DNA from: Bolinopsis microptera | Lineage: Eukaryota; Ctenophora; Tentaculata; Lobata; Bolinopsidae | DNA length: 64,000 nt | Assembly (NCBI RefSeq): GCF_026151205.1 | Contig: NC_087078.1 | Span: 1,257,675 to 1,321,674, forward strand | Direction: 5' to 3' | Shown here: positions 1 to 64,000 of the stretch, in pieces | How positions within the stretch are numbered: the first letter of the stretch is position 1 | How the letters are laid out: each line of letters opens with the position of its first letter | Program-made: the position numbers and the translations under genes | Notes under the pieces: generated by a model | What the model saw: the letters and a program-made list of their open reading frames with translations, nothing else | Databases searched by the model: none | What the model was told of the DNA's origin: nothing

Positions 1-702
1 AATCATGCAAAAATATGGATATGTGGTACATTGGGCTATGAAGGCCTTAGAGATTTTTAAATGAGTGCAAATTGTGCAGAATGGCCATGTTTATATACAA
101 CTTATGAAGCAACATGCACCCTAAAATGCTTACTTTTCGAGTTATTAACATAGAACGGGAGGCAAAAATGGCTGATATAACCAATTTTGCTCTATTTTTT
201 CTCTGTTTTTTCCCCCAAATAACTGATTTCTGGAACCGAAAATCAGTTTTTTCGCCAATAACTGAAACAGTAAGCACTTTAAGGCATATGTTTCTTCGTA
301 AGTCATATATAAATATGCCAATTGCGGTTCTTTTGCACTCTATCCAAAGACTCTATCACAATCCTATCAAAAGTTAGTAAAATCGGCTCAGCGCCACGCC
401 CAAAATGGTTTTTGGCGAATTTCTCGAAAAGTAAGGATTTTAGGCAATGTGTTGATCAATAACTCTTATATAAACATGCATATGCGGCTTCGTTTAAGCC
501 TATTTTGAAGTCTCTACGACCTTCAGAAGCAAGGGGTCAGTTACGTTATTGGGTCAGATGGGCGTGGCCCTCCTGGGTTTTGCCCAAAGTAAAAAAAATG
601 TCTCCAACCGAAAATCGTTTTATCATACCTTTGGGAAGGTCTGTGCAAAGTTTCGTGGGTATCTGAAAATTTGCAGGCACATGTCCATAAATGACTGGAC
701 TA
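1..702. mobile_element. Foldback element, right half, cut by the window edge
   Basis: This stretch matches bases of the complete foldback element at 1593-2922, in direct orientation to that element's right half and inverted to its left half. It ends in the same terminal bases, ACTGGACTA, just before a COG2 exon, so it lies in the preceding intron. The inner inverted part seen at about 2300-2440 is missing here. No coding sequence is evident; the short open frames in it recur as shadows in the other copy. Confidence 0.8.
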
Positions 703-720
703 ATACAATAATTACCTCAG

Positions 721-3107
721 GTGCCAAATTTTGTGAAGAAGCTCACATCTGACAAAATACCAGTGTTCGATCAGACGGAGATATTGTCAATATCCTGCAA
801 AGACATACTAGACAGTATCCCGGTGTTGGCTGATTACGTCATCAATGACGTCATCAAGCACTGTGAGAAGGCTCTGGAACAGACCCAAGCTGTACCGAGA
901 TTGTTCAGGCGGACTAATAGGGAGGTTAGTGCCACAGGGGCCTTCTTTTAAAACTTCATTTCCAATTCGCACGTGCATATTTTTGAACATGCACTCACCG
1001 TTTATCACGTGTCTTATCACGTGTCTTATCACGTGTCTTATCACGTGACTTATCTACGAATATTCTCCATCCAGATGCCGACAGAGCCACTAGGATACGT
1101 GTCCCAGTTGATAGGACCGATAGAGACGGATATATACAACTCTGTGCTACCTGACATAGTCAGACAAGAGTGGTGCTCCAAAACAGCTCACCAACTTGTT
1201 ACCAGGTTAGTTATGATCACGTGACTTGTTACCATGACGACGTATGACGCACCACCCCTCCCCTCTCCTGATAATATATCTAACGATTAATGACAGTTAA
1301 AAGATAACCCCATCTCCCCAGATATAGTGAGACAGTGGCTGAGATCCTTATCTCCCTCCGCAAGACAGAAGACAGTTTGGCCATGTTGAAACGAGGTCGG
1401 AAGTCAGCAGCCCAGACCGCGAGCACGACTAACTCCTGTACTGACGAAGATAAGATCAGAGCGCAGTTGAAACTTGATGTTACCGAACTAGGGGCCAAGG
1501 TGAGATTTGGAAGAAATAGCACGTGCTTGCTTTATACTATTATAATTGCACGTGAATCAATGGTTCAATTCTTTTTCTTCGAATACGCTTTATAGTCCAG
1601 TCATTTATGGACATGTGCCTGCAAATTTTCAGATACCCACGAAACTTTGCACAGACCTTCCCAAAGGTATGAATAAACGATTTTCGGTTGGAGACATTTT
1701 TTTTACTTTGGGCAAAACCCAGGAGGGCCACGCCCATATTGACCCAATAACGTAACTGACCCCTTGCTTCTGAAGGTCGTAGAGACTTCAAAATAGGCTT
1801 AAACGAAGCCGCATATGCATGTTTATATATAATAAGAGTTATTGATCAACACGCCTAAAATCCTTACTTTTCGAGAAATTCGCCAAAAACCATTTTGGGC
1901 GTGGCGCTGAGCCGATTTTACTAACTTTTGATAGGATTGTGATAGAGTCTTTGGATAGAGTGCAAAAGAACCGCAATTGGCATATTTATATATGACTTAC
2001 GAAGAAACATATGCCTTAAAGTGCTTACTGTTTCAGTTATTGGCGAAAAACTGATTTTCGGTTCCAGAAATCATGCAAAAATATGGGTATGTGGTACATT
2101 GGGCTATGAAGGCCTTAGAGATTTTTGAATGAGTGCAAATTGTGCAGAATGGCCATGTTTATATACAACTTATGAAGCAACATGCACCCTAAAATGCTTA
2201 CTTTTCGAGTTATTAACATAGAACGGGAGGCAAAAATGGCTGATATAACCAATTTTGCTCTATTTTGTGCAAATTTTCTCTGTTTTTCCCCCAAATAACT
2301 CGAAAAGTAAGCATTTTAGGGTGCATGTTGCTTCATAAGTTGTATATAAACATGGCCATTCTGCACAATTTGCACTCATTCAAAACTCTCTAAGGCCTTC
2401 ATAGCCCAATGTACCAAATACCCATACTTTTGCATGATTTCTGGAACCGAAAATCAGTTTTTCGCCAATAACTGAAACAGTAAGCACTTTAAGGCATATG
2501 TTTCTTCGTAAGTCATATATAAATATGCCAATTGCGGTTCTTTTGCACTCTATCCAAAGACTCTATCACAATCCTATCAAAAGTTAGTAAAATCGGCTCA
2601 GCGCCACGCCCAAAATGGTTTTTGGCGAATTTCTCGAAAAGTAAGGATTTTAGGCAATGTGTTGATCAATAACTCTTATATAAACATGCATATGCGGCTT
2701 CGTTTAAGCCTATTTTGAAGTCTCTACGACCTTCAGAAGCAAGGGGTCAGTTACGTTATTGGGTCAGATGGGCGTGGCCCTCCTGGGTTTTGCCCAAAGT
2801 AAAAAAAATGTCTCCAACCGAAAATCGTTTTATCATACCTTTGGGAAGGTCTGTGCAAAGTTTCGTGGGTATCTGAAAATTTGCAGGTACTAACCCAAAA
2901 ATGTCCGTAAATGACTGGACTATTAGTGTTTTCGTTATTTCTTTTGTTTTAATTCTGGGTTTTATCAGTATAGTAAATCAGATAAGTGTGTAACATGATC
3001 GGTTGACCATTGTGATTTAATTTTGCTACAAATTTCAGTTAGACATAATGGGTATTCCTAAAGGAGAGGAATTCGAGAAACTACAGAACTTGGTTGCTAA
3101 GCGTTAG
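721..3107 (+). CDS. COG2: COG2, conserved oligomeric Golgi complex subunit 2, C-terminal exons
   Basis: COG2 is a subunit of the COG tether on the cis side of the Golgi, which guides retrograde vesicles that recycle glycosylation enzymes. Four coding exons are visible: 721-924, 1075-1205, 1322-1499 and 3039-3107. They have consistent phases, AG acceptors and GT donors, and give 193 residues. The join of the first two exons reads RRTNRE then MPTEP, matching the conserved RRTNRE segment of animal COG2. Exon three carries YSETVAEIL and a DEDKIRAQL block like the human DDDKIRLQL. The last exon matches the family's extreme C-terminus and stops with TAG at 3105-3107. Earlier exons lie to the left of the window. 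The introns at 925-1074 and 1500-3038 hold an E-box array and a foldback element. The stop codon belongs to the first unit of a minisatellite. Identity rests on remembered similarity, supported by intron phase. Confidence 0.93.
1003..1050. repeat. Four 12-bp repeats, each with CACGTG
   Basis: Four head-to-tail copies of TATCACGTGTCT, the last with GACT, sit in the COG2 intron. Each carries the palindromic E-box CACGTG. It could be a binding cluster for bHLH factors or just a short tandem expansion; the sequence alone does not decide. Confidence 0.85.
1593..2922. mobile_element. Complete foldback (palindromic) element in a COG2 intron
   Basis: The element is one long palindrome. The left arm, about 1593-2250, is the reverse complement of about 2290-2922, around a short loop near 2270. 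Its ends are TAGTCCAGTCATTTA and the complement, flanked by TTA on both sides (1590-1592 and 2923-2925). A TTA duplication is usual for PIF/Harbinger-type insertion, but no transposase is present, so the class is an inference. It sits inside the intron between the last two COG2 exons. Confidence 0.85.
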
Positions 3108-3275
3108 AACTTAGTTGCTCAGAGTTAGAACTTGGTTGCTCAGAGTTAGAACTTGGTTGCTCAGTGTTAGAACTTGGTTGCTCAGAGTTAGAACTTGGTT
3201 GCTCAGAGTTAGAACTTGGTTGCTCAGTGTTAGAACTTGGTTGCTCAGTGTTAGAACTTGGTTGCTCAGAGTTAA
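3087..3275 (+). repeat. 21-bp minisatellite starting in the COG2 stop-codon segment
   Basis: There are nine contiguous 21-base units. Unit one (3087-3107) is the last seven codons of COG2, encoding NLVAKR and stop. The following units read NLVAQS or NLVAQC and stop in the same frame, and vary mainly at two positions. The array then runs through the start of the 3' untranslated region. Because 21 is a multiple of three, eight of the nine units present an in-frame TAG (TAA in the last). Confidence 0.93.
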
Positions 3276-3686
3276 CAGATTTAAAAACAGTCCTACAGGG
3301 TTTTCTTGTGCATGTTTTATTTTTAACAGAAGATAAGAGATAATAATGTATCTTGACAATTAACTGAGATAGTTTTTCAACAAAATACTATACAAACTTA
3401 AAGCTGCTGTTTATTATTTTATTATTTCATTCTTTGAATCCCAAAACAATATTGAATTTGTATACGTCCGAAGTGTACCTATTATTTTAGAAGGAGTGAC
3501 ATTAACTTATTCAGAGTTCTTATTAGAATGGGTTTGCGCTTTCTGTGTTAAATTATTGATAAGTTGTATAACATTAGTATTAATTAGTTGTATAATTAGT
3601 ATTGTTTGATAAGATCGAGATACTCGAGTTTATTAACATACATTTTCAAATTCGTTCATCAATAATTTATCTAACTCGTTGGTAGG
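3276..3686. other. AT-rich spacer between convergent genes
   Basis: Lies between the COG2 stop array and the 3' end of the minus-strand membrane protein. No exon or dispersed repeat seen. COG2 polyadenylation should fall here, but I see no clean AATAAA close to the stop. Confidence 0.5.
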
Positions 3687-4061
3687 TTAAGTATTGCAAT
3701 GTTCCAGCATGTACGCCCATTTTTCCTTCACGTTGACGTTGGGATACTTTTCCTCTATACGATTGAGCTGATTGGTGCCATACACAAGGCTAAGAGCCAC
3801 GATCAGGACATCCAACACAAAACATACAACCCATATACCGTACATTGCGAAACGTATGTGATCGTACAGTGTCATTGCTACTAACCCTATGAAAAGGGTT
3901 AGGGAACAGAAGCCCATGTAGCATAACTCCAACTTTCTCTTAGTATTGAACAATTGTCTCATCTCCTGCACGTGATCAGCTGCTGACACGTGATCTGCTG
4001 GCACGTGAACTATTAGTAGTACTTTATGCTCGTAGTTCTCGTCCACTACCAAACTGTCCAT
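3687..4061 (-). CDS. Hypothetical 124-residue protein with two membrane helices
   Basis: A single open frame from ATG to TAA with no need for introns; I do not recognise the family. The N-terminal half is polar, with VHVPADHVSAADHVQ, whose DNA carries three CACGTG sites about 18 bases apart. Two hydrophobic spans follow, around residues 48-65 (CSLTLFIGLVAMTLY) and 74-92 (IWVVCFVLDVLIVALSLVY), with a short charged turn between. The C-terminal tail, NRIEEKYPNVNVKEKW, is charged and amphipathic. The layout suggests a small integral membrane protein with both ends on one side. It is convergent with COG2. Length and ordered hydrophobicity argue against a chance frame, but it has no known relative I can name. 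Confidence 0.6.
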   Translation of the reverse strand: MDSLVVDENYEHKVLLIVHVPADHVSAADHVQEMRQLFNTKRKLELCYMGFCSLTLFIGLVAMTLYDHIRFAMYGIWVVCFVLDVLIVALSLVYGTNQLNRIEEKYPNVNVKEKWAYMLEHCNT

Positions 4062-4178
4062 CTTGCTACCACTTTGTTACACTGGTGTTGGTTTTTAACA
4101 AGAATTGCGCCCGTTGTTTCGTTTTGGCGGACGCTAGATTTCCATTCACTATAACTATAAATATAGGCTTCAATAATA

Positions 4179-4233
4179 TGTGTATCAATATTATTTAATC
4201 AGCTTACTTCATAATAATAATATTGATACACAT
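4179..4233. repeat. Perfect short inverted repeat upstream of the two-helix gene
   Basis: ATGTGTATCAATATTATT at 4179-4196 is exactly complemented at 4216-4233 with a loop of about 20 bases. It sits about 120 bases before the start codon at 4061 on the minus strand. It may be a tiny MITE remnant or a regulatory hairpin. Confidence 0.7.
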
Positions 4234-4536
4234 CAGAACACTATACTAGCATGCCAAGTACATAAATTGTTTTTTTTTAAATCGTCATCAGTTATACAAT
4301 ATCAATTAGTTTTAAAAGTGCCCGGAACATTGAAACTACATCATTTTTGTAGCTTTAATTCGATACAAAATGTAAATTTATGGGCATCATGATCAGAAAT
4401 TACCAAGAAGATTCAATTAATCTTTCGATCGATTAACGCAGGCCAAGAATTTAAAATGTTGAGACAATCGAAAAGCTGAAAATCTATAAAATGCAATGAA
4501 ATGATTTACTAAACAATGCTGAATTCCAGACTGGGC

Positions 4537-4745
4537 TAATAGTAATATTATTTTGCTCGCCCACAAATTATCACGTGACCGAAACAGTTTTTGCCTATAA
4601 TTTTTCAGGGAAATTTTACCTTATGTCATTGGGGGTGATTCGGAATCAGCGTTTAAAAATACATCGATATAAGTTACTTTCATACCGGCTCAAAACCTTG
4701 TTACAAGATTTTTTTAAATTTGGGCGAGCGATTTATTGGAAACGG
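4537..4745. mobile_element. Short MULE-like MITE remnant
   Basis: It shares the block TCACGTGACC...ACAGTTTTT, the phrase GGTGATTCGGAATCAGCG and the terminal GGGCGAGCGATTTA with the elements at 11196-11575, 12280-12520 and 15673-17392. The ends are degenerate and no clear target duplication is left. Confidence 0.6.
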
Positions 4746-4789
4746 ACAGATTGTGCAATAATAAGACAATTATTCAATAAAACAATAAT

Positions 4790-5803
4790 AGTATAAAGTC
4801 CTTAAGTAAACACATACCGTACGTGTACATATAAACGTACGTTTTACAATTTTTGGAATGTGGAATGTAGCGATGATATTCATTGATAATGATCTGGTAT
4901 CAGCTGGCAGATTTTAGGAATTTGTCTGCCGTTTTTAGGGATTTTATTTATTATTGACACTCTGAACGCAATATGTTTACTGATCCTTAAAGTTAGGAGT
5001 CGTTCACATACTACCAACTACGTAATCAGCCGAGGGGGGAGGGGGTTCCCAAATGATTACGTAACCAGAATTTTATTTTTTACCCTCTAGAGTCTAGAAT
5101 AATGTGACAATATTTTAATTCAAATTTCACTCTGATAGTAATAAAATTTAGAAATTGATCGGATATCTGACTTTAGTAAGAAGTTTATAAGGTTATTGCA
5201 GATTGGCCGGATATCAATCAGAAATTTCATTAATTTCCAGAGAAAATTCTCGAGCTAGGTCCTAAAAAATATTTTCGGCTCATAGTCATACTCATAATGA
5301 TGAGGGTGATGGTCGAAATGAGCTGTCAACTGTGAAGAAAAGTAGTTTCCAGGAAAACTTTAAAATTTTTGACTAGATTCGGATTATATGTACATTGAAA
5401 GGCAGACTCCCCGCTTCCGAACTCGTATTGCATAATAGCTAGGGGAGCCTCGACTCCAAGATCATCGGGGGGGGGGGGGGAGGGGGTTCAGCCTGTCAAG
5501 TGTCAATCTTCATATTGTTTATGAACACTAAGCCTGGGTACCTCGATGAGTTTTAGCCAACAAAAGGGCCTCAGTATTAAAAAATTCAATACACCGACAC
5601 GTACAAGCGAATAAAATTCAGGGGAAACAATTCCAAACAAAGGAAGTCATTTCTATAACCAAAGACGGTGAATCAGTGACAGTACGTGATACTGATAACG
5701 GTAATAATAATATTACTATTTACGCGGCCGCGCTCAACCTGTTAAACTTAATGTTATGTCATTCCCAATTCCGCCGAATCTATATTTATGTTTATTTATG
5801 AAC
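4790..5803. other. Spacer with no gene seen
   Basis: AT-rich, with an oligo-G run near 5467-5480. The bases around 5400-5460 resemble the repeated blocks inside the nested element at 16274-17262 (CGAACTCGT, then GGGGAGCCT). No coding signal found. Confidence 0.45.
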
Positions 5804-5875
5804 ATAATAGCCTGAGAAATATCAAATAACGGAGTAGTTCGCTGTTTATTAGTCTCATGATTGAAATACTGATAT

Positions 5876-8800
5876 AGTAAGGGGAAAAGTGGTCGATTTA
5901 AGGGTTCCGTTGGATTTGAATGTTCACAAGGATTTCTCAACGGAATATGGTAGTTAGGACCCCTACGAACATAATTAGACTTGTTGCCAATTTTGTATCT
6001 CAACAGAAACACCACTTTTACCACTTTTTACCACCTTTGTACCACCTTTCTGGTTTGCCAAATATCTTTAGTTGTGAACGTCGTAGAAGGCTGCAAATTA
6101 ACCTAGAATGTTTATCTTATCAAGGAGTAAAACTTTTGTATGAAAACTTGTTACATTGGACAATCAGCTAATTGGATAATTACCAATTAGTAAATCACCA
6201 AAAAAAGTGAAAATTTTTTATTGGCTCAAAATGATTGAAATCGTTTGAAACACGGAGAAATGTAGTTTTTAGAAAAACTTCAAAAATGTTTCACTTAAAA
6301 TTTTTTTTCGAGACTTTTTCGAGACTTTTTTTCGAAAAAAGTTTGAAAATTTGAAAATATATTATTCCGCCAAAATTGCTCGAATTGCATGAAACGTGGA
6401 TAAAAATGCTTTGCAGAAAAACTTCGAAGATTTTTAGATTGGGGAATACTAAAATCATCAATATTTGAAGTTGGAGTTCAGTAAATCTCGACATATTTTA
6501 TTAATTAAGAATAGCTTAGCGGAAAGGGCTGAACCTGAAAAAGGTTAACCACACAATATTAGAGTTTCATAACTAATTACAATACAGCTTTATCAAATTC
6601 CACATAAAGAAACAGCACAAAAGGACCATTTAAGATCGAACCGATTTTACCTGCTGTACTATCATTTAATTGATTTCAATGATCAAAACCTCTGTACCGT
6701 CAATCTTGCCAATCTATACCGGGTATCTGAATGTACCGGACCTCTTATTTACCTCTATAATTAGACACAGTTGTGCAAGAAATGCGATTTCTCACAGGGG
6801 TTTCTTTTAACTGTGCACTTTTTGTCACTCTCGCAAGAGGCCCGGTATTATAGGGGGGTATAGGAAGCGAGTGTAAATCTACCTTTCATCATCCACTGTG
6901 GCTTTTTTGTATTGTGAATGCGCATGCCGCTTCGTTTGCTATGCCAGAATCCAGATACCTCAAATAACCCTCATATCATATTGCCAGGGTGAAGGGTCGG
7001 GATAGAGCTGGAGATAGCATCGAGAGGTTGCTAGAAATAGCTAGATTTAGAGTAAACTGGTGGTAGCTAGGTGGTGCTAGCATGGATGTAGCAGAACGTA
7101 GCTACACGGGGTTTCATTGGAGTTGGTTATTTTAATGGCCAAAGAGTGCCGGAACTAAAGTTACTTAAGATTGCAGTTGAGGGGCAGTGTAAACCACGGT
7201 GTAGTCAGGGATACAGAGCTACAGTGCAGGAGTACTGCAAAAGAACAGTGCAAGTGATACAGTCTGCAACAGTAAAACGCCGAAGAAGCTAGACTTAGAG
7301 TGAACTGATGGAAGCTGGGTGGTGCTAAAATGGAGGTAGCAGAACTGAGAACGTACTACATGATGAAAACATGAAAACTAAGGCTGGTTGAGACCTAAAA
7401 AGATGTGAATCTGTCCTGATAGATCCATTGAAGAGCGAGTAGCGAAGAGTAAGATCACTAACCTAAAGCTCTAAAGAAGAAGAGGGCTAAAGAGACTCAC
7501 TTTGATCAATAAATCCGGTACGGCAAGGTCTGTAGCCTTGATAAGAAGATACCATGAAGTAATTCATGCGGAAAAGTCGATTTATATAAAGGGTTTCGTT
7601 GTATCTAAAAAGTGTGGGTCAGTCTCTCTGTTTTCATCAGATTCTGATGAAAGGCTGTTAAGCTCAGGACGGTGATCTTAATAGGTCGGATAGCTGTACC
7701 TGGTTGCTTCCAGCCCACCCTTGTCGCTTGAAAATAAGTTCTCACCCCACCTCTTCCAAAAATGCAGTTACTAGAGCAGGAAACTCTTCTTCCTCCTCTT
7801 CTTTCAACCCAAACACAATCAGGTTCCAGCTCCTCTCCTCCTCTGCAGCCACAATCTTATCTCCTTCTTCGGCGTTTTACTGTTGCAGACTGTATCACTT
7901 GCACTGTTCTTTTGCAGTACTCCTGCACTGTAGCTCTGTATCCCTGACTACACCGTGGTTTACACTGCCCCTCAACTGCAATCTTAAGTAACTTTAGTTC
8001 CGGCACTCTTTGGCCATTAAAATAACCAACTCCAATGAAACCCCGTGTAGCTACGTTCTGCTACATCCATGCTAGCACCACCTAGCTACCACCAGTTTAC
8101 TCTAAATCTAGCTATTTCTAGCAACCTCTCGATGCTATCTCCAGCTCTATCCCGACCCTTCACCCTGGCAATATGATATGAGGGTTATTTGAGGTATCTG
8201 GATTCTGGCATAGCAAACGAAGCGGCATGCGCAATGCGCATTCACAATACAAAAAAGCCACAGTGGATGATGAAAGGTAGATTTACACTCGCTTCCTATA
8301 CCCCCCTATAATACCGGGCCTCTTGCGAGAGTGACAAAAAGTGCACAGTTAAAAGAAACCCCTGTGAGAAATCGCATTTCTTGCACAACTGTGTCTAATT
8401 ATAGAGGTAAATAAGAGGTCCGGTACATTCAGATACCCGGTATAGATTGGCAAGATTGACGGTACAGAGGTTTTGATCATTGAAATCAATTAAATGATAG
8501 TACAGCAGGTAAAATCGGTTCGATCTTAAATGGTCCTTTTGTGCTGTTTCTTTATGTGGAATTTGATAAAGCTGTATTGTAATTAGTTATGAAACTCTAA
8601 TATTGTGTGGTTAACCTTTTTCAGGTTCAGCCCTTTCCGCTAAGCTATTCTTAATTAATAAAATATGTCGAGATTTACTGAACTCCAACTTCAAATATTG
8701 ATGATTTTAGTATTCCCCAATCTAAAAATCTTCGAAGTTTTTCTGCAAAGCATTTTTATCCACGTTTCATGCAATTCGAGCAATTTTGGCGGAATAATAT

Positions 8801-9273
8801 ATTTTCAAATTTTCAAACTTTTTTCGAAAAAAAGTCTCGAAAAAGTCTCGAAAAAAAATTTTAAGTGAAACATTTTTGAAGTTTTTCTAAAAACTACATT
8901 TCTCCGTGTTTCAAACGATTTCAATCATTTTGAGCCAATAAAAAATTTTCACTTTTTTTGGTGATTTACTAATTGGTAATTATCCAATTAGCTGATTGTC
9001 CAATGTAACAAGTTTTCATACAAAAGTTTTACTCCTTGATAAGATAAACATTCTAGGTTAATTTGCAGCCTTCTACGACGTTCACAACTAAAGATATTTG
9101 GCAAACCAGAAAGGTGGTACAAAGGTGGTAAAAAGTGGTAAAAGTGGTGTTTCTGTTGAGATACAAAATTGGCAACAAGTCTAATTATGTTCGTAGGGGT
9201 CCTAACTACCATATTCCGTTGAGAAATCCTTGTGAACATTCAAATCCAACGGAATGCCACTTTTCCCCTTACT
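5876..9273. repeat. Long inverted repeat, arms of about 1.41 kb
   Basis: The left arm 5876-7288 is the near-exact reverse complement of 7864-9273, around a 575-base unique loop (7289-7863). Only small differences are visible, such as a short indel near 5893-5905. The identical 67-residue frames in both arms are copies of the same DNA and not genes. The loop has no convincing coding sequence. Confidence 0.93.
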
Positions 9274-9307
9274 AATATCTGATATCTATATAACAAATAA
9301 TTTGTGC

Positions 9308-9331
9308 CTGAAGATGGCGTTGACGCCGAAA
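9308..9331 (+). ncRNA. Hammerhead-ribozyme-like core in the terminal repeat
   Basis: CTGAAGA fits the hammerhead CUGANGA box. A perfect GGCG/CGCC stem with a four-base loop follows, then GAAA. The same block recurs at 23437-23460 and inverted at 21111-21134. I could not find a clean helix III and cleavage site next to it, so a catalytic fold is not shown. Confidence 0.45.
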
Positions 9332-9418
9332 ATTTGCCCTTACTCCTAACTTCCTTGTTTCACTTGTCCTTGTCTCTTCCAACCGGATAATATCCAGATA
9401 TCAGTATAATAGCCTGAG

Positions 9419-9915
9419 GTCCAGGTAATATCATTATTGGATATTTATTTATAAGCGTATGCTTTCACTTCCTGAATATAACTATAAGTGCAAACCTAGT
9501 TATTTTATTTTTTATTAGGATTCCTAGAATCCTAATAAAATAATTTGCGATACTTGAAACTATCGCAATTATATTTTTTCATCTTGGGACTTACAACTTA
9601 GGCGCGGGACGGTAAACGTACTGCAACTGCAAGTGCAATGTGCATGTATGATGTAGTGCGACACGTAGTCGTACTGAAGTTCGACAAGTTCGAGTCGAAA
9701 AATATTGATATATTTTTCAATCGCGCACCCTGAAAATCTAGTCTAAAAATGTATCTTCTACAATTTTTGAGCAATCACCATGAAACTTTGTTATGTTCTC
9801 ATAACAAATAAACATTTTTTTAATGCCTTTCCCAAAATTCTGGCCGGACAATCTCTTTTGAATGGTCCTTAGAACATATCCTGAAAGTTTATCAGGGTTA
9901 TTGCTAAAAAAAAAA
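9419..9915. other. Spacer with no gene seen
   Basis: Contains a small inverted repeat near 9515-9545 (TTATTAGGATTCCTAGAATCC region) and otherwise AT-rich unique sequence. Confidence 0.4.
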
Positions 9916-10293
9916 GCAGAAGATTGTTTTTAATACTCGATTTTCAGGGCGCAAGCGATTGAAAATCGTTTACGGCTACACAATACAATTACACATAAGC
10001 GCTGACCTTTGAGTTTGACCGGCAATAATTTCGGCTAGGAACAATATTTTTCCATGGGACCAAAAAAAGCTCGCATACTAATAAATATCCCTCCCCTCTA
10101 TCCAGCAGAAGATTGTTTTTAAGACTCGATTTTCAGGGCGCAAGCGATTGAAAATCGTTTACGGCTACACAATACAATTACACATAAGCGCTGACCTTTG
10201 AGTTTGACCGGCAATAATTTCGGCTAGGAACAATATTTTTCCATGGGACCAAAAAAAGCTCGCATACTAATAGATATCCCTCCCCTCTATCCA
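9916..10293 (+). repeat. 189-bp tandem duplication
   Basis: Two adjacent copies, 9916-10104 and 10105-10293, are almost identical. Each contains GATTTTCAGGGCGCAAGCG and a CCATGGGACC start context, so the duplication includes the candidate start codon of the next feature. Confidence 0.9.
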
Positions 10294-10431
10294 CTATCAG
10301 AGGAGTTCTACCAACTCGGTGGAGAGGAGAATGAAGAAGATCTTTCCTATTCGGCACGGTGGAATCACATGGATCGTTTGACTGAGGGCGAGGCTCATCA
10401 TTTTGTTATTGATGGTACCTTTAGACCTTAG
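10243..10431 (+). CDS. Candidate short first exon, unknown protein
   Basis: An ATG in good context (CCATGG) opens a frame of 62 residues, rich in acidic and aromatic residues (EEFYQLGG, DLSYSARWNHMDRL). A possible donor is GATG/GTACC near the end, so this may be a first exon rather than a full gene. The upstream duplicate repeats the start and first 16 or so residues before diverging, suggesting that part of the exon was duplicated. I do not recognise it, and no downstream exon was found before the satellite array. Confidence 0.3.
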   Translation: MGPKKARILIDIPPLYPLSEEFYQLGGEENEEDLSYSARWNHMDRLTEGEAHHFVIDGTFRP

Positions 10432-10607
10432 AAATTCTCTGTCGCACTTGAGTTCATGTCGCACTACAGTCCAGGTAGCTTACTGTACTTTTAGTGCGAC
10501 AGTGTCGATCTTGGAGGTTTTCGCACAAGGGTACGTGTCACACTAGAATACGTGTCGCAATACAGTACTGGAATCGGCCGGGACAGAATCACAACCTCTT
10601 GTTTATG

Positions 10608-10694
10608 ATTGTAGGTTTACAACCTACCAGGACGCGCGCCGATCATGGACTCGTCGACGGTCCTAATATATGGAACAGATATTTTACGAGTATA
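10608..10694 (+). mobile_element. Copy of a ~100-bp structured short element
   Basis: Shares TGTAGGTTTACAACCTAC, CAGGACGCGCGCCGA and ACTCGTCGACGGTCC with the copies at 43798-43898 and 56202-56299. Both GTAGGTTTACAACCTAC and the GTCGAC segment are self-complementary. This copy lacks the CACCCGTTAA end. Confidence 0.75.
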
Positions 10695-11195
10695 GTCCCA
10701 CTTTCTTCAAACTTTTCACATCGCTGTCATGTATGGCCAGGACACGGATAATCGGTGAGATTTTGGGCAAATTTTAAGCAGCCGAACTTGAGATAATGAT
10801 ATCCCTTGAAAACCCGAAAAACCCTATCCCAGGCCAGTATCGCAGGCCCATATCTCGAGACTTAAAGATCACACTTTCTTCAAACTTTTCACGCAGTTGT
10901 ATGGCAAGGAGACGAATAATCGGTGAAATTTTGGGCCAATTTTACGCAGCCGAACTCGAGATATCCCTTGAAAACCCGAAAACCCTATCCAAAGGGCAAT
11001 TTTTGGGGTCACAAAGGCGCATATCTCGAGACTCAAAAGTCCCATGACTTTCTTCAAACTTTTCACATCGCTGTATGGCCAGGACACAGATAATCGGTGA
11101 GATTTTGGGCAAATTTTAAGCAGCCGAACTTGAGATATCCCTTGAAAACCCGAAAAACCCTATCCCAGGCCAGTATCGCAGGCCCATATCTCGAG

Positions 11196-11575
11196 CGCTC
11201 CTACTAAATCGCTCGCCCAAATTTTAAGAAAATTCTTGTGAAAAGGCCCTGTAGGCATGAAAGTGATCTAGATCGGTGTATTTTTGGACGCTGATTCCGA
11301 ATCACCCCCCATGACGTAGGGTTAAAATGCTTCACTGGAGAGTTATGGGCAAAAAACCGTTTTGGTCACGTAACGTGACAGGCTAGTAAAACGTGAATTC
11401 GATTATTTAGGGCTCGGGTTAGGGTTAGGGTTGTGGTTAAGATTATGGATAGCTTCGGGGTTATAGTTAGGGTTAGGGTTGGGATTAGGGTTTATGTAAA
11501 ACCGTTTTGTAAGGCTGCAAAACCAAAAAAACCAAAGTCACGTGAAATTTTTGGGCGAGCGATTTAGTAAAAGCC
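11196..11575. mobile_element. MULE-like MITE with 9-bp target duplication
   Basis: The direct repeat TATCTCGAG flanks the element at 11187-11195 and 11576-11584. The terminal inverted repeats read TACTAAATCGCTCGCCCAAA inward from both sides. Nine-base duplications are characteristic of Mutator-like elements, but no transposase is present. The insertion splits a satellite monomer, so it is younger than the array. Confidence 0.85.
11411..11496 (+). repeat. Telomere-like GGGTTA tracts inside the MITE
   Basis: Two clusters of GGTTAGGGTTAGGG-like sequence separated by degenerate copies. The relative at 15673-17392 has the matching C-rich version (AACCCTATCCTAACC), so this is part of the element and not a chromosome end. 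Confidence 0.7.
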
Positions 11576-12279
11576 TATCTCGAGACTTAAAGATCACGAC
11601 TTTCTTCAAACTTTTCACGCAGTTGTATGGGCATGGCCAGGAGACGAATAATCGGTGAAATTTTGGGCAAATTTTAAGCAGCCGAACTCGAGATATCCCT
11701 TGAAAACCCAAAAACCCTATCCAAAGGGGCAATTTTGGGGGTCACAAAGGCGCATATCTCGAGACTCGAAAGTCCCACTTTCTTCAAACTTTTCACATCG
11801 CTGTATGGCCAGGACACGGATAATCGGTGAGATTTTGGGCAAATTTTAAGCAGCCGAACTTGAGATATCCCTTAAAAACCCGAAAAACCCTATCCCAGGC
11901 CAGTATCGCAGGCCCATATCTCGAGACTTAAACTTAAAGATCACACTTTCTTCAAACTTTTCACGCAGTTGTATGTATGGCCAGGAGACGGATAATCGGT
12001 GAAATTTTCGGCCAATTTTAAGCAGCCGAAATCAAGATATTCTTGCAAACACAGGAAACCTTATCCAAAAGATCACTGCAAATAAAACGCTCAGAAAAGC
12101 TCAATCAGATCTCAAGGCCATTTTATCTGAACGCGCCCGCGGTGCGCGAATTCGATTACACATCATACTTAAAATAGATATCTGGACAAATAATCATGTC
12201 GAAATATAGATTTAAAGCGGGAGAACCCTAACCCAATCCTTAACAAAAGCATATGCTGAAATCCTAACCCTAACGAGAA

Positions 12280-12520
12280 ATTAGACTAACTTGCTTATAC
12301 GGTCATATCACGTGATCGAGACAGTTTTTCGCCAATATCTCGGGGGGGGGGGGGGGGGGGGGGGGGAGCATTATAACCCATTTTTTAATGTCATGGGGGT
12401 GATTCGGAATCAGCGTTTGAAAATACATCGATTGAAGTTGGTTTCAACTGTCGGGGCCCCTTTTACTTTTAGAACAATCTCGAAAATCGACTGTAGAGTG
12501 ATTTAGCACGCTTTCGCTCC
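12280..12520. mobile_element. MULE-family fragment with a G tract
   Basis: Shares CACGTGATCGAGACAGTTTTT and GGTGATTCGGAATCAGCG with the complete copies. A run of about 25 G lies at 12342-12366, where other copies have a short GGGG or a nested insertion. Confidence 0.6.
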
Positions 12521-12967
12521 CCTGTAGATAAGGCCCTGAAACTTTCAGTGAAAGCAATGGAGTGGAGTGTAATATATTATATAAATGTGATAAAATGGTT
12601 AACTTTATGCTTTATTCAACTTCAAGGTCTCATGTCACATGTCTCTACGATTTTGTCATCAAGTGATCAATGCATGTCTCCGCGCCTCCATTTTGGGGCG
12701 CGGTCTCAACCATTGCTCATGGGGACTCGTGTGAACCGTGGCAAGTGCATATTAGTGGGGTAAAAACACTTATTATTGCTCCCAAGTAGTTACATTAGTG
12801 ATTTTGACACAATTGATATACACTTACAGCATTACAGCTGTTTGATGGGAAATATCAAAATAAATGAGAATAACAAAGAGGAAATTTTAAAACAATCTGC
12901 ACAAGACAGTCAAACTATGTAGATTATTCAAAATTGAACTGAATACTGTGATTTCAATGGAAGTTCC
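12521..12967. other. Spacer with no gene seen
   Basis: Unique-looking AT-rich DNA. Short open frames here have no recognisable protein character. Confidence 0.35.
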
Positions 12968-13180
12968 TTAAACCTTTCTTTGAGGTGAACAAAAATTTAG
13001 ACCTATGGTCCTCAACCATTTGAACAAGTTTTTTAAAGATGATTCAGTTCTAGTGATCTTTGTATTATAATTGGTCATTAGGGCGATAGCTCGTTCTGCT
13101 GAATCGTTCGTCGACGATATGTTGTTTAACGCCGATTTTACTTTATGATAGTTGTTGGAAGAGATCGGTAATTCGTCCAA
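12968..13180 (-). pseudogene. C-terminal remnant of an uncharacterised protein
   Basis: The frame contains STNDSAERAIALMTNYN followed by SSLKNLFKWL. From memory this resembles a conserved ND.AER..L motif near the C-terminus of a family of uncharacterised, transposon-like proteins in invertebrates. Only about 70 residues remain and no neighbouring exon was found, so it is most likely a gene fragment. The family match is a recollection, not a search. Confidence 0.4.
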
Positions 13181-13739
13181 CTACTACAACTATCATGATA
13201 ATTACCATATAGTTGTAGTTGTAGTTGTTGTTGGACACAATACTGCTCTAGTACGGGGTATAAGAAAAGTTAATATTATTATTAATATTCCGTGACTTAT
13301 CCTGGCCAGAGTTTATTAACTTTAACGTTCGGTAAGTAAATGGTATTGTTTATGACGCAGGAAGCTGGAAAGTATATTTATAGATTTATAAGCGATAATC
13401 TACTAAATTGCACTGTTTCAACTCTCTAAGCGATTAATGTAACCTGCCACACGGAGATGACATTCTCATGGGAACAGTTTAAAAGTTTAAAAAATAAATA
13501 AGGTGTGGTGATGACCGCCTGCCCCTTTTATAGATGGATCATAACTGAGTACTACTGAGTAGTAATTTTGCAATCGATTTTGGATACAGTAGGAAAGCAA
13601 GAAAAACAGTCTTTAAGAAATAACAAATAAAATGTTGATACAATTTAGTCTTATGATTTTGACAAAAATTGAAATTTACCAAAATTAAAAAGTTGTCACA
13701 ATTCACATACAATTAGTTCGTAGTGAAATACTTTTGGGA

Positions 13740-13870
13740 AGTCGACGGACTTTGACTTGGACGGACCGTTAAAAAACAGGCTTTATTTGAACGGACATTA
13801 AAATTAACGCGAAGGCCTCCAGCTTTCAATAAATGTCCGCGTCCGGTCATGGCGTTGAAATAAAGACGAG
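13740..13870 (+). repeat. Dispersed repeat with GGACGGACC blocks
   Basis: Matches 61425-61535: TTGGACGGACC, TTATTTGAACGGACATTA, then CTCCAGC and TTCAAT...ATGTCCG. The second copy contains an obvious inverted repeat, so both are probably MITE remnants. Confidence 0.65.
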
Positions 13871-13995
13871 TAAGAGTAAGGTAATGATATTAAAAGTACA
13901 TACTAGAATCTATCTGGCATCGAAATTCTAAAAGGTAAAATAACAGAGCTTGTTGGAAGATAACAGTATTTCGTTCAACTACAAGATAAGTTCCT

Positions 13996-14059
13996 TACTC
14001 CCTCCCTCCCTCCCTCCCTCTCTCCCTCCCTCGAGGGAGGGATCCCTCCCTCCCTCCCT
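13996..14059. repeat. Short CCCT microsatellite with internal palindrome
   Basis: CCCT repeats switch to GAGGGAGGGATCCCTCCCT, an internal strand switch. Confidence 0.85.
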
Positions 14060-14246
14060 ATGATAAATTCCTTACTCCCTAGCTGGCAGACAACAAAATA
14101 GCCTCACGGATAATGCACTGTAGACATAGGGGACATGCCCTGTGGATTTTAAATGTCACAAATGACACATTTTATATTGTCTAAGTAGTTCCTGTTACAG
14201 ATAAGTATACGCAAAATACACACGTACAAAATGTTTAGTATTCAAC

Positions 14247-14499
14247 TCCCTCCCTCCCTCCCTCCCTCCCTCCCTCCCTCCCTCCCTCCCTCCCTCCCTC
14301 CCTCCCTCCCTCCCTCCCTCCCTCCCTCCCTCCCTCCCTCCCTCCCTCCCTCCCTCCCTCCCTCCTTCCCCCCTCCCTCCCTCCCTCCCTCCCTCCCTCC
14401 CTCCCTCCCTCCCTCCCTCCCTCCCTCCTCCCTCCCTCCCTCCCTCCCTCCCTCCCTCCTCCCTCCCTCCCTCCCTCCCTCCCTCCCTCCCTCCCCCCT
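14247..14499. repeat. CCCT microsatellite, about 250 bp
   Basis: Nearly pure tetranucleotide with a few single-base slips. The open frame of LPPS repeats that crosses it is an artefact of the period. Confidence 0.97.
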
Positions 14500-15672
14500 T
14501 ATCTATGCAGTCTCTAGTTTATTGTGATTGCTCTACAGCTGATGTCATATGCAGCTGTTCGTTTGTTTGCACAGTGGGTGTGTACTGTGTACGTGACCGT
14601 CCATAAAGCAAAATTACAGAGGATCAGGAAGTTGATTTAAGTTTCCTACAATTTGCTAAGCAGTGTGTATTGTATGCGGTCTGTTATTCAGCTATACAAG
14701 AGAGTGTACTAAAGAGAGGGAACAGTAATATTATTGCCAAATCAATTTATCATTACCCTTGCAGATTGCTTGGACGGACCACCCAGATCTCCCTAACCCT
14801 AAATCAGAAGTCAATAAAAGACCACGCCTACCAATTACAAACCCTCTTGCTGTGCTCTGTCAGAGAGGGGTATGTAATATTCTATAAACCTGTGGCATTG
14901 CTATGAATCCTGTGTTTCAGTCAGGTTTCACGTCATTGTATTTGAAGGATCAAAATTTTACTCACGGTTCAAAGTGTAGCAGGTGCCATCAGGGTCAATC
15001 GAGTTTTTATATCCTGTCTTAACCTTACGGCTTACAGTTTAACAATCACGCACTGAGATTCGATGTCGCATAGGTGGAGCGTGCCACAGGAGCAACTACA
15101 TCTAAAATTAGGACGGCTTGACTTTTCTGGAACGCGCCGAGTTTTTCTGAATTTTTTGCGTATCAAAAAGCTCATCTTTTCGCGCTAAAGTGTGTGCGTT
15201 AAGGACGGCGCGCGTTATGACTAATTAGTCGAAGCGAAGGCCCTTGTAACATGCGGCTGATCGTTTCCGTTTCCGCGTTTAAGAATAAAATTTTCTGTTT
15301 CTATGAAACCTCGTACACATGTAGTATGGCTGGTAGCCAATATACAGTACCTTACTTTAAATGATAGCTCATAATGCTTACTCACAAAACTGTTCTTAGC
15401 TTAATTTATTTTCAGGTTTACACCAAGCGACTTGGAGTGGGTGAACATCCAAATCAGAGGTGGCAGGTAGCAGCCACAGATTAGGGAAAATCAATTAAAC
15501 TTAAAACCGGTCGAGAGGATTCAAACTGATTATATTCGTCGATAGTGTCCCAGGACTAGTAATTACCGACACAGAGAAAAGGGCGGAAGGTGACATTGTA
15601 CATGGTGCGACCGTTTAAGACGAGACAAATTTTAGGCCATTTTGATAGGATAGCTGACAATGTAATGTGGAC
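14500..15672. other. Spacer with no gene seen
   Basis: No dispersed repeat or splice-supported exon recognised. A somewhat GC-richer patch lies near 15110-15250. Confidence 0.35.
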
Positions 15673-17392
15673 GGCTCTTACTAATTCGCTCGCTCCAAAA
15701 AATTTTCACGTGACTTTGGCTTTATGGTTTTGCAGGCCGAACTAAACGGTTTTAACTAAAACCCTATCCTAACCATAACCCGAAGTTATCCATAACCCCG
15801 AAGCTATCCAAACTCGGAACCCCTAAAGGGCCTTCTACTTATTTTGTTATATGACGTCCGCCAAAATCGCAGATTTTCAGACCACCCCCCCCCCCCCCCC
15901 CCCTGTCCGGGTGTGTCCGAAATTTTCAAAAAACCGCCAGGCTACTTTTAAGAGTACAAATATAACCAACTCAAATTCATTGTTAATAAAATTTCAAAGA
16001 GAGTTGAAATAAATTCAAAGAGTGAAATAAAAATTCAAAGAGTTTGAAATAAATGGGAACTTTTTCGTTATTCTGCCAAAATTCCGGATTTTTAGAAAAC
16101 CACCCCTCCCCCTGTCGAAATTTCCAAAACCACCTTCTTTTTGCCGGACGTTCCCTAAGTAGATGGCCCCTACCTTTAACAATCGAATTCGTGTTTAACA
16201 AAGCCTGTCACGTGACCAAAACAGTTTTTTGTCCATAATGCCCAGGGAAGCCTTTTTAAACAATTACCCTACGGGGGGGGGGGGGGGGGGGGCCAATGGC
16301 ATACAATGGAGATTTTTCTATGGAGAAAATGGAAAAACCAATGAGGACTTCTCCATTTCTTTCAATTTTTGTTATGACTATGTATTTTGTCTATCAAATT
16401 CATCTTTAACATTTTACACCTAAATTGGACATCTAAACCATGTTTATTTACGCTTACTAGGGGCGTAACAAGCTTATGAAAGCTCATTAGAGGTACTAGA
16501 TGGGTTTTATACTAGGTTAGTTGAGGCACACTTTAGGCAACTCATAATTACTCAAGCCAGTGTAAAGTTATTTTAGGCTACACAGGAGGTGTAATAGGGG
16601 AGAGTAATAGGCCACCTGAGAAGTTGGACCTGCATCCTCGACAGTCGAAACAAGCTCGTATAAAGGGGAGGCCTGCCTTCGAGATCGCATTACCAGCAAG
16701 GGAAGCCTTGAGTCCAAATTTGTGTATCGAGGGGTAGGTGCAGACTTCGATAAACCGAAAAACCAAAAACATATTTTTCGGCTATAATGAAGACGGTAGC
16801 TTGAAACGTGGTTTTTGAATACTTTGAAAAATTTGACTTAGAAAATTTTCGGCCAGAGTCATTCTCGCATACGTACTCTCGTATCGATGAGCTCCCGATC
16901 CGAGCTCGTGTTGCAAAGGGGAGGCCTGCCTTCCGAGATGCATTACCAGGGGGAGGAAGGATCGAGTCCAAACTTGTTGTACCGAGGGGTAATTTCTAAG
17001 TCAAAATTTTTAAAGTTTTTCTGAAAAACACTCTGTTCATTATTGGCCCGAAACACCTCCCCATCTCCTAAATTCTTTATTTTAATAATTCTTTCCCTCC
17101 GAAATTCTAACACTCCCTCAGCTACTGTGTCGAGACGCTCAGACTACTCTGGCCCATAAAATGGCATAAAATGGAGACTATTTTCTATGGAGAAAAAAAT
17201 GGAAAAAAAAAACCTATGAGTAATTCTCTAATTTTCTCCATTTAATGCCATTGGCCCCCCCCACCCTACGTCATGGGGGGGGGGGGGGGGGGGGGTTGAT
17301 TCGGAAACAAGCACAAATATTACCTTTCGTACTCAGGGCCTTTACACAAGATTTTCTTCTTTAAATTTTGGGCGCGCGATATTAGTGGAGCG
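15673..17392. mobile_element. MULE-like element with near-perfect 9-bp target duplication
   Basis: Flanked by AATGTGGAC (15664-15672) and AATGTGGGC (17393-17401). The left end, CTTACTAATTCGCTCGCTCC, and the inverted right end, GCGCGCGATATTAGTGGAGCG or near, match the ends of the 11196-11575 element. It is longer because it carries two CCACCCC-rich blocks (15840-16165) and the nested insertion at 16274-17262. Confidence 0.78.
16274..17262. mobile_element. Nested non-autonomous element with G-tract ends and 8-bp duplication
   Basis: ACCCTACG occurs at 16266-16273 and 17263-17270, splitting a phrase that is intact in a related copy near 11300. Termini are a G run then GCCAATGGCAT, and ATGCCATTGGC then a C run, so the G/C runs belong to the inverted repeats. 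Inside, a roughly 90-base block (GGGGAGGCCTGCCTTC) occurs twice, near 16660 and 16915. An 8-bp duplication fits hAT or P-type transposition; no transposase is present. Confidence 0.8.
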
Positions 17393-17401
17393 AATGTGGG
17401 C

Positions 17402-19441
17402 ACAATATTTGAACTTCGCTATCGTTCTGATCTCACAATTCGCTTTTCGTGTGCATTTAGCTTAAATTGGTGTGGAGAGTTTATGTCACCCTTCTGAACT
17501 AAAACAGATCAAAACTAATTGAGAACTAACTAAACCGTTACGCAAAATCCATGTTCATTTGTTTCAATATTTGATACAAATGATCATTAAATTGTAAGAG
17601 TTTGGACTGCATCAGTTTTTGTCATTCGTTCACTTAGGCATTAATTATTTTAACTAAAGTTACAACCCGAAGTGTACGTTTCTGTAGATTATATCTCCAA
17701 AGGAGATTTGATGATTTCTAATGGTTGAAATATTTATGTGACAATTGTATTTAAAAGATGTTTCTTTTGTACGATTTGACGATACGAAGGAGGAGAAAAA
17801 CAAGTTGTCTAACTTTTTGAAATAAAACATCCAAGACGAGACCAGTTCATAAATATCCGGAATGCAGCCAATGCCTGAATGCCATTACCAAACGTTCACA
17901 CACTACAATAGAGTTGCCATACCCCCACTACCATGACCCCTATCCCCTGTCTACTATTTCACCCACCATGTCATAAGTCGTCTTGTGTGTGTGTGTCTCA
18001 CTCTCATATTAACATCCCAAAATACCATATCTTGGTTATAGCAGTGGATCTCCTCAGCATCAGCTCCTCCTTTCATGTAGTGCAGCTTTGCAGATTTATT
18101 CGTGTGATTTTACAAACCAGCGACTCGAACATTCCTTATCGTCCATCCGTTTTACGATTTTAAACGTCAGTGCCCTCTAGACCTTAGACACAAAACATAC
18201 GATAATGGATAAAAACAATCATTCAGTTCACATGCCAAAGTTTCTAATTATTTCTGAATATTCAATATTCTTCCTCTCTGCTGAGTGATGTCTAGTGCAC
18301 AAGAGCCATCAGTAATTCAAGTATTCCGTATTATGTCTCCTTGTCAAGATTACACCACCGGCCGCTATGACGCGATAGTCTAAGAGGACGTCATGAGACC
18401 GAGCCTTCTCCCACACGACAGGACACCAGCGAGTAAGCAGCGTGACGCTCACACAGAGACATGTAGATAGTTGGCGTTTGTTTCGAGCTCCGTTTAGGGT
18501 CTCTGACATCTTTGTCCGTTTTTACAGCCACCTGTTAATATAGTTATTTATAGAGGAACGGCTTCCGGTTTGTTCAAATGCATGATTATACAATAGAGAT
18601 GCCGTCAACAGCCAAATTTCACTAATCATATTTAAACTTCAGATCAGGATTTAAAGAAATATTTGACATGTGGTTGAGTGCTTCCTGCGCTCGCAAGACA
18701 GCATAGAACGAGAGACATGCTGACCCGTTAGTAGAGCTACGTGCTACGCCGCACGCTGCACCCACTTCCTTGAGCAACGTGACTCGGGCGCGTTCCATCT
18801 TCCCCATACGCAGCCGGTGGCAGTAGTCCGCCGAGTGCGGCTATTGGTGTATACCACTGTGGTCGTTCGGGGTGCAGGTAGCGGCTCTGTTATAACCGCG
18901 GCATCACGTCCCCGTACTTCTTAAGTTTCATAGCTGCTCTCTCTTCGGCACATAACAAGCTGCTTGGTCGGTATTAACCTAAACTCGAGCGGTTGGAGAG
19001 AATCCTGCCCCAAACGGCGGGAGCCGTAAGAGCAGCCCCTTCCCAACACCCCCTGTCCAACCACCCAACCATGTTCTTCAACAAAATTGCCATGGCAAAC
19101 CGCATTCGCACTGTCGGTAACCCATGAAACATGTCACTGAGGTGGATTAATGTTTGCAAAAGGTCGAACACCAAGCACAGAGAATTTAATTTAAAGGAAA
19201 CACATTTGCAACATTTGCGGGGGATCTCATCAGATTCGAATTCTAAATCGAATAACAGGAGAAATATCTTACTCGCTCTAGCCCAGGCAGGGCATTCACT
19301 GTCTTCCTGGGTCTCTTCTTAATGCATTGCATCTTAGAGTGTCTCCATCATCGCAACTCCGTCTCAGAAACTCCGCATTTCGTTTTAACTGCGAACATTT
19401 TACATCACCTCTAACTCAATAGTAACTTAAAAGTTCGTTAA
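17402..19441. other. Spacer downstream of the coiled-coil gene
   Basis: AT-rich to about 18300, then GC-richer with more CpG to about 19100. Several 60-residue frames occur on both strands, but none has splice sites or recognisable protein character. The GC-rich patch could be a promoter of an unseen gene. Confidence 0.35.
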
Positions 19442-22400
19442 TCAAAAACAATCTGTTGACATGCCCTGATGGCTACCCGAATGTGCTAAGTACGTTACTT
19501 GTGCTGGGACTGCCTCCATCTTGTCCATCATATCCGAAGCCTCCGGATTCTTTACCATTTCTTGTGCAATTTTCTTGCGTTTTAGCACCAGACCTGAATT
19601 TCCTCCTGTAAAAAAAAGAACGGTTCCAAAACTCGCTTAGAAAGTTTTACCGTTCCTTTCTTGGGGTTGTTTTTTCTACCTTAGCGGGTATAAATTAAAC
19701 TGTTTAAATACAAACCCAAATTGTAGCGTCTCTAAAAAGTGGGGACCCGGATAGCTTTTAAACTTACCAATTGTCACCATGGCAACAGTGAGGACCACAC
19801 ACGATGCATTGGCTCCCTAAAATTTGAGGACTGAGTAGCTCATTATTTTCGAGCAAAGCTTATCCCCAATTCCCAATAATATTAGAAACGATTTGAAATA
19901 GAATAATAACAATAATATCTAAACAACCAAGCAGTTAAAGCTTTATCTCACTGTCAGAAGGATAATTAATCTTGTAATTGGTTAATCTTGCTTACAACAC
20001 CTACTTTATCTCACTGTCAGAAGGATAATTAATCTTGTAATTGGTTAATCTTGCTTACAACACCTACTTTATCTCACTGTCAGAAGGATAATTAATCTTG
20101 TAATTGGTTAATCTTGCTTACAACACCTACTTTATCTCACTGTCAGAAGGATAATTAATCTTGTAATTGGTTAATCTTGCTTACAACACCTACTTTATCT
20201 CACTGTCAGAAGGATAATTAATCTTGTAATTGGTTAATCTTGCTTACAACACCTACTTTATCTCACTGTCAGAAGGATAATTAATCTTGTAATTGGTTAA
20301 TCTTGCTTACAACACCTACTTTATCTCACTGTCAGAAGGATAATTAATCTTGTAATTGGTTAATCTTGCTTACAACACCTACTTTATCTCACTGTCAGAA
20401 GGATAATTAATCTTGTAATTGGTTAATCTTGCTTACAACACCTACTTTATCTCACTGTCAGAAGGATAATTAATCTTGTAATTGGTTAATCTTGCTTACA
20501 ACACCTACTTTATCTCACTGTCAGAAGGATAATTAGGCTTGTAATTGGTTAATCTTGCTTACAACACCTACTTTATCTCACTGTCAGAAGGATAATTAAT
20601 CTTGTAATTGGTTAATCTTGCTTACAACACCTACTTTATCTCACTGTCAGAAGGATAATTAATCTTGTAATTGGTTAATCTTGCTTACAACACCTACTTT
20701 ATCTCACTGTCAGAAGGATAATTAATCTTGTAATTGGTTAATCTTGCTTACAACACCTACTTTATCTCACTGTCAGAAGGATAATTAATCTTGTAATTGG
20801 TTAATCTTGCTTACAACACCTACTTTATCTCACTGACAGAAGGATAATTAATCTTGTAATTGGTTAATCTTGCTTACAACACCTACTTGAACATAATGAA
20901 ATAATCTACTTTAGTACTGGCACTATAGCAGTAACTTAACAACATTTATTGTAACTTAAAGTCTAAAGAGAAGATCTGCAATAATTAATATCAAATAACG
21001 GAGTAGTTCGCTGTTTATTAGTCTCATGATTGAAATACTGATATCTGGATATTATCCGGTTGGAAGAGACAAGGACAAGTGAAACAAGGAAGTTAGGAGT
21101 AAGGGCAAATTTTCGGCGTCAACGCCATCTTCAGGCTCAAATTATTTGTTATATGGACACGTTCATTTGAGTTTGAGGATATTGGTAAATATAAGTGACC
21201 CTATTAAAAGGCACAGTGTAGTTGACTTTGTCACACTATGAAATTACTTAAACCCTTGATGGTTAGGATAATCGTCTCATCCTCTAGGCTAACTTTGTCA
21301 CATAACGATATCTTAATCAGGTGATAAGATATCGCTTAAATACGGCCGGCACGGAAATGGTTACATTGTCACACTATAAACATGTGACGGAGTAAATATG
21401 GACCCCTTGCTGCCGTTTTTGACCAAATTTTTGAGTGTCCAGTTGATTGGATGGGTACATATGACCATTACCTACATATTTGACGACTTTTTTCGTTAGA
21501 TGGTGCATTCAGGTTTACTCTGTCACACATTAAAGAAAATATGTGATGAATGTTTAGGGCACCCTGATAAGCAATGCTGAGTAGTGTAAGTTTATTTGAT
21601 GGCCTGGAAGTGCTGGGAATTGTTATTATATCATATAGTCGTAAGGAATTAAAACATAGAAGGCACAACCAAGCTTACTTTGTCACATAATCTTGATAAT
21701 GTCTGAACATGTGTGAAATTGAACAAATAATGATATACCAGCTTAAACCCCTTATATTATACGTACTATGGATCAAACAACACTGCTAGTACCATGCACC
21801 AGTCACATAAATCATTATCAGGTGGTAATATGTTAACAGTGTCACAATTAAACTACCGCTACATGGTCAAAAATAGGGTAATTTAGTCACAAAAAATTAT
21901 TATAACTCTGTTAGCTCCTTGCTGGCAAAATAACTAGTTTATCGAAATTTTTTTGATGATAAAGTTACATAGTATTCTAATAGAAGTATAGTTCTTCAAA
22001 ATAGGGGCAAGACATGTTTACTTTGTCACATCAGTTATTATAAGAGTTAGGTAATCGTCATCAGATTAAAAGATATTTTTCGTAGTTTGGATCGATTAAT
22101 ACTTTAATATACCTGTAATAAAACCTATGCCAATTTTAACACACTATCTTGATACTATTGGGGCAGGGAAAGTTAATTTTGTCACATTTTTAATGTCTTT
22201 GACAAATTAATCTAAATTTAAAAAATTGAGTTCTTATGTTCTGGACAATATTCTTCCAATCGTTTCTGAAAGAATGTTGAATTCTAATAGAGTTATAGAT
22301 CTTCAAAATAGGGGCAAGACATGTTTACTTTGTCACATCAGTTATTATAAGAGTTAGGTAATCGTCATCACATTAACATATATTTTTTGTAGTTTGGATT

Positions 22401-25400
22401 GATTTATATAGGTAATAAAGCAGCCTATGCTAATTTTTACACACTATCTTGAACTTGTTGGGGCATGAAAAGTTAATATTGTCACATTTTTAGTGACTTT
22501 GACAAATTTAACCTAAAATTGTTAAACTTAAGCTCTGATGTTCTGGACAATATTCTAATAGAGGTATAGAATATAGATCTTCAAAATAGGGGCAAGACAT
22601 GTTTACTTTGTCACATCAGTTATTATAAGAGTTATTATAAGAGACTATTTCATTTTTTAATCATTGTTTTTAATCTATTTACGATTTCGTATAATTTTTT
22701 GTGACAATGTAAACATCAACTGATCTTAACTTGCATCAACTACATTGTCATCATATAAAATTTTCCCGCCTTTCAAACCAAAATCAGATATAAATTATTC
22801 GCCCAAAATTTTAAATTTCATATATTGTGACAGAATTAACCTCATTTCCCAATAACCAAGTGCCTGTATTAGCTAACTATTCAAAACAAAATATTTTAGG
22901 GCTATGCTTGGTAGAGCAACCATAAAATAATGAGTTGAAAGGATTTTTAGGACACCTCACAGTAGAATAGAGGTATGGTATCATGAGTGTGACAAAGTTA
23001 CCCAAATATTGCCTTGTAACCGTTCGATCCGTGCCCATTAACCAATGTTGTATCATAATTGTTAGATTGACCTAATTTACTATATTTCAGACCAAGGAAT
23101 GATAATTAGACAACTGCAGTTAACTAAGTCACACAAAATGTGACATTTGAAACATTATAGTGCCTAACAACAATAGATTTTCTTTCTGAGCGGTGCATAT
23201 GGGAGTATGGGTTACGTGGCTAATGTTCAGAACTTCTGAACGTGCTAGGTTAATAGATGTCAAAATTAAGCCACTATCGTCAAAAACGCTATTATTTTTG
23301 TTTACCAATATCCTCAAACTCAAATGAACGTGTCCATATAGTAGTGTTGAAAGTATTAATACTTTCAACACTACTATATAACTTTATCTCACTGTATTAA
23401 TACTTTCAACACTACTATATAACAAATAATTTGAGCCTGAAGATGGCGTTGACGCCGAAAATTTGCCCTTACTCCTAACTTCCTTGTTTCACTTGTCCTT
23501 GTCTCTTCCAACCGGATAATATCCAGATATCAGTATTGCAATAATTAAGACCAACCCAAATGTCTATCAATCCCTTATTAGGTACTCGTCTCACCAATGA
23601 TCTTATTGCTCAGGATTTCAAGTTTGGTATTATACACCTCAACAACTGACGTCTTATGTTATCTAAAGGAGTTCCGTGGCAGTGCCATAGAGGCCCTTAC
23701 TTAGTTCAGTGGCAGTGCCATAGAGGCCCTTACTTAGTTCCGTGGCAGTGCCATAGAGGCCCTTACTTAGTTCAGTGGCAGTGCCATAGAGGCCCTTACT
23801 TAGTTCCGTGACAGTGCCATAGAGGCCCATACTTAGTTCCGTGACAGTGCCATAGAGGCCCTTACTTAGTTCCGTGGCAGTGTCATAGAGGCCCTTACTT
23901 AGTTCCGTGGCATTGTCATAGAGGCCCTTACTTAGTTCCGTGACAGTGCCATAGAGGCCCATACTTAGTTCCGTGACAGTGACATAGAGGCCCTTACTTA
24001 GTTCAGTGGCAGTGCCATAGAGGCCCTTACTTAGTTCCGTGGCAGTGCCATAGAGGCCCTTACTTAGTTCAGTGGCAGTGCCATAGAGGCCCTTACTTAG
24101 TTCCGTGACAGTGCCATAGAGGCCCTTACTTAGTTCCGTGGCAGTGTCATAGAGGCCCTTACTTAGTTCCGTGGCATTGTCATAGAGGCCCTTACTTAGT
24201 TCCGTGACAGTGCCATAGAGGCCCATACTTAGTTCCGTGACAGTGACATAGAGGCCCTTACTTAGTTCAGTGGCAGTGCCATAGAGGCCCTTACTTAGTT
24301 CCGTGGCAGTGCCATAGAGGCCCTTACTTAGTTCAGTGGCAGTGCCATAGAGGCCCTTACTTAGTTCCGTGGCAGTGCCATAGAGACCCTTACTTAGTTC
24401 AGTGGCATTGCCATAGAGGCCCTTACTTAGTTCCGTGGCAGTTCCATAGAGGCCCTTACTTAGTTCCGTGGCAGTGCCATAGAGGCCCTTACTTAGTGGG
24501 TGAACACGAAGTTTGCCAGGAAAATAAACTAAAAGAAGAGAGAAATACTAACCCTACTCGAAGTTCTGTAATAATCAGTCTCTTCAAAGTTAGCGCCACA
24601 ATTCTCAATATCTGACTGCGAGGAAGTGAAATGGGTCCGAGTCAACTTGGGGCCAGTTATAACATCGTCATCTGCACACGTGACGTCATCAGAATTAGAT
24701 ATGACGTCATCAGACACTACGTCACCGTGGGATAACTTGACGTTTAAAGAGGTGTGACCCTCACTCAGGTTGGAGAGCTTTGGGGAAGTGTTTAGTTTGT
24801 TGTAGCCCGAACAGTCATCTTGATCTGGAGTACCGGATAGTATCGCTCTGAAATAGACAGGATAATTAATATAATAATATTAGTATAATAATTATCATAA
24901 ATAGATATTCAGCTTAATTTGGAATATAATAGTCTTTAGGGTACAGTTTACCGCATTATATTAAGGTATTTTTAAGAATCATTTTTGTCGGTAAGATCCT
25001 GTTTTATAATAATATAATAATAATAGTCTTTAGTTTTGATCTATTTTGGGATACTGTTCATTAAATTAGGGTAATTTATTGGCGCACACTTTGACATTTT
25101 AATAGATTGATCGGGAATTCAAAAAGCGTGACGTTCGATTTAATTAATAAGTAAGAGAGCATTTAAATTTTGACGTTCCGTAATCCATTCAATAAATTCC
25201 AATTTTTCATTATTTTGTTTTTCTACCGAACTTTTAGCCGTTGGTGATAGGAACTTGTGTAGATCCTCGGACAAGTGACGCAATTCTCTTGGAGGCTTGC
25301 TTAAAACATAGTTGAGATCCAACTCCTCTTTTGGGCATGTTTAAGACATGTATCCAAGGTTCCGTTTTTTTGTGTTAGTTGCTTTCCATATGTGTGGTAT

Positions 25401-27852
25401 AAAGCACATTATTTCATAATATGCCTGTTTAGTGTTTATATTGTTAAAAGAACGTTGCCTACTATTTTATCAAAATGCAAGTACGAGTTTGTCGCTCTCA
25501 ATATAAAAACCATATCAAGGTTGCCCGTAAGATAGGAGTGGGCTGTATTTTACGATGGAGCTAACACTCCTAATATGGTATAATTACACCAGCCTCCCAT
25601 CTCTATTTCTATACTGGACAGGTTGATTTATCGAGAAGAACATGGAATCTTCTCGACGGAATTCAGCTTGCTAAATTTTGATGATATTTGAAAGACGATG
25701 TAATAAACAAATTGCTAAATTTTCGTGAAGCATCGAACATGAAATGTAACGTGTACTGATATACGGGCTAGTGTAATACTGAGGAGCCGTACCGTCCATA
25801 ATAACGATATCGTATTTACTAAAACACTACATAACACTTCCAGTGCACTAGATATTTCTAGATCTGCCCGGACCAAATGTTTCATAAAGATCAGATTCTT
25901 CTTCAGCGTGACAAATTTAAGAATGCCCCGTTCTAAGGCTTCTTTGGCAGTCGACGAAAAGTGAGTAGTTCTACACTAGTTTTATACTTGCAGTGATGAT
26001 TCGTACTAATAGTGGCCCTGGATCGTGCGTGTCACTACACTTTCTGTTGATATCTTAACATTTACAACGTGTCATCATAACTAGGCTATAATATCTATAT
26101 AATGGATATTGGCCCTTGGGATTGGGAATTCAGATGAGAAGATGGGTGATGGGGTTGATTTTTTACTGTATTTTTTTAAACACATAAGATATGTCTCTCA
26201 AATAATAATAAGATGTGAACGTATTAATAGTGGTCAACGAACAGCAGTAATAACAAGCTAGCCCAATAGTACAGTAATACGTCGTTTTGCAGGATCACTG
26301 GATCGGTTTCTTATTCAGACAACCAGACCGTGAACTAAACAATTCCGCTGATTTTCAGTGCCATGAATCCTGATTCATGGCAGACTTGAAGGACGGTGGG
26401 GATTTTTGCAGGCTTTACTACTTCTAGTTTTCTACTTCTAGTTTTCCACTGCGATTAAGTCACCAAGTGAGATGATGTTTTGATATGGTTGCCAGAAATA
26501 TTTAATCTTCATCTAACATAAGTGCAGCTATAACTCGAATTAATGTGATAGTTGTATGAGTTACATATTGCCCATCTCTATTTCTTGTAACTAAAGAATC
26601 AAAATTTAAAACAGAGTACAGGTAACCAGGTAACCAGGTAACCAGGTAACCAGGTAACCAGGTAACCAGGTAACCAGGTAACCAGGTAACCAGGTAACCA
26701 GGTAACCAGGTAACCAGGTAACCAGGTAACCAGGTAATCATGATTTAAAACAGAGTACAGTACCTCTCCAGAAAATCAGTCTTATCCTCAAGAGGTATTT
26801 CTTTAGCTTGGAGATGTTTCTCCGCTGACGTTGAAAAGTTAGCTAATATCTGAGGAAGGTGCTGATTAGGAGAGCGTATTGTAAATGATAAACTGAGTGG
26901 TAGAAATAAGGGAACTGAACCAACACAGTGAGCTGTAATTTCAGGGTTTAAAACTTCTGCACAAGTTGAATTTAAGGCAAACCCATCAACAACAATAAAA
27001 TCAGTGCAGTTTTTAGGTCAACAGCTCAAACAAAACTCGAATGTAACTTCACGATGTTTTTTTCGTATGTATTCGAGGCTTAAAACAGAGATTTTGGTTT
27101 AAGGTAAGTGTTTGTAAACATATGAAAGATGGAAGCACATTAATTTGGCAGGTTTTAACAACTAAGATAAGGAGTTACTTCTGGTTCCAGCATTGGTGAG
27201 ACAGCCCCTGATATCATGAAATAGTTGTCTTCAAACACGTGATCGTGATCTCTGTTCTTCCTGCAGGTGAGAGAGTGCTGTTTATCTATTTCGTAAAATC
27301 AAATAAATGGGAAATTCAGCAATTACAAAGTTTGCTGTATCAGTACTATACGAAAATAAAACGTACATGTCTTCAATGAACTTTGTTTCCTTGGTATCGT
27401 TAAGCTCCACTATTTGGTTATTGAGGTAGCACACTTCCTCACAAAGCTTTGTTATCAACTCGTCTTTTCTGAACGAGCTGTGTACAGTCAATATTTGGAA
27501 TCAAATAACTCAACAAATGTCAAATAGTTAATTCAGTTCAGGTACCATGATCTTTTAATGATTTCATGTATTTCAGTTTGAAAATGTGACAAGTTTATTG
27601 AAATAATCAGGACTGACATTTTTATAACAGTAATAAGAGCAAGGTGACTAAAAAAGAGTAAAACACTGTACAACACAATATGGAAATATCTTACCTATGA
27701 ACCACAGATTTGTCATTCCCATTTAGCTTTGGCGGAGCTGTTATGGGCCTAGGTGGCATATCCTCAATCGTTACAGTGTTTTGTTGGAAACTCTCAAATT
27801 TCTGGATTATGTTTGCTATTGTATCTGAGTGATTTTTCTCCTCGTTCATTAC
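19442..27852 (-). CDS. Six-exon gene for an unrecognised coiled-coil protein
   Basis: Exons run 27695-27852, 27363-27477, 26764-26849, 24553-24847, 19768-19816 and 19442-19605. All have AG acceptors and GT donors, the phases join without a stop, and they total 287 residues from the ATG at 27849. Residues 1-50 are polar (TIEDMPPRPITAPPKL). Residues 52-90 have heptad spacing (ELITKLCEEVCYLNNQIVEL), a likely coiled coil. Residues 119-217 are an acidic Ser/Asp-rich linker whose DNA holds TGACGTCA twice. Residues 218-240 have a short hydrophobic run (CVVLTVAMVTI), then KRKKIAQEMVKNPEASDMMDKME. I cannot name the family. The donors of exons two and three are non-ideal (GTTTTA, GTACTG). A further upstream exon is possible because the ATG exon follows an acceptor. 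The 4.7-kb intron carries two minisatellites and a retroelement. Confidence 0.72.
19942..20887. repeat. 63-bp minisatellite, 15 copies
   Basis: Fifteen contiguous, almost identical units beginning TTTATCTCACTGTCAGAAGG, with single-base variants only (for example near 20535 and 20836). The homogeneity implies recent expansion or strong homogenisation. Lies in the long intron of the coiled-coil gene. Confidence 0.97.
21111..21134 (-). ncRNA. Hammerhead-like core, inverted copy
   Basis: The minus strand reads CTGAAGA, a GGCG/CGCC stem and GAAA, identical to the copies at 9308 and 23437. Confidence 0.42.
21152..23338. mobile_element. Non-coding element dense in TTTGTCACA motifs
   Basis: Terminal inverted repeats of roughly 38 bases begin TATGGACACGTTCATTTGAG. 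At least fifteen copies of a TTTGTCACA-like motif, often preceded by TTTAC, occur at 60-170-base spacing, for example 21227, 21294, 21674, 22020, 22326 and 22607. They have one orientation up to about 22.6 kb and the opposite one after. A block of about 300 bases repeats near 22000, 22310 and 22600. No open frame of note. An inverted relative lies at 56643-59583. Confidence 0.85.
23335..23380. repeat. Perfect palindrome at the edge of the TGTCACA element
   Basis: GTAGTGTTGAAAGTATT is followed directly by its complement, extended by TATA on both sides. Its right half is repeated at about 23394-23421 after a 13-base insert. Confidence 0.85.
23437..23460 (+). ncRNA. Hammerhead-like core in the right terminal repeat
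   Basis: Same CTGAAGA, stem and GAAA block as at 9308. All 24 bases are conserved in the three copies. Confidence 0.42.
23671..24496. repeat. 33-bp minisatellite, 25 copies
   Basis: Contiguous units of the form TTCCGTGGCAGTGCCATAG plus AGGCCCTTACTTAG. Variant units recur at about 264 bases (eight units), showing block duplication. The minus strand is open as GLYGTATELSK repeats, but variants change amino acids freely and the array sits between GT donor 24552 and the next exon. It is intronic. Confidence 0.95.
26621..26737. repeat. 8-bp GGTAACCA array between 18-bp direct repeats
   Basis: About 14.5 copies in an intron of the coiled-coil gene. ATTTAAAACAGAGTACAG stands on both sides (about 26603-26620 and 26743-26760). 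Confidence 0.95.
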
Positions 27853-28977
27853 CTATTGAATATTAATTGGATTTGAAACATTACCGAAAGAAGATATTTT
27901 ACAATAGCATTTGGAACCAATATTTTATTGAATTTTGTACAAAATTTGGTAATATCTCAATGTTATCTAATAACATCCATGTAGAGTTCGAATTCTTGTA
28001 CTGGTTTGGCAAAAACAATGGCAAATCAGTAATTGACACTTAATTAACACCTAAATAATAAATATCTATGTTGTATATCATTGGTTTGATGAAACATTTC
28101 AAATTGTGAATGTTTATAAGCAACATTATGCATCTTATTAACAACATAAAATTATCTCAATAGCTTATTATTAATGGAAAAAAATACTCTAAATTAACAC
28201 TGTTCAAGTGTTCATACAGAACTATGAAATAATGAACCCATGTATCAACAGATGCCTCGTATCTGAATAACATGACCTGATGTGGAACGGCCTACTACAC
28301 ACCTATAATATGTCTTTCCAGGCTGTAAAGCTTTAGTTTAATCGATCACATTCCTTGTGGTAGACACCACGCATCTACTTATCTCAAAATATCTTATACT
28401 ATTATATAAACAGTCCAGCTTCTGTTTCTACTACTTCTTATGGGTAACCAATAACCATGGGGATTGTGAAATCAAGAAGTCCTGAATGTGGGCCTCTCCT
28501 TCTTATAAGGGATTGTACCCTCTTATTTGCTAGAAGGGACTTTTCAATTCAATACAAACCATATTCATCCGATTCAAATCAAACCACATTCTTCCAGTAC
28601 ACGGATATATTGGTTGGCTGCGTATATATACACAGCCAACCCTGTCATGAAATGTTACCGTAGGGTGGGAACATCAGTGTCTTGTTATTTGAGTTCACAT
28701 GATAAATTCATAAATAGATGTTAGAGTAATAAGTTAATTAATAAATCTTAAAAACATGGTCAGCTGTTATGAGTATCAGCTCATGAACTTGAAAAAGAAA
28801 CGAATTTCAATAAGATGATATCCACAATAAGGTACTGCAGCTCAATTAATTCTGAAAGAGCGTTTGTCCAAAGAATAATTTCATTTCAACCATCATTTCA
28901 ATGAGCAGTTTAGGGATAGCCGAGCCAAAGCGCGACGGCATAATTATATACCTACATTAAGGTTTTAGATGATATAT
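27853..28977. other. Upstream region of the coiled-coil gene
   Basis: AT-rich. May contain a non-coding first exon and promoter, but none can be defined. A 30-base hairpin (GGTTGGCTG with CAGCCAACC) lies at 28612-28641. Confidence 0.35.
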
Positions 28978-29076
28978 GGCCTAAAGAAACATCTCCATAC
29001 AATTCGTAATTCAAGCACTAGTGCTTGTCCTATGTGCTGCGACGAAGAGGAGACTGTCTCGCACTTGCCCAAATAA
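28978..29076 (+). pseudogene. Non-LTR retroelement C-terminal zinc-knuckle remnant
   Basis: Thirty-two residues and a stop read GLKKHLHTIRN, then SACPMCCDEEETVSHLPK. The C-x2-C...E-T-x2-H-L pattern after an L..HL..I segment is typical of the end of non-LTR reverse transcriptase proteins. Upstream bases continue the family only with stops and frame changes. Confidence 0.6.
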
Positions 29077-29214
29077 GAGGGCAATATTTCCAGGACTTAA
29101 AAAAATCAAAATCAAAATATAATGACACAAACATCATCACACATCATCAAAAATATATCTACTAAAGTTTAAAAATTATCTTAAATCTATTGGCCTAGAC
29201 AACCAAGTCATAAA

Positions 29215-29571
29215 TTGATTAAAGATATGTATCCTAATTCATTGGAGATGGAGCGAGCTGGTTCCAATAATAAAATCATTAACTACCTTGATTTAAATAT
29301 TAATATTTCCACAGAAGGACTAGAAATATCAGTGTATAACAAAACTGATGATTTTAATTTTCATGTTGTATCCCTTACATTTCTTCACAGTAACATCCCA
29401 ACCGAGGTTGGCTACAACGTTTTTCCAAGTCAAGTTCTTAGATATGGTAATGTTTGCACTAGATTGGATATCTTTACCTCCCATCTTCACAAGATATTCA
29501 AAATTCTAATTGATAGAGGATATAGCCGTGATAGACTGATTAAAGGTATTAAACGTTGTCTGAGGAAATAA
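29215..29571 (+). pseudogene. Reverse transcriptase C-terminal fragment
   Basis: A 118-residue frame contains INYLDLNINI, then ISVYNKTDDFNF, HSNIPTEVGYNVFPSQVLRY and RGYSRDRLIKGIKRCLRK. From memory this order matches the thumb and downstream region of a class of animal reverse transcriptases, with F(L)D and SNIP..GY...SQ..RY motifs. The palm catalytic motif is not included. It may be the coding remnant of the Penelope-like family whose terminal repeats flank two other insertions, but nothing links them directly here. Confidence 0.65.
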
Positions 29572-29867
29572 AATAACGTTTTCAGGAAGTTCGGTATTCT
29601 AGATGACCATAACATTATTAAAGAACTCCCCTGATATCTTTTGATTTTATTGAAACACGGGTACTAACTCTGCTAAACTGAAAAAATTCTGAAACTTAGG
29701 TGAATAAGTGTACAACGTGCTAAACCGAAGTTCGGACTGACCAGTGAAAATGGGCGAGCGTACCAAGTGTCATTTTAATTAGATGTTTTAGTCAGTGATT
29801 TATTATTGAAGCTTGTAATTACAATAACTAATGCTCCTGTAAATACTTTAATTAATTGTTTGTTCCG

Positions 29868-30345
29868 TTATTCTTTTTCCTTCCTCTTTTCCTTGTCATC
29901 CCCTTTAGTTTTAAGATTCTTGCTATAAATGGCTACAGCTAACACTATTAATGCTAAGTACCAAACAGCAAGTGGGAGATGGATCGTTGGTATACCGTTA
30001 AATCGATTTAACACCGCAATTCCAGTCGCAAGCCTGGGACCACTACTAGCATTGTCACAACATCTACAAAGCTGCCATATAGCCTGACTGACAATTTTCT
30101 CGACTGACTGACAATGTTTCTTCTTTTCCCCATTTAGAATACATAGATTAGTACATTTTAGCTTATGATTAATATTATATTTTTATCTATAGTTTACCTA
30201 GATTAAAACGAATCTAATTTACATACTTTCAACTACTATATAAGTTGATAAAGCGTTTTTTAGCAACACTATTACCTCTCCATCGATGGTATACAACACG
30301 TCTCCACTATTGTCAACTTCGCAAACCTTTACGGATGTTACTTGT
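29868..30345 (-). CDS. 3' exons of a single-pass membrane protein, unidentified
   Basis: Two exons, 30276-30345 and 29868-30161, join in frame across a 114-base intron with a GTAATA donor and AAG acceptor. The first reads VKVCEVDNSGDVLYTIDGE. The second is Cys-rich (KCTNLCILN, WQLCRCCDN) and then has one strong membrane span (LPLAVWYLALIVLAVAIY). It ends in a Lys/Glu tail (KGDDKEKRKEKE) and TAA. This suggests a type I protein with a luminal or outer Cys-rich region and a short basic cytosolic tail. Upstream exons are not found; to the right lies a CpG-rich repeat whose sequence includes the acceptor of the first exon. Family unknown. Confidence 0.55.
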
Positions 30346-30940
30346 CTAAATTTCTTCGAAGTAGTGCGCGCCGCTTTCTTCTAGAAATGCCCGATGGCAA
30401 ATGCTACGAAGTAGCGCGCGCCGGGCCAGACCATTAACAATGGTCAACGCAAACCGCACCAAACACGTTATTGTGCCCGAGGAGCTGGACTGTAGACCAG
30501 ACCGGTGTGACATAACGACTACCCAATACTCTTGTGTCGTCAACTTTTTCTTCCACAGTCCAAACCCAGCTGACGCTTAAGCGTTCATTTATGACATATT
30601 TCCCCTCGCGCGCGAAAAGTGGCATGCAACGTATGTCAAGGCCAAAGTACAAAAACTGCTGCTCACTGCTGCTCACTCCTGCTATGAACTGCTCATGCTG
30701 CTAATATAACTGCTGCTAACTGCTGCTAACTACTGCTAACTGCTCACGACGGGACCACTGGAAGCGCATTGCACTAGAGATTTTTCGCGCGCTGAGTGTT
30801 GCCAGGCAAATATTTCATCATGATTCCCATTGGCTTCCAGCTCTATCTTTACTTGGCATATTTGCTCTAACCAGAGCCCTCTCGCTTGCAGTAGCGCGCG
30901 ACCGCAGTACGCGTAGGCACATGGCTATGTGAATTGGCAT
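30346..30940. repeat. CpG-rich dispersed repeat
   Basis: Shares GAAGTAGCGCGCGCCG, TGGCATGCAACGTATGTCAA, a CTGCTGCTAACTGCTG tract and CAGAGCCCTCTCGCTTGCAG with 42600-43660 and 60840-61045. GC content is far above the surroundings, so frames in it are long by chance. Confidence 0.7.
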
Positions 30941-31022
30941 ATCATTAGTTCATGTTTCAGTTTTAAAGAGAATCCTTTGTTCTGCATCCCAGTATAAATT
31001 TTATCAGTTAACTTTTTGATGA

Positions 31023-31225
31023 AGTTGACTATCAAATGTGCGTAAAGTAATCAGTTTTCGACAGACCACTGCAAGAGAACTTCATTTTTATCCTACCCAA
31101 AAAACTGAGAATATATTGGAAATCATCTCAACTTTATGTGTGCAAATTTTCAGAATGGCTCGACAAGATGGTTTCGAGATAGAGATGATCAAACACGATG
31201 TATCTGTGTTATTTTAATGGCGCAG
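31023..31225 (+). repeat. Dispersed repeat shared with 35793-36000
   Basis: About 200 bases from GTTGACTATCAAATGTGCG through AGATAGAGATGATCAAA are repeated at 35793 with scattered differences. Further on, 31403-31457 and 31577-31631 are direct repeats of TCAATTATTCTGTCTTATTT and following bases. Confidence 0.75.
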
Positions 31226-31647
31226 TTTATATCTCCGCCAAAAGCAAATTTGTAAGCACTCACGCGCATTATATCCAAATGTGAGTTTAAATTTTCGCAT
31301 TGGATGGTTGCGCATTAGATGGTTACTATGCCGCGCCCTGCGCTGCAGCATTACAATTTATTCCATCAATTGAGACCTTCGCCCCGCATTTAAGCTACTC
31401 GTCTGACATCAATTATTCTGTCTTATTTTGTTCCATTTTAAACTGTACGATTAATTGTGAGTGTGTTTTATATACATTTGAGTTCACAGTTGTGAACTTT
31501 ACTTTCAGTATTTTATGTGACAGAGATTAGTTTAACTAATATTTGCTTCTCCTAAATCAGCTTATTTTTAAACATTTGATCAATTATTCTGTCTTATTTT
31601 GTTCCATTTTAAACTGTACGATCAGTTGTGTATGAAAATTATAATGA

Positions 31648-33350
31648 TTGTCACGAGATGTTTGATCTAGTTATTAGAGTTGAGCTAATTCTAGTCCTTG
31701 TTATGACAGTATTAAAACTGTAATAATTGTCACGAGATGTTTGATCTAGTTATTAGAGTTGAGATATTCCTAGTCTTTGTTATGACAGTATTAAAACTAC
31801 AATAGTTGTCACGAGATGTTTGATCAAGTGGCTAGAGTTGAGCTATTCCTAGTCCTTGTTATGACAGTATTAAAACTACAATAGTTGTCACGAGATGTTT
31901 GATCTAGTTATTAGAGTTGAGCTATTCCTAGTCCTTGTTATGACAGTATCAAAACTACAATAGTTGTCACGAGATGTTTGATCTAGTTATTAGAGTTGAG
32001 CTATTCCTAGTCCTTGTTATGACAGTATTAAAACTACAATAATTGTCACGAGATGTTTGATCTAGTTATTAGAGTTGAGCTATTCCTAGTTCTTGCTATG
32101 ATGGTATTAAAACTACAATAGTTGTCACGAGATGTTTGATCTAGTTATAAGAGTTGAGCTATTCCTAGTTCTTGCTATGACAGTATTAAAACTGTAATAA
32201 TTGTCACGAGATGTTAGATCTAGTTAGTTGAGTTGAGCTATTCCTAGTTCTTGCTATGACAGTATTAAAACTACAATAGTTGTCACGAGATGTTTGATCT
32301 AGTGGCTAGAGTTGAGCTATTCCTAGTCCTTGTTATGACAGTATTAAAACTACAATAGATGTCACGAGATGTTTGATCTAGTTATTAGAGTTGAGCTATT
32401 CCTAATTCTTGCTATGACAGTATTAAAACTACAATAATTGTCACGAGATGTTTGATCTAGTGGCTAGAGTTGAGATATTCCTAGTCCTTGTTATGACAGT
32501 ATTAAAACTACAATAATTGTCACGAGATGTTTGATCTAGTTATTAGAGTTGAGCTATTCCTAGTCCTTGTTATGACAGTATTAAAACTACAATAGTTGTC
32601 ACGAGATGTTTGATCTAGTTATTAGAGTTGAGCTATTCCTAGTCCTTGTTATGACAGTATTAAAACTACAATAATTGTCACGAGATGTTTGATCTAGTGG
32701 CTAGAGTTGAGATATTCCTAGTCCTTGTTATGACAGTATTAAAACTACAATAATTGTCACGAGATGTTTGATCTAGTTATTAGAGTTGAGCTATTCCTAG
32801 TCCTTGTTATGACAGTATTAAAACTACAATAGTTGTCACGAGATGTTTGATCTAGTTATTAGAGTTGAGCTATTCCTAGTCTTGTTATGACAGTATTAAA
32901 ACTGTAATAATTGTCACGAGATGTTTGATCTAGTTATTAGAGTTGAGCTATTCCTAGTCCTTGCTATGACAATTGACAGTATTAAAACTACAATAGTTGT
33001 CACGAGAAGTTTGATCTAGTGGCTAGAGTTGAGCTATTCCTAGTTCTTGCTATGACAGTATTATAACTACAATAGTTGTCATGAGATGTTTGATCTAGTT
33101 ATTAGAGTTGAGCTATCCCTAGTCCTTGTTATGACAGTATTAAAACTACAATAGTTATAGTTGTCACGAGATGTTTCATCTAGTTATTAGAGTTGAGCTA
33201 TTCCTAGTCCTTGCTATGACAGTATTAAGACTACAATAGTTGTCACGAGATGTTTGATCTAGTGGCTAGAGTTGAGCTATTCCTAGTCCTTGCTATGACA
33301 GTATTAAAACTACAATAGTTGTCACGAGATGTTTGATCTAGTGGCTAGAA
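31648..33350 (+). repeat. 79-bp minisatellite, forward half, about 21 copies
   Basis: Units begin TTGTCACGAGATGTTTGATC and include GTTGAGCTATTCCTAGTCC and TATGACAGTATTAAAAC. Variants (TTATTAG or GGCTAG; GTT or GCT) recur in blocks. No spacers, so not CRISPR. Confidence 0.96.
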
Positions 33351-34577
33351 TTACTGTCATAGCAAGGACTAGGAATAGCTCAACTCTAATAACTAGATCA
33401 AACATCTCGTGACAACTATTGTAGTTTTAATACTGTCATAACAAGGACTAGAAATATCTCAACTCTAACAACTAGATCAAACATCTCGTGACAACTATTG
33501 TAGTTTTAATACTGTCATAACAAGGACTAGAAATATCTCAACTCTAACAACTAGATCAAACATCTCGTGACAACTATTGTAGTTTTAATACTGTCATAAC
33601 AAGGACTAGAAATATCTCAACTCTAACAACTAGATCAAACATCTCGTGACAATTATTACAGTTTTAATACTGTCATAGCAAGGACTAGGAATAGCTCAAC
33701 TCTAGCCACTAGATCAAACATCTCGTGACAATTATTACAGTTTTAATACTGTCATAACAAGGACTAGGAATAGCTCAACTCTAACAACTAGATCAAACAT
33801 CTCGTGACAACTATTGTAATTTTAATACTGTCATAGCAAGGACTAGGAATAGCTCAACTCTAGCTACTAGATCAAACATCTCGTGACAACTATTGTAGTT
33901 TTAATACTGTCATAACAAGGACTAGGAATAGCTCAACTCTAATAACTAGATCAAACATCTCGTGACAATTATTACAGTTTTAATACTGTCATAACAAGGA
34001 CTAGGAATAGCTCAACTCTAATAACTAGATCAAACATCTCGTGACAATTATTACAGTTTTAATACTGTCATAGCAAGGACTAGGAATAGCTCAACTCTAA
34101 TAACTAGATCAAACATCTCGTGACAACTATTGTAGTTTTAATACTGTCATAACAAGGACTAGGAATAGCTCAACTCTAATAACTAGATCAAACATCTCGT
34201 GACAATTATTACAGTTTTAATACTGTCATAGCAAGGACTAGGAATAGCTCAACTCTAGCCACTAGATCAAACATCTCGTGACAACTATTGTAGTTTTAAT
34301 ACTGTCATAGCAAGGACTAGGAATAGCTCAACTCTAATAACTAGATCAAACATCTCGTGACAACTATTGTAGTTTTAATACTGTCATAACAAGGACTAGG
34401 AATAGCTCAACTCTAATAACTAGATCAAACATCTCGTGACAACTATTGTAGTTTTAATACTGTCATAGCAAGGACTAGGAATAGCTCAACTCTAATCACT
34501 AGATCAAACATCTCGTGACAACTATTGTAGTTTTAATACTGTCATAACAAGGACTAGGAATAGCTCAACTCTAATAA
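33351..34577 (-). repeat. 79-bp minisatellite, inverted half, about 15 copies
   Basis: From 33351 the same unit continues in reverse complement (ACTGTCATAGCAAGGACTAG) to about 34577. The switch is abrupt, with no spacer, near 33350. Confidence 0.96.
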
Positions 34578-35329
34578 ATTCTATTCGTTGTTATGACAAT
34601 AATATAACTCAGAATGTTAACAAGTTTTTGAAAAGACTGTAGAAGAAGATATCATGCCTCATTCGTTGGAGTTCTCAGACCCGTCGACACTCTACTGCAC
34701 AGCCACAATTTCTAAGAAGAGGGTTGACTTCCTCAAAATGGGAAACAGGAGAAAAAGCTACAGACCATCAAGGCAGAATTAAAAGAATCATTTACCTAAT
34801 ACTTTTTAACAGTCACAGAGTTTTATAATAAAACTTTGTAAGAATTTTGATCGTTCTTAAAGTTGTGTTTTGTTAACATCATATTTTGTATTTCTCGACT
34901 CAAAAAAAGCATTATTATATATAACAAACGAATCTTTTATCATTAAAGCATTTCATGCTTTACTGCCGGTTTACTATACGACTGAAGTGCACAATTGTAT
35001 GGAAAAGTAAATTTATTCTCAATAATACGGGAGGAGGTGTTCTAACCAAATTGTACTAATATCACCCCGTAGGTATACCAGTACCGGTACACCGTAGGTA
35101 CCGGTTTATTCTCTACTAAATATCGCCCATGTATAATATCGTCTCGCCATGCTATTAATGTGCCAAGTTCGAATTCGGTTTCTTGCACTTTACTTATATA
35201 ATATTTTGCTTCCTTTAAACTGGTATGTTAGGAAGCAAAAGAGGCTGTTTAATGTAACTTCAGGAAGGCGCGACTGTGAAAATAGTTGAGAAAACTACGC
35301 GCATTAATGCTAAAATGTGATGCTTTTGG
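34578..35329. other. Spacer with no firm gene
   Basis: A 43-residue frame at about 34653-34784 (MPHSLEFSDPSTLYCT) is open but has no support. The rest is AT-rich. Confidence 0.3.
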
Positions 35330-35555
35330 CGGAGATATAAACTGCGCCTATTTTAATACATTCGCGTGCAATTTTTAACGCCAATTGTAAGATGTAAGCA
35401 TTGAACGCCAATTGTAAGCATTGAAAATATTAGAGATTTGATAGAATAGTGCATTGTAACAGAATATAATAACACATAGTATTAGTAAGATTAGTTACCA
35501 CAATAGCTCGATCATGAGATCAGTGGACTGTTTGGATGCTTTCAATGTGAGTAGT

Positions 35556-35652
35556 AAGCTGGGTGTGGGTTCGAAGCTCACCGGGGGTTGAAATCGAAGA
35601 TTTCAAATCGAAGATTTCAAATCCCGGTGAGCTTCGAACCCACACCCAGCTT
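35556..35652. repeat. Long hairpin containing the box-B-like motif
   Basis: AAGCTGGGTGTGGGTTCGAA and following bases are exactly complemented at the far end, with about 30 bases per arm. The loop is a repeated AATCGAAGATTTCA segment. Confidence 0.9.
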
Positions 35653-36174
35653 AATGTTTTTGCTTTATCCATTAAGTTTATAAATATAAGATATCATTGA
35701 GATAAACAAATTAGGGTATTAGTTAGATTAAAACACTACCACAAATATAATACTCCATCATTCACTTTATTACTGAGTACTGACACGTAATAAAGTTGAC
35801 TATAAAATGTGCGTAAAGTAATCAGTTTTCGACAGACCACTGCAAGAGAACCTCATTATTAGCCCTCCCAGAAAACTCAGAAGATATTGGACATCATCTT
35901 AACTTTATGTGTGCAAATTTCCAGAATGGCACGACAGAATGGTTTAGAGATAGAGATGATCAAAGACGATGTTTCTGTGTTATTGTAATACATTCGCGTG
36001 CAATTTTGAACGCCAATCTTAACAATATAACAATTGAAAATGTTATCAGTTTGATCGAATAGTGCATTGTAGCACAATATAATAACACATAGTATCAAAA
36101 TGACCAGTTACCACAATGGCTCGGTCATGACAGCAAAAGACTAATCCTATATATTGACACATGCAATAAGTAAA

Positions 36175-36268
36175 CTCAGTGTGGGTTCGAGTCTGACCAG
36201 GGTTAAATTCTACGATTTCAAAGATTTCGAGGATTTCAACACCTGGCCAGACTCAAACCCACATCTGG
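36175..36268. repeat. Diverged copy of the same hairpin
   Basis: GTGTGGGTTCGAGTCTGACC pairs with GGCCAGACTCAAACCCACAT. The arms differ from those at 35556, yet pairing is kept by matched changes. Confidence 0.8.
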
Positions 36269-36410
36269 TCGAATGCTTTTGCTTTATCTATATTATTTAT
36301 AAATATAAGTTAAATACAATATCTTATTGAGATAAACAAATAAAGTCAGTAGTTAGATTAATACACGAACACAGATATAATCATTGACATTATTACTAAC
36401 ACGTAATTTG

Positions 36411-37969
36411 CCATAACTCCGGATTGGAAATATGTTCCCAAGGCCCAATTATTCTCAAACCCCATCGATATTGAAAGTCTGAAAATAATTCAAAACTACC
36501 ACTACTTACTCTCATTCTGTTGAACAATCAGTAAGAAGAGTTTTGATGATTAAATGTGAATCCTATCTCAGAAAATGGATTCCATGATGCGTTTGATATT
36601 GGTTACGCGAACCAGGATTTGCTCCTTGATGAGCATTGTAGCGTTTCCCTTCAAAAAGCAATACTGGCCAGTGCGAAAAGCCTGCTGGCTTTGGATCAAT
36701 TCATTATATTATATTCGACCGACCATATCATGCATATTCAAATTTTAACTCTTAACTGACATTGATTGCTTTTTTTACAATTCATAGATTTTACATTCGC
36801 GCCTTCCGTAAAGTAGAGCAAGATTCTGAAATTTCAGCAGGCAAACTGGACTTTTATCAATGTTGTTGAAAGAGTTTCTAAAGATGATCAAGAAAGTTAC
36901 TGAAACGATTCCGTCTATCCTACATAACAGTCTATCTTACATAACAGTATTTTAGGCCTCGTTTGCAAAATTTTAGCGCACAGAATTAAACCAAGTTCTG
37001 CTGTGTTGCGAGCAGCGATAGAAGGAAGTTTTCTCCAACAGTTGAAGAGCGAGGGCCAGGGGTAGTGTGAACGAGTTCATCAGTTCATTCTTTTCTTTTG
37101 TGGCAGAATTAACTCCCTGTCAAAGATTAATAATGTGAAACGAATTTGAAACATAACCTCAGCAAGTCGTGAGTTGTGTCAAAATTGTATGATAGATAAT
37201 AATCTCAGAACTTTCTAAATCTTAATAACATTTTTTCATCAGCATTGGCAAATAATTGGCAATAGTAATTTTGCTTCAACTTACATTTGTTCTCGGAGAA
37301 GGAATGTTACACTTTTACATGGTCCTGGCCTGATCGGCAATACTATTCGCTACTTTTCAGGATTTAATCCCTGAAATTTTGTACAATGCTAGCAGGAATT
37401 ACGAAATCTATTCGAAGGTTATTTAGTTTGTTCCTCAAACCGCTCCACAAAATACTCCACAACTCCCTCTCTACTTCTCCCGCTTCCCCATCAACATTTC
37501 ACTACCACTCCTCCCCCGCCCCCGAAGAGGAAAGGTCACCATTTCTACTCACACTCACAACACAGCACTCAGTCTTGGTCCAAGAAAGCAAAAGATGATT
37601 TACTCGCTACGGTACAGGAGAATATTTCTGCAATGGCCATCAATCTACGTTGGAAAGAGTTATTTGCTAACACTCAACCGACACTCTCAACAAACATTTG
37701 AAGTAGACTTACACCTGTGCTCCACGTCTAGTAGACCAGAGAAATCTGGGCCAAGACTTCTGAAATAGAGGAGATACCACATCAAGAGGATTAATACAAG
37801 CTTCTTTTAGCTTATTTAATCTTTTTGCCATCTCCAAAAATAAGTGGCTGTTATGATTTCTTTTCACTGTCGCTAAACGTGTAAACAATTTTATAGATAT
37901 TCATGCCATACAATTGCAGTACCTACCTATTGAACCTATGAAAGTATTTTTACCTATCAGCAGTAAAAT

Positions 37970-38003
<34 letters not shown>

Positions 38004-39862
38004 GGCGGGGGGGGGGGGGCATAGAAAGCCCACTAGAGGATAGCATTAAGATGCTTTGCTTACCTCTGGGATGAGGGGGGGTTTGTCGGGGACAACAGTG
38101 TGAATTGTGGAGGACGGTGGTGGTAATGATATGAATGGGAATACCGCGCTTTGGTACCAGATGAGATTATAAATCAGTTAGGCAAGGCTGCATAAGTAAT
38201 GTGTTAATGCGCTAAGTTACGCCAGTCTGATCCAGTTCTTCTGGTACTATTAAGCGTTTGGTGCGGTTGTGAAGTTGACGATTGTGGTAATGTGGTGGTT
38301 GTCGAATATGTCGTTGACCGAGAGGTAGTAGTCATCAGTCAAGGGATCATGTATTAACTGTTTTTAGGATAATAATTAGACACCCACCCCCTTTTACCGG
38401 CTTTTGTGGTACTAACTGTTGAGAAATCACTGTACTATGTCTTGGTTTATAAAATAAGATACCCACCCAGAATTGCTTTAAACAGCTCATTAAATATGAC
38501 TTTTTATGTTTTAAAAGGATCCGATATTGAATGTAAACATGAAACTAACAGTTGAGATATCTATGCTTAATTAAAAACATACACTAACACACGCCCACAT
38601 GTTTACAGATTACAATTACACACATGGCATGTATGTAATGTGTACTATACATATCACACATCATTTAAGAACCAGTAGTTGAAATACATTTTAAAATAAA
38701 TTAAACACTGCACCTTCTCAAACGGAAAAGTCAACAAAGCCAAAGGCCACTTTTTAAAATTATACAAAAGATCAATCGCACTCTGTTTAATAAATTATAT
38801 CTTAATTTACTAACTGTTTTTGGGCAAATTAGACCTAAAACTCACTATTTAGTAGCATACAGTACAAACTGTTTTTCTGGGAAATGAGCAGCAGATCCAC
38901 CACTTAGTACAAAAGTACTAACTGTGTTTTGGAAGAATATATGACACACCACCCCAACGTCACGTACAGTTAACAGTACTCAGTACCTGATCCCGGGGTC
39001 CCCCCTCCTCCCCGGTAAAATATGACCAATATTTCTTTATCTAAGGACGTATTTAAAATAGTATTACAGTACTTACTAAACGGTGTGTGTCAGAGGGAGT
39101 TGTAAGGGCTATCAAACTAGGAATTTTAAGATGTTGCACAGATTTGTATTTCTGAGTTCTCCAGTCACCTCTATTTCAGTCAGTACAATCTCTCTCTCTC
39201 TCTCTCTATTCTACGATTTTGGTATCATTAGCACAACAAATAACAATGTAGCCATTACAGCAGCTAGCGACAAGTAAGTTTATCCTAAAAGTAACGAAGC
39301 ACATGCTCATTTAAAAACCTTCATTTACTGAGAATATGATCAAGCTTATTAGTAAAGATACAATAAGTATTATAAGCGTGGCTTGCCTCAAATTAAATAG
39401 ATCAGAAGATAACTATAAAACTGATCATGATTAGAACAAAAACAACATAGTGCTTGGTCGTTGTTTTAAAGTTTGAAAACAGTGCATGTGGCCTTCCATC
39501 AAGAACACGGAATTATGTGATCATACAAGAAAGACAGATCTTAATAATATTTAACATCATTTGCATCAGGCTTAGTTGTTTTGAAATAAATTACCTCATA
39601 CAGCTGAAGACCAACAATGATTGGAGAGGAGGAAAAAATATCAAACAGAATAATCATATGTATTGTGAGCCAACCAGGGGTAGATGAGGCAACCATCTCT
39701 CAACGGTTTTGACATCATCGAAATCATCTTACCGTCATCTGAATATTTAATTATCTCAATTATTACATTAGCCAGTTGCAGTATAGTAAATTAGCCAGAT
39801 GCTTAGCAATGCGCATAAATGTGCTCAGTGCATTCTTGGAATTTTCACATGTTTTATTTCAG
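36411..39862. other. Spacer with low-complexity tracts
   Basis: No supported gene. It holds a CT dinucleotide run near 39189-39208 and the G tract at 37971. A possible 42-base mini-exon (NNNVAITAASD, donor GTAAGT) lies at about 39229-39270, without a confirmed partner. Confidence 0.35.
37971..38019 (+). repeat. Poly-G tract of about 49 bases
   Basis: Broken only by an AGGC near 38003. Strong G-quadruplex potential and likely length instability. Confidence 0.95.
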
Positions 39863-40002
39863 CCCGACAATGAAAATAATATCAGATCAGTGGTACTTAG
39901 ATCGAATCCAAATAAAATCAACAAAGTGGCCGCTTTTTATGCACAATTTTTAAAAAAATGTATATTTGGATTATTCATATGTGCACAGATAACTGCATCA
40001 AG
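39863..40002 (+). CDS. Candidate internal exon, unknown gene
   Basis: TTTTATTTCAG precedes and AAG/GTAATG follows a 140-base segment. It is open as PDNENNIRSVVLRSNPNKIN, then KKCIFGLFICAQITAS. An acceptor with a good pyrimidine tract, a good donor and a hydrophobic span make an exon plausible. No adjoining exon with matching phase could be secured, and a second frame ending in a stop is also open for part of it. Confidence 0.28.
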
Positions 40003-40855
40003 GTAATGATAATAATAATCCTATACATTTGCATAATTGAAACAATTATGGCCCTTATTGTGGGCAGAATATGTGTTTTCGTTGAAGTGTCCTGGTATAA
40101 AACTTATCTGAGTGACTGCATAGGGATAAATACTAGGACCTACTAAACTCAAAAACAAAATGCAGCCACCTAATTAAGATACTGAATTATTTACTTCACT
40201 TTAATTATGATGGCCAAACGTGACAAGCTTGTATCTAAACAAATAAAAACATGATCAATGATATGACATACATGTAGCGCGTGGTCAAGCGCAACTAGCA
40301 GAGGCCAAACGGAATAGAAATAGCGCAGTGCTTTTTCAACAGTCCCATTATGTCACAGTTAATTATCAATAAAATAACTGACCACTGATCAGCCCTACAT
40401 GACAAACACCCAACACTCATACTTTAATCAGAAACACTCACTGAGTGAAAAATGTAATACCTGGGAACAAGAAATTTGGGATACATAACATTTTGATGCA
40501 TAAGTGCATCCCTTTCTGATCTTCTGGATCAATTTTACAAAATTCAGAGAACAATTCCAACACTATACCGGTTTTACATATACAACTAATAGAATTCTAA
40601 GGATAAACACAAAATCTATCTTTCTAATTGCTATGGTAATTGTTAAATAGCAAACATTTCGGGGTTGATTCATACTCTGCACTGCTTACAGTTTCATTTT
40701 AATAGAAATTTGAGTAATAATGCCTGTAACAATGTTTTAATAAATCATAGTGTGTTAAAGGATACAAATGGAGTGATGTGCTTTATGGCTACATCATTGA
40801 GTGCATTGAGTTATGTAACCTAAAAGGTGTCCAGTTTTGGATTGGGAATTGAGTG
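40003..40855. other. Spacer with no gene seen
   Basis: AT-rich. A short relic of the CpG-rich repeat (GCGCGTGGTCAAGCGC) lies near 40277. Confidence 0.35.
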
Positions 40856-40921
40856 GGGCAGTATCTGTGCAGCCCTAAAACCAAGAGTAGACTTGGTTGT
40901 GGGGCTGCACAGATACTTCCC
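40856..40921 (+). ncRNA. MicroRNA-precursor-like hairpin
   Basis: GGGCAGTATCTGTGCAGCCC pairs with the 3' arm ending GGGCTGCACAGATACTTCCC. The pairing extends through AACCAAG/CTTGGTT to a six-base loop. The 30-bp stem has only two or three mismatches or wobbles, a geometry that suits a microRNA precursor. It could equally be a tiny palindromic element. Confidence 0.4.
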
Positions 40922-42600
40922 ATGTATATAGAACTATGATCATAATAAACTACTTTTAGGATAAGAGTGAGAAATAGTGAAACAAACTTTTTAGTGAAAC
41001 AAATTTAAAATAATGCAAGGGTAGGGGTAACAGATAGTTATTATGACTTTAGGAACCTTAACCTTATTCCTAACCAAACTGTTGTGTACTCAATTTAAAT
41101 GTCTAACTAGCCTTTAATAATGGTGGGTTGTCTTGGATACTGCATTTCCAACTTGGTGCACGCCAGGTTTAAAATAAAATTATTTCCCTCACTTGCTTGG
41201 ATTAGATTGGCTCACTCCAATGTTAAGACTGCGTCGTCACCAATAACCAGTAGATTCATCATACATGAACTGTAGGCACCTAAATTGAATTGATTAGAAT
41301 AGATTTCGTTTTCCCTAATAGAAGTTTCGATAGTAAATAAAAGGAAAAATGTGTCAAAATGGTATTTAATATACATTCAATTAAATCAAGTGATGCGATT
41401 GGCAGAGCACAATCAAATTTTTAGTGTCTGCAATTGGCAGAGCACAATATTTTAAATCTTTAACAATCTAATATATAAAAGTTTCAAAACGCATGATCTG
41501 CTCCATTATTTATACTCCATTAAAGGGGCAGGGATGAGATTGTAGGAGACTTCTGATAGATGGATCTCATGTTTGGTGTCCACCTTCTTTCCCCGGTACT
41601 TAATTAAAAGAATATCCATTTGAGCATATATATTTTTACAACTGGTCAAAATATGGGCAAAAAGAAACAATAAACATATAATAACATTTATTGGAATGCG
41701 AGAATTTGTATTGTGGCAGGTGGGTGATTTAAGTGCTCCAAGAAATAATTTTACTTTACAATAGGCAATGATGAGTGGCAGGATTTTGTAGCCCACTAAT
41801 AAACATTCATCTTCAAATCTTTCGAAAATGGCATTATCTCATAGAGCAATATATTCTTGGTTTAAAAAGACAACAAAGAAATTTTCAAAAGAAGCCTATA
41901 GAAGAAATTCTGCTTGTGTGCTTGTAAGAAATATCAATCATCTATACGATGGGAGTTGGGACATAAGATTAAAGGCTCATAATGTTAAGTTATAGAAGTC
42001 AAGCACATTGATGCATTTGGGACAAGCCATTAGAACTCACTGTACGGCCTCAAGTAGGAAAAATTGTGTGCTTCGTCATGGAGATGGTATGTGAGAATTC
42101 ATAGACCTGTGATCTACAACAATCATTATGTTACCAATGATTTGAATATCTTTGAAAGTGTCAGATCGAGGATTCAATGAAATCTTATTTGGAGATTTTC
42201 ACTTTATATCAAAGAATAGGTGATATGATGTTCTATTATATTCTTCATATATGTATTTACAAAAGGTCGTGAGCATACAGTCTCAAATCTACAAACATCA
42301 TTTCCGAAACTTGTGGACGATCTCAAATTTAAAGCTGGAAAAATATCAGCCAACAATACAATTTGCTTAAATAGTAAAGAATACGAAAGTTAACATCAAA
42401 CTAGGCGGTTTGTTTGCTCATAAGTAGTCATTTCTTCTGCATTAGAATTAGCGCTCGATGCATCAGGCTATCTATCTATGCATAACAATAAAAATGTATA
42501 CAAGCTATATTAAAATGACTTTAGATGCATCAATTACCAAATAATTAATTGTTTCAAAATTTATATACTGTGGTCGTTACGTCGATTTTTTAATTCAAAC
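40922..42600. other. Spacer with no firm gene
   Basis: A 96-residue minus-strand frame at 41506-41796 is hydrophobic but has no supporting motif or splice site. A duplicated GCAATTGGCAGAGCACAAT occurs near 41396 and 41428. Confidence 0.35.
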
Positions 42601-43690
42601 ATGGAATGGGTAGCGCATGGTCGCGCGCGCAACAATAAGGTCGCATTTGTGATTTCAATATTTTAAATGACGTACGCGTAACGCGCGGACGCAAGCGCGA
42701 CTAGCAGCGCCAAACGGGATAGAAAATAACGCGGCTCTATTCAACGTGGTCCCATCGTGCTGCTGCTAACCACTGCTCATGCTAACTGCTGCGCGGTGCT
42801 CAGCCTGTGGCTGTCATTTCACCGTTTATAAAAGATGTCAATTCTTTACAGCGATCAGCGCGCGGCTCAATTTAATTATAATTATGATTATACATTTTTG
42901 TTGACATACGTTGCATGCCACTTTTCGATATTTGGTCCACCTAACCATGTGCTTTCGCGCCACTGCGGGCGCGCTTGTTTCACAAGTCTTGAGGCGGGCG
43001 CGCGCTACTGCTAGCGCAAGGGCTCTGGATAGAGCAAGATATTTGGGATACGTAACATGTATCAACATTTTTGGAGAGGCTGGGTCTGGGTGGCCCACGA
43101 AAGGATAGTATGTGGATGCTTTGCCTACCTCTAGGGCTATGGCAGTCCTATGGGAGGATGCCGAAGGAATCAAAATGTATAATCAATAATAGAGGATGAT
43201 GGTAAGTGTTATGTTGACATACGTTGCATGCCACTTTTCGCGCGCGAAGCGCGCGCCGCCGAAGGCGGAAAATAATATCTCTGATATTTGGATACGAAAC
43301 ATGTATCAACTTTGGCCCTTTTGTGTACGTTGGTGGATGTTACTCATATTTAAATTTTTGAATGTTGAAGTTATAGTGCGCGCCGCTTTCTTTTCGAAAT
43401 ATTATTGACCCGAGACAATTGTTACGAAGTAGCGTGCGCTGTTGACCATTGTTAATGATCAGGCCCGGCGCGGCCATAACATTTCGAGAAGAAAGCGGCG
43501 CGCGCTACTTCGAAGAAATTTAGACGAGTAACATCCGTCAACGTGCGCTGGGTCAGTCGTTTAATTGCTCTAACCAGAGCCCTCTCGCTTGCATGCAGTA
43601 GCGTGCGACCGCCGAAACAAGCGCGTCACGCAGTACGCGTATACACATAGCTATGTGAAGTCGTTTAACAATGGCCAACACAATAGTGCG
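42601..43690. repeat. CpG-rich dispersed repeats, several copies
   Basis: Shares blocks with 30346-30940 and 60840-61045: GTTGACATACGTTGCATGCC (twice here), GAAGAAAGCGGCGCGCGCTA, CAGAGCCCTCTCGCTTGCA and ACGCAGTACGCGTATACAC. It appears rearranged, with segments in both orientations. Confidence 0.7.
43239..43268. repeat. Two adjacent GC hairpins with GAA loops
   Basis: CGCGCGC-GAA-GCGCGCG (43239-43255) abuts CCGCC-GAA-GGCGG (43256-43268). Confidence 0.9.
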
Positions 43691-43697
43691 TCCACGG

Positions 43698-44405
43698 TAG
43701 TATTTAATATTAGCCTGTACTGCTTCAATAAAATCAAAAATGTGACCTCCAGATCAGTAAAATTAGGTGCGCTGGGAGAGCTGCATAGAGTCCACTAATT
43801 GTAGGTTTACAACCTACCAGGACGCGCGCCGAGTTTGGAGTTGGACTCGTCGACGGTCCAATATATGGAACAGATATTTTACGAGTATCACCCGTTAAAG
43901 AGTCCACTAGTATTTTATATTAGCCCAATAAAGTGTGACCTCCAGATCAGTAAAATTAGGTGCGCTGCAAGAGCTGCATAGAGTCCACTAGTATTTTATA
44001 TTAGCCCAATAAAGTGTGACCTCCAGATCAGTAAAATTAGGTGCGCTGCAAGAGCTGCATAGAGTCCACTAGTATTTTATATTAGCCCAATAAAGTGTGA
44101 CCTCCAGATCAGTAAAATTAGGTGCGCTGCAAGAGCTGCATAGAGTCCACTAGTATTTTATATTAGCTCAATAAAGTGTGACCTCCAGATCAGTAAAATT
44201 AGGTGCGCTGGGAGAGCTGCATAGAGTCCACTAGTATTTTATATTAGCTCAATAAAGTGTGACCTCCAGATCAGTAAAATTAGGTGCGCTGCAAGAGCTG
44301 CATAGAGTCCACTAGTATTTTATATTAGCTCAATAAAGTGTGACCTCCAGATCAGTAAAATTAGGTGCGCTGGGAGAGCTGCATAGAGTCCACTAGTATT
44401 TAATA
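43698..44405 (+). repeat. 81-bp minisatellite, interrupted by a short insertion
   Basis: About seven and a half units of TAGTATTTTATATTAGCCCA, GTGACCTCCAGATCAG and GAGCTGCATAGAGTCCAC, with GCAAGAG/GGGAGAG variants alternating. Unit one is cut at 43797 by the 101-base element. Confidence 0.93.
43798..43898 (+). mobile_element. 101-bp short element with 11-bp target duplication
   Basis: AGAGTCCACTA flanks it at 43787-43797 and 43899-43909. It runs from ATTGTAGGTTTAC to CACCCGTTAA, matching 56202-56299 over its whole length and 10608-10694 in part. No terminal inverted repeats, but two internal palindromes. Confidence 0.85.
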
Positions 44406-44665
44406 TTAGCCGCGCGCGAGCGCCGAATATATTCTACTTGTGAAACAAGCGCGTCACGCAGTACGCACCGTGTAGCACGATAACTGTAACATGTAAAAAT
44501 TATGTCAAAATATTCGATAAATACGAGTTATATATGCATTTCAAGTTGCTACACGGTGCATACGTACCTCTTTTGTGATCAAAATGGGTTGCAGCGTGTG
44601 TCAAATTTTAAGCAATAAATTACAGCAGTTGTTTTTTGTCCTTTTTACACTTTTGCAATTCACAT

Positions 44666-45200
44666 TATACAATCACAGTGCTGGCAAGCACGACCGGTGC
44701 ATTTATTGTGGGTATACTATGTACCCTCTTTACTATTATACCCCTTTACTATTATACCCCCTTTGGTACACGTTACAAGCCTCTTTCGTGCACGCGAAGC
44801 GTGCACTCCGGCCGGAGGCGGCGGCCGAAGGCCGCCGCCTCCGGCAGGAGTTTTTCAGGCATTAAGACTCATCGGAAGTCGTTCAGCAGATTTATTTTTA
44901 GTTCAAAACATTCTAATTTGATGTCAAAGATGACAGGAATAAAAAATAGTTATGTTGAGATTTTTAAGAAATTTGCATAAAATACTCGCCAGCACTGTTA
45001 TACGAAATTCGGTAAAAAAACCCAAAATCGCCATATTCAGGTGCCTTAAAAACCATGTTAAAATCGAGTTAGAGATCTGAAATTTTTCAGGGCGTCTAGA
45101 CGTTGACCAAATCGACTGCAAAAAAAGTTTCAGGTTTCAGGAACATCGGGAAGTGGGTTTTCTAGAACCCCTGTTTTACGACAGATTGTCGTGATATCTA
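44666..45200 (+). mobile_element. MITE with paired GAA-loop hairpins, copy A
   Basis: About 540 bases from TCACAGTGCTGGCAAGCACG to TTGTCGTGATAT. The short ends ATATCAC/GTGATAT are inverted. It contains a TACTATTATACCCCCTTT run, then the two hairpins at 44788-44806 and 44811-44845. Copies B and C follow. Confidence 0.88.
44788..44845. repeat. Twin perfect hairpins with GAA loops
   Basis: GTGCACGC-GAA-GCGTGCAC, then 16-base arms GCCGGAGGCGGCGGCC and complement around GAA. Repeated intact at 45336-45393; the second hairpin has small changes at 47471-47504. Confidence 0.95.
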
Positions 45201-45750
45201 TATCACAGTGCTGGCAAGCACGACCGTTGCATTTATTGTGGGTATACTATGTACCCCCTTTACTATTATACCCCCTTTACTATTATTCCCCCTTTACTAT
45301 TGTACCCCCTTTGGTACACGTTACAAGCCTCTTTCGTGCACGCGAAGCGTGCACTCCGGCCGGAGGCGGCGGCCGAAGGCCGCCGCCTCCGGCAGGAGTT
45401 TTTCAGGCATTAAGAGTTAAGACTCATCGGAAGTCGTTCAGCAGATTTATTTTTAGTTCAAAACATTCTAATTTGATGTCAAAGATGACAGGAATAAAAA
45501 ATAGTTATGTTGAGATTTTTAAGAAATTTGCATAAAATACTCGCCAGCACTGTTATACGAAATTCGGTAAAAACCCAAAATCGCCATATTCAGGTGCCTA
45601 AAAAACCATGTTAAAATTGAGTTAGAGATCTGAAATTTTTCAGGGCGTCTAGACATTGACCAAATCGACTGCAAAAAAAGTTTCAGGTTTCAGGAGCATC
45701 GGGAAGTGGGTTTTCTAGAACCCCTGTTTTACGACAGATTGTCGTGATAT
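45201..45750 (+). mobile_element. MITE with paired GAA-loop hairpins, copy B
   Basis: Directly adjoins copy A, sharing the ATATCTATATCAC junction. Nearly identical over its length, with an added GAGTTAA near 45414. Confidence 0.9.
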
Positions 45751-45773
45751 CTATATATATACATATATATATA

Positions 45774-46289
45774 TTTTACCAAAACCCATAATCATGGGTA
45801 GAGTGGACCGCTGTCAGTGTCTCTCTTTCCCAAACAAAAGGAAATGATATTAATTTGATTGACCGTTCTCAAATGCAAAATGATACCGAGAATGAAATCG
45901 GTCGCTCGCTTTTCCCATTCATTCACGGCTTACGAATTGTATAATTAAGTTTCGATTGATTACATCAATCAGATGCTGTAAAAATCTCTTTGGGTTGCGT
46001 TCGGGTCGATACTTAGTATTTCGGGGTAAGGGACAAGGGTGGTAGTTATTACTTATTGAACAAGCTGAAGTTTATTGAATCTTCATTGCCGAGTACAGCT
46101 GCCTTTGGATAGTTCTTCTTAATCTATTACAATTGTAAATGAATGGGAAAAGCGAGCGACCGATTTCATTCTCGGTATCATTTTGCATTTGAGAACGGTC
46201 AATCAAATTAATATCATTTCCTTTTGTTTGGGAAAGAGAGACACTGACAGCGGTCCACTCTACCCATGATTATGGGTTTTGGTAAAATA
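45774..46289. mobile_element. ~515-bp element with long terminal inverted repeats
   Basis: Begins TTTTACCAAAACCCATAATC and ends in its complement. The terminal repeats extend about 150 bases, through the AATGAAATCGGTCGCTCGCT segment. An inverted copy lies at 48902-49412 and a truncated one at 49433-49510. Confidence 0.85.
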
Positions 46290-47311
46290 TCATCTCTTTT
46301 TGATTATAATGTCAGGGTACTTTATAAAGTCGAAATATAAACTGATATCTTCATTAATAAGGAGGAAGTTTCAACAATTTCGAAATTTTTCCTTTAAAAA
46401 CATTTCCTTGTGTTTAGGTAAGCATATCGGTCGATCACTGACTGAATATGCCACTTAATACTCATTCAAGTTGGCATTAAATTCATTTATAATGACATTA
46501 AACTGTCGTGGCAAAGCAGAATTTGTTGGAAATCACGAATGAGCAAAATTCTCACCTTTCGCACGTGCAAACTTTGAGCGGACGTTGCGTGCGCATCCAA
46601 TATTGAATCGCCGTACATTTTTGCATGTAATTGTTTTATATATAGCTTGATAAGCATGCAAAGTTTCAAAGTATTTCAAGGAGAACTGTAATCACAACGG
46701 GACTCTAAAGTTGACAGAAAATGACGAAAACAGCAATTTTCAGTGATTTTAGCAATTTTCTATCAATTTGGGCGTGTCCCCACGTGTGCAACTTTTCGAT
46801 TTTCAACTTTAAAACTAGCCTAATACACAATTTATACCTATAGGAAGCAGAACTGAGCTCCACAACCCAAGGCATGGCCCAACACCAGAGAATACTAAAT
46901 CGCAAAATTGACGTTTTTATAAAATAATTTTTCAAAAAAGCACAAACTTCAATGACGAATATCTTTATGAAGGAGCAAGCTAGAAAAACTTTCCGGTAGA
47001 TTTTCAGAATGCTTGAACAATTATCTAAGATAACAATTTCCTCAGATTTTGAATAAAATACTCCTTAATGGTTTAAAATTAATTTTAAAAGTTAATACTT
47101 TGTCAAAAATCAAGTTTTAAAAACGGTTAACTTGATGACGTCATCAAGGGGTGTTTATGACGTCAAATAATTTTTTTACACAATGTAAACTAAAGTATAA
47201 ACAATTATTTGCAAGACCTGTGGTCGGAAATGGCGGTATCTTTTATACTTTTGAATCTATGGACACTTAAATACAGGCTACAATTGACTAGCAAAGCGTC
47301 TATCCCTGAAT

Positions 47312-47855
47312 ATATCACAGTGCTGGCAAGCACGAGCGGTGTCTTTATTGGGGGTATACTATGTACCCCCTTTACTATTGTACCCCCTTTACTATTATAC
47401 CCCCTTTACTATTATAACCCCTTTGGTACTCGTCGGAAGCCTCTTTCGTGCACGCGAAGCGTGCACTCCGGCCGGAGGCGGCGGCCGAAGGCCGCTGCCT
47501 CCGCAGGAGTTTTTCAGGCATTAAGACTCATCGGAAGTCGTTCAGCAGATTTATTTTTAGTTAAAAACATTCTAATTTGATGTCAAAGATGACAGGAATG
47601 AAAAATAGTTATGTTGAGATTTTTAATAAATTTGCATAAAATACTCGCCAGCACTGTTATACGAAATTCGGTAAAAAACCCAAAATTGCCATATTCAGGT
47701 GCCTTAAAAACCATGTTTAAATTGAGTTAGAGATCTGAAATTTTTCAGGGCGTCTAGACGTTGACCAAATCGACTTCAAAAAAAGTTTCAGGTTTCAGGA
47801 ACATCGGGAAGTGGGTTTTCTAGAACCCCTGTTTTACGACAGATTGTCGTGATAT
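47312..47855 (+). mobile_element. MITE copy C in the palindrome loop
   Basis: Same ends and body as copies A and B. Its insertion at the centre of a palindrome is notable. Confidence 0.88.
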
Positions 47856-48901
47856 CTATCTATATCTTATATATATACATATTCAGGGATAGACGCTTTG
47901 CCAGTCAATTGTAGCCTGTATTTAATTGTCCATAGATTCAAAAGTATAAAAGATACAGCCATTTCCGACCACAGGTCTTGCAAATAATTGTTTATACTTT
48001 AGTTTACATTGTGTAAAAAAATTATTTGACGTCATAAACACCCCTTGATGACGTCATCAAGTTAACCGTTTTTAAAACTTGATTTTTGACAAAGTATTAA
48101 CTTTTAAAATTAATTTTAAACCATTAAGGAGTATTTTATTCAAAATCTGAGGAAATTGTTATCTTAGATAATTGTTCAAGCATTCTGAAAATCTACCGGA
48201 AAGTTTTTCTAGCTTGCTCCTTCATAAAGATATTCGTCATTGAAGTTTGTGCTTTTTTGAAGAATTATTTTATAAAAACGTCAATTTTGCGATTTAGTAT
48301 TCTCTGGTGTTTGGCCATGCCTTGGGTTGTGGAGCTCAGTTCTGCTTCCCATAGGTATAAATTGTGCATTAGGCTAGTTTTAAAGTTGAAAATCGAAAAG
48401 TTGCACACGTTGGGACACGCCCAAATTGATAGAAAATCGCTAAAATCACTGAAAATTGCTGTTTTCGTCATTTTCTGTCAACTTTAGAGTGCCGTTGTGA
48501 TTACAGTTCTTCTTGAAATACTTTATAACTTTGCATGCTTATCCAGCTATATATAAAACAATTACATGCAAAAATTTACGGCGATTCAATATTGGATGCG
48601 CACGCAACGTCTGCTCAAAGTTTGCACGTGCGAAAGATGAGAATTTTACTCATTCGTGATTTCCAACAAATTCTGCTTTGCCACGACAGTTTAATGTCAT
48701 TATATATGAATTTAATGCCAACTTGAATGAGTATTAAGTGGCATATTCAGTCAGTGACCGACCGATATGCTTCCCTAAACACAAGGAAATGTTTTTAAAG
48801 GAAAAATTTCGAAATCGTTGAAACTTCCTCCTTATTAATGAATATATCAGTTTATATTTCGACTTTATAAAGTACCCTGACATTATAATCAAAAAGAGAT
48901 G

Positions 48902-49412
48902 ATATTTTACCAAAACCCATAATCATGGGTAGAGTGGACCGCTGTCAGTGTCTCTCATTCCCAAACAAAAGGAAATGATATTATTTTGATTGACCGTTCT
49001 CAAATGCAAAATGATACCGAGAATGAAATCGGTCGCTCGCTTTTCCCATTCATTTACAATTGTAATAGATTAAGAAGAACTACCAAAAGGCAGCTGTACT
49101 CTGCAATAAAGATTCAATAAACTTCGGCTAATTCAATAAGTAATAACTACCACCCTTACCCCGAAATACTAGGTATCGACCCGAACGCAACCCAAAGAGA
49201 TTTTTACAGCATCTGATTGATGTAATAAATCGAAACTTATTACAATTCGTAAGCCGTGAATGAATGGGAAAAGCGAGCGACCGATTTCATTCTCGGTATC
49301 ATTTTGCATTTGAGAACGGTCAATCAAAATAATGTCATTTCCTTTTGTTTGGGAATGAGAGACACTGACAGCGGTCCACTCTACCCATGATTATGGGTTT
49401 TGGTAAAATATA
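48902..49412. mobile_element. Inverted copy of the ~515-bp element
   Basis: Mirror of 45774-46289 with few differences. Confidence 0.85.
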
Positions 49413-49432
49413 TATATATATATGTATGTATA

Positions 49433-49510
49433 TATTTTACCAAAACCCATAATCATGGGTAGAGTGGACCGCTGTCAGTGTCTCTCTTTCCCAAATAAAA
49501 GGAAAGATTA
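49433..49510. mobile_element. Truncated third copy of the ~515-bp element
   Basis: Only the first 75 or so bases (TTTTACCAAAACCCATAATC onward) remain. Confidence 0.75.
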
Positions 49511-50570
49511 TCAGATTAACTTTATTTTTATATATTTTACCAAGTGTGAAGGATCAACCATACGTTATTGATATTTTTGAAATATTTAATGATACAATGA
49601 TATAATAATAAATGATTGTAATATTTTTATTGAGGCACATGCCACCCCATCGCGGGTTTACTACTATCAGTACCATGCAGCTGTTGTCATAAGTATTTAG
49701 TCTTCATGCAAATCACGTCCTATAATATACGTTCTACAATCACTAAGGGAAGCTAATTCCTAATTCCTATGAAAATGATGATTTTGTGAGTTAGCTTATT
49801 AGGGGGGATTGCACTCACTGCGGTCTGTTTGGACTGTAGAGAGAGTTCATACTTTCATACGACATTGTTATGCGTGTTTTCAAATATGATAGGCGGATTA
49901 ATACTTTAGCATTTCTACTGCGATAGTGAAGTCCCGGCCGTAAGCACGGGTTACACTAGTAATTAAATAATTACAATATTTGTCCCATGGCTCCAAGAAG
50001 TCGGCTCCCACATTAGGTGCACTTAAGAAAACAATGCGAAACCGGAAAATTAATAACAGAACATATCACCCCCGGTGCGTGAGGGCACGTTTTTGCTAGT
50101 AGTTGGCGACGTTACTTTATGGGTATCGAATCTCGCGACTTCAACGAAGTCCTGGGGACAAGTTTTTAATTATTCATAAACTTTTCAGCCCCTATCGTTT
50201 TAAGCATCGTAAGGGCTTTCCCAGAAACTAACTCTCATCATCCTAGGATAATCGTGTGTCGCACTGCACTTGTTTCAGTAAAGAGAGTAGTCGCATTTAC
50301 GCCAGAATGACGAGTACGTTTCCGTCACCTGTGGAAAAAGGAAGTGAGATATAAAAAATCTGAGACAAACCAGGTGGATAAAAGCCTTTCAGGTAGGTGC
50401 TAGTCAAGATTTCATCTCTTTAGACATTAAGATAGCTAAAGATAGATAGGGAGGGAGGGAGGGCGGGAGGGAGGGAGGGAACCTACCTTACCTTGGGTAC
50501 CTTGGGTTCGTTTTGGGCCAGCACGCCCAGGCCAAGACATATTGCGTCTCCACCACCGGTGTCTCTGTTA
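49511..50570. other. Spacer with no gene seen
   Basis: AT-rich, ending in a short GGGA run at 50447-50480. Confidence 0.35.
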
Positions 50571-51182
50571 TCATGTCTTGCTCACAGCCCATTCCAAGAT
50601 TGAATTGCCGTTAGCCCCTGTATATCCAGGGGTAGGAGGGGTGTCGGGGACGGTATGGAGAAAGCGATCAAGTGCTGCCTTGAATTTTGGCAAGGTTGGG
50701 ATAGACTTGATGTCGTGAGGCACAACGTTATACAAAACAGGGGCCACTGAAGGGAAAGAATGGAACCTCATGGTGTTGGTGCGGGAGGGAGGGAGGGAGG
50801 GAGGGAGGGAGGGAGGGAGGGAGGGAGGGAGGGAGGGAGGGAGGGAGGGAGGGAGGGAGGGAGGGAGGGAGGGAGGGAGGGAGGGAGGGAGGGAGGGAGG
50901 GAGGGAGGGAGGGAGGATGGGAGGGAGGGAGGGAGGGAGGGAGGGAGGGAGGGAGGGAGGGAGGGAGGGAGGGAGGGAGGGAGGGAGGGAGGGAGGGAGG
51001 GAGGGAGGGAGGGAGGGAGGGAGGGAGGGAGGGAGGGAGGGAGGGAGGGAGGGAGGGAGGGAGGGAGGGAGGGAGGGAAATAATTGATAGGCAATCTTGA
51101 GGTAAACTGCCAAATTCCCTAATTCTATTGCAAATCTGTTATGAGGGGAGAAAGATTGGTAGTGGGAGAGAATGTGAAACAC
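50571..51182 (-). pseudogene. Non-LTR retroelement C-terminus with embedded GGGA array
   Basis: The minus-strand frame reads MFHILSHYQSFSPHNRFAIE, then about 100 residues of PSLP repeats. It continues with MRFHSFPSVAPVLYNVVPHD, LPKFKAALDRFL and TPPTPGYTGANGNSILEW. The last three match the end of RT proteins of CR1/jockey-like elements as I recall them (a W/L-N-x-LP box, F...L, PGY....NS..DW). The array splits the protein but happens to leave the frame open, because a 4-base repeat is open in all frames. It is surely a dead copy. Confidence 0.65.
50782..51078. repeat. GGGA microsatellite, about 295 bp
   Basis: Almost pure tetranucleotide, one GGAT slip near 50914. Confidence 0.97.
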
Positions 51183-51321
51183 TTTAGTATCTCAAAATGA
51201 TCAGTTAAACCACTTACCACCGACCGATTTAAAAAACCTTAATCATTTGGCTTCGTCAGAGTTTTGATTAAACGGTTCGTAAATTACAAACAGACAGACA
51301 CACAAATTTATTGAGATTATA

Positions 51322-52088
51322 CAGGGTGGGCCAAAAGTCAGTACCCATACGTTGGCCTTTATAGCTGAGTCACTGAGTGCCGAATTTAAATACTTCTTTC
51401 TGGTATGACTTAGTACCACCACTGGTTCGAGGAATTTGTCAACTCGAAAAATATTCGCGTTCATTTTTTTTCAAATGGAGGTTCATTTTCACATTTATTT
51501 GATAGTTAGGATAGTCGGATCAAGCTAAATGTTACTGAATTGTGTTTGGCCATTCGAATTACGTTTGTCCTGAAAGAGTTAGAACTGTAGCTTCTCAGAT
51601 GACCGAGATATGAAGCATAAGAGTTTATTCATTACGTGTGATCAGGTGATTGGTTTACCTAATCACGTGATAATGTGCCCCTGTTAACTACCCCGTTAAA
51701 CATTATGGGAATTGTTAAGGGTGCCCAATTAAGGTGTCGTGTCACGGTGTCACATAATAACCCAGTCAATATTGTTAACGAGATACAGAAAATGCTTGAT
51801 AACTTCGTCATTTCTAATCCGTTTTGCCTCATGTTTTCAGATCATATGCAACATTTGATAATCTACCGTCTCTGAAAAAATTAGGCGTTCAGCATGTTCA
51901 GAGAAAACAATATAGGTGTTTTAATATTGAATGGGCGTGGTCTAAAATATTCGAATTTTCAAATTTTGACGACGGAATCCTCGAACCAGTAAGTACAGTA
52001 TGCCATCTGCAAAGCAACAGCTCTCAAATATAAAACACGGTGGAGCTATTGAGGCCAACGTATGGGTACTGACTTTTGGCCCACCCTG
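51322..52088. mobile_element. Tc1/mariner-type MITE, TA target duplication
   Basis: CAGGGTGGGCCAAAAGTCAG opens both ends as inverted repeats of about 37 bases, and the element is flanked by TA (51320-51321 and 52089-52090). The CAGGGTGGGCCAAAA start is a common mariner terminus. The interior is non-coding apart from chance frames. Confidence 0.88.
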
Positions 52089-52849
52089 TATATATATAGA
52101 TTATAGATCTGATTTATTTATACTATATGCCCAACTATGGTCATATAGTATTTTGTTCATAACTCAGCCAATTTTTATCCAATTTTGATAAAACTTTACA
52201 TTTGTGCTCAGGATATTAGTAGCTTCAAGTAAAGCACCCGGAGTCCGGAGCCCCCTCAAAGCTTCGGTCACAGGCTCTACCTTATCCGCGGACATAATTG
52301 TCACGGACATTATGTTTTGTGGCACGAAGGTCCGTGAATATTAAAGTCTGGTGATTATTTCCATTAATTTTAGTGTGTGTGTCCCTACATATGCGTAGAT
52401 ATGTGTGTAGCCGATTACTATATTATCTTATTGGTATAATACTAGGACAAATATAATCCTCAGTCACATGGTGTTAAGTTATAACACCATGACGACTATG
52501 ACTTTGATTCTTGAGTTCAGAAAAAGAGTAAAACACTTATTAAGAAATCACCAAAAATGTTCACTATTTTTTGGAAATTTTTGGGCAGTCATGAGCGTGA
52601 ATAATTGTGTCCGAGAAAAATTTGGTCGGTGAAAAACTTGTCCGTGACAACTATGTCCGATAAGGTAGTTTATTGGTCAATTGCTATCTCGAAATCAAAA
52701 TTCATACAAACATTGTGAACCCCCTTAAGTTGCGGGTAAGTATATTCTTATTACTAACTACGTAACTGGCTAGTTGCATTTTATCACTTCTACCTACAAG
52801 TAAAATGGTAATATCTGACCAAACGAGTTCACAATCCAAATGATTGCAA
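52089..52849. other. Spacer with no gene seen
   Basis: Unique AT-rich DNA. Confidence 0.35.
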
Positions 52850-52861
52850 AGCTGCATTTAC

Positions 52862-52985
52862 TATTTAATATTGTGGAGCCGGTGTAACCTTCCCCCAGAT
52901 GCTGTCTGGATCGCTTCGCTCCTTCCTTGCAAACCGGAACTCGATGTTCCACTTTCAATCTCCACTCGTTATCATAATAAGATAA
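52862..52985 (-). pseudogene. N-terminal fragment of the duplicated hypothetical gene
   Basis: Matches the first 40 or so codons of the 53648-54286 gene (EIESGTSSSG, QHLGEGYTGSTI) with indels. It is the trailing edge of a tandem unit. Confidence 0.75.
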
Positions 52986-53647
52986 TACTTAACTGGTATT
53001 AATAATATATGTGTAATATAACAAATAAAACCCGTTTACATAAGATTGATAATCACTGTATTTTTAACCTCATGCCGGTTAACAGTAATAGAAATAAAAA
53101 TAAATAAAACTCCTTTAATTTCATCACCTGATTATAATACCGCTAGACTAAATCTGGTATGTTTAAACTGTTGCAATTTTGCCAAATTGTGCAAATTTGC
53201 TAACAAAAGTCCAACTTTTGGAGATAACATGGATTCACTTTAATGAGAATTACAGTGTTCACTACACGATGTTCGACTGACTATGTAAAGAAATAAAAAT
53301 GAAATAAACCAGAACTAGGCAATCAGTACAGCATTTCTCCTTGTATGCTTGAAATTAAACAATTTTACAGAGATCATACATTTATTTTTTATAATTTATT
53401 TGTATTAGAGGGGGACTAGAAATAAGGATGCTTAGTCGAATAATTCAAGTTCATAGCCACATAAAAAAGTTCATAGCCACATAAAAAATAATCTAATACG
53501 CCCTCCCGGTGCGTTTAATTAATATTGCTAATTGAATTCGCAGCGCACAAGGGAATTAGAAGTAGAACCACCCTTCTATGAATCTAAATATTTAAACCAA
53601 GCTCAATGCCACGTTCAAATTGCTTGATAATATCAAGCAATTTCAAC

Positions 53648-54286
53648 TCAATTATATTTCAGTGTCGTTTGGAGGAGCCATGTTTTATGAGTTCCACGGC
53701 TTCTTCCTTCGTGATATTGCAATACTAACAAGTTCAGGGCCTGTAACTTGGACTGTCGTGAGGTAGTGAATAATAAAATGAAGTTATTTCTTTCTAGCTC
53801 AAGGCAGTTCAACATTTCTTTAGTCTTGTCGCCATATTTTCGTTCCTCAACTCTGAAATTATTTTCCGTAACTGGAACCGTAACCAGTACGGTAACCAAG
53901 GTTTTCCGGGTTCTTAGATGTTGGACGAGTACAGTTTCCTGGTCACTGGTGCCTCCTGCAGCTAGCAGGACCCTGGTTTTGGCTTTCGTTTTACAATTTT
54001 CCTCATAATTAAAATTAATTGAAGTGGGAAGACACCCCTCGATTGTATGAAATAACGGAGGCTGATTCAAGATAACAAATTGCACTGCAAAATTGGTTGA
54101 AATATTCCCATGGCTCCTAATTGAAATCATCGATAACAAATTAGAAAACTTAACGGGATGGTTTGCAAGTAATTGCAAAGCTGCATTGACTATTGTGGAG
54201 CCGGTGTAACCTTCCCCCAGATGTTGTCTGGATCGCTTCGACCCTTCCTGCATACCGGAACTCGATGTTCCACTTTCAATCTCCAC
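53648..54286 (-). CDS. Hypothetical 212-residue protein in a tandem duplication
   Basis: A continuous frame from ATG to TAA. It begins MEIESGTSSSG, has a basic patch (GSKRSRQHLGEG), then a STIVNAALQLLANHP helix-like stretch and a hydrophobic FAVQFVILNQPPLF. A short internal repeat (TVLVTVPVTEN) and a C-terminal acidic/basic region (RVEERKYGDKTKEMLNCLEL) follow. I do not recognise the family. Two degraded copies of parts of it lie on either side, in the same orientation. It is unclear whether the internal low-complexity segment is original. It may be the one surviving member, or a transposon-derived frame. Confidence 0.45.
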   Translation of the reverse strand: MEIESGTSSSGMQEGSKRSRQHLGEGYTGSTIVNAALQLLANHPVKFSNLLSMISIRSHGNISTNFAVQFVILNQPPLFHTIEGCLPTSINFNYEENCKTKAKTRVLLAAGGTSDQETVLVQHLRTRKTLVTVLVTVPVTENNFRVEERKYGDKTKEMLNCLELERNNFILLFTTSRQSKLQALNLLVLQYHEGRSRGTHKTWLLQTTLKYN

Positions 54287-54944
54287 TCGTTAACATAATA
54301 CTTAACTGGTATTAATACAATATGTAATCTAACAAATAAAACCCGTTTACTTAAAATTGATAATCACTGTATTTTTTAACCTCGTGCCGGTTAACAGTAA
54401 TAGTAATAGAAATAAAATAAAACTCCTTAAGTTTCATCACCTGATTATAATACCGCTAGACTAAATTTGATATGTTTAAACTCTTGCAATTTTGCCAAAT
54501 TGTGCAAATTTGCTAACAAAAGTCCAACTTTTGGAGATAACATGGATTCATTTTTAATGAGAATTACAGATTGTGATGTTCACTACACGATGTTCGACTG
54601 ACTATGTAAAGAAATAAAGATGAAATAAACCTGAACAAGGCAATATGTGCGGCAATTCTCCTTGTATGCTTGAAATTAAACAATTTTACAGAGATCATAA
54701 ATTCATTTTTCATAATTTATTTATATTAGAGGGGGACTAGAAATAAGGATGGTTAGTCGAATAATTCAAGTTCATAGCCACATAAAAAATGATCTGATAC
54801 GCCCTCCCGGTGCGTTTAATTAATATTGCTAATTGAATTCGCAGTTTACAAGGGAAGTAAAAGTGGAACCACCCTTCTATCTTTCTATGAAGCTTTTTAA
54901 ACCAAGCTCAATGCCACGTTCAAATTGCTTGATAATATTAAGCA

Positions 54945-55857
54945 ATTTCAACTCAATTATATTTCAGTGTCGTTTGGAGGAGCTATTTTTATGAGTTCCA
55001 CGGCTTCTTCCCTCGTGATGTTGCAATACTAACAAGTTCAGGGCCTGTAACTAAATTATTTGAAGAGGATTACGTTCTTGAGACTAGAAATTTTGTTTAC
55101 AATTTATTTCGTGAAAGATTTCCTAAAACTAAAAGTAAGCTATGACTTAGTATCCATAATCTGTGCACACTTCGAAACCATTTCTTTATTTGTGATATGT
55201 TTTTTGTTTGGTTGAATAATTTTCATTTAATTGATTTGGATCTTACACTACTTACTCTAATTTCTAATTTCTAATTTCTAGTTTCTAATTTCTAATTTCT
55301 AATTTCTAATTTCTAATTTCTAATTTCTTATTTCTAATTTCTAATTTCTAATTTCTAATTTCTAATTTCTAATTTCTAATTTCTAATTTCTAATTTCTAA
55401 TTTCTAATTTCTAATTTCTAATTTCTAATTTCTAATTTCTAATTTCTAATTTCTAATTTCTAATTCTAATTTCTAATTTCTAATTTCTAATTTCTAATTT
55501 CTAATTTCTAATTTCTACTCCTAGGATCTGCTAAATGTAGTTATATAAGCCTTATATAGCCCCAATAACTACCCAATAACTAAATTTACTAATCTGGGTT
55601 CTTAGATGTTGGACGAGTACAGTTTCTGGTGCTCCCTGCAGATAGCAGGACCCTGGTTTTGGCTTTCGTTTTACAATTTTCCTCATAATTAAATTAATTG
55701 AAGTGGGAAGACACTCCTCAATTGTATGAAATAACGGAGGCTGATTCCAGATAACAAATTGCACTGCAAAATTGGTTGGAATATTCCCATGGCTCGTAAT
55801 TGAAATCTTCGATAACAAATTAGAAAACTGAACGGGTTTGCAAGGTACACGTACTGC
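54945..55857 (-). pseudogene. Broken second copy of the hypothetical gene
   Basis: 54945-55050 matches the 3' end of the intact copy (from about 53635). 55590-55857 matches its middle (FAVQFVIWNQPPLFHTIEE) with a frameshift. Between them are about 200 bases of new sequence and the 7-bp array at 55258. The N-terminal part is lost. Confidence 0.75.
55258..55516. repeat. 7-bp TTTCTAA array, about 37 copies
   Basis: Nearly pure, with two or three single-base variants. Lies inside the broken gene copy. Confidence 0.97.
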
Positions 55858-56200
55858 ACTTTTAGTGCACAGAGCTACCACACTGACTCACCCACTACCT
55901 AGCAGAGCTTGGTTCGAACTGTGTCCAACAGGCAATATGTATTAGGTCATTTTACTGTCCTACTTTACACCAATATACCGTACCCGGCACCATTCAGCTC
56001 AAACATCGAACCTTGCACTTTTTATATATCTATATTCTATATTATATTTTGAATTATCATTCAAAAATCTCTAAACTTATGTTAGTTAGTCACACACCTG
56101 CATGTTTGTAAAATGTTGTTAAAATGCTGCCTCTAACGTGTTGCCCTCGCACGTAGGGGGTTGTTTATTAAGTCCGACTAAAACTAACGTGCGACTTTCA
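55858..56200. other. Spacer with no gene seen
   Basis: Unique AT-rich DNA. Confidence 0.35.
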
Positions 56201-56201
56201 C

Positions 56202-56299
56202 TTAACGGGTGATACTCGTTAAATATTTGTTCCAAATATTACCGTCGACGAGTCCAACTCCAATTCGGCGCGCGTCCTGGTAGGTTATAAACCTACAAG
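56202..56299 (-). mobile_element. ~98-bp short element, third copy
   Basis: The minus strand reads CTTGTAGGTTTATAACCTAC to ATCACCCGTTAA, the full length of the element at 43798. Confidence 0.85.
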
Positions 56300-56427
56300 A
56301 TTTTCACTACATGGTCAAATAAATTAGTGATTTATAATGTAATATAATCTGTTATCTTAAAAGTATGAAGAGTACACACTCAAATATCACGACATACATT
56401 AAAATAAAATTATTAACGCGCACCACC

Positions 56428-56475
56428 TAATAATTATGTTCGTTCATTTAATTTAAATGAACGAACATAATTATT
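56428..56475. repeat. Perfect 24-bp-arm palindrome
   Basis: TAATAATTATGTTCGTTCAT and four more bases are followed at once by the exact complement. Confidence 0.9.
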
Positions 56476-56642
56476 AACAAACATTAAAATGAACGCTCGA
56501 AGGCATTCAAAACCATCAAAAATTCAAATTTTTTTTATTTTTTTTACGTTTTCAACATTTTAGCAGATAATTTGTAAATTAATTTTTTCCCTACTCTTGC
56601 CGAAGGCAAAAAGATCGTAGGGAATAAGTAATCGGGTTTGTA

Positions 56643-59583
56643 TATGGACACGTTCATTTGAGTTTGAGGATATTGGTAAACAAAAATGATAGCGTTTTCG
56701 ACGATAGTGGCTTAATTTTGACATCTATTAACCTAGCACGTTCAGAAGTTCTGAACATTAGCCACGTAACCCATACTCCCATATGCACTGCTCAGAAAGA
56801 AAATCTATTGTTGTTAGGCACTATAATGGTTCAAATGTCACATTTTGTGTGACTTAGTTAACTGCAGTTGTCTAATTATCATTCCTTGGTCTAAAATATA
56901 GTAGATTAGGTCAATCTAACAATTATGATACAACGTTGGTTAAAGGGCACGGATCGAACGGTTACAAGGCAATATTTGGGTAACTTTGTCACACTCAGAA
57001 TACCAAACCTCTATTCTACTGTGAGGTGTTCTCGAAAACCTTTTAACTCATTATTTGATGGTTGATCTACCAATCATAGCCCTAAAATATGTTGTTTCGA
57101 ATAGTTAGCTAATACAGGAACTTGGTTATTGGGAAATGAGGTTAATTCTGTCACAATATATGGAATTTTAAATTTTGGGCGAATTATTTATATCTGTTTT
57201 TGGTTTGAAAGGCGGGAAAACTTTACATGATGACAATGTAGTTGATGCAAGTTAAGATCAGTTGATGTTTACATTGTCACAAAAAATGATACGGAATCGT
57301 AAATAGGTTAAAAACAATGATTATATAGAATGAAATAGTCTCTTATAATAACTCTTATAATAACTGATGTGACAAAGTAAACATGTCTTGCCCCTATTTT
57401 AAAGATCTATATATTCTATGACTCTATTAGAATTCAACATTCTTTCAGAAAAAAATCGGTAGAATATTGTCCAGAACATCAGAGCTCAAGTTTAACAATT
57501 TTAGGTTAAATTTGTCAAAGTCACCAAAAATGTGACAAAATTAACTTTTCCTGCCCCAAAAATTTCAAGATAGTGTGTAAAAATGAGCATAGGCTGCCTT
57601 ATTACCTATATAAATCAATCCAAACTACGAAAAAGATCTGTTAATCTTATGACGATTACCTAACTCTAATAATAACTGATGAGTGATGTGACAAAGTAAA
57701 CATGTCTTGCCCCAATTTTGAAGATCTATAACTTTATTAGAATTCAGCATTCTTTCAGAAACGATTGGTAGAATATTGTCCAGAACAGCAGAGCTCAAGT
57801 TTACCAATTTTAGATTAATTTGTCAAAGACACTGAAAATGTAACAAAATTAACTTTCCTTGCCCCAACAATATCAAGATAGTGTGTTGAAATTGACAATT
57901 GACATAGGATGCTTAATTGCCTATATTAATCAATCCAAACGACGAAAAAGATCTGTTAATCTGATGACGATTACCTAACTCTAATAATAACTGATGTGAC
58001 AAAGTAAACATGTCTTGCCTCTATTTTGAAGATCTATAACTCTATTAGAATTCAACATTCTTTCAGAAACGATTGGTAGAATATTGTCCAGAACATCAGA
58101 GCTCAAGTTGTGACAAAGTAAACATGTCTTGCCTCTATTTTGAAGATCTATAACTCTATTAGAATTCAACATTCTTTCAGAAACGATTGGTAGAATATTG
58201 TCCAGAACATCAGAGCTCAAGTTTAACAATTTTAGGTTAAATTTGTCAAAGTCAACAAAAATGTGACAAAATTAACTTTCCCTGCCCCAACAATATCAAG
58301 ATAGTGTGTTAAAATTGGCATAGGATGCTTTATTGCCTATATTAATCGATCCAAACTACGAAAAATATCTGTTAATCTGATGACGATTACCTAACTCTAA
58401 TAATAACTGATGTGACAAAGTAAACATGTCTTGCCTCTATTTTGAAGATCTATAGCTCTTATCTATTAGAATTCAACATTCTTTCAGAAACGATTGGTAG
58501 AATATTGTCCAGAACATCAGAGCTCAAGTTTAACAATTTTAGATTAATTTGTCAAAGACGCTGAAAATGTGACAAAATTAACTTTCCCTGCCCCAACAAT
58601 ATCAAGATAGTGTGTTAAAATTGGCATAGGATGCTTTATTGCCTATATTAATCGATCCAAACTACGAAAAAGATCTGTTAATCTGATGACGATTACTTAA
58701 CTCTTATAATAACTGATGTGACAAAGTAAACATGTCTTGCCCCTATTTTGAAGAGCTATACCTCTATTAGAATACTATGTAACTTTATCATCAATGAACT
58801 AGTTATTTTGCCAGCAAGGAGCTAACAGAGTTATAATAATTTGTTTGTGACGAAATTACCCTATTTTTGACCATGTTGCGGTAGTTTAATTGTGACACTG
58901 TTAACATATTACCACCCGATAATGATTTATGTGACTGGTGCGTGGTACTAGCAGTGTTGTTTGATCCATAGTACGTAATATAAGGGGTTTAAGCTGGTAT
59001 ATCATTATTTGTTCAATTTCACACATGTTCAGATATCATCAAGATTATGTGACAAAGTAAACTTGTTTGTGCCTTCTGTGTTTTAATTCCTTACGACTAT
59101 ATGATATAATAACAATTCCTAGCACTTCCAGGCCATCAAATAAACCTACACTACTCAGCATTTGTTATCAGGGTGCCCTAAACATTCTTCACATGTTTTC
59201 TTAAATGTGTGACAGAGTAAACCTGAGTGCACCATCTAACGAAAAAACTCGTCAAATATGTAGGTAATGGTCATATGTACCCATCCAATCAACTGGACAC
59301 TCAAAAATTTGGTCAAAAACGGCAGCAAGGGGTCCATATTTACTCCGTCACATGTTTATAGTGTGACAATGTAACCATTTCCATGCCGGCCGTATTTAAG
59401 CGATATCTTATCAGCTGATTAAGATATCGTTAAGTGACAAAGTTAACCTAGAGGATGAGACGATTATCCTAACCATCAAGGGTTTGTGTAATTTCATAGT
59501 GTGACAAAGTCAACTACACTGTGCCTTTTAATAGGGTCACTTATATTTACCAATATCCTCAAACTCAAATGAACGTGTCCTTA
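56643..59583. mobile_element. Second TGTCACA-motif element, inverted and longer
   Basis: Starts and ends with the same inverted repeats as 21152-23338 and runs in the opposite orientation, so the motif mainly reads TGTGACAAAGTAAAC. The roughly 300-base inner block (GTAAACATGTCTTGCC, CCAGAACATCAGAGCTCAAG) is present about six times against three in the other copy. No Penelope-like repeats flank it. Confidence 0.87.
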
Positions 59584-60837
59584 TATGAAGTGGCCCGACG
59601 GTCCTACGATGTCGACAAAAGTCTGCTCCTTCGCAATATAGAGTTAGACCACTCCCCTATAATTATGTGTATAAAAGGAGTCTATTTTGCGCGCGCGACG
59701 CCGGTTATGTGTTAATTAATTACAGGCATAGCAACGAGTCTTTGGTGCTTGACGACTGTTACAAACGGATCAATCATCAATTTAAGTGTTATTTTGGTGA
59801 AACAAGCTTAATAAATTACCGAGTGATAAAATTCAGCAAGTCAAAACAAATAAAATTATGATATCAGCTGATAAACTCGTGGCTGATTATTTAACAGTTA
59901 ATCGACCCTGAATGGTAGAAAGCATTGGAATACATAGTTGAGAACAGATGTTACTTTACAGTTACATCCAAGAAGCAACTATAATATCAAGATTGCGGTC
60001 TGCAGCTGCTTTTAAAGAATCGTATATCAAATAAAAGGCTCGAAAGTCGATGGTGCTGTGATGTGTCGAGTAAGCATCAAAATGTATTAGTTTATGTGAG
60101 ATACAAATAATAACTAAGACGAGACAGCATTATATTTTATTACAGTTAATAAGTTGGCATACGATGTAATAATATGACGTGACATGATACGCATATCGTT
60201 TTGTTCACACGAAACAAAACCGCGCAAAGTATGAAATGATCTACAACCAAACCACATACAGATCGACGGCGACACCTCAGATGCGCGCAGAATTTTTCAA
60301 GTTCTGCACGCCTAATATAATAATAATATAAACGATTATTACATTGTACATGCGCCAAACACCACTCTGGGATACAACAAAGTAGAACAATTTAATTGTA
60401 TGCAGTAGGGAAATTTGACCGTGCGTGGTGTTACCGCGGCGAAATTCTTGTTCATACAATGAGCAAGAAAGGCAATTGTGGAGTAGTAAAAAAATTCAAA
60501 ATATCTGTAGATCTATGATATGATTATGAAAATTGTGTAAAAACAACAGATACGAAATATGACCAGATTTGATGATCATATCATTATCACAGGTCAGCTT
60601 GTTGTTTACTGTTAACTAACCAAAACCTGTATTCCTAATAGGCATGTTTATTTAGTACCTATGTGAGAACTACACCCGCTACTCAACATCGTCAGCTACT
60701 CAACATCAATCAGACATCAGTGACCTGGTCTCAGTTCGTGTGTTTGCAAGAACTATTTGTCTAATCAATGTTTATATTTATTATTTGATCAAACCATTGT
60801 TTCACGGTCAATCGTTAGAGTAGGAACAAATTTCACA
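59584..60837. other. Spacer with no gene seen
   Basis: AT-rich with scattered short frames on both strands, none supported. Confidence 0.35.
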
Positions 60838-61045
60838 TAGCCATGTGTATACGCGTACTTTACCTGAGGACCCCAGGCTTTAATGTTGTTAAACATTAAT
60901 ACTAATAGAGATTAGGCGGAATGACAGGCTGAGCGCGGCCCAGTAAACGCGTACTGCGTGACGCGCTTGTTTCACAAGTAGAATATATATCCTTCGGCGG
61001 TCGCGCGCTACTGCAAGCGAGAGGGCTCTGGTTAGAGCAAGGAAC
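60838..61045. repeat. CpG-rich dispersed repeat copy
   Basis: GTAAACGCGTACTGCGTGAC, CTTGTTTCACAAGTAGAATA and GCGCGCTACTGCAAGCGAGA match segments at 43560-44480 and 30870-30930, inverted. Confidence 0.75.
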
Positions 61046-61097
61046 AAATTAAACACATCTTCCTCAAATGGGTTATCGTGCATTAAATATTTCATGC

Positions 61098-61304
61098 TTA
61101 AAGCATTATATCAGTAATACCTGCTTTTTGAAAACCATCTTTTATTTGACCACCTCGGTCCTGCATTTCAGTGTAAACTTTTACAAAATGTGGAGGTAAA
61201 TAATAACTCCAAAGAGGTGAACGAGGAAGCCGAAAATCAAGAAAGTGATCATGCCATAATGTGATACTTAGAATATTTAAATTGTATAATAACTCCTTTT
61301 TCAT
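61098..61304 (-). CDS. Candidate exon or gene fragment, unknown
   Basis: A frame of 68 residues reads HDHFLDFRLPRSPLWSYYLP, then YTEMQDRGGQIKDGFQKAGI, with GCAG/GTATTA as a possible donor near the end. The composition is protein-like, and an I..GF.KAGI pattern recalls the end of pogo-type DDE transposases, but the match is weak. No partner exon found. Confidence 0.3.
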   Translation of the reverse strand: MKKELLYNLNILSITLWHDHFLDFRLPRSPLWSYYLPPHFVKVYTEMQDRGGQIKDGFQKAGITDIML

Positions 61305-61424
61305 TGATCCAGTGATATAGTTTAGTCCGAATCCGATGATAGAAATTACGATTGACTGAAATTAAACAGTATCATAAACATGAGTTCGCAGTGGAATAAT
61401 TTAGGAAAAAATTGCAACCGACTT

Positions 61425-61535
61425 TAACTTGGACGGACCTTAAACGGACGGAATTTATTTGAACGGACATTAAGATGAACGCTAGGACCTCCAGCGTTCA
61501 ATTTATGTCCGTTCAAATAAGGTCCGATAAGGTAT
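61425..61535 (+). repeat. Dispersed repeat with GGACGGACC blocks, second copy
   Basis: TTATTTGAACGGACATTA and AATTTATGTCCGTTCAAATA are inverted within the copy, forming a hairpin. Related to 13740-13870. Confidence 0.7.
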
Positions 61536-61936
61536 ATAATAATATATAATATGCTATATATAGTTATTCAGTCATATGTACTTGTCGAGAAGAATTGAAA
61601 TAAAGGTAAAGTCGAACCGCGGTGGTAAGAAATTATTCAATTAAACTGGTGTTCTAATTTTACTTATCAATTTGGTAAATTTGATAAAAACTTAACGAGA
61701 ATTCATTGAATTAAGATTTAACTTCAATCGAGCGAAATAATTTGTCTGCAGCTGTTATCAGCTAAAGGTTAAGTTTGTTAATTAACGAAATTAGGGAAAA
61801 GAGTCAACACCAAAAAGATAATTTTTTTGTAACGCGTCCCTAGTCACGAATAGAATTAATTTTGTCTTCAAATACATCGATCAATCGGTGGTAAGAGCAG
61901 TATAGATTTTGTTGCAATTCAACTTGTTTCCATTAT

Positions 61937-62479
61937 TCCCTCTGTCCCTCTGTCCCTCTGTCCCTCTGTCCCTCTGTCCCTCTGTCCCTCTGTCCCTCTG
62001 TCCCTCTGTCCCTCTGTCCCTCTGTCCCTCTGTCCCTCTGTCCCTCTGTCCCTCTGTCCCTCTGTCCCTCTGTCCCTCTGTCCCTCTGTCCCTCTGTCCC
62101 TCTGTCCCTCTGTCCCTCTGTCCCTCTGTCCCTCTGTCCCTCTGTCCCTCTGTCCCTCTGTCCCTCTATCGCGCTGTCCCGCTGTCCCGCTGTCCCTCTG
62201 TCCCTCTGTCCCTCTGTCCCTCTGTCCCTCTGTCCCTCTGTCCCTCTGTCCCTCTGTCCCTCTGTCCCTCTATCGCGCTGTCCCTCTGTCCCTCTGTCCC
62301 TCTGTCCCTCTGTCCCTCTGTCCCTCTGTCCCTCTGTCCCTCTGTCCCTCTGTCCCTCTGTCCCTCTGTCCCTCTGTCCCTCTGTCCCTCTGTCCCTCTG
62401 TCCCTCTGTCCCTCTGTCCCTCTGTCCCTCTGTCCCTCTGTCCCTCTGTCCCTCTGTCCCTCTGTCCCTCTGTCCCTCT
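61937..62479. repeat. 8-bp TCCCTCTG array, about 68 copies
   Basis: Very regular, with two small variant islands of TATCGCG/TCCCGCTG near 62167 and 62271 that suggest block duplication. Frames of CPSVPLSL repeats on it are artefacts. Confidence 0.97.
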
Positions 62480-63301
62480 TTTTTCCGTCTCTTCCTGTCC
62501 ATTTTTTTTTCATAGCAGGAACCCATGTTTTTCTAAGTCTAAAGTGGTGTCAAGAGACATTAAGACATTATACAATGTTATTTACTTAATTTGTGATTTT
62601 TACACCACCTGGGGGTCCATTTTTCGGGACCTAAATTATTTATTACTTGGCCAATTTTGTATTTATTTTTACTAACGTAAAGGCCATAAAAGCATTCGAC
62701 CCAGCAAAAAAATATTCAAAAGTATATCTCTCACGGTTGTTGCGGAAAGTCTTAAAGTTGAAACCGTAGTGTCAGTAAAATTGCAACAGATATATATACA
62801 TAAATATTTATATTTTTTCAGAACTCAGTAAAGAATTTTCCTCTACCACTTATACACGAAGGCCAACGCAGTTTATAACTTTAAAATCCAAAGATATCTT
62901 ACTACATTACTTCATAGACAATTTTAAAATTTGGACAGACACAATAATATTAATTGTTTTATTCTGAATATTTGTTTAATAAACTGTTTAGAAGTTTTTT
63001 GGAAATTTTGATAATTTGATTGAGTGAAGAAATCACAAATTAAGTGCGAGATCATGTATCCGCCAGATTTTAAAATGGTCATAACTCGGTCTAGTTATAA
63101 ACACCCAACTTGAAATTTTGGGAAAGCACTTCAATTATCAAACCACATGTGTCTGGAAATTTTGGAGTTCCTAACGTTTTCACTTTATGACGACAAAAGA
63201 GAAAAAGAGGGAGTGGTGTGCCACACCCTCTGTAATCGATAAAGTTTTATAAAAATTTCAGGAAATTCAAGTTTGACCCATATCTATGTTCTCTGAAATC
63301 T
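62480..63301. other. Spacer with no gene seen
   Basis: AT-rich unique DNA downstream of the frameshifted exon. Confidence 0.35.
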
Positions 63302-63500
63302 TTACCCCTTCCGGGTATACTCGTCTTGGACACTGTTGACGTGTTTGTTCAGACCACACTCTTCACATGCCTGAACGTACTGTTCTATGTCTTGCCTCAT
63401 GTTCCTTGTTCATCTCCTCCCACTTCGCTTTATTCTCCTTGATCCGCTCCTGAACATTGCCAGCATTCTTCTTGATCTCCCGGTTCTCTTCTTCCATAGC
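63302..63500 (-). pseudogene. Terminal exon of a coiled-coil protein with a one-base frameshift
   Basis: The minus strand from 63497 reads MEEENREIKKN, then QERIKENKAKWEEMNKE. It shifts frame at about 63401 and continues RQDIEQYVQACEECGLNKHV, ending SVQDEYTRKG and TAA at 63302-63304. Dropping one base restores a single smooth helix-rich protein, so one C was gained, by mutation or sequencing error. An in-frame stop just upstream (near 63510) suggests a splice acceptor or a second lesion. I do not recognise the family. Confidence 0.5.
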
Positions 63501-63530
63501 CGTCTCCACTCTTTACTCTTCTGCTGCGTA

Positions 63531-64000
63531 GATCGTAGTTTACTTCAGTCACCAATGAAATAGATGTACTCTCACCTTTGTGATAGAGTCAGCTAAAGCT
63601 CCATGCTAAGATAGGTAACAACGTTAGTAACAATCATAACAACCTCTCAACCCACTCAGGCCAGGGAGGAAGCTAATAGTATTTTTGTTAATAAGTTTTA
63701 ATCGAGTCAAAAAATATCCTACACAATCGAAGATACAGCCAATTAAAATGTTGCTCGCACTAAACATAACGTAATATCAACAAAACCGATAATAAATGCC
63801 GTTTAAACAATCTTTGCACGTGCTCGTGCGAGTAACAACCCTCGTTACCATGGTTACTTTGCAACCTTTTGCTTTTTACCTAATTTGCACGTGGGCGGTC
63901 GTACATTGTACAGTGTACGTACAAAGATAATTCTCTAAAGGCAAATTAGGTAAATCAATATTATGCATGTAATCTGAAGATAAGTTTGCATTTTGAGATA
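63531..64000. other. Upstream flank of the frameshifted exon
   Basis: Holds two CACGTG-core sites (GCACGTGCTCGTGCGAG near 63816, GCACGTGGGCG near 63887). No exon defined. Confidence 0.35.

Follow-up and report, generated by a model that had tools for sequence, protein, structure and literature searches.

Facing arrays of a candidate docking site, respelled in concert between two sister transposon families of the ctenophore Bolinopsis microptera

Introduction

Why should a DNA element that carries no gene be studded over most of its length with copies of one short motif, and what might bind them? The question arises from a region of Bolinopsis microptera DNA within the stretch of 64,000 nucleotides analyzed here (the window, which lies on contig C7 of a searched genome of 264.65 Mb in 232 contigs). 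A first-pass annotation, made from the letters of the window, had proposed that the region is a platform for a DNA-binding protein. Here we define the element and its relatives, and use a comparison between two families in the same genome to ask how the motif copies have changed relative to the DNA around them.

Results

A non-autonomous transposon with four-base target duplications

The element spans window positions 21155-23335 on the + strand (2,181 bp), its ends being fixed by genome-wide copies that stop at identical bases; the limits proposed at the outset, 21152..23338, were right to a few bases. Inverted-repeat analysis and the copy ends place the terminal inverted repeats (TIRs) at 21155-21189 (+) and 23301-23335 (-). 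These repeats start with GGACACG and comprise 35 perfect bases, or about 40 with mismatches allowed, in agreement with the inverted ends of about 38 bases first described, and a 4-bp target duplication, ATAT, adjoins the element on each side (21151-21154 and 23336-23339). Among open reading frames of at least 50 amino acids lying wholly within 21155-23335, none is sizeable and none exceeds 66 amino acids, which upholds the earlier statement that no gene is present; in an Rfam scan of the element every family fell below its cut-off. With its inverted repeats, target duplications, many dispersed copies and no transposase gene, the element is a non-autonomous TIR transposon (a long MITE), which we refer to as family A.

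An outer inverted repeat (21026-21154 with 23417-23545) is longer than the element's own ends. This structure is part of another repeat, which served as the insertion target: the flank of a related element elsewhere in the genome (L001) holds it unbroken at that point with a single ATAT, as a related empty site. The window holds a second copy of the element on the - strand at 56646-59580 (2,935 bp), which has more duplicated units and is flanked by ATAT and TTAT, an imperfect duplication.

A DNA search with the element returned 1,705 candidates; among the 40 scored, 28 give a single unbroken alignment longer than 2,150 bases, at 96-100% identity. Perfect 4-bp duplications flank all 27 of the copies L009-L035 (ATAT at 20, TTAT at 2, ACAT at 2, and AAAT, ATAC and TTGT at 1 each) and 13 of 15 further copies (L043-L053 and L055-L058, with L054 left out). 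The 26-base end has 516 + 522 genome matches at no more than three mismatches (0 for the reversed control), and a second, B-type end, two letters different, has 138 + 137 exact matches (control 0). Subtracting and halving these end counts, on the presumption of two ends per element, gives roughly 380 A-type and 140 B-type elements, a tally in which further-mutated B-type ends would fall under A. Six ends in which TIR position 14 is A or C were considered as a third family and rejected, each being one letter from the A-type end. Divergence among 27 A copies is 0.2-3.0%, with a median of 2.0%, indicating that family A moved recently; two B elements, L001 and L078, are 98.4% identical over 1,300 bases, and judged by these figures both families look young.

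Arrays of a putative docking site face inward from both ends

The element holds 19 copies of GTCACA, 15 of TGTCACA and 8 of the full 9-mer TTTGTCACA; 500 first-order Markov copies of it give means of 1.1, 0.5 and 0.05 and maxima of 5, 4 and 2, respectively. The report of more than fifteen motif copies is therefore true of the shorter cores only, since the exact 9-mer occurs eight times. In family A the site is spelled G-T-T-W-A-C-T-T-T-GTCACA, the first nine bases being variable, and about seventeen copies in the element are instances of one probable protein-docking site. Single exact spellings of the A and B sites occur 939 and 837 times in the genome, respectively, with reversed controls at 0. 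Elsewhere, a 331-bp satellite (L077) also contains TTTGTCACA, and a further locus (L076) contains TGTCACA; neither aligns to the element.

Each putative site, taken as nine bases plus the GTCACA core, was placed by motif search and A/B alignment unless another basis is given. On the + strand of the left array lie 21221-21235, 21288-21302, 21359-21373, 21513-21527, 21673-21687 and 21877-21891, together with a weak site whose upstream half is mismatched (21793-21807) and a site at 21832-21846. Five more + sites, placed by repeat analysis and A/B alignment, fall in duplicated units: 22016-22030, the first of these, and then 22172-22186, 22323-22337, 22472-22486 and 22601-22615. The right array comprises - sites at 22700-22714, 22826-22840, 22988-23002 and 23139-23153, the last forming a palindromic pair, defined by A/B alignment, with a + site at 23119-23133.

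The sites thus read + over the left 1.45 kb and - over the right 0.65 kb, so that the arrays point inward from both ends. One exception occurs on each side, a - site at 21383-21397 within the left array and the + site of the palindromic pair on the right, and with these the initial description of one orientation followed by the other is borne out. The orientation turns at 22643-22668; the junction recurs in the second window copy and is perhaps the scar of an internal deletion. Spacing, computed on 16 ordered sites (the 19 cores minus the weak site and the two orientation exceptions), opens on the left with steps of 67 and 71 bp, after which the steps are 126-162 bp save one of 45 and one of 95, consistent with the fairly even spacing noted before. 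From position 76 to position 1990 of 2,181, the sites extend over nearly 90% of the element's length.

Tandem duplication accounts for the inner units only

One mundane source of such an array would be tandem duplication, leaving motif copies that have no function. The five sites at 22016-22615 do sit in duplicated units whose number varies among copies, and for these inner units duplication stands. When one site of each duplicated kind was kept, however, the outer flanks of the resulting 14 sites proved to be 0.287 (-60 to -27) and 0.281 (+15 to +60) identical, against 0.282 for random pairs; identity is 0.36 from -26 to -10 and 0.66 over the nine bases that precede the core, which itself scores 1.0 by choice of site. 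Because likeness is confined to the motif and its near flank, duplication does not explain these 14 sites. Duplication had been named at the outset as an explanation that could overturn the platform idea, which stands, since only the inner units are accounted for in this way. Given also the constrained core and the concerted half-site switch described below, we consider the chance that the motif copies are functionless remnants of duplication to be negligible.

The core is retained and the adjoining half-site switches between families

One motif match, L001, turned out to be a relative sharing 75% identity with the element. With L001 as the query, 1,258 candidates were returned, of which 40 were scored, at 90-100% identity. 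A complete copy of this sister family, family B, is L078 (2,439 bp, with ATAT on both sides), which is 77.5% identical to the window element over 2,161 columns; its end repeat differs from that of A by two letters, at both ends. Transposon ends can be evened out by conversion.

The B sites occupy the same places as the A sites. In the window copy all 19 cores are preceded by T at position -7; in L078 this base is changed at 17 of the 19, to A at 15 and to G at 2, against a T-to-A background of 7.7% (T-to-A here compares the A window copy with B copy L078 and, being unrooted, implies no evolutionary direction). At the same 17 sites all five changes at -8 give T and all ten at -6 give A, such that the 32 changes at -8, -7 and -6 go without exception to T, A/G and A, respectively. 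By contrast, the core is changed at 3 of 102 positions in these 17 sites, versus 22.8% of 1,795 background columns (p 5e-8). This detailed count omits two unswitched sites, namely the weak site at 21793-21807 and the site at 21832-21846, whose core is lost in L078. Removing three tandem duplicates leaves 13 of 14 sites with T-to-A (binomial p about 5e-14), whereas 3,000 random anchor sets yield at most 6; the 14 sites used here and the 14 used for flank identity are the same except for one.

The same distinction holds across copies. Over 37 fetched family A copies, -7 is T at 694 of 704 sites, and over four family B copies (L001 in part) it is A at 49, G at 6 and T at 2 of 57. Both T cases are the same site, the counterpart of 23119-23133, in L079 and L080; this site is switched in L078, making for two unswitched sites of 19 in L078 and one further in L079 and L080. 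Within family A, variants common to at least three of 27 young copies fall in 0 of 152 key columns versus 50 of 1,794 elsewhere (p 0.03), and singletons within motifs, at 12 of 152 columns versus 222 of 1,794 (p 0.12), are not significantly rarer, a pattern that hints weakly at constraint on the lineages that jump.

The core therefore resists divergence, and the adjoining half-site switches spelling in concert between A and B. Decay of the motif in step with the rest of the element, which had been raised beforehand as grounds for abandoning the platform idea, is not what the comparison gives. Nor can drift explain the switch, because many dispersed sites would not all drift to one and the same new base, and conversion would have brought the flanking DNA with it. 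The pattern is what one would expect if recognition by a protein changed and the sites followed, or the reverse, and suggests as much.

A search for an autonomous partner

On contigs C1 and C2, no autonomous partner emerged from the ten exact A-type end pairs separated by over 3 kb or from the 14 exact ends without a mate. Five of the pairs (L039/L040, L041/L042, L044, L045 and L047) enclose reading frames that match RVT_1 or GIY-YIG (8 ORFs scanned), one (L043) contains a 5.8-kb element flanked by TTAA, two (L048 and L049) are longer arrays, and two (L046 and L050) have inserts without an ORF of 130 aa. At the unpaired ends, where 511 bases each were examined, L062, L063, L064, L068 and L069 share one common insert (L069 judged from a neighboring match), L059, L061, L065, L070, L071 and L072 match the element, and L060, L066 and L067 do not match it. 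Four longer pairs occur among the 100 B-type ends listed, at C1:15199632-15206716, C2:4138453-4143469, C4:12587202-12593889 and C5:23254676-23263541. The P-type transposase profile PF21787 had no match, and control genomes likewise gave none.

Discussion

We think it rather likely that the two facing arrays, which take up nearly all of the interior of this non-autonomous cut-and-paste transposon, are docking sites serving a sequence-specific protein that acts in trans and has coevolved with them. This reading draws on the anatomy of the transposon and its abundance in the genome, on a nearly invariant core, and on a half-site that differs site by site between A and B. On sequence comparison, the core's resistance to divergence and the concerted switch between families lend strong support to the binding-site platform proposed in the first-pass annotation. 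In such a scheme, a sequence-specific protein would bind the sites, and would be the transposase or an accessory protein from each family's autonomous partner; it would line both element ends and pair them so that excision can proceed, and altered DNA-binding specificity on its part may have helped split one family into two. By analogy with the subterminal repeats of plant CACTA elements, an autonomous partner is the most likely source of this protein, with use in transposition. The presence of inward-facing sites at both ends suggests that the protein acts there, much like TNPA of En/Spm, described in the cited part of PMC2613891 as recognizing subterminal repeats required for excision. The span of the sites, which exceeds the apparent need of end-pairing, would seem to count against this assignment.

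Arrays of this general kind have precedents, and the opinion that no described element resembles this one was too strong. The soybean CACTA elements Tgmt* and Tgm1, as presented in the portion of PMC2613891 cited here, likewise carry numerous short motifs internal to each end, to which a protein encoded by the element is considered to bind (as we propose here for the present sites); within a single species they fall into two subfamilies whose motifs are spelled differently, and coevolution of repeats and binding proteins was raised for them. They differ in having CACTA ends and a 3-bp duplication, where the present element has GGACACG ends and 4-bp duplications; moreover, CACTA elements are from plants, whereas the present families are from a ctenophore, with sites matched one to one between them and the switch counted. 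The Arabidopsis VANDAL elements, in the cited part of PMC5735166, resemble ours in carrying motif arrays in non-coding DNA, with different motifs in related elements and a proposed coevolution of protein and motif. With respect to target duplications, the AT-rich 4-bp sequences look like those of Sola2 (AWWT; ATAT, AAAT and ATTT in the cited part of PMC3627910), with 21 of 27 fitting AWWT (ATAT 20, AAAT 1). TIRs in the Sola2 elements cited there are 12-13 and 21 bp, as opposed to 35-40 here, and Sola2 membership is unproven; since the element is without a transposase, we have not filed it under that group. Among the titles listed in searches of open-licence papers, none refers to this element.

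VANC proteins suggest a different identity for the array binder (cited parts of PMC5735166 and PMC10398659): the array might bind an anti-silencing protein, encoded by the element and directed against repressive chromatin, and not one that takes part in cutting. VANC binds motifs of 8-9 bases that occur many times per element in non-coding parts, and related VANDALs carry different motifs (PMC5735166, in part); here, too, sites extend through the greater part of the element, many at intervals of about 150 bp, instead of clustering near the ends. Yet sites facing inward from both ends are seemingly not needed for the relief of silencing, and VANC motifs, by the account in the same source, accumulate and change through tandem repeats, whereas the present arrays show single-base changes at dispersed sites, 14 of them non-duplicates, with duplication confined to the inner units. 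We judge this explanation unlikely. A picture that we offer tentatively, as rather unlikely, is of an animal transposon split by DNA-binding specificity into two sibling families, each with about 16 docking sites changed letter by letter to mutually exclusive spellings, in which each family's own protein, perhaps an animal analogue of VANC, coats only its own elements.

Alternatively, the sites might bind a host protein, be it a repressor, an architectural protein or a replication factor, and be carried or exploited by the element. In Mnemiopsis, another ctenophore, the zinc-finger looping proteins CTEP1/2 are abundant, and a placozoan loop-anchor motif sits in the ends of a Mutator transposon (cited part of PMC12221973). 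The CTEP1/2 motif given there is GC-rich, however, unlike the present one, and at 92 of the 100 places listed, all on contig C1, one exact A spelling lies less than 4 kb from a listed exact terminal repeat, so that it can hardly be a general host site. Two young, coexisting families would in addition require two host specificities; we infer that the recent multiplication of two spellings within the same genome is more easily reconciled with a pair of element-encoded proteins than with a single host protein. A host protein is accordingly the less likely binder, and we give this explanation a slim chance.

Docking arrays inside both ends of non-autonomous transposons were already known; what is remarkable in the B. 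microptera families is a counted, concerted switch of the sites. How a DNA-binding protein changes its recognition when many sites must change too is an open question, which bears on how transposons and gene control alike evolve. Here, both states of some sixteen matched sites are present in one genome, in a deep-branching animal and in families that look young, such that coevolution of protein and site becomes countable and testable. Families A and B may, in addition, offer two orthogonal docking systems.

Sequence context of the family A element and its sites

In the window, the family A element is inserted within another MITE-like element, whose outer inverted repeat occupies window positions 21026-21154 and 23417-23545; the same host-repeat sequence, free of the insertion, is present in the flank of L001, a relative from sister family B elsewhere in the genome. 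The nested pair lies between two tandem arrays, one of 15 copies of a 63-bp unit (window 19941-20888) and the other of 25 copies of a 33-bp unit (window 23670-24497). A 79-bp satellite forms two adjoining arrays in opposite orientation (window 31630-33342 and 33352-34577).

Among the matches listed, the putative docking sites of several family B elements (on contigs C1 and C2) recur every 152 bp, which is about as much DNA as a single nucleosome carries. The locus L077 is a 331-bp tandem satellite that includes TTTGTCACA; this satellite shows no alignment to the element.

Rearranged and composite copies

Among loci with A-type ends, L054 carries two head-to-tail 2,389-bp units, in each of which the left part of the element is joined to unrelated-position DNA from outside it; a full copy of the element comes after them (L054:201-7493). 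L043 contains a nested 5.8-kb element (L043:2278-8067) with TTAA on both sides; its ends read GGGGGCA and its inverted repeats are roughly 715 bp long. Inspection by eye gave one of its open reading frames a possible likeness to DEDD exonucleases, and Pfam returned no match for that frame. Five further elements (L062, L063, L064, L068 and L069) have the same nested insert in common, 1.56 kb long and near element position 1872, as read through in one case (L063 with loci L073 and L074). This arrangement suggests that the composite of element and insert is itself mobile.
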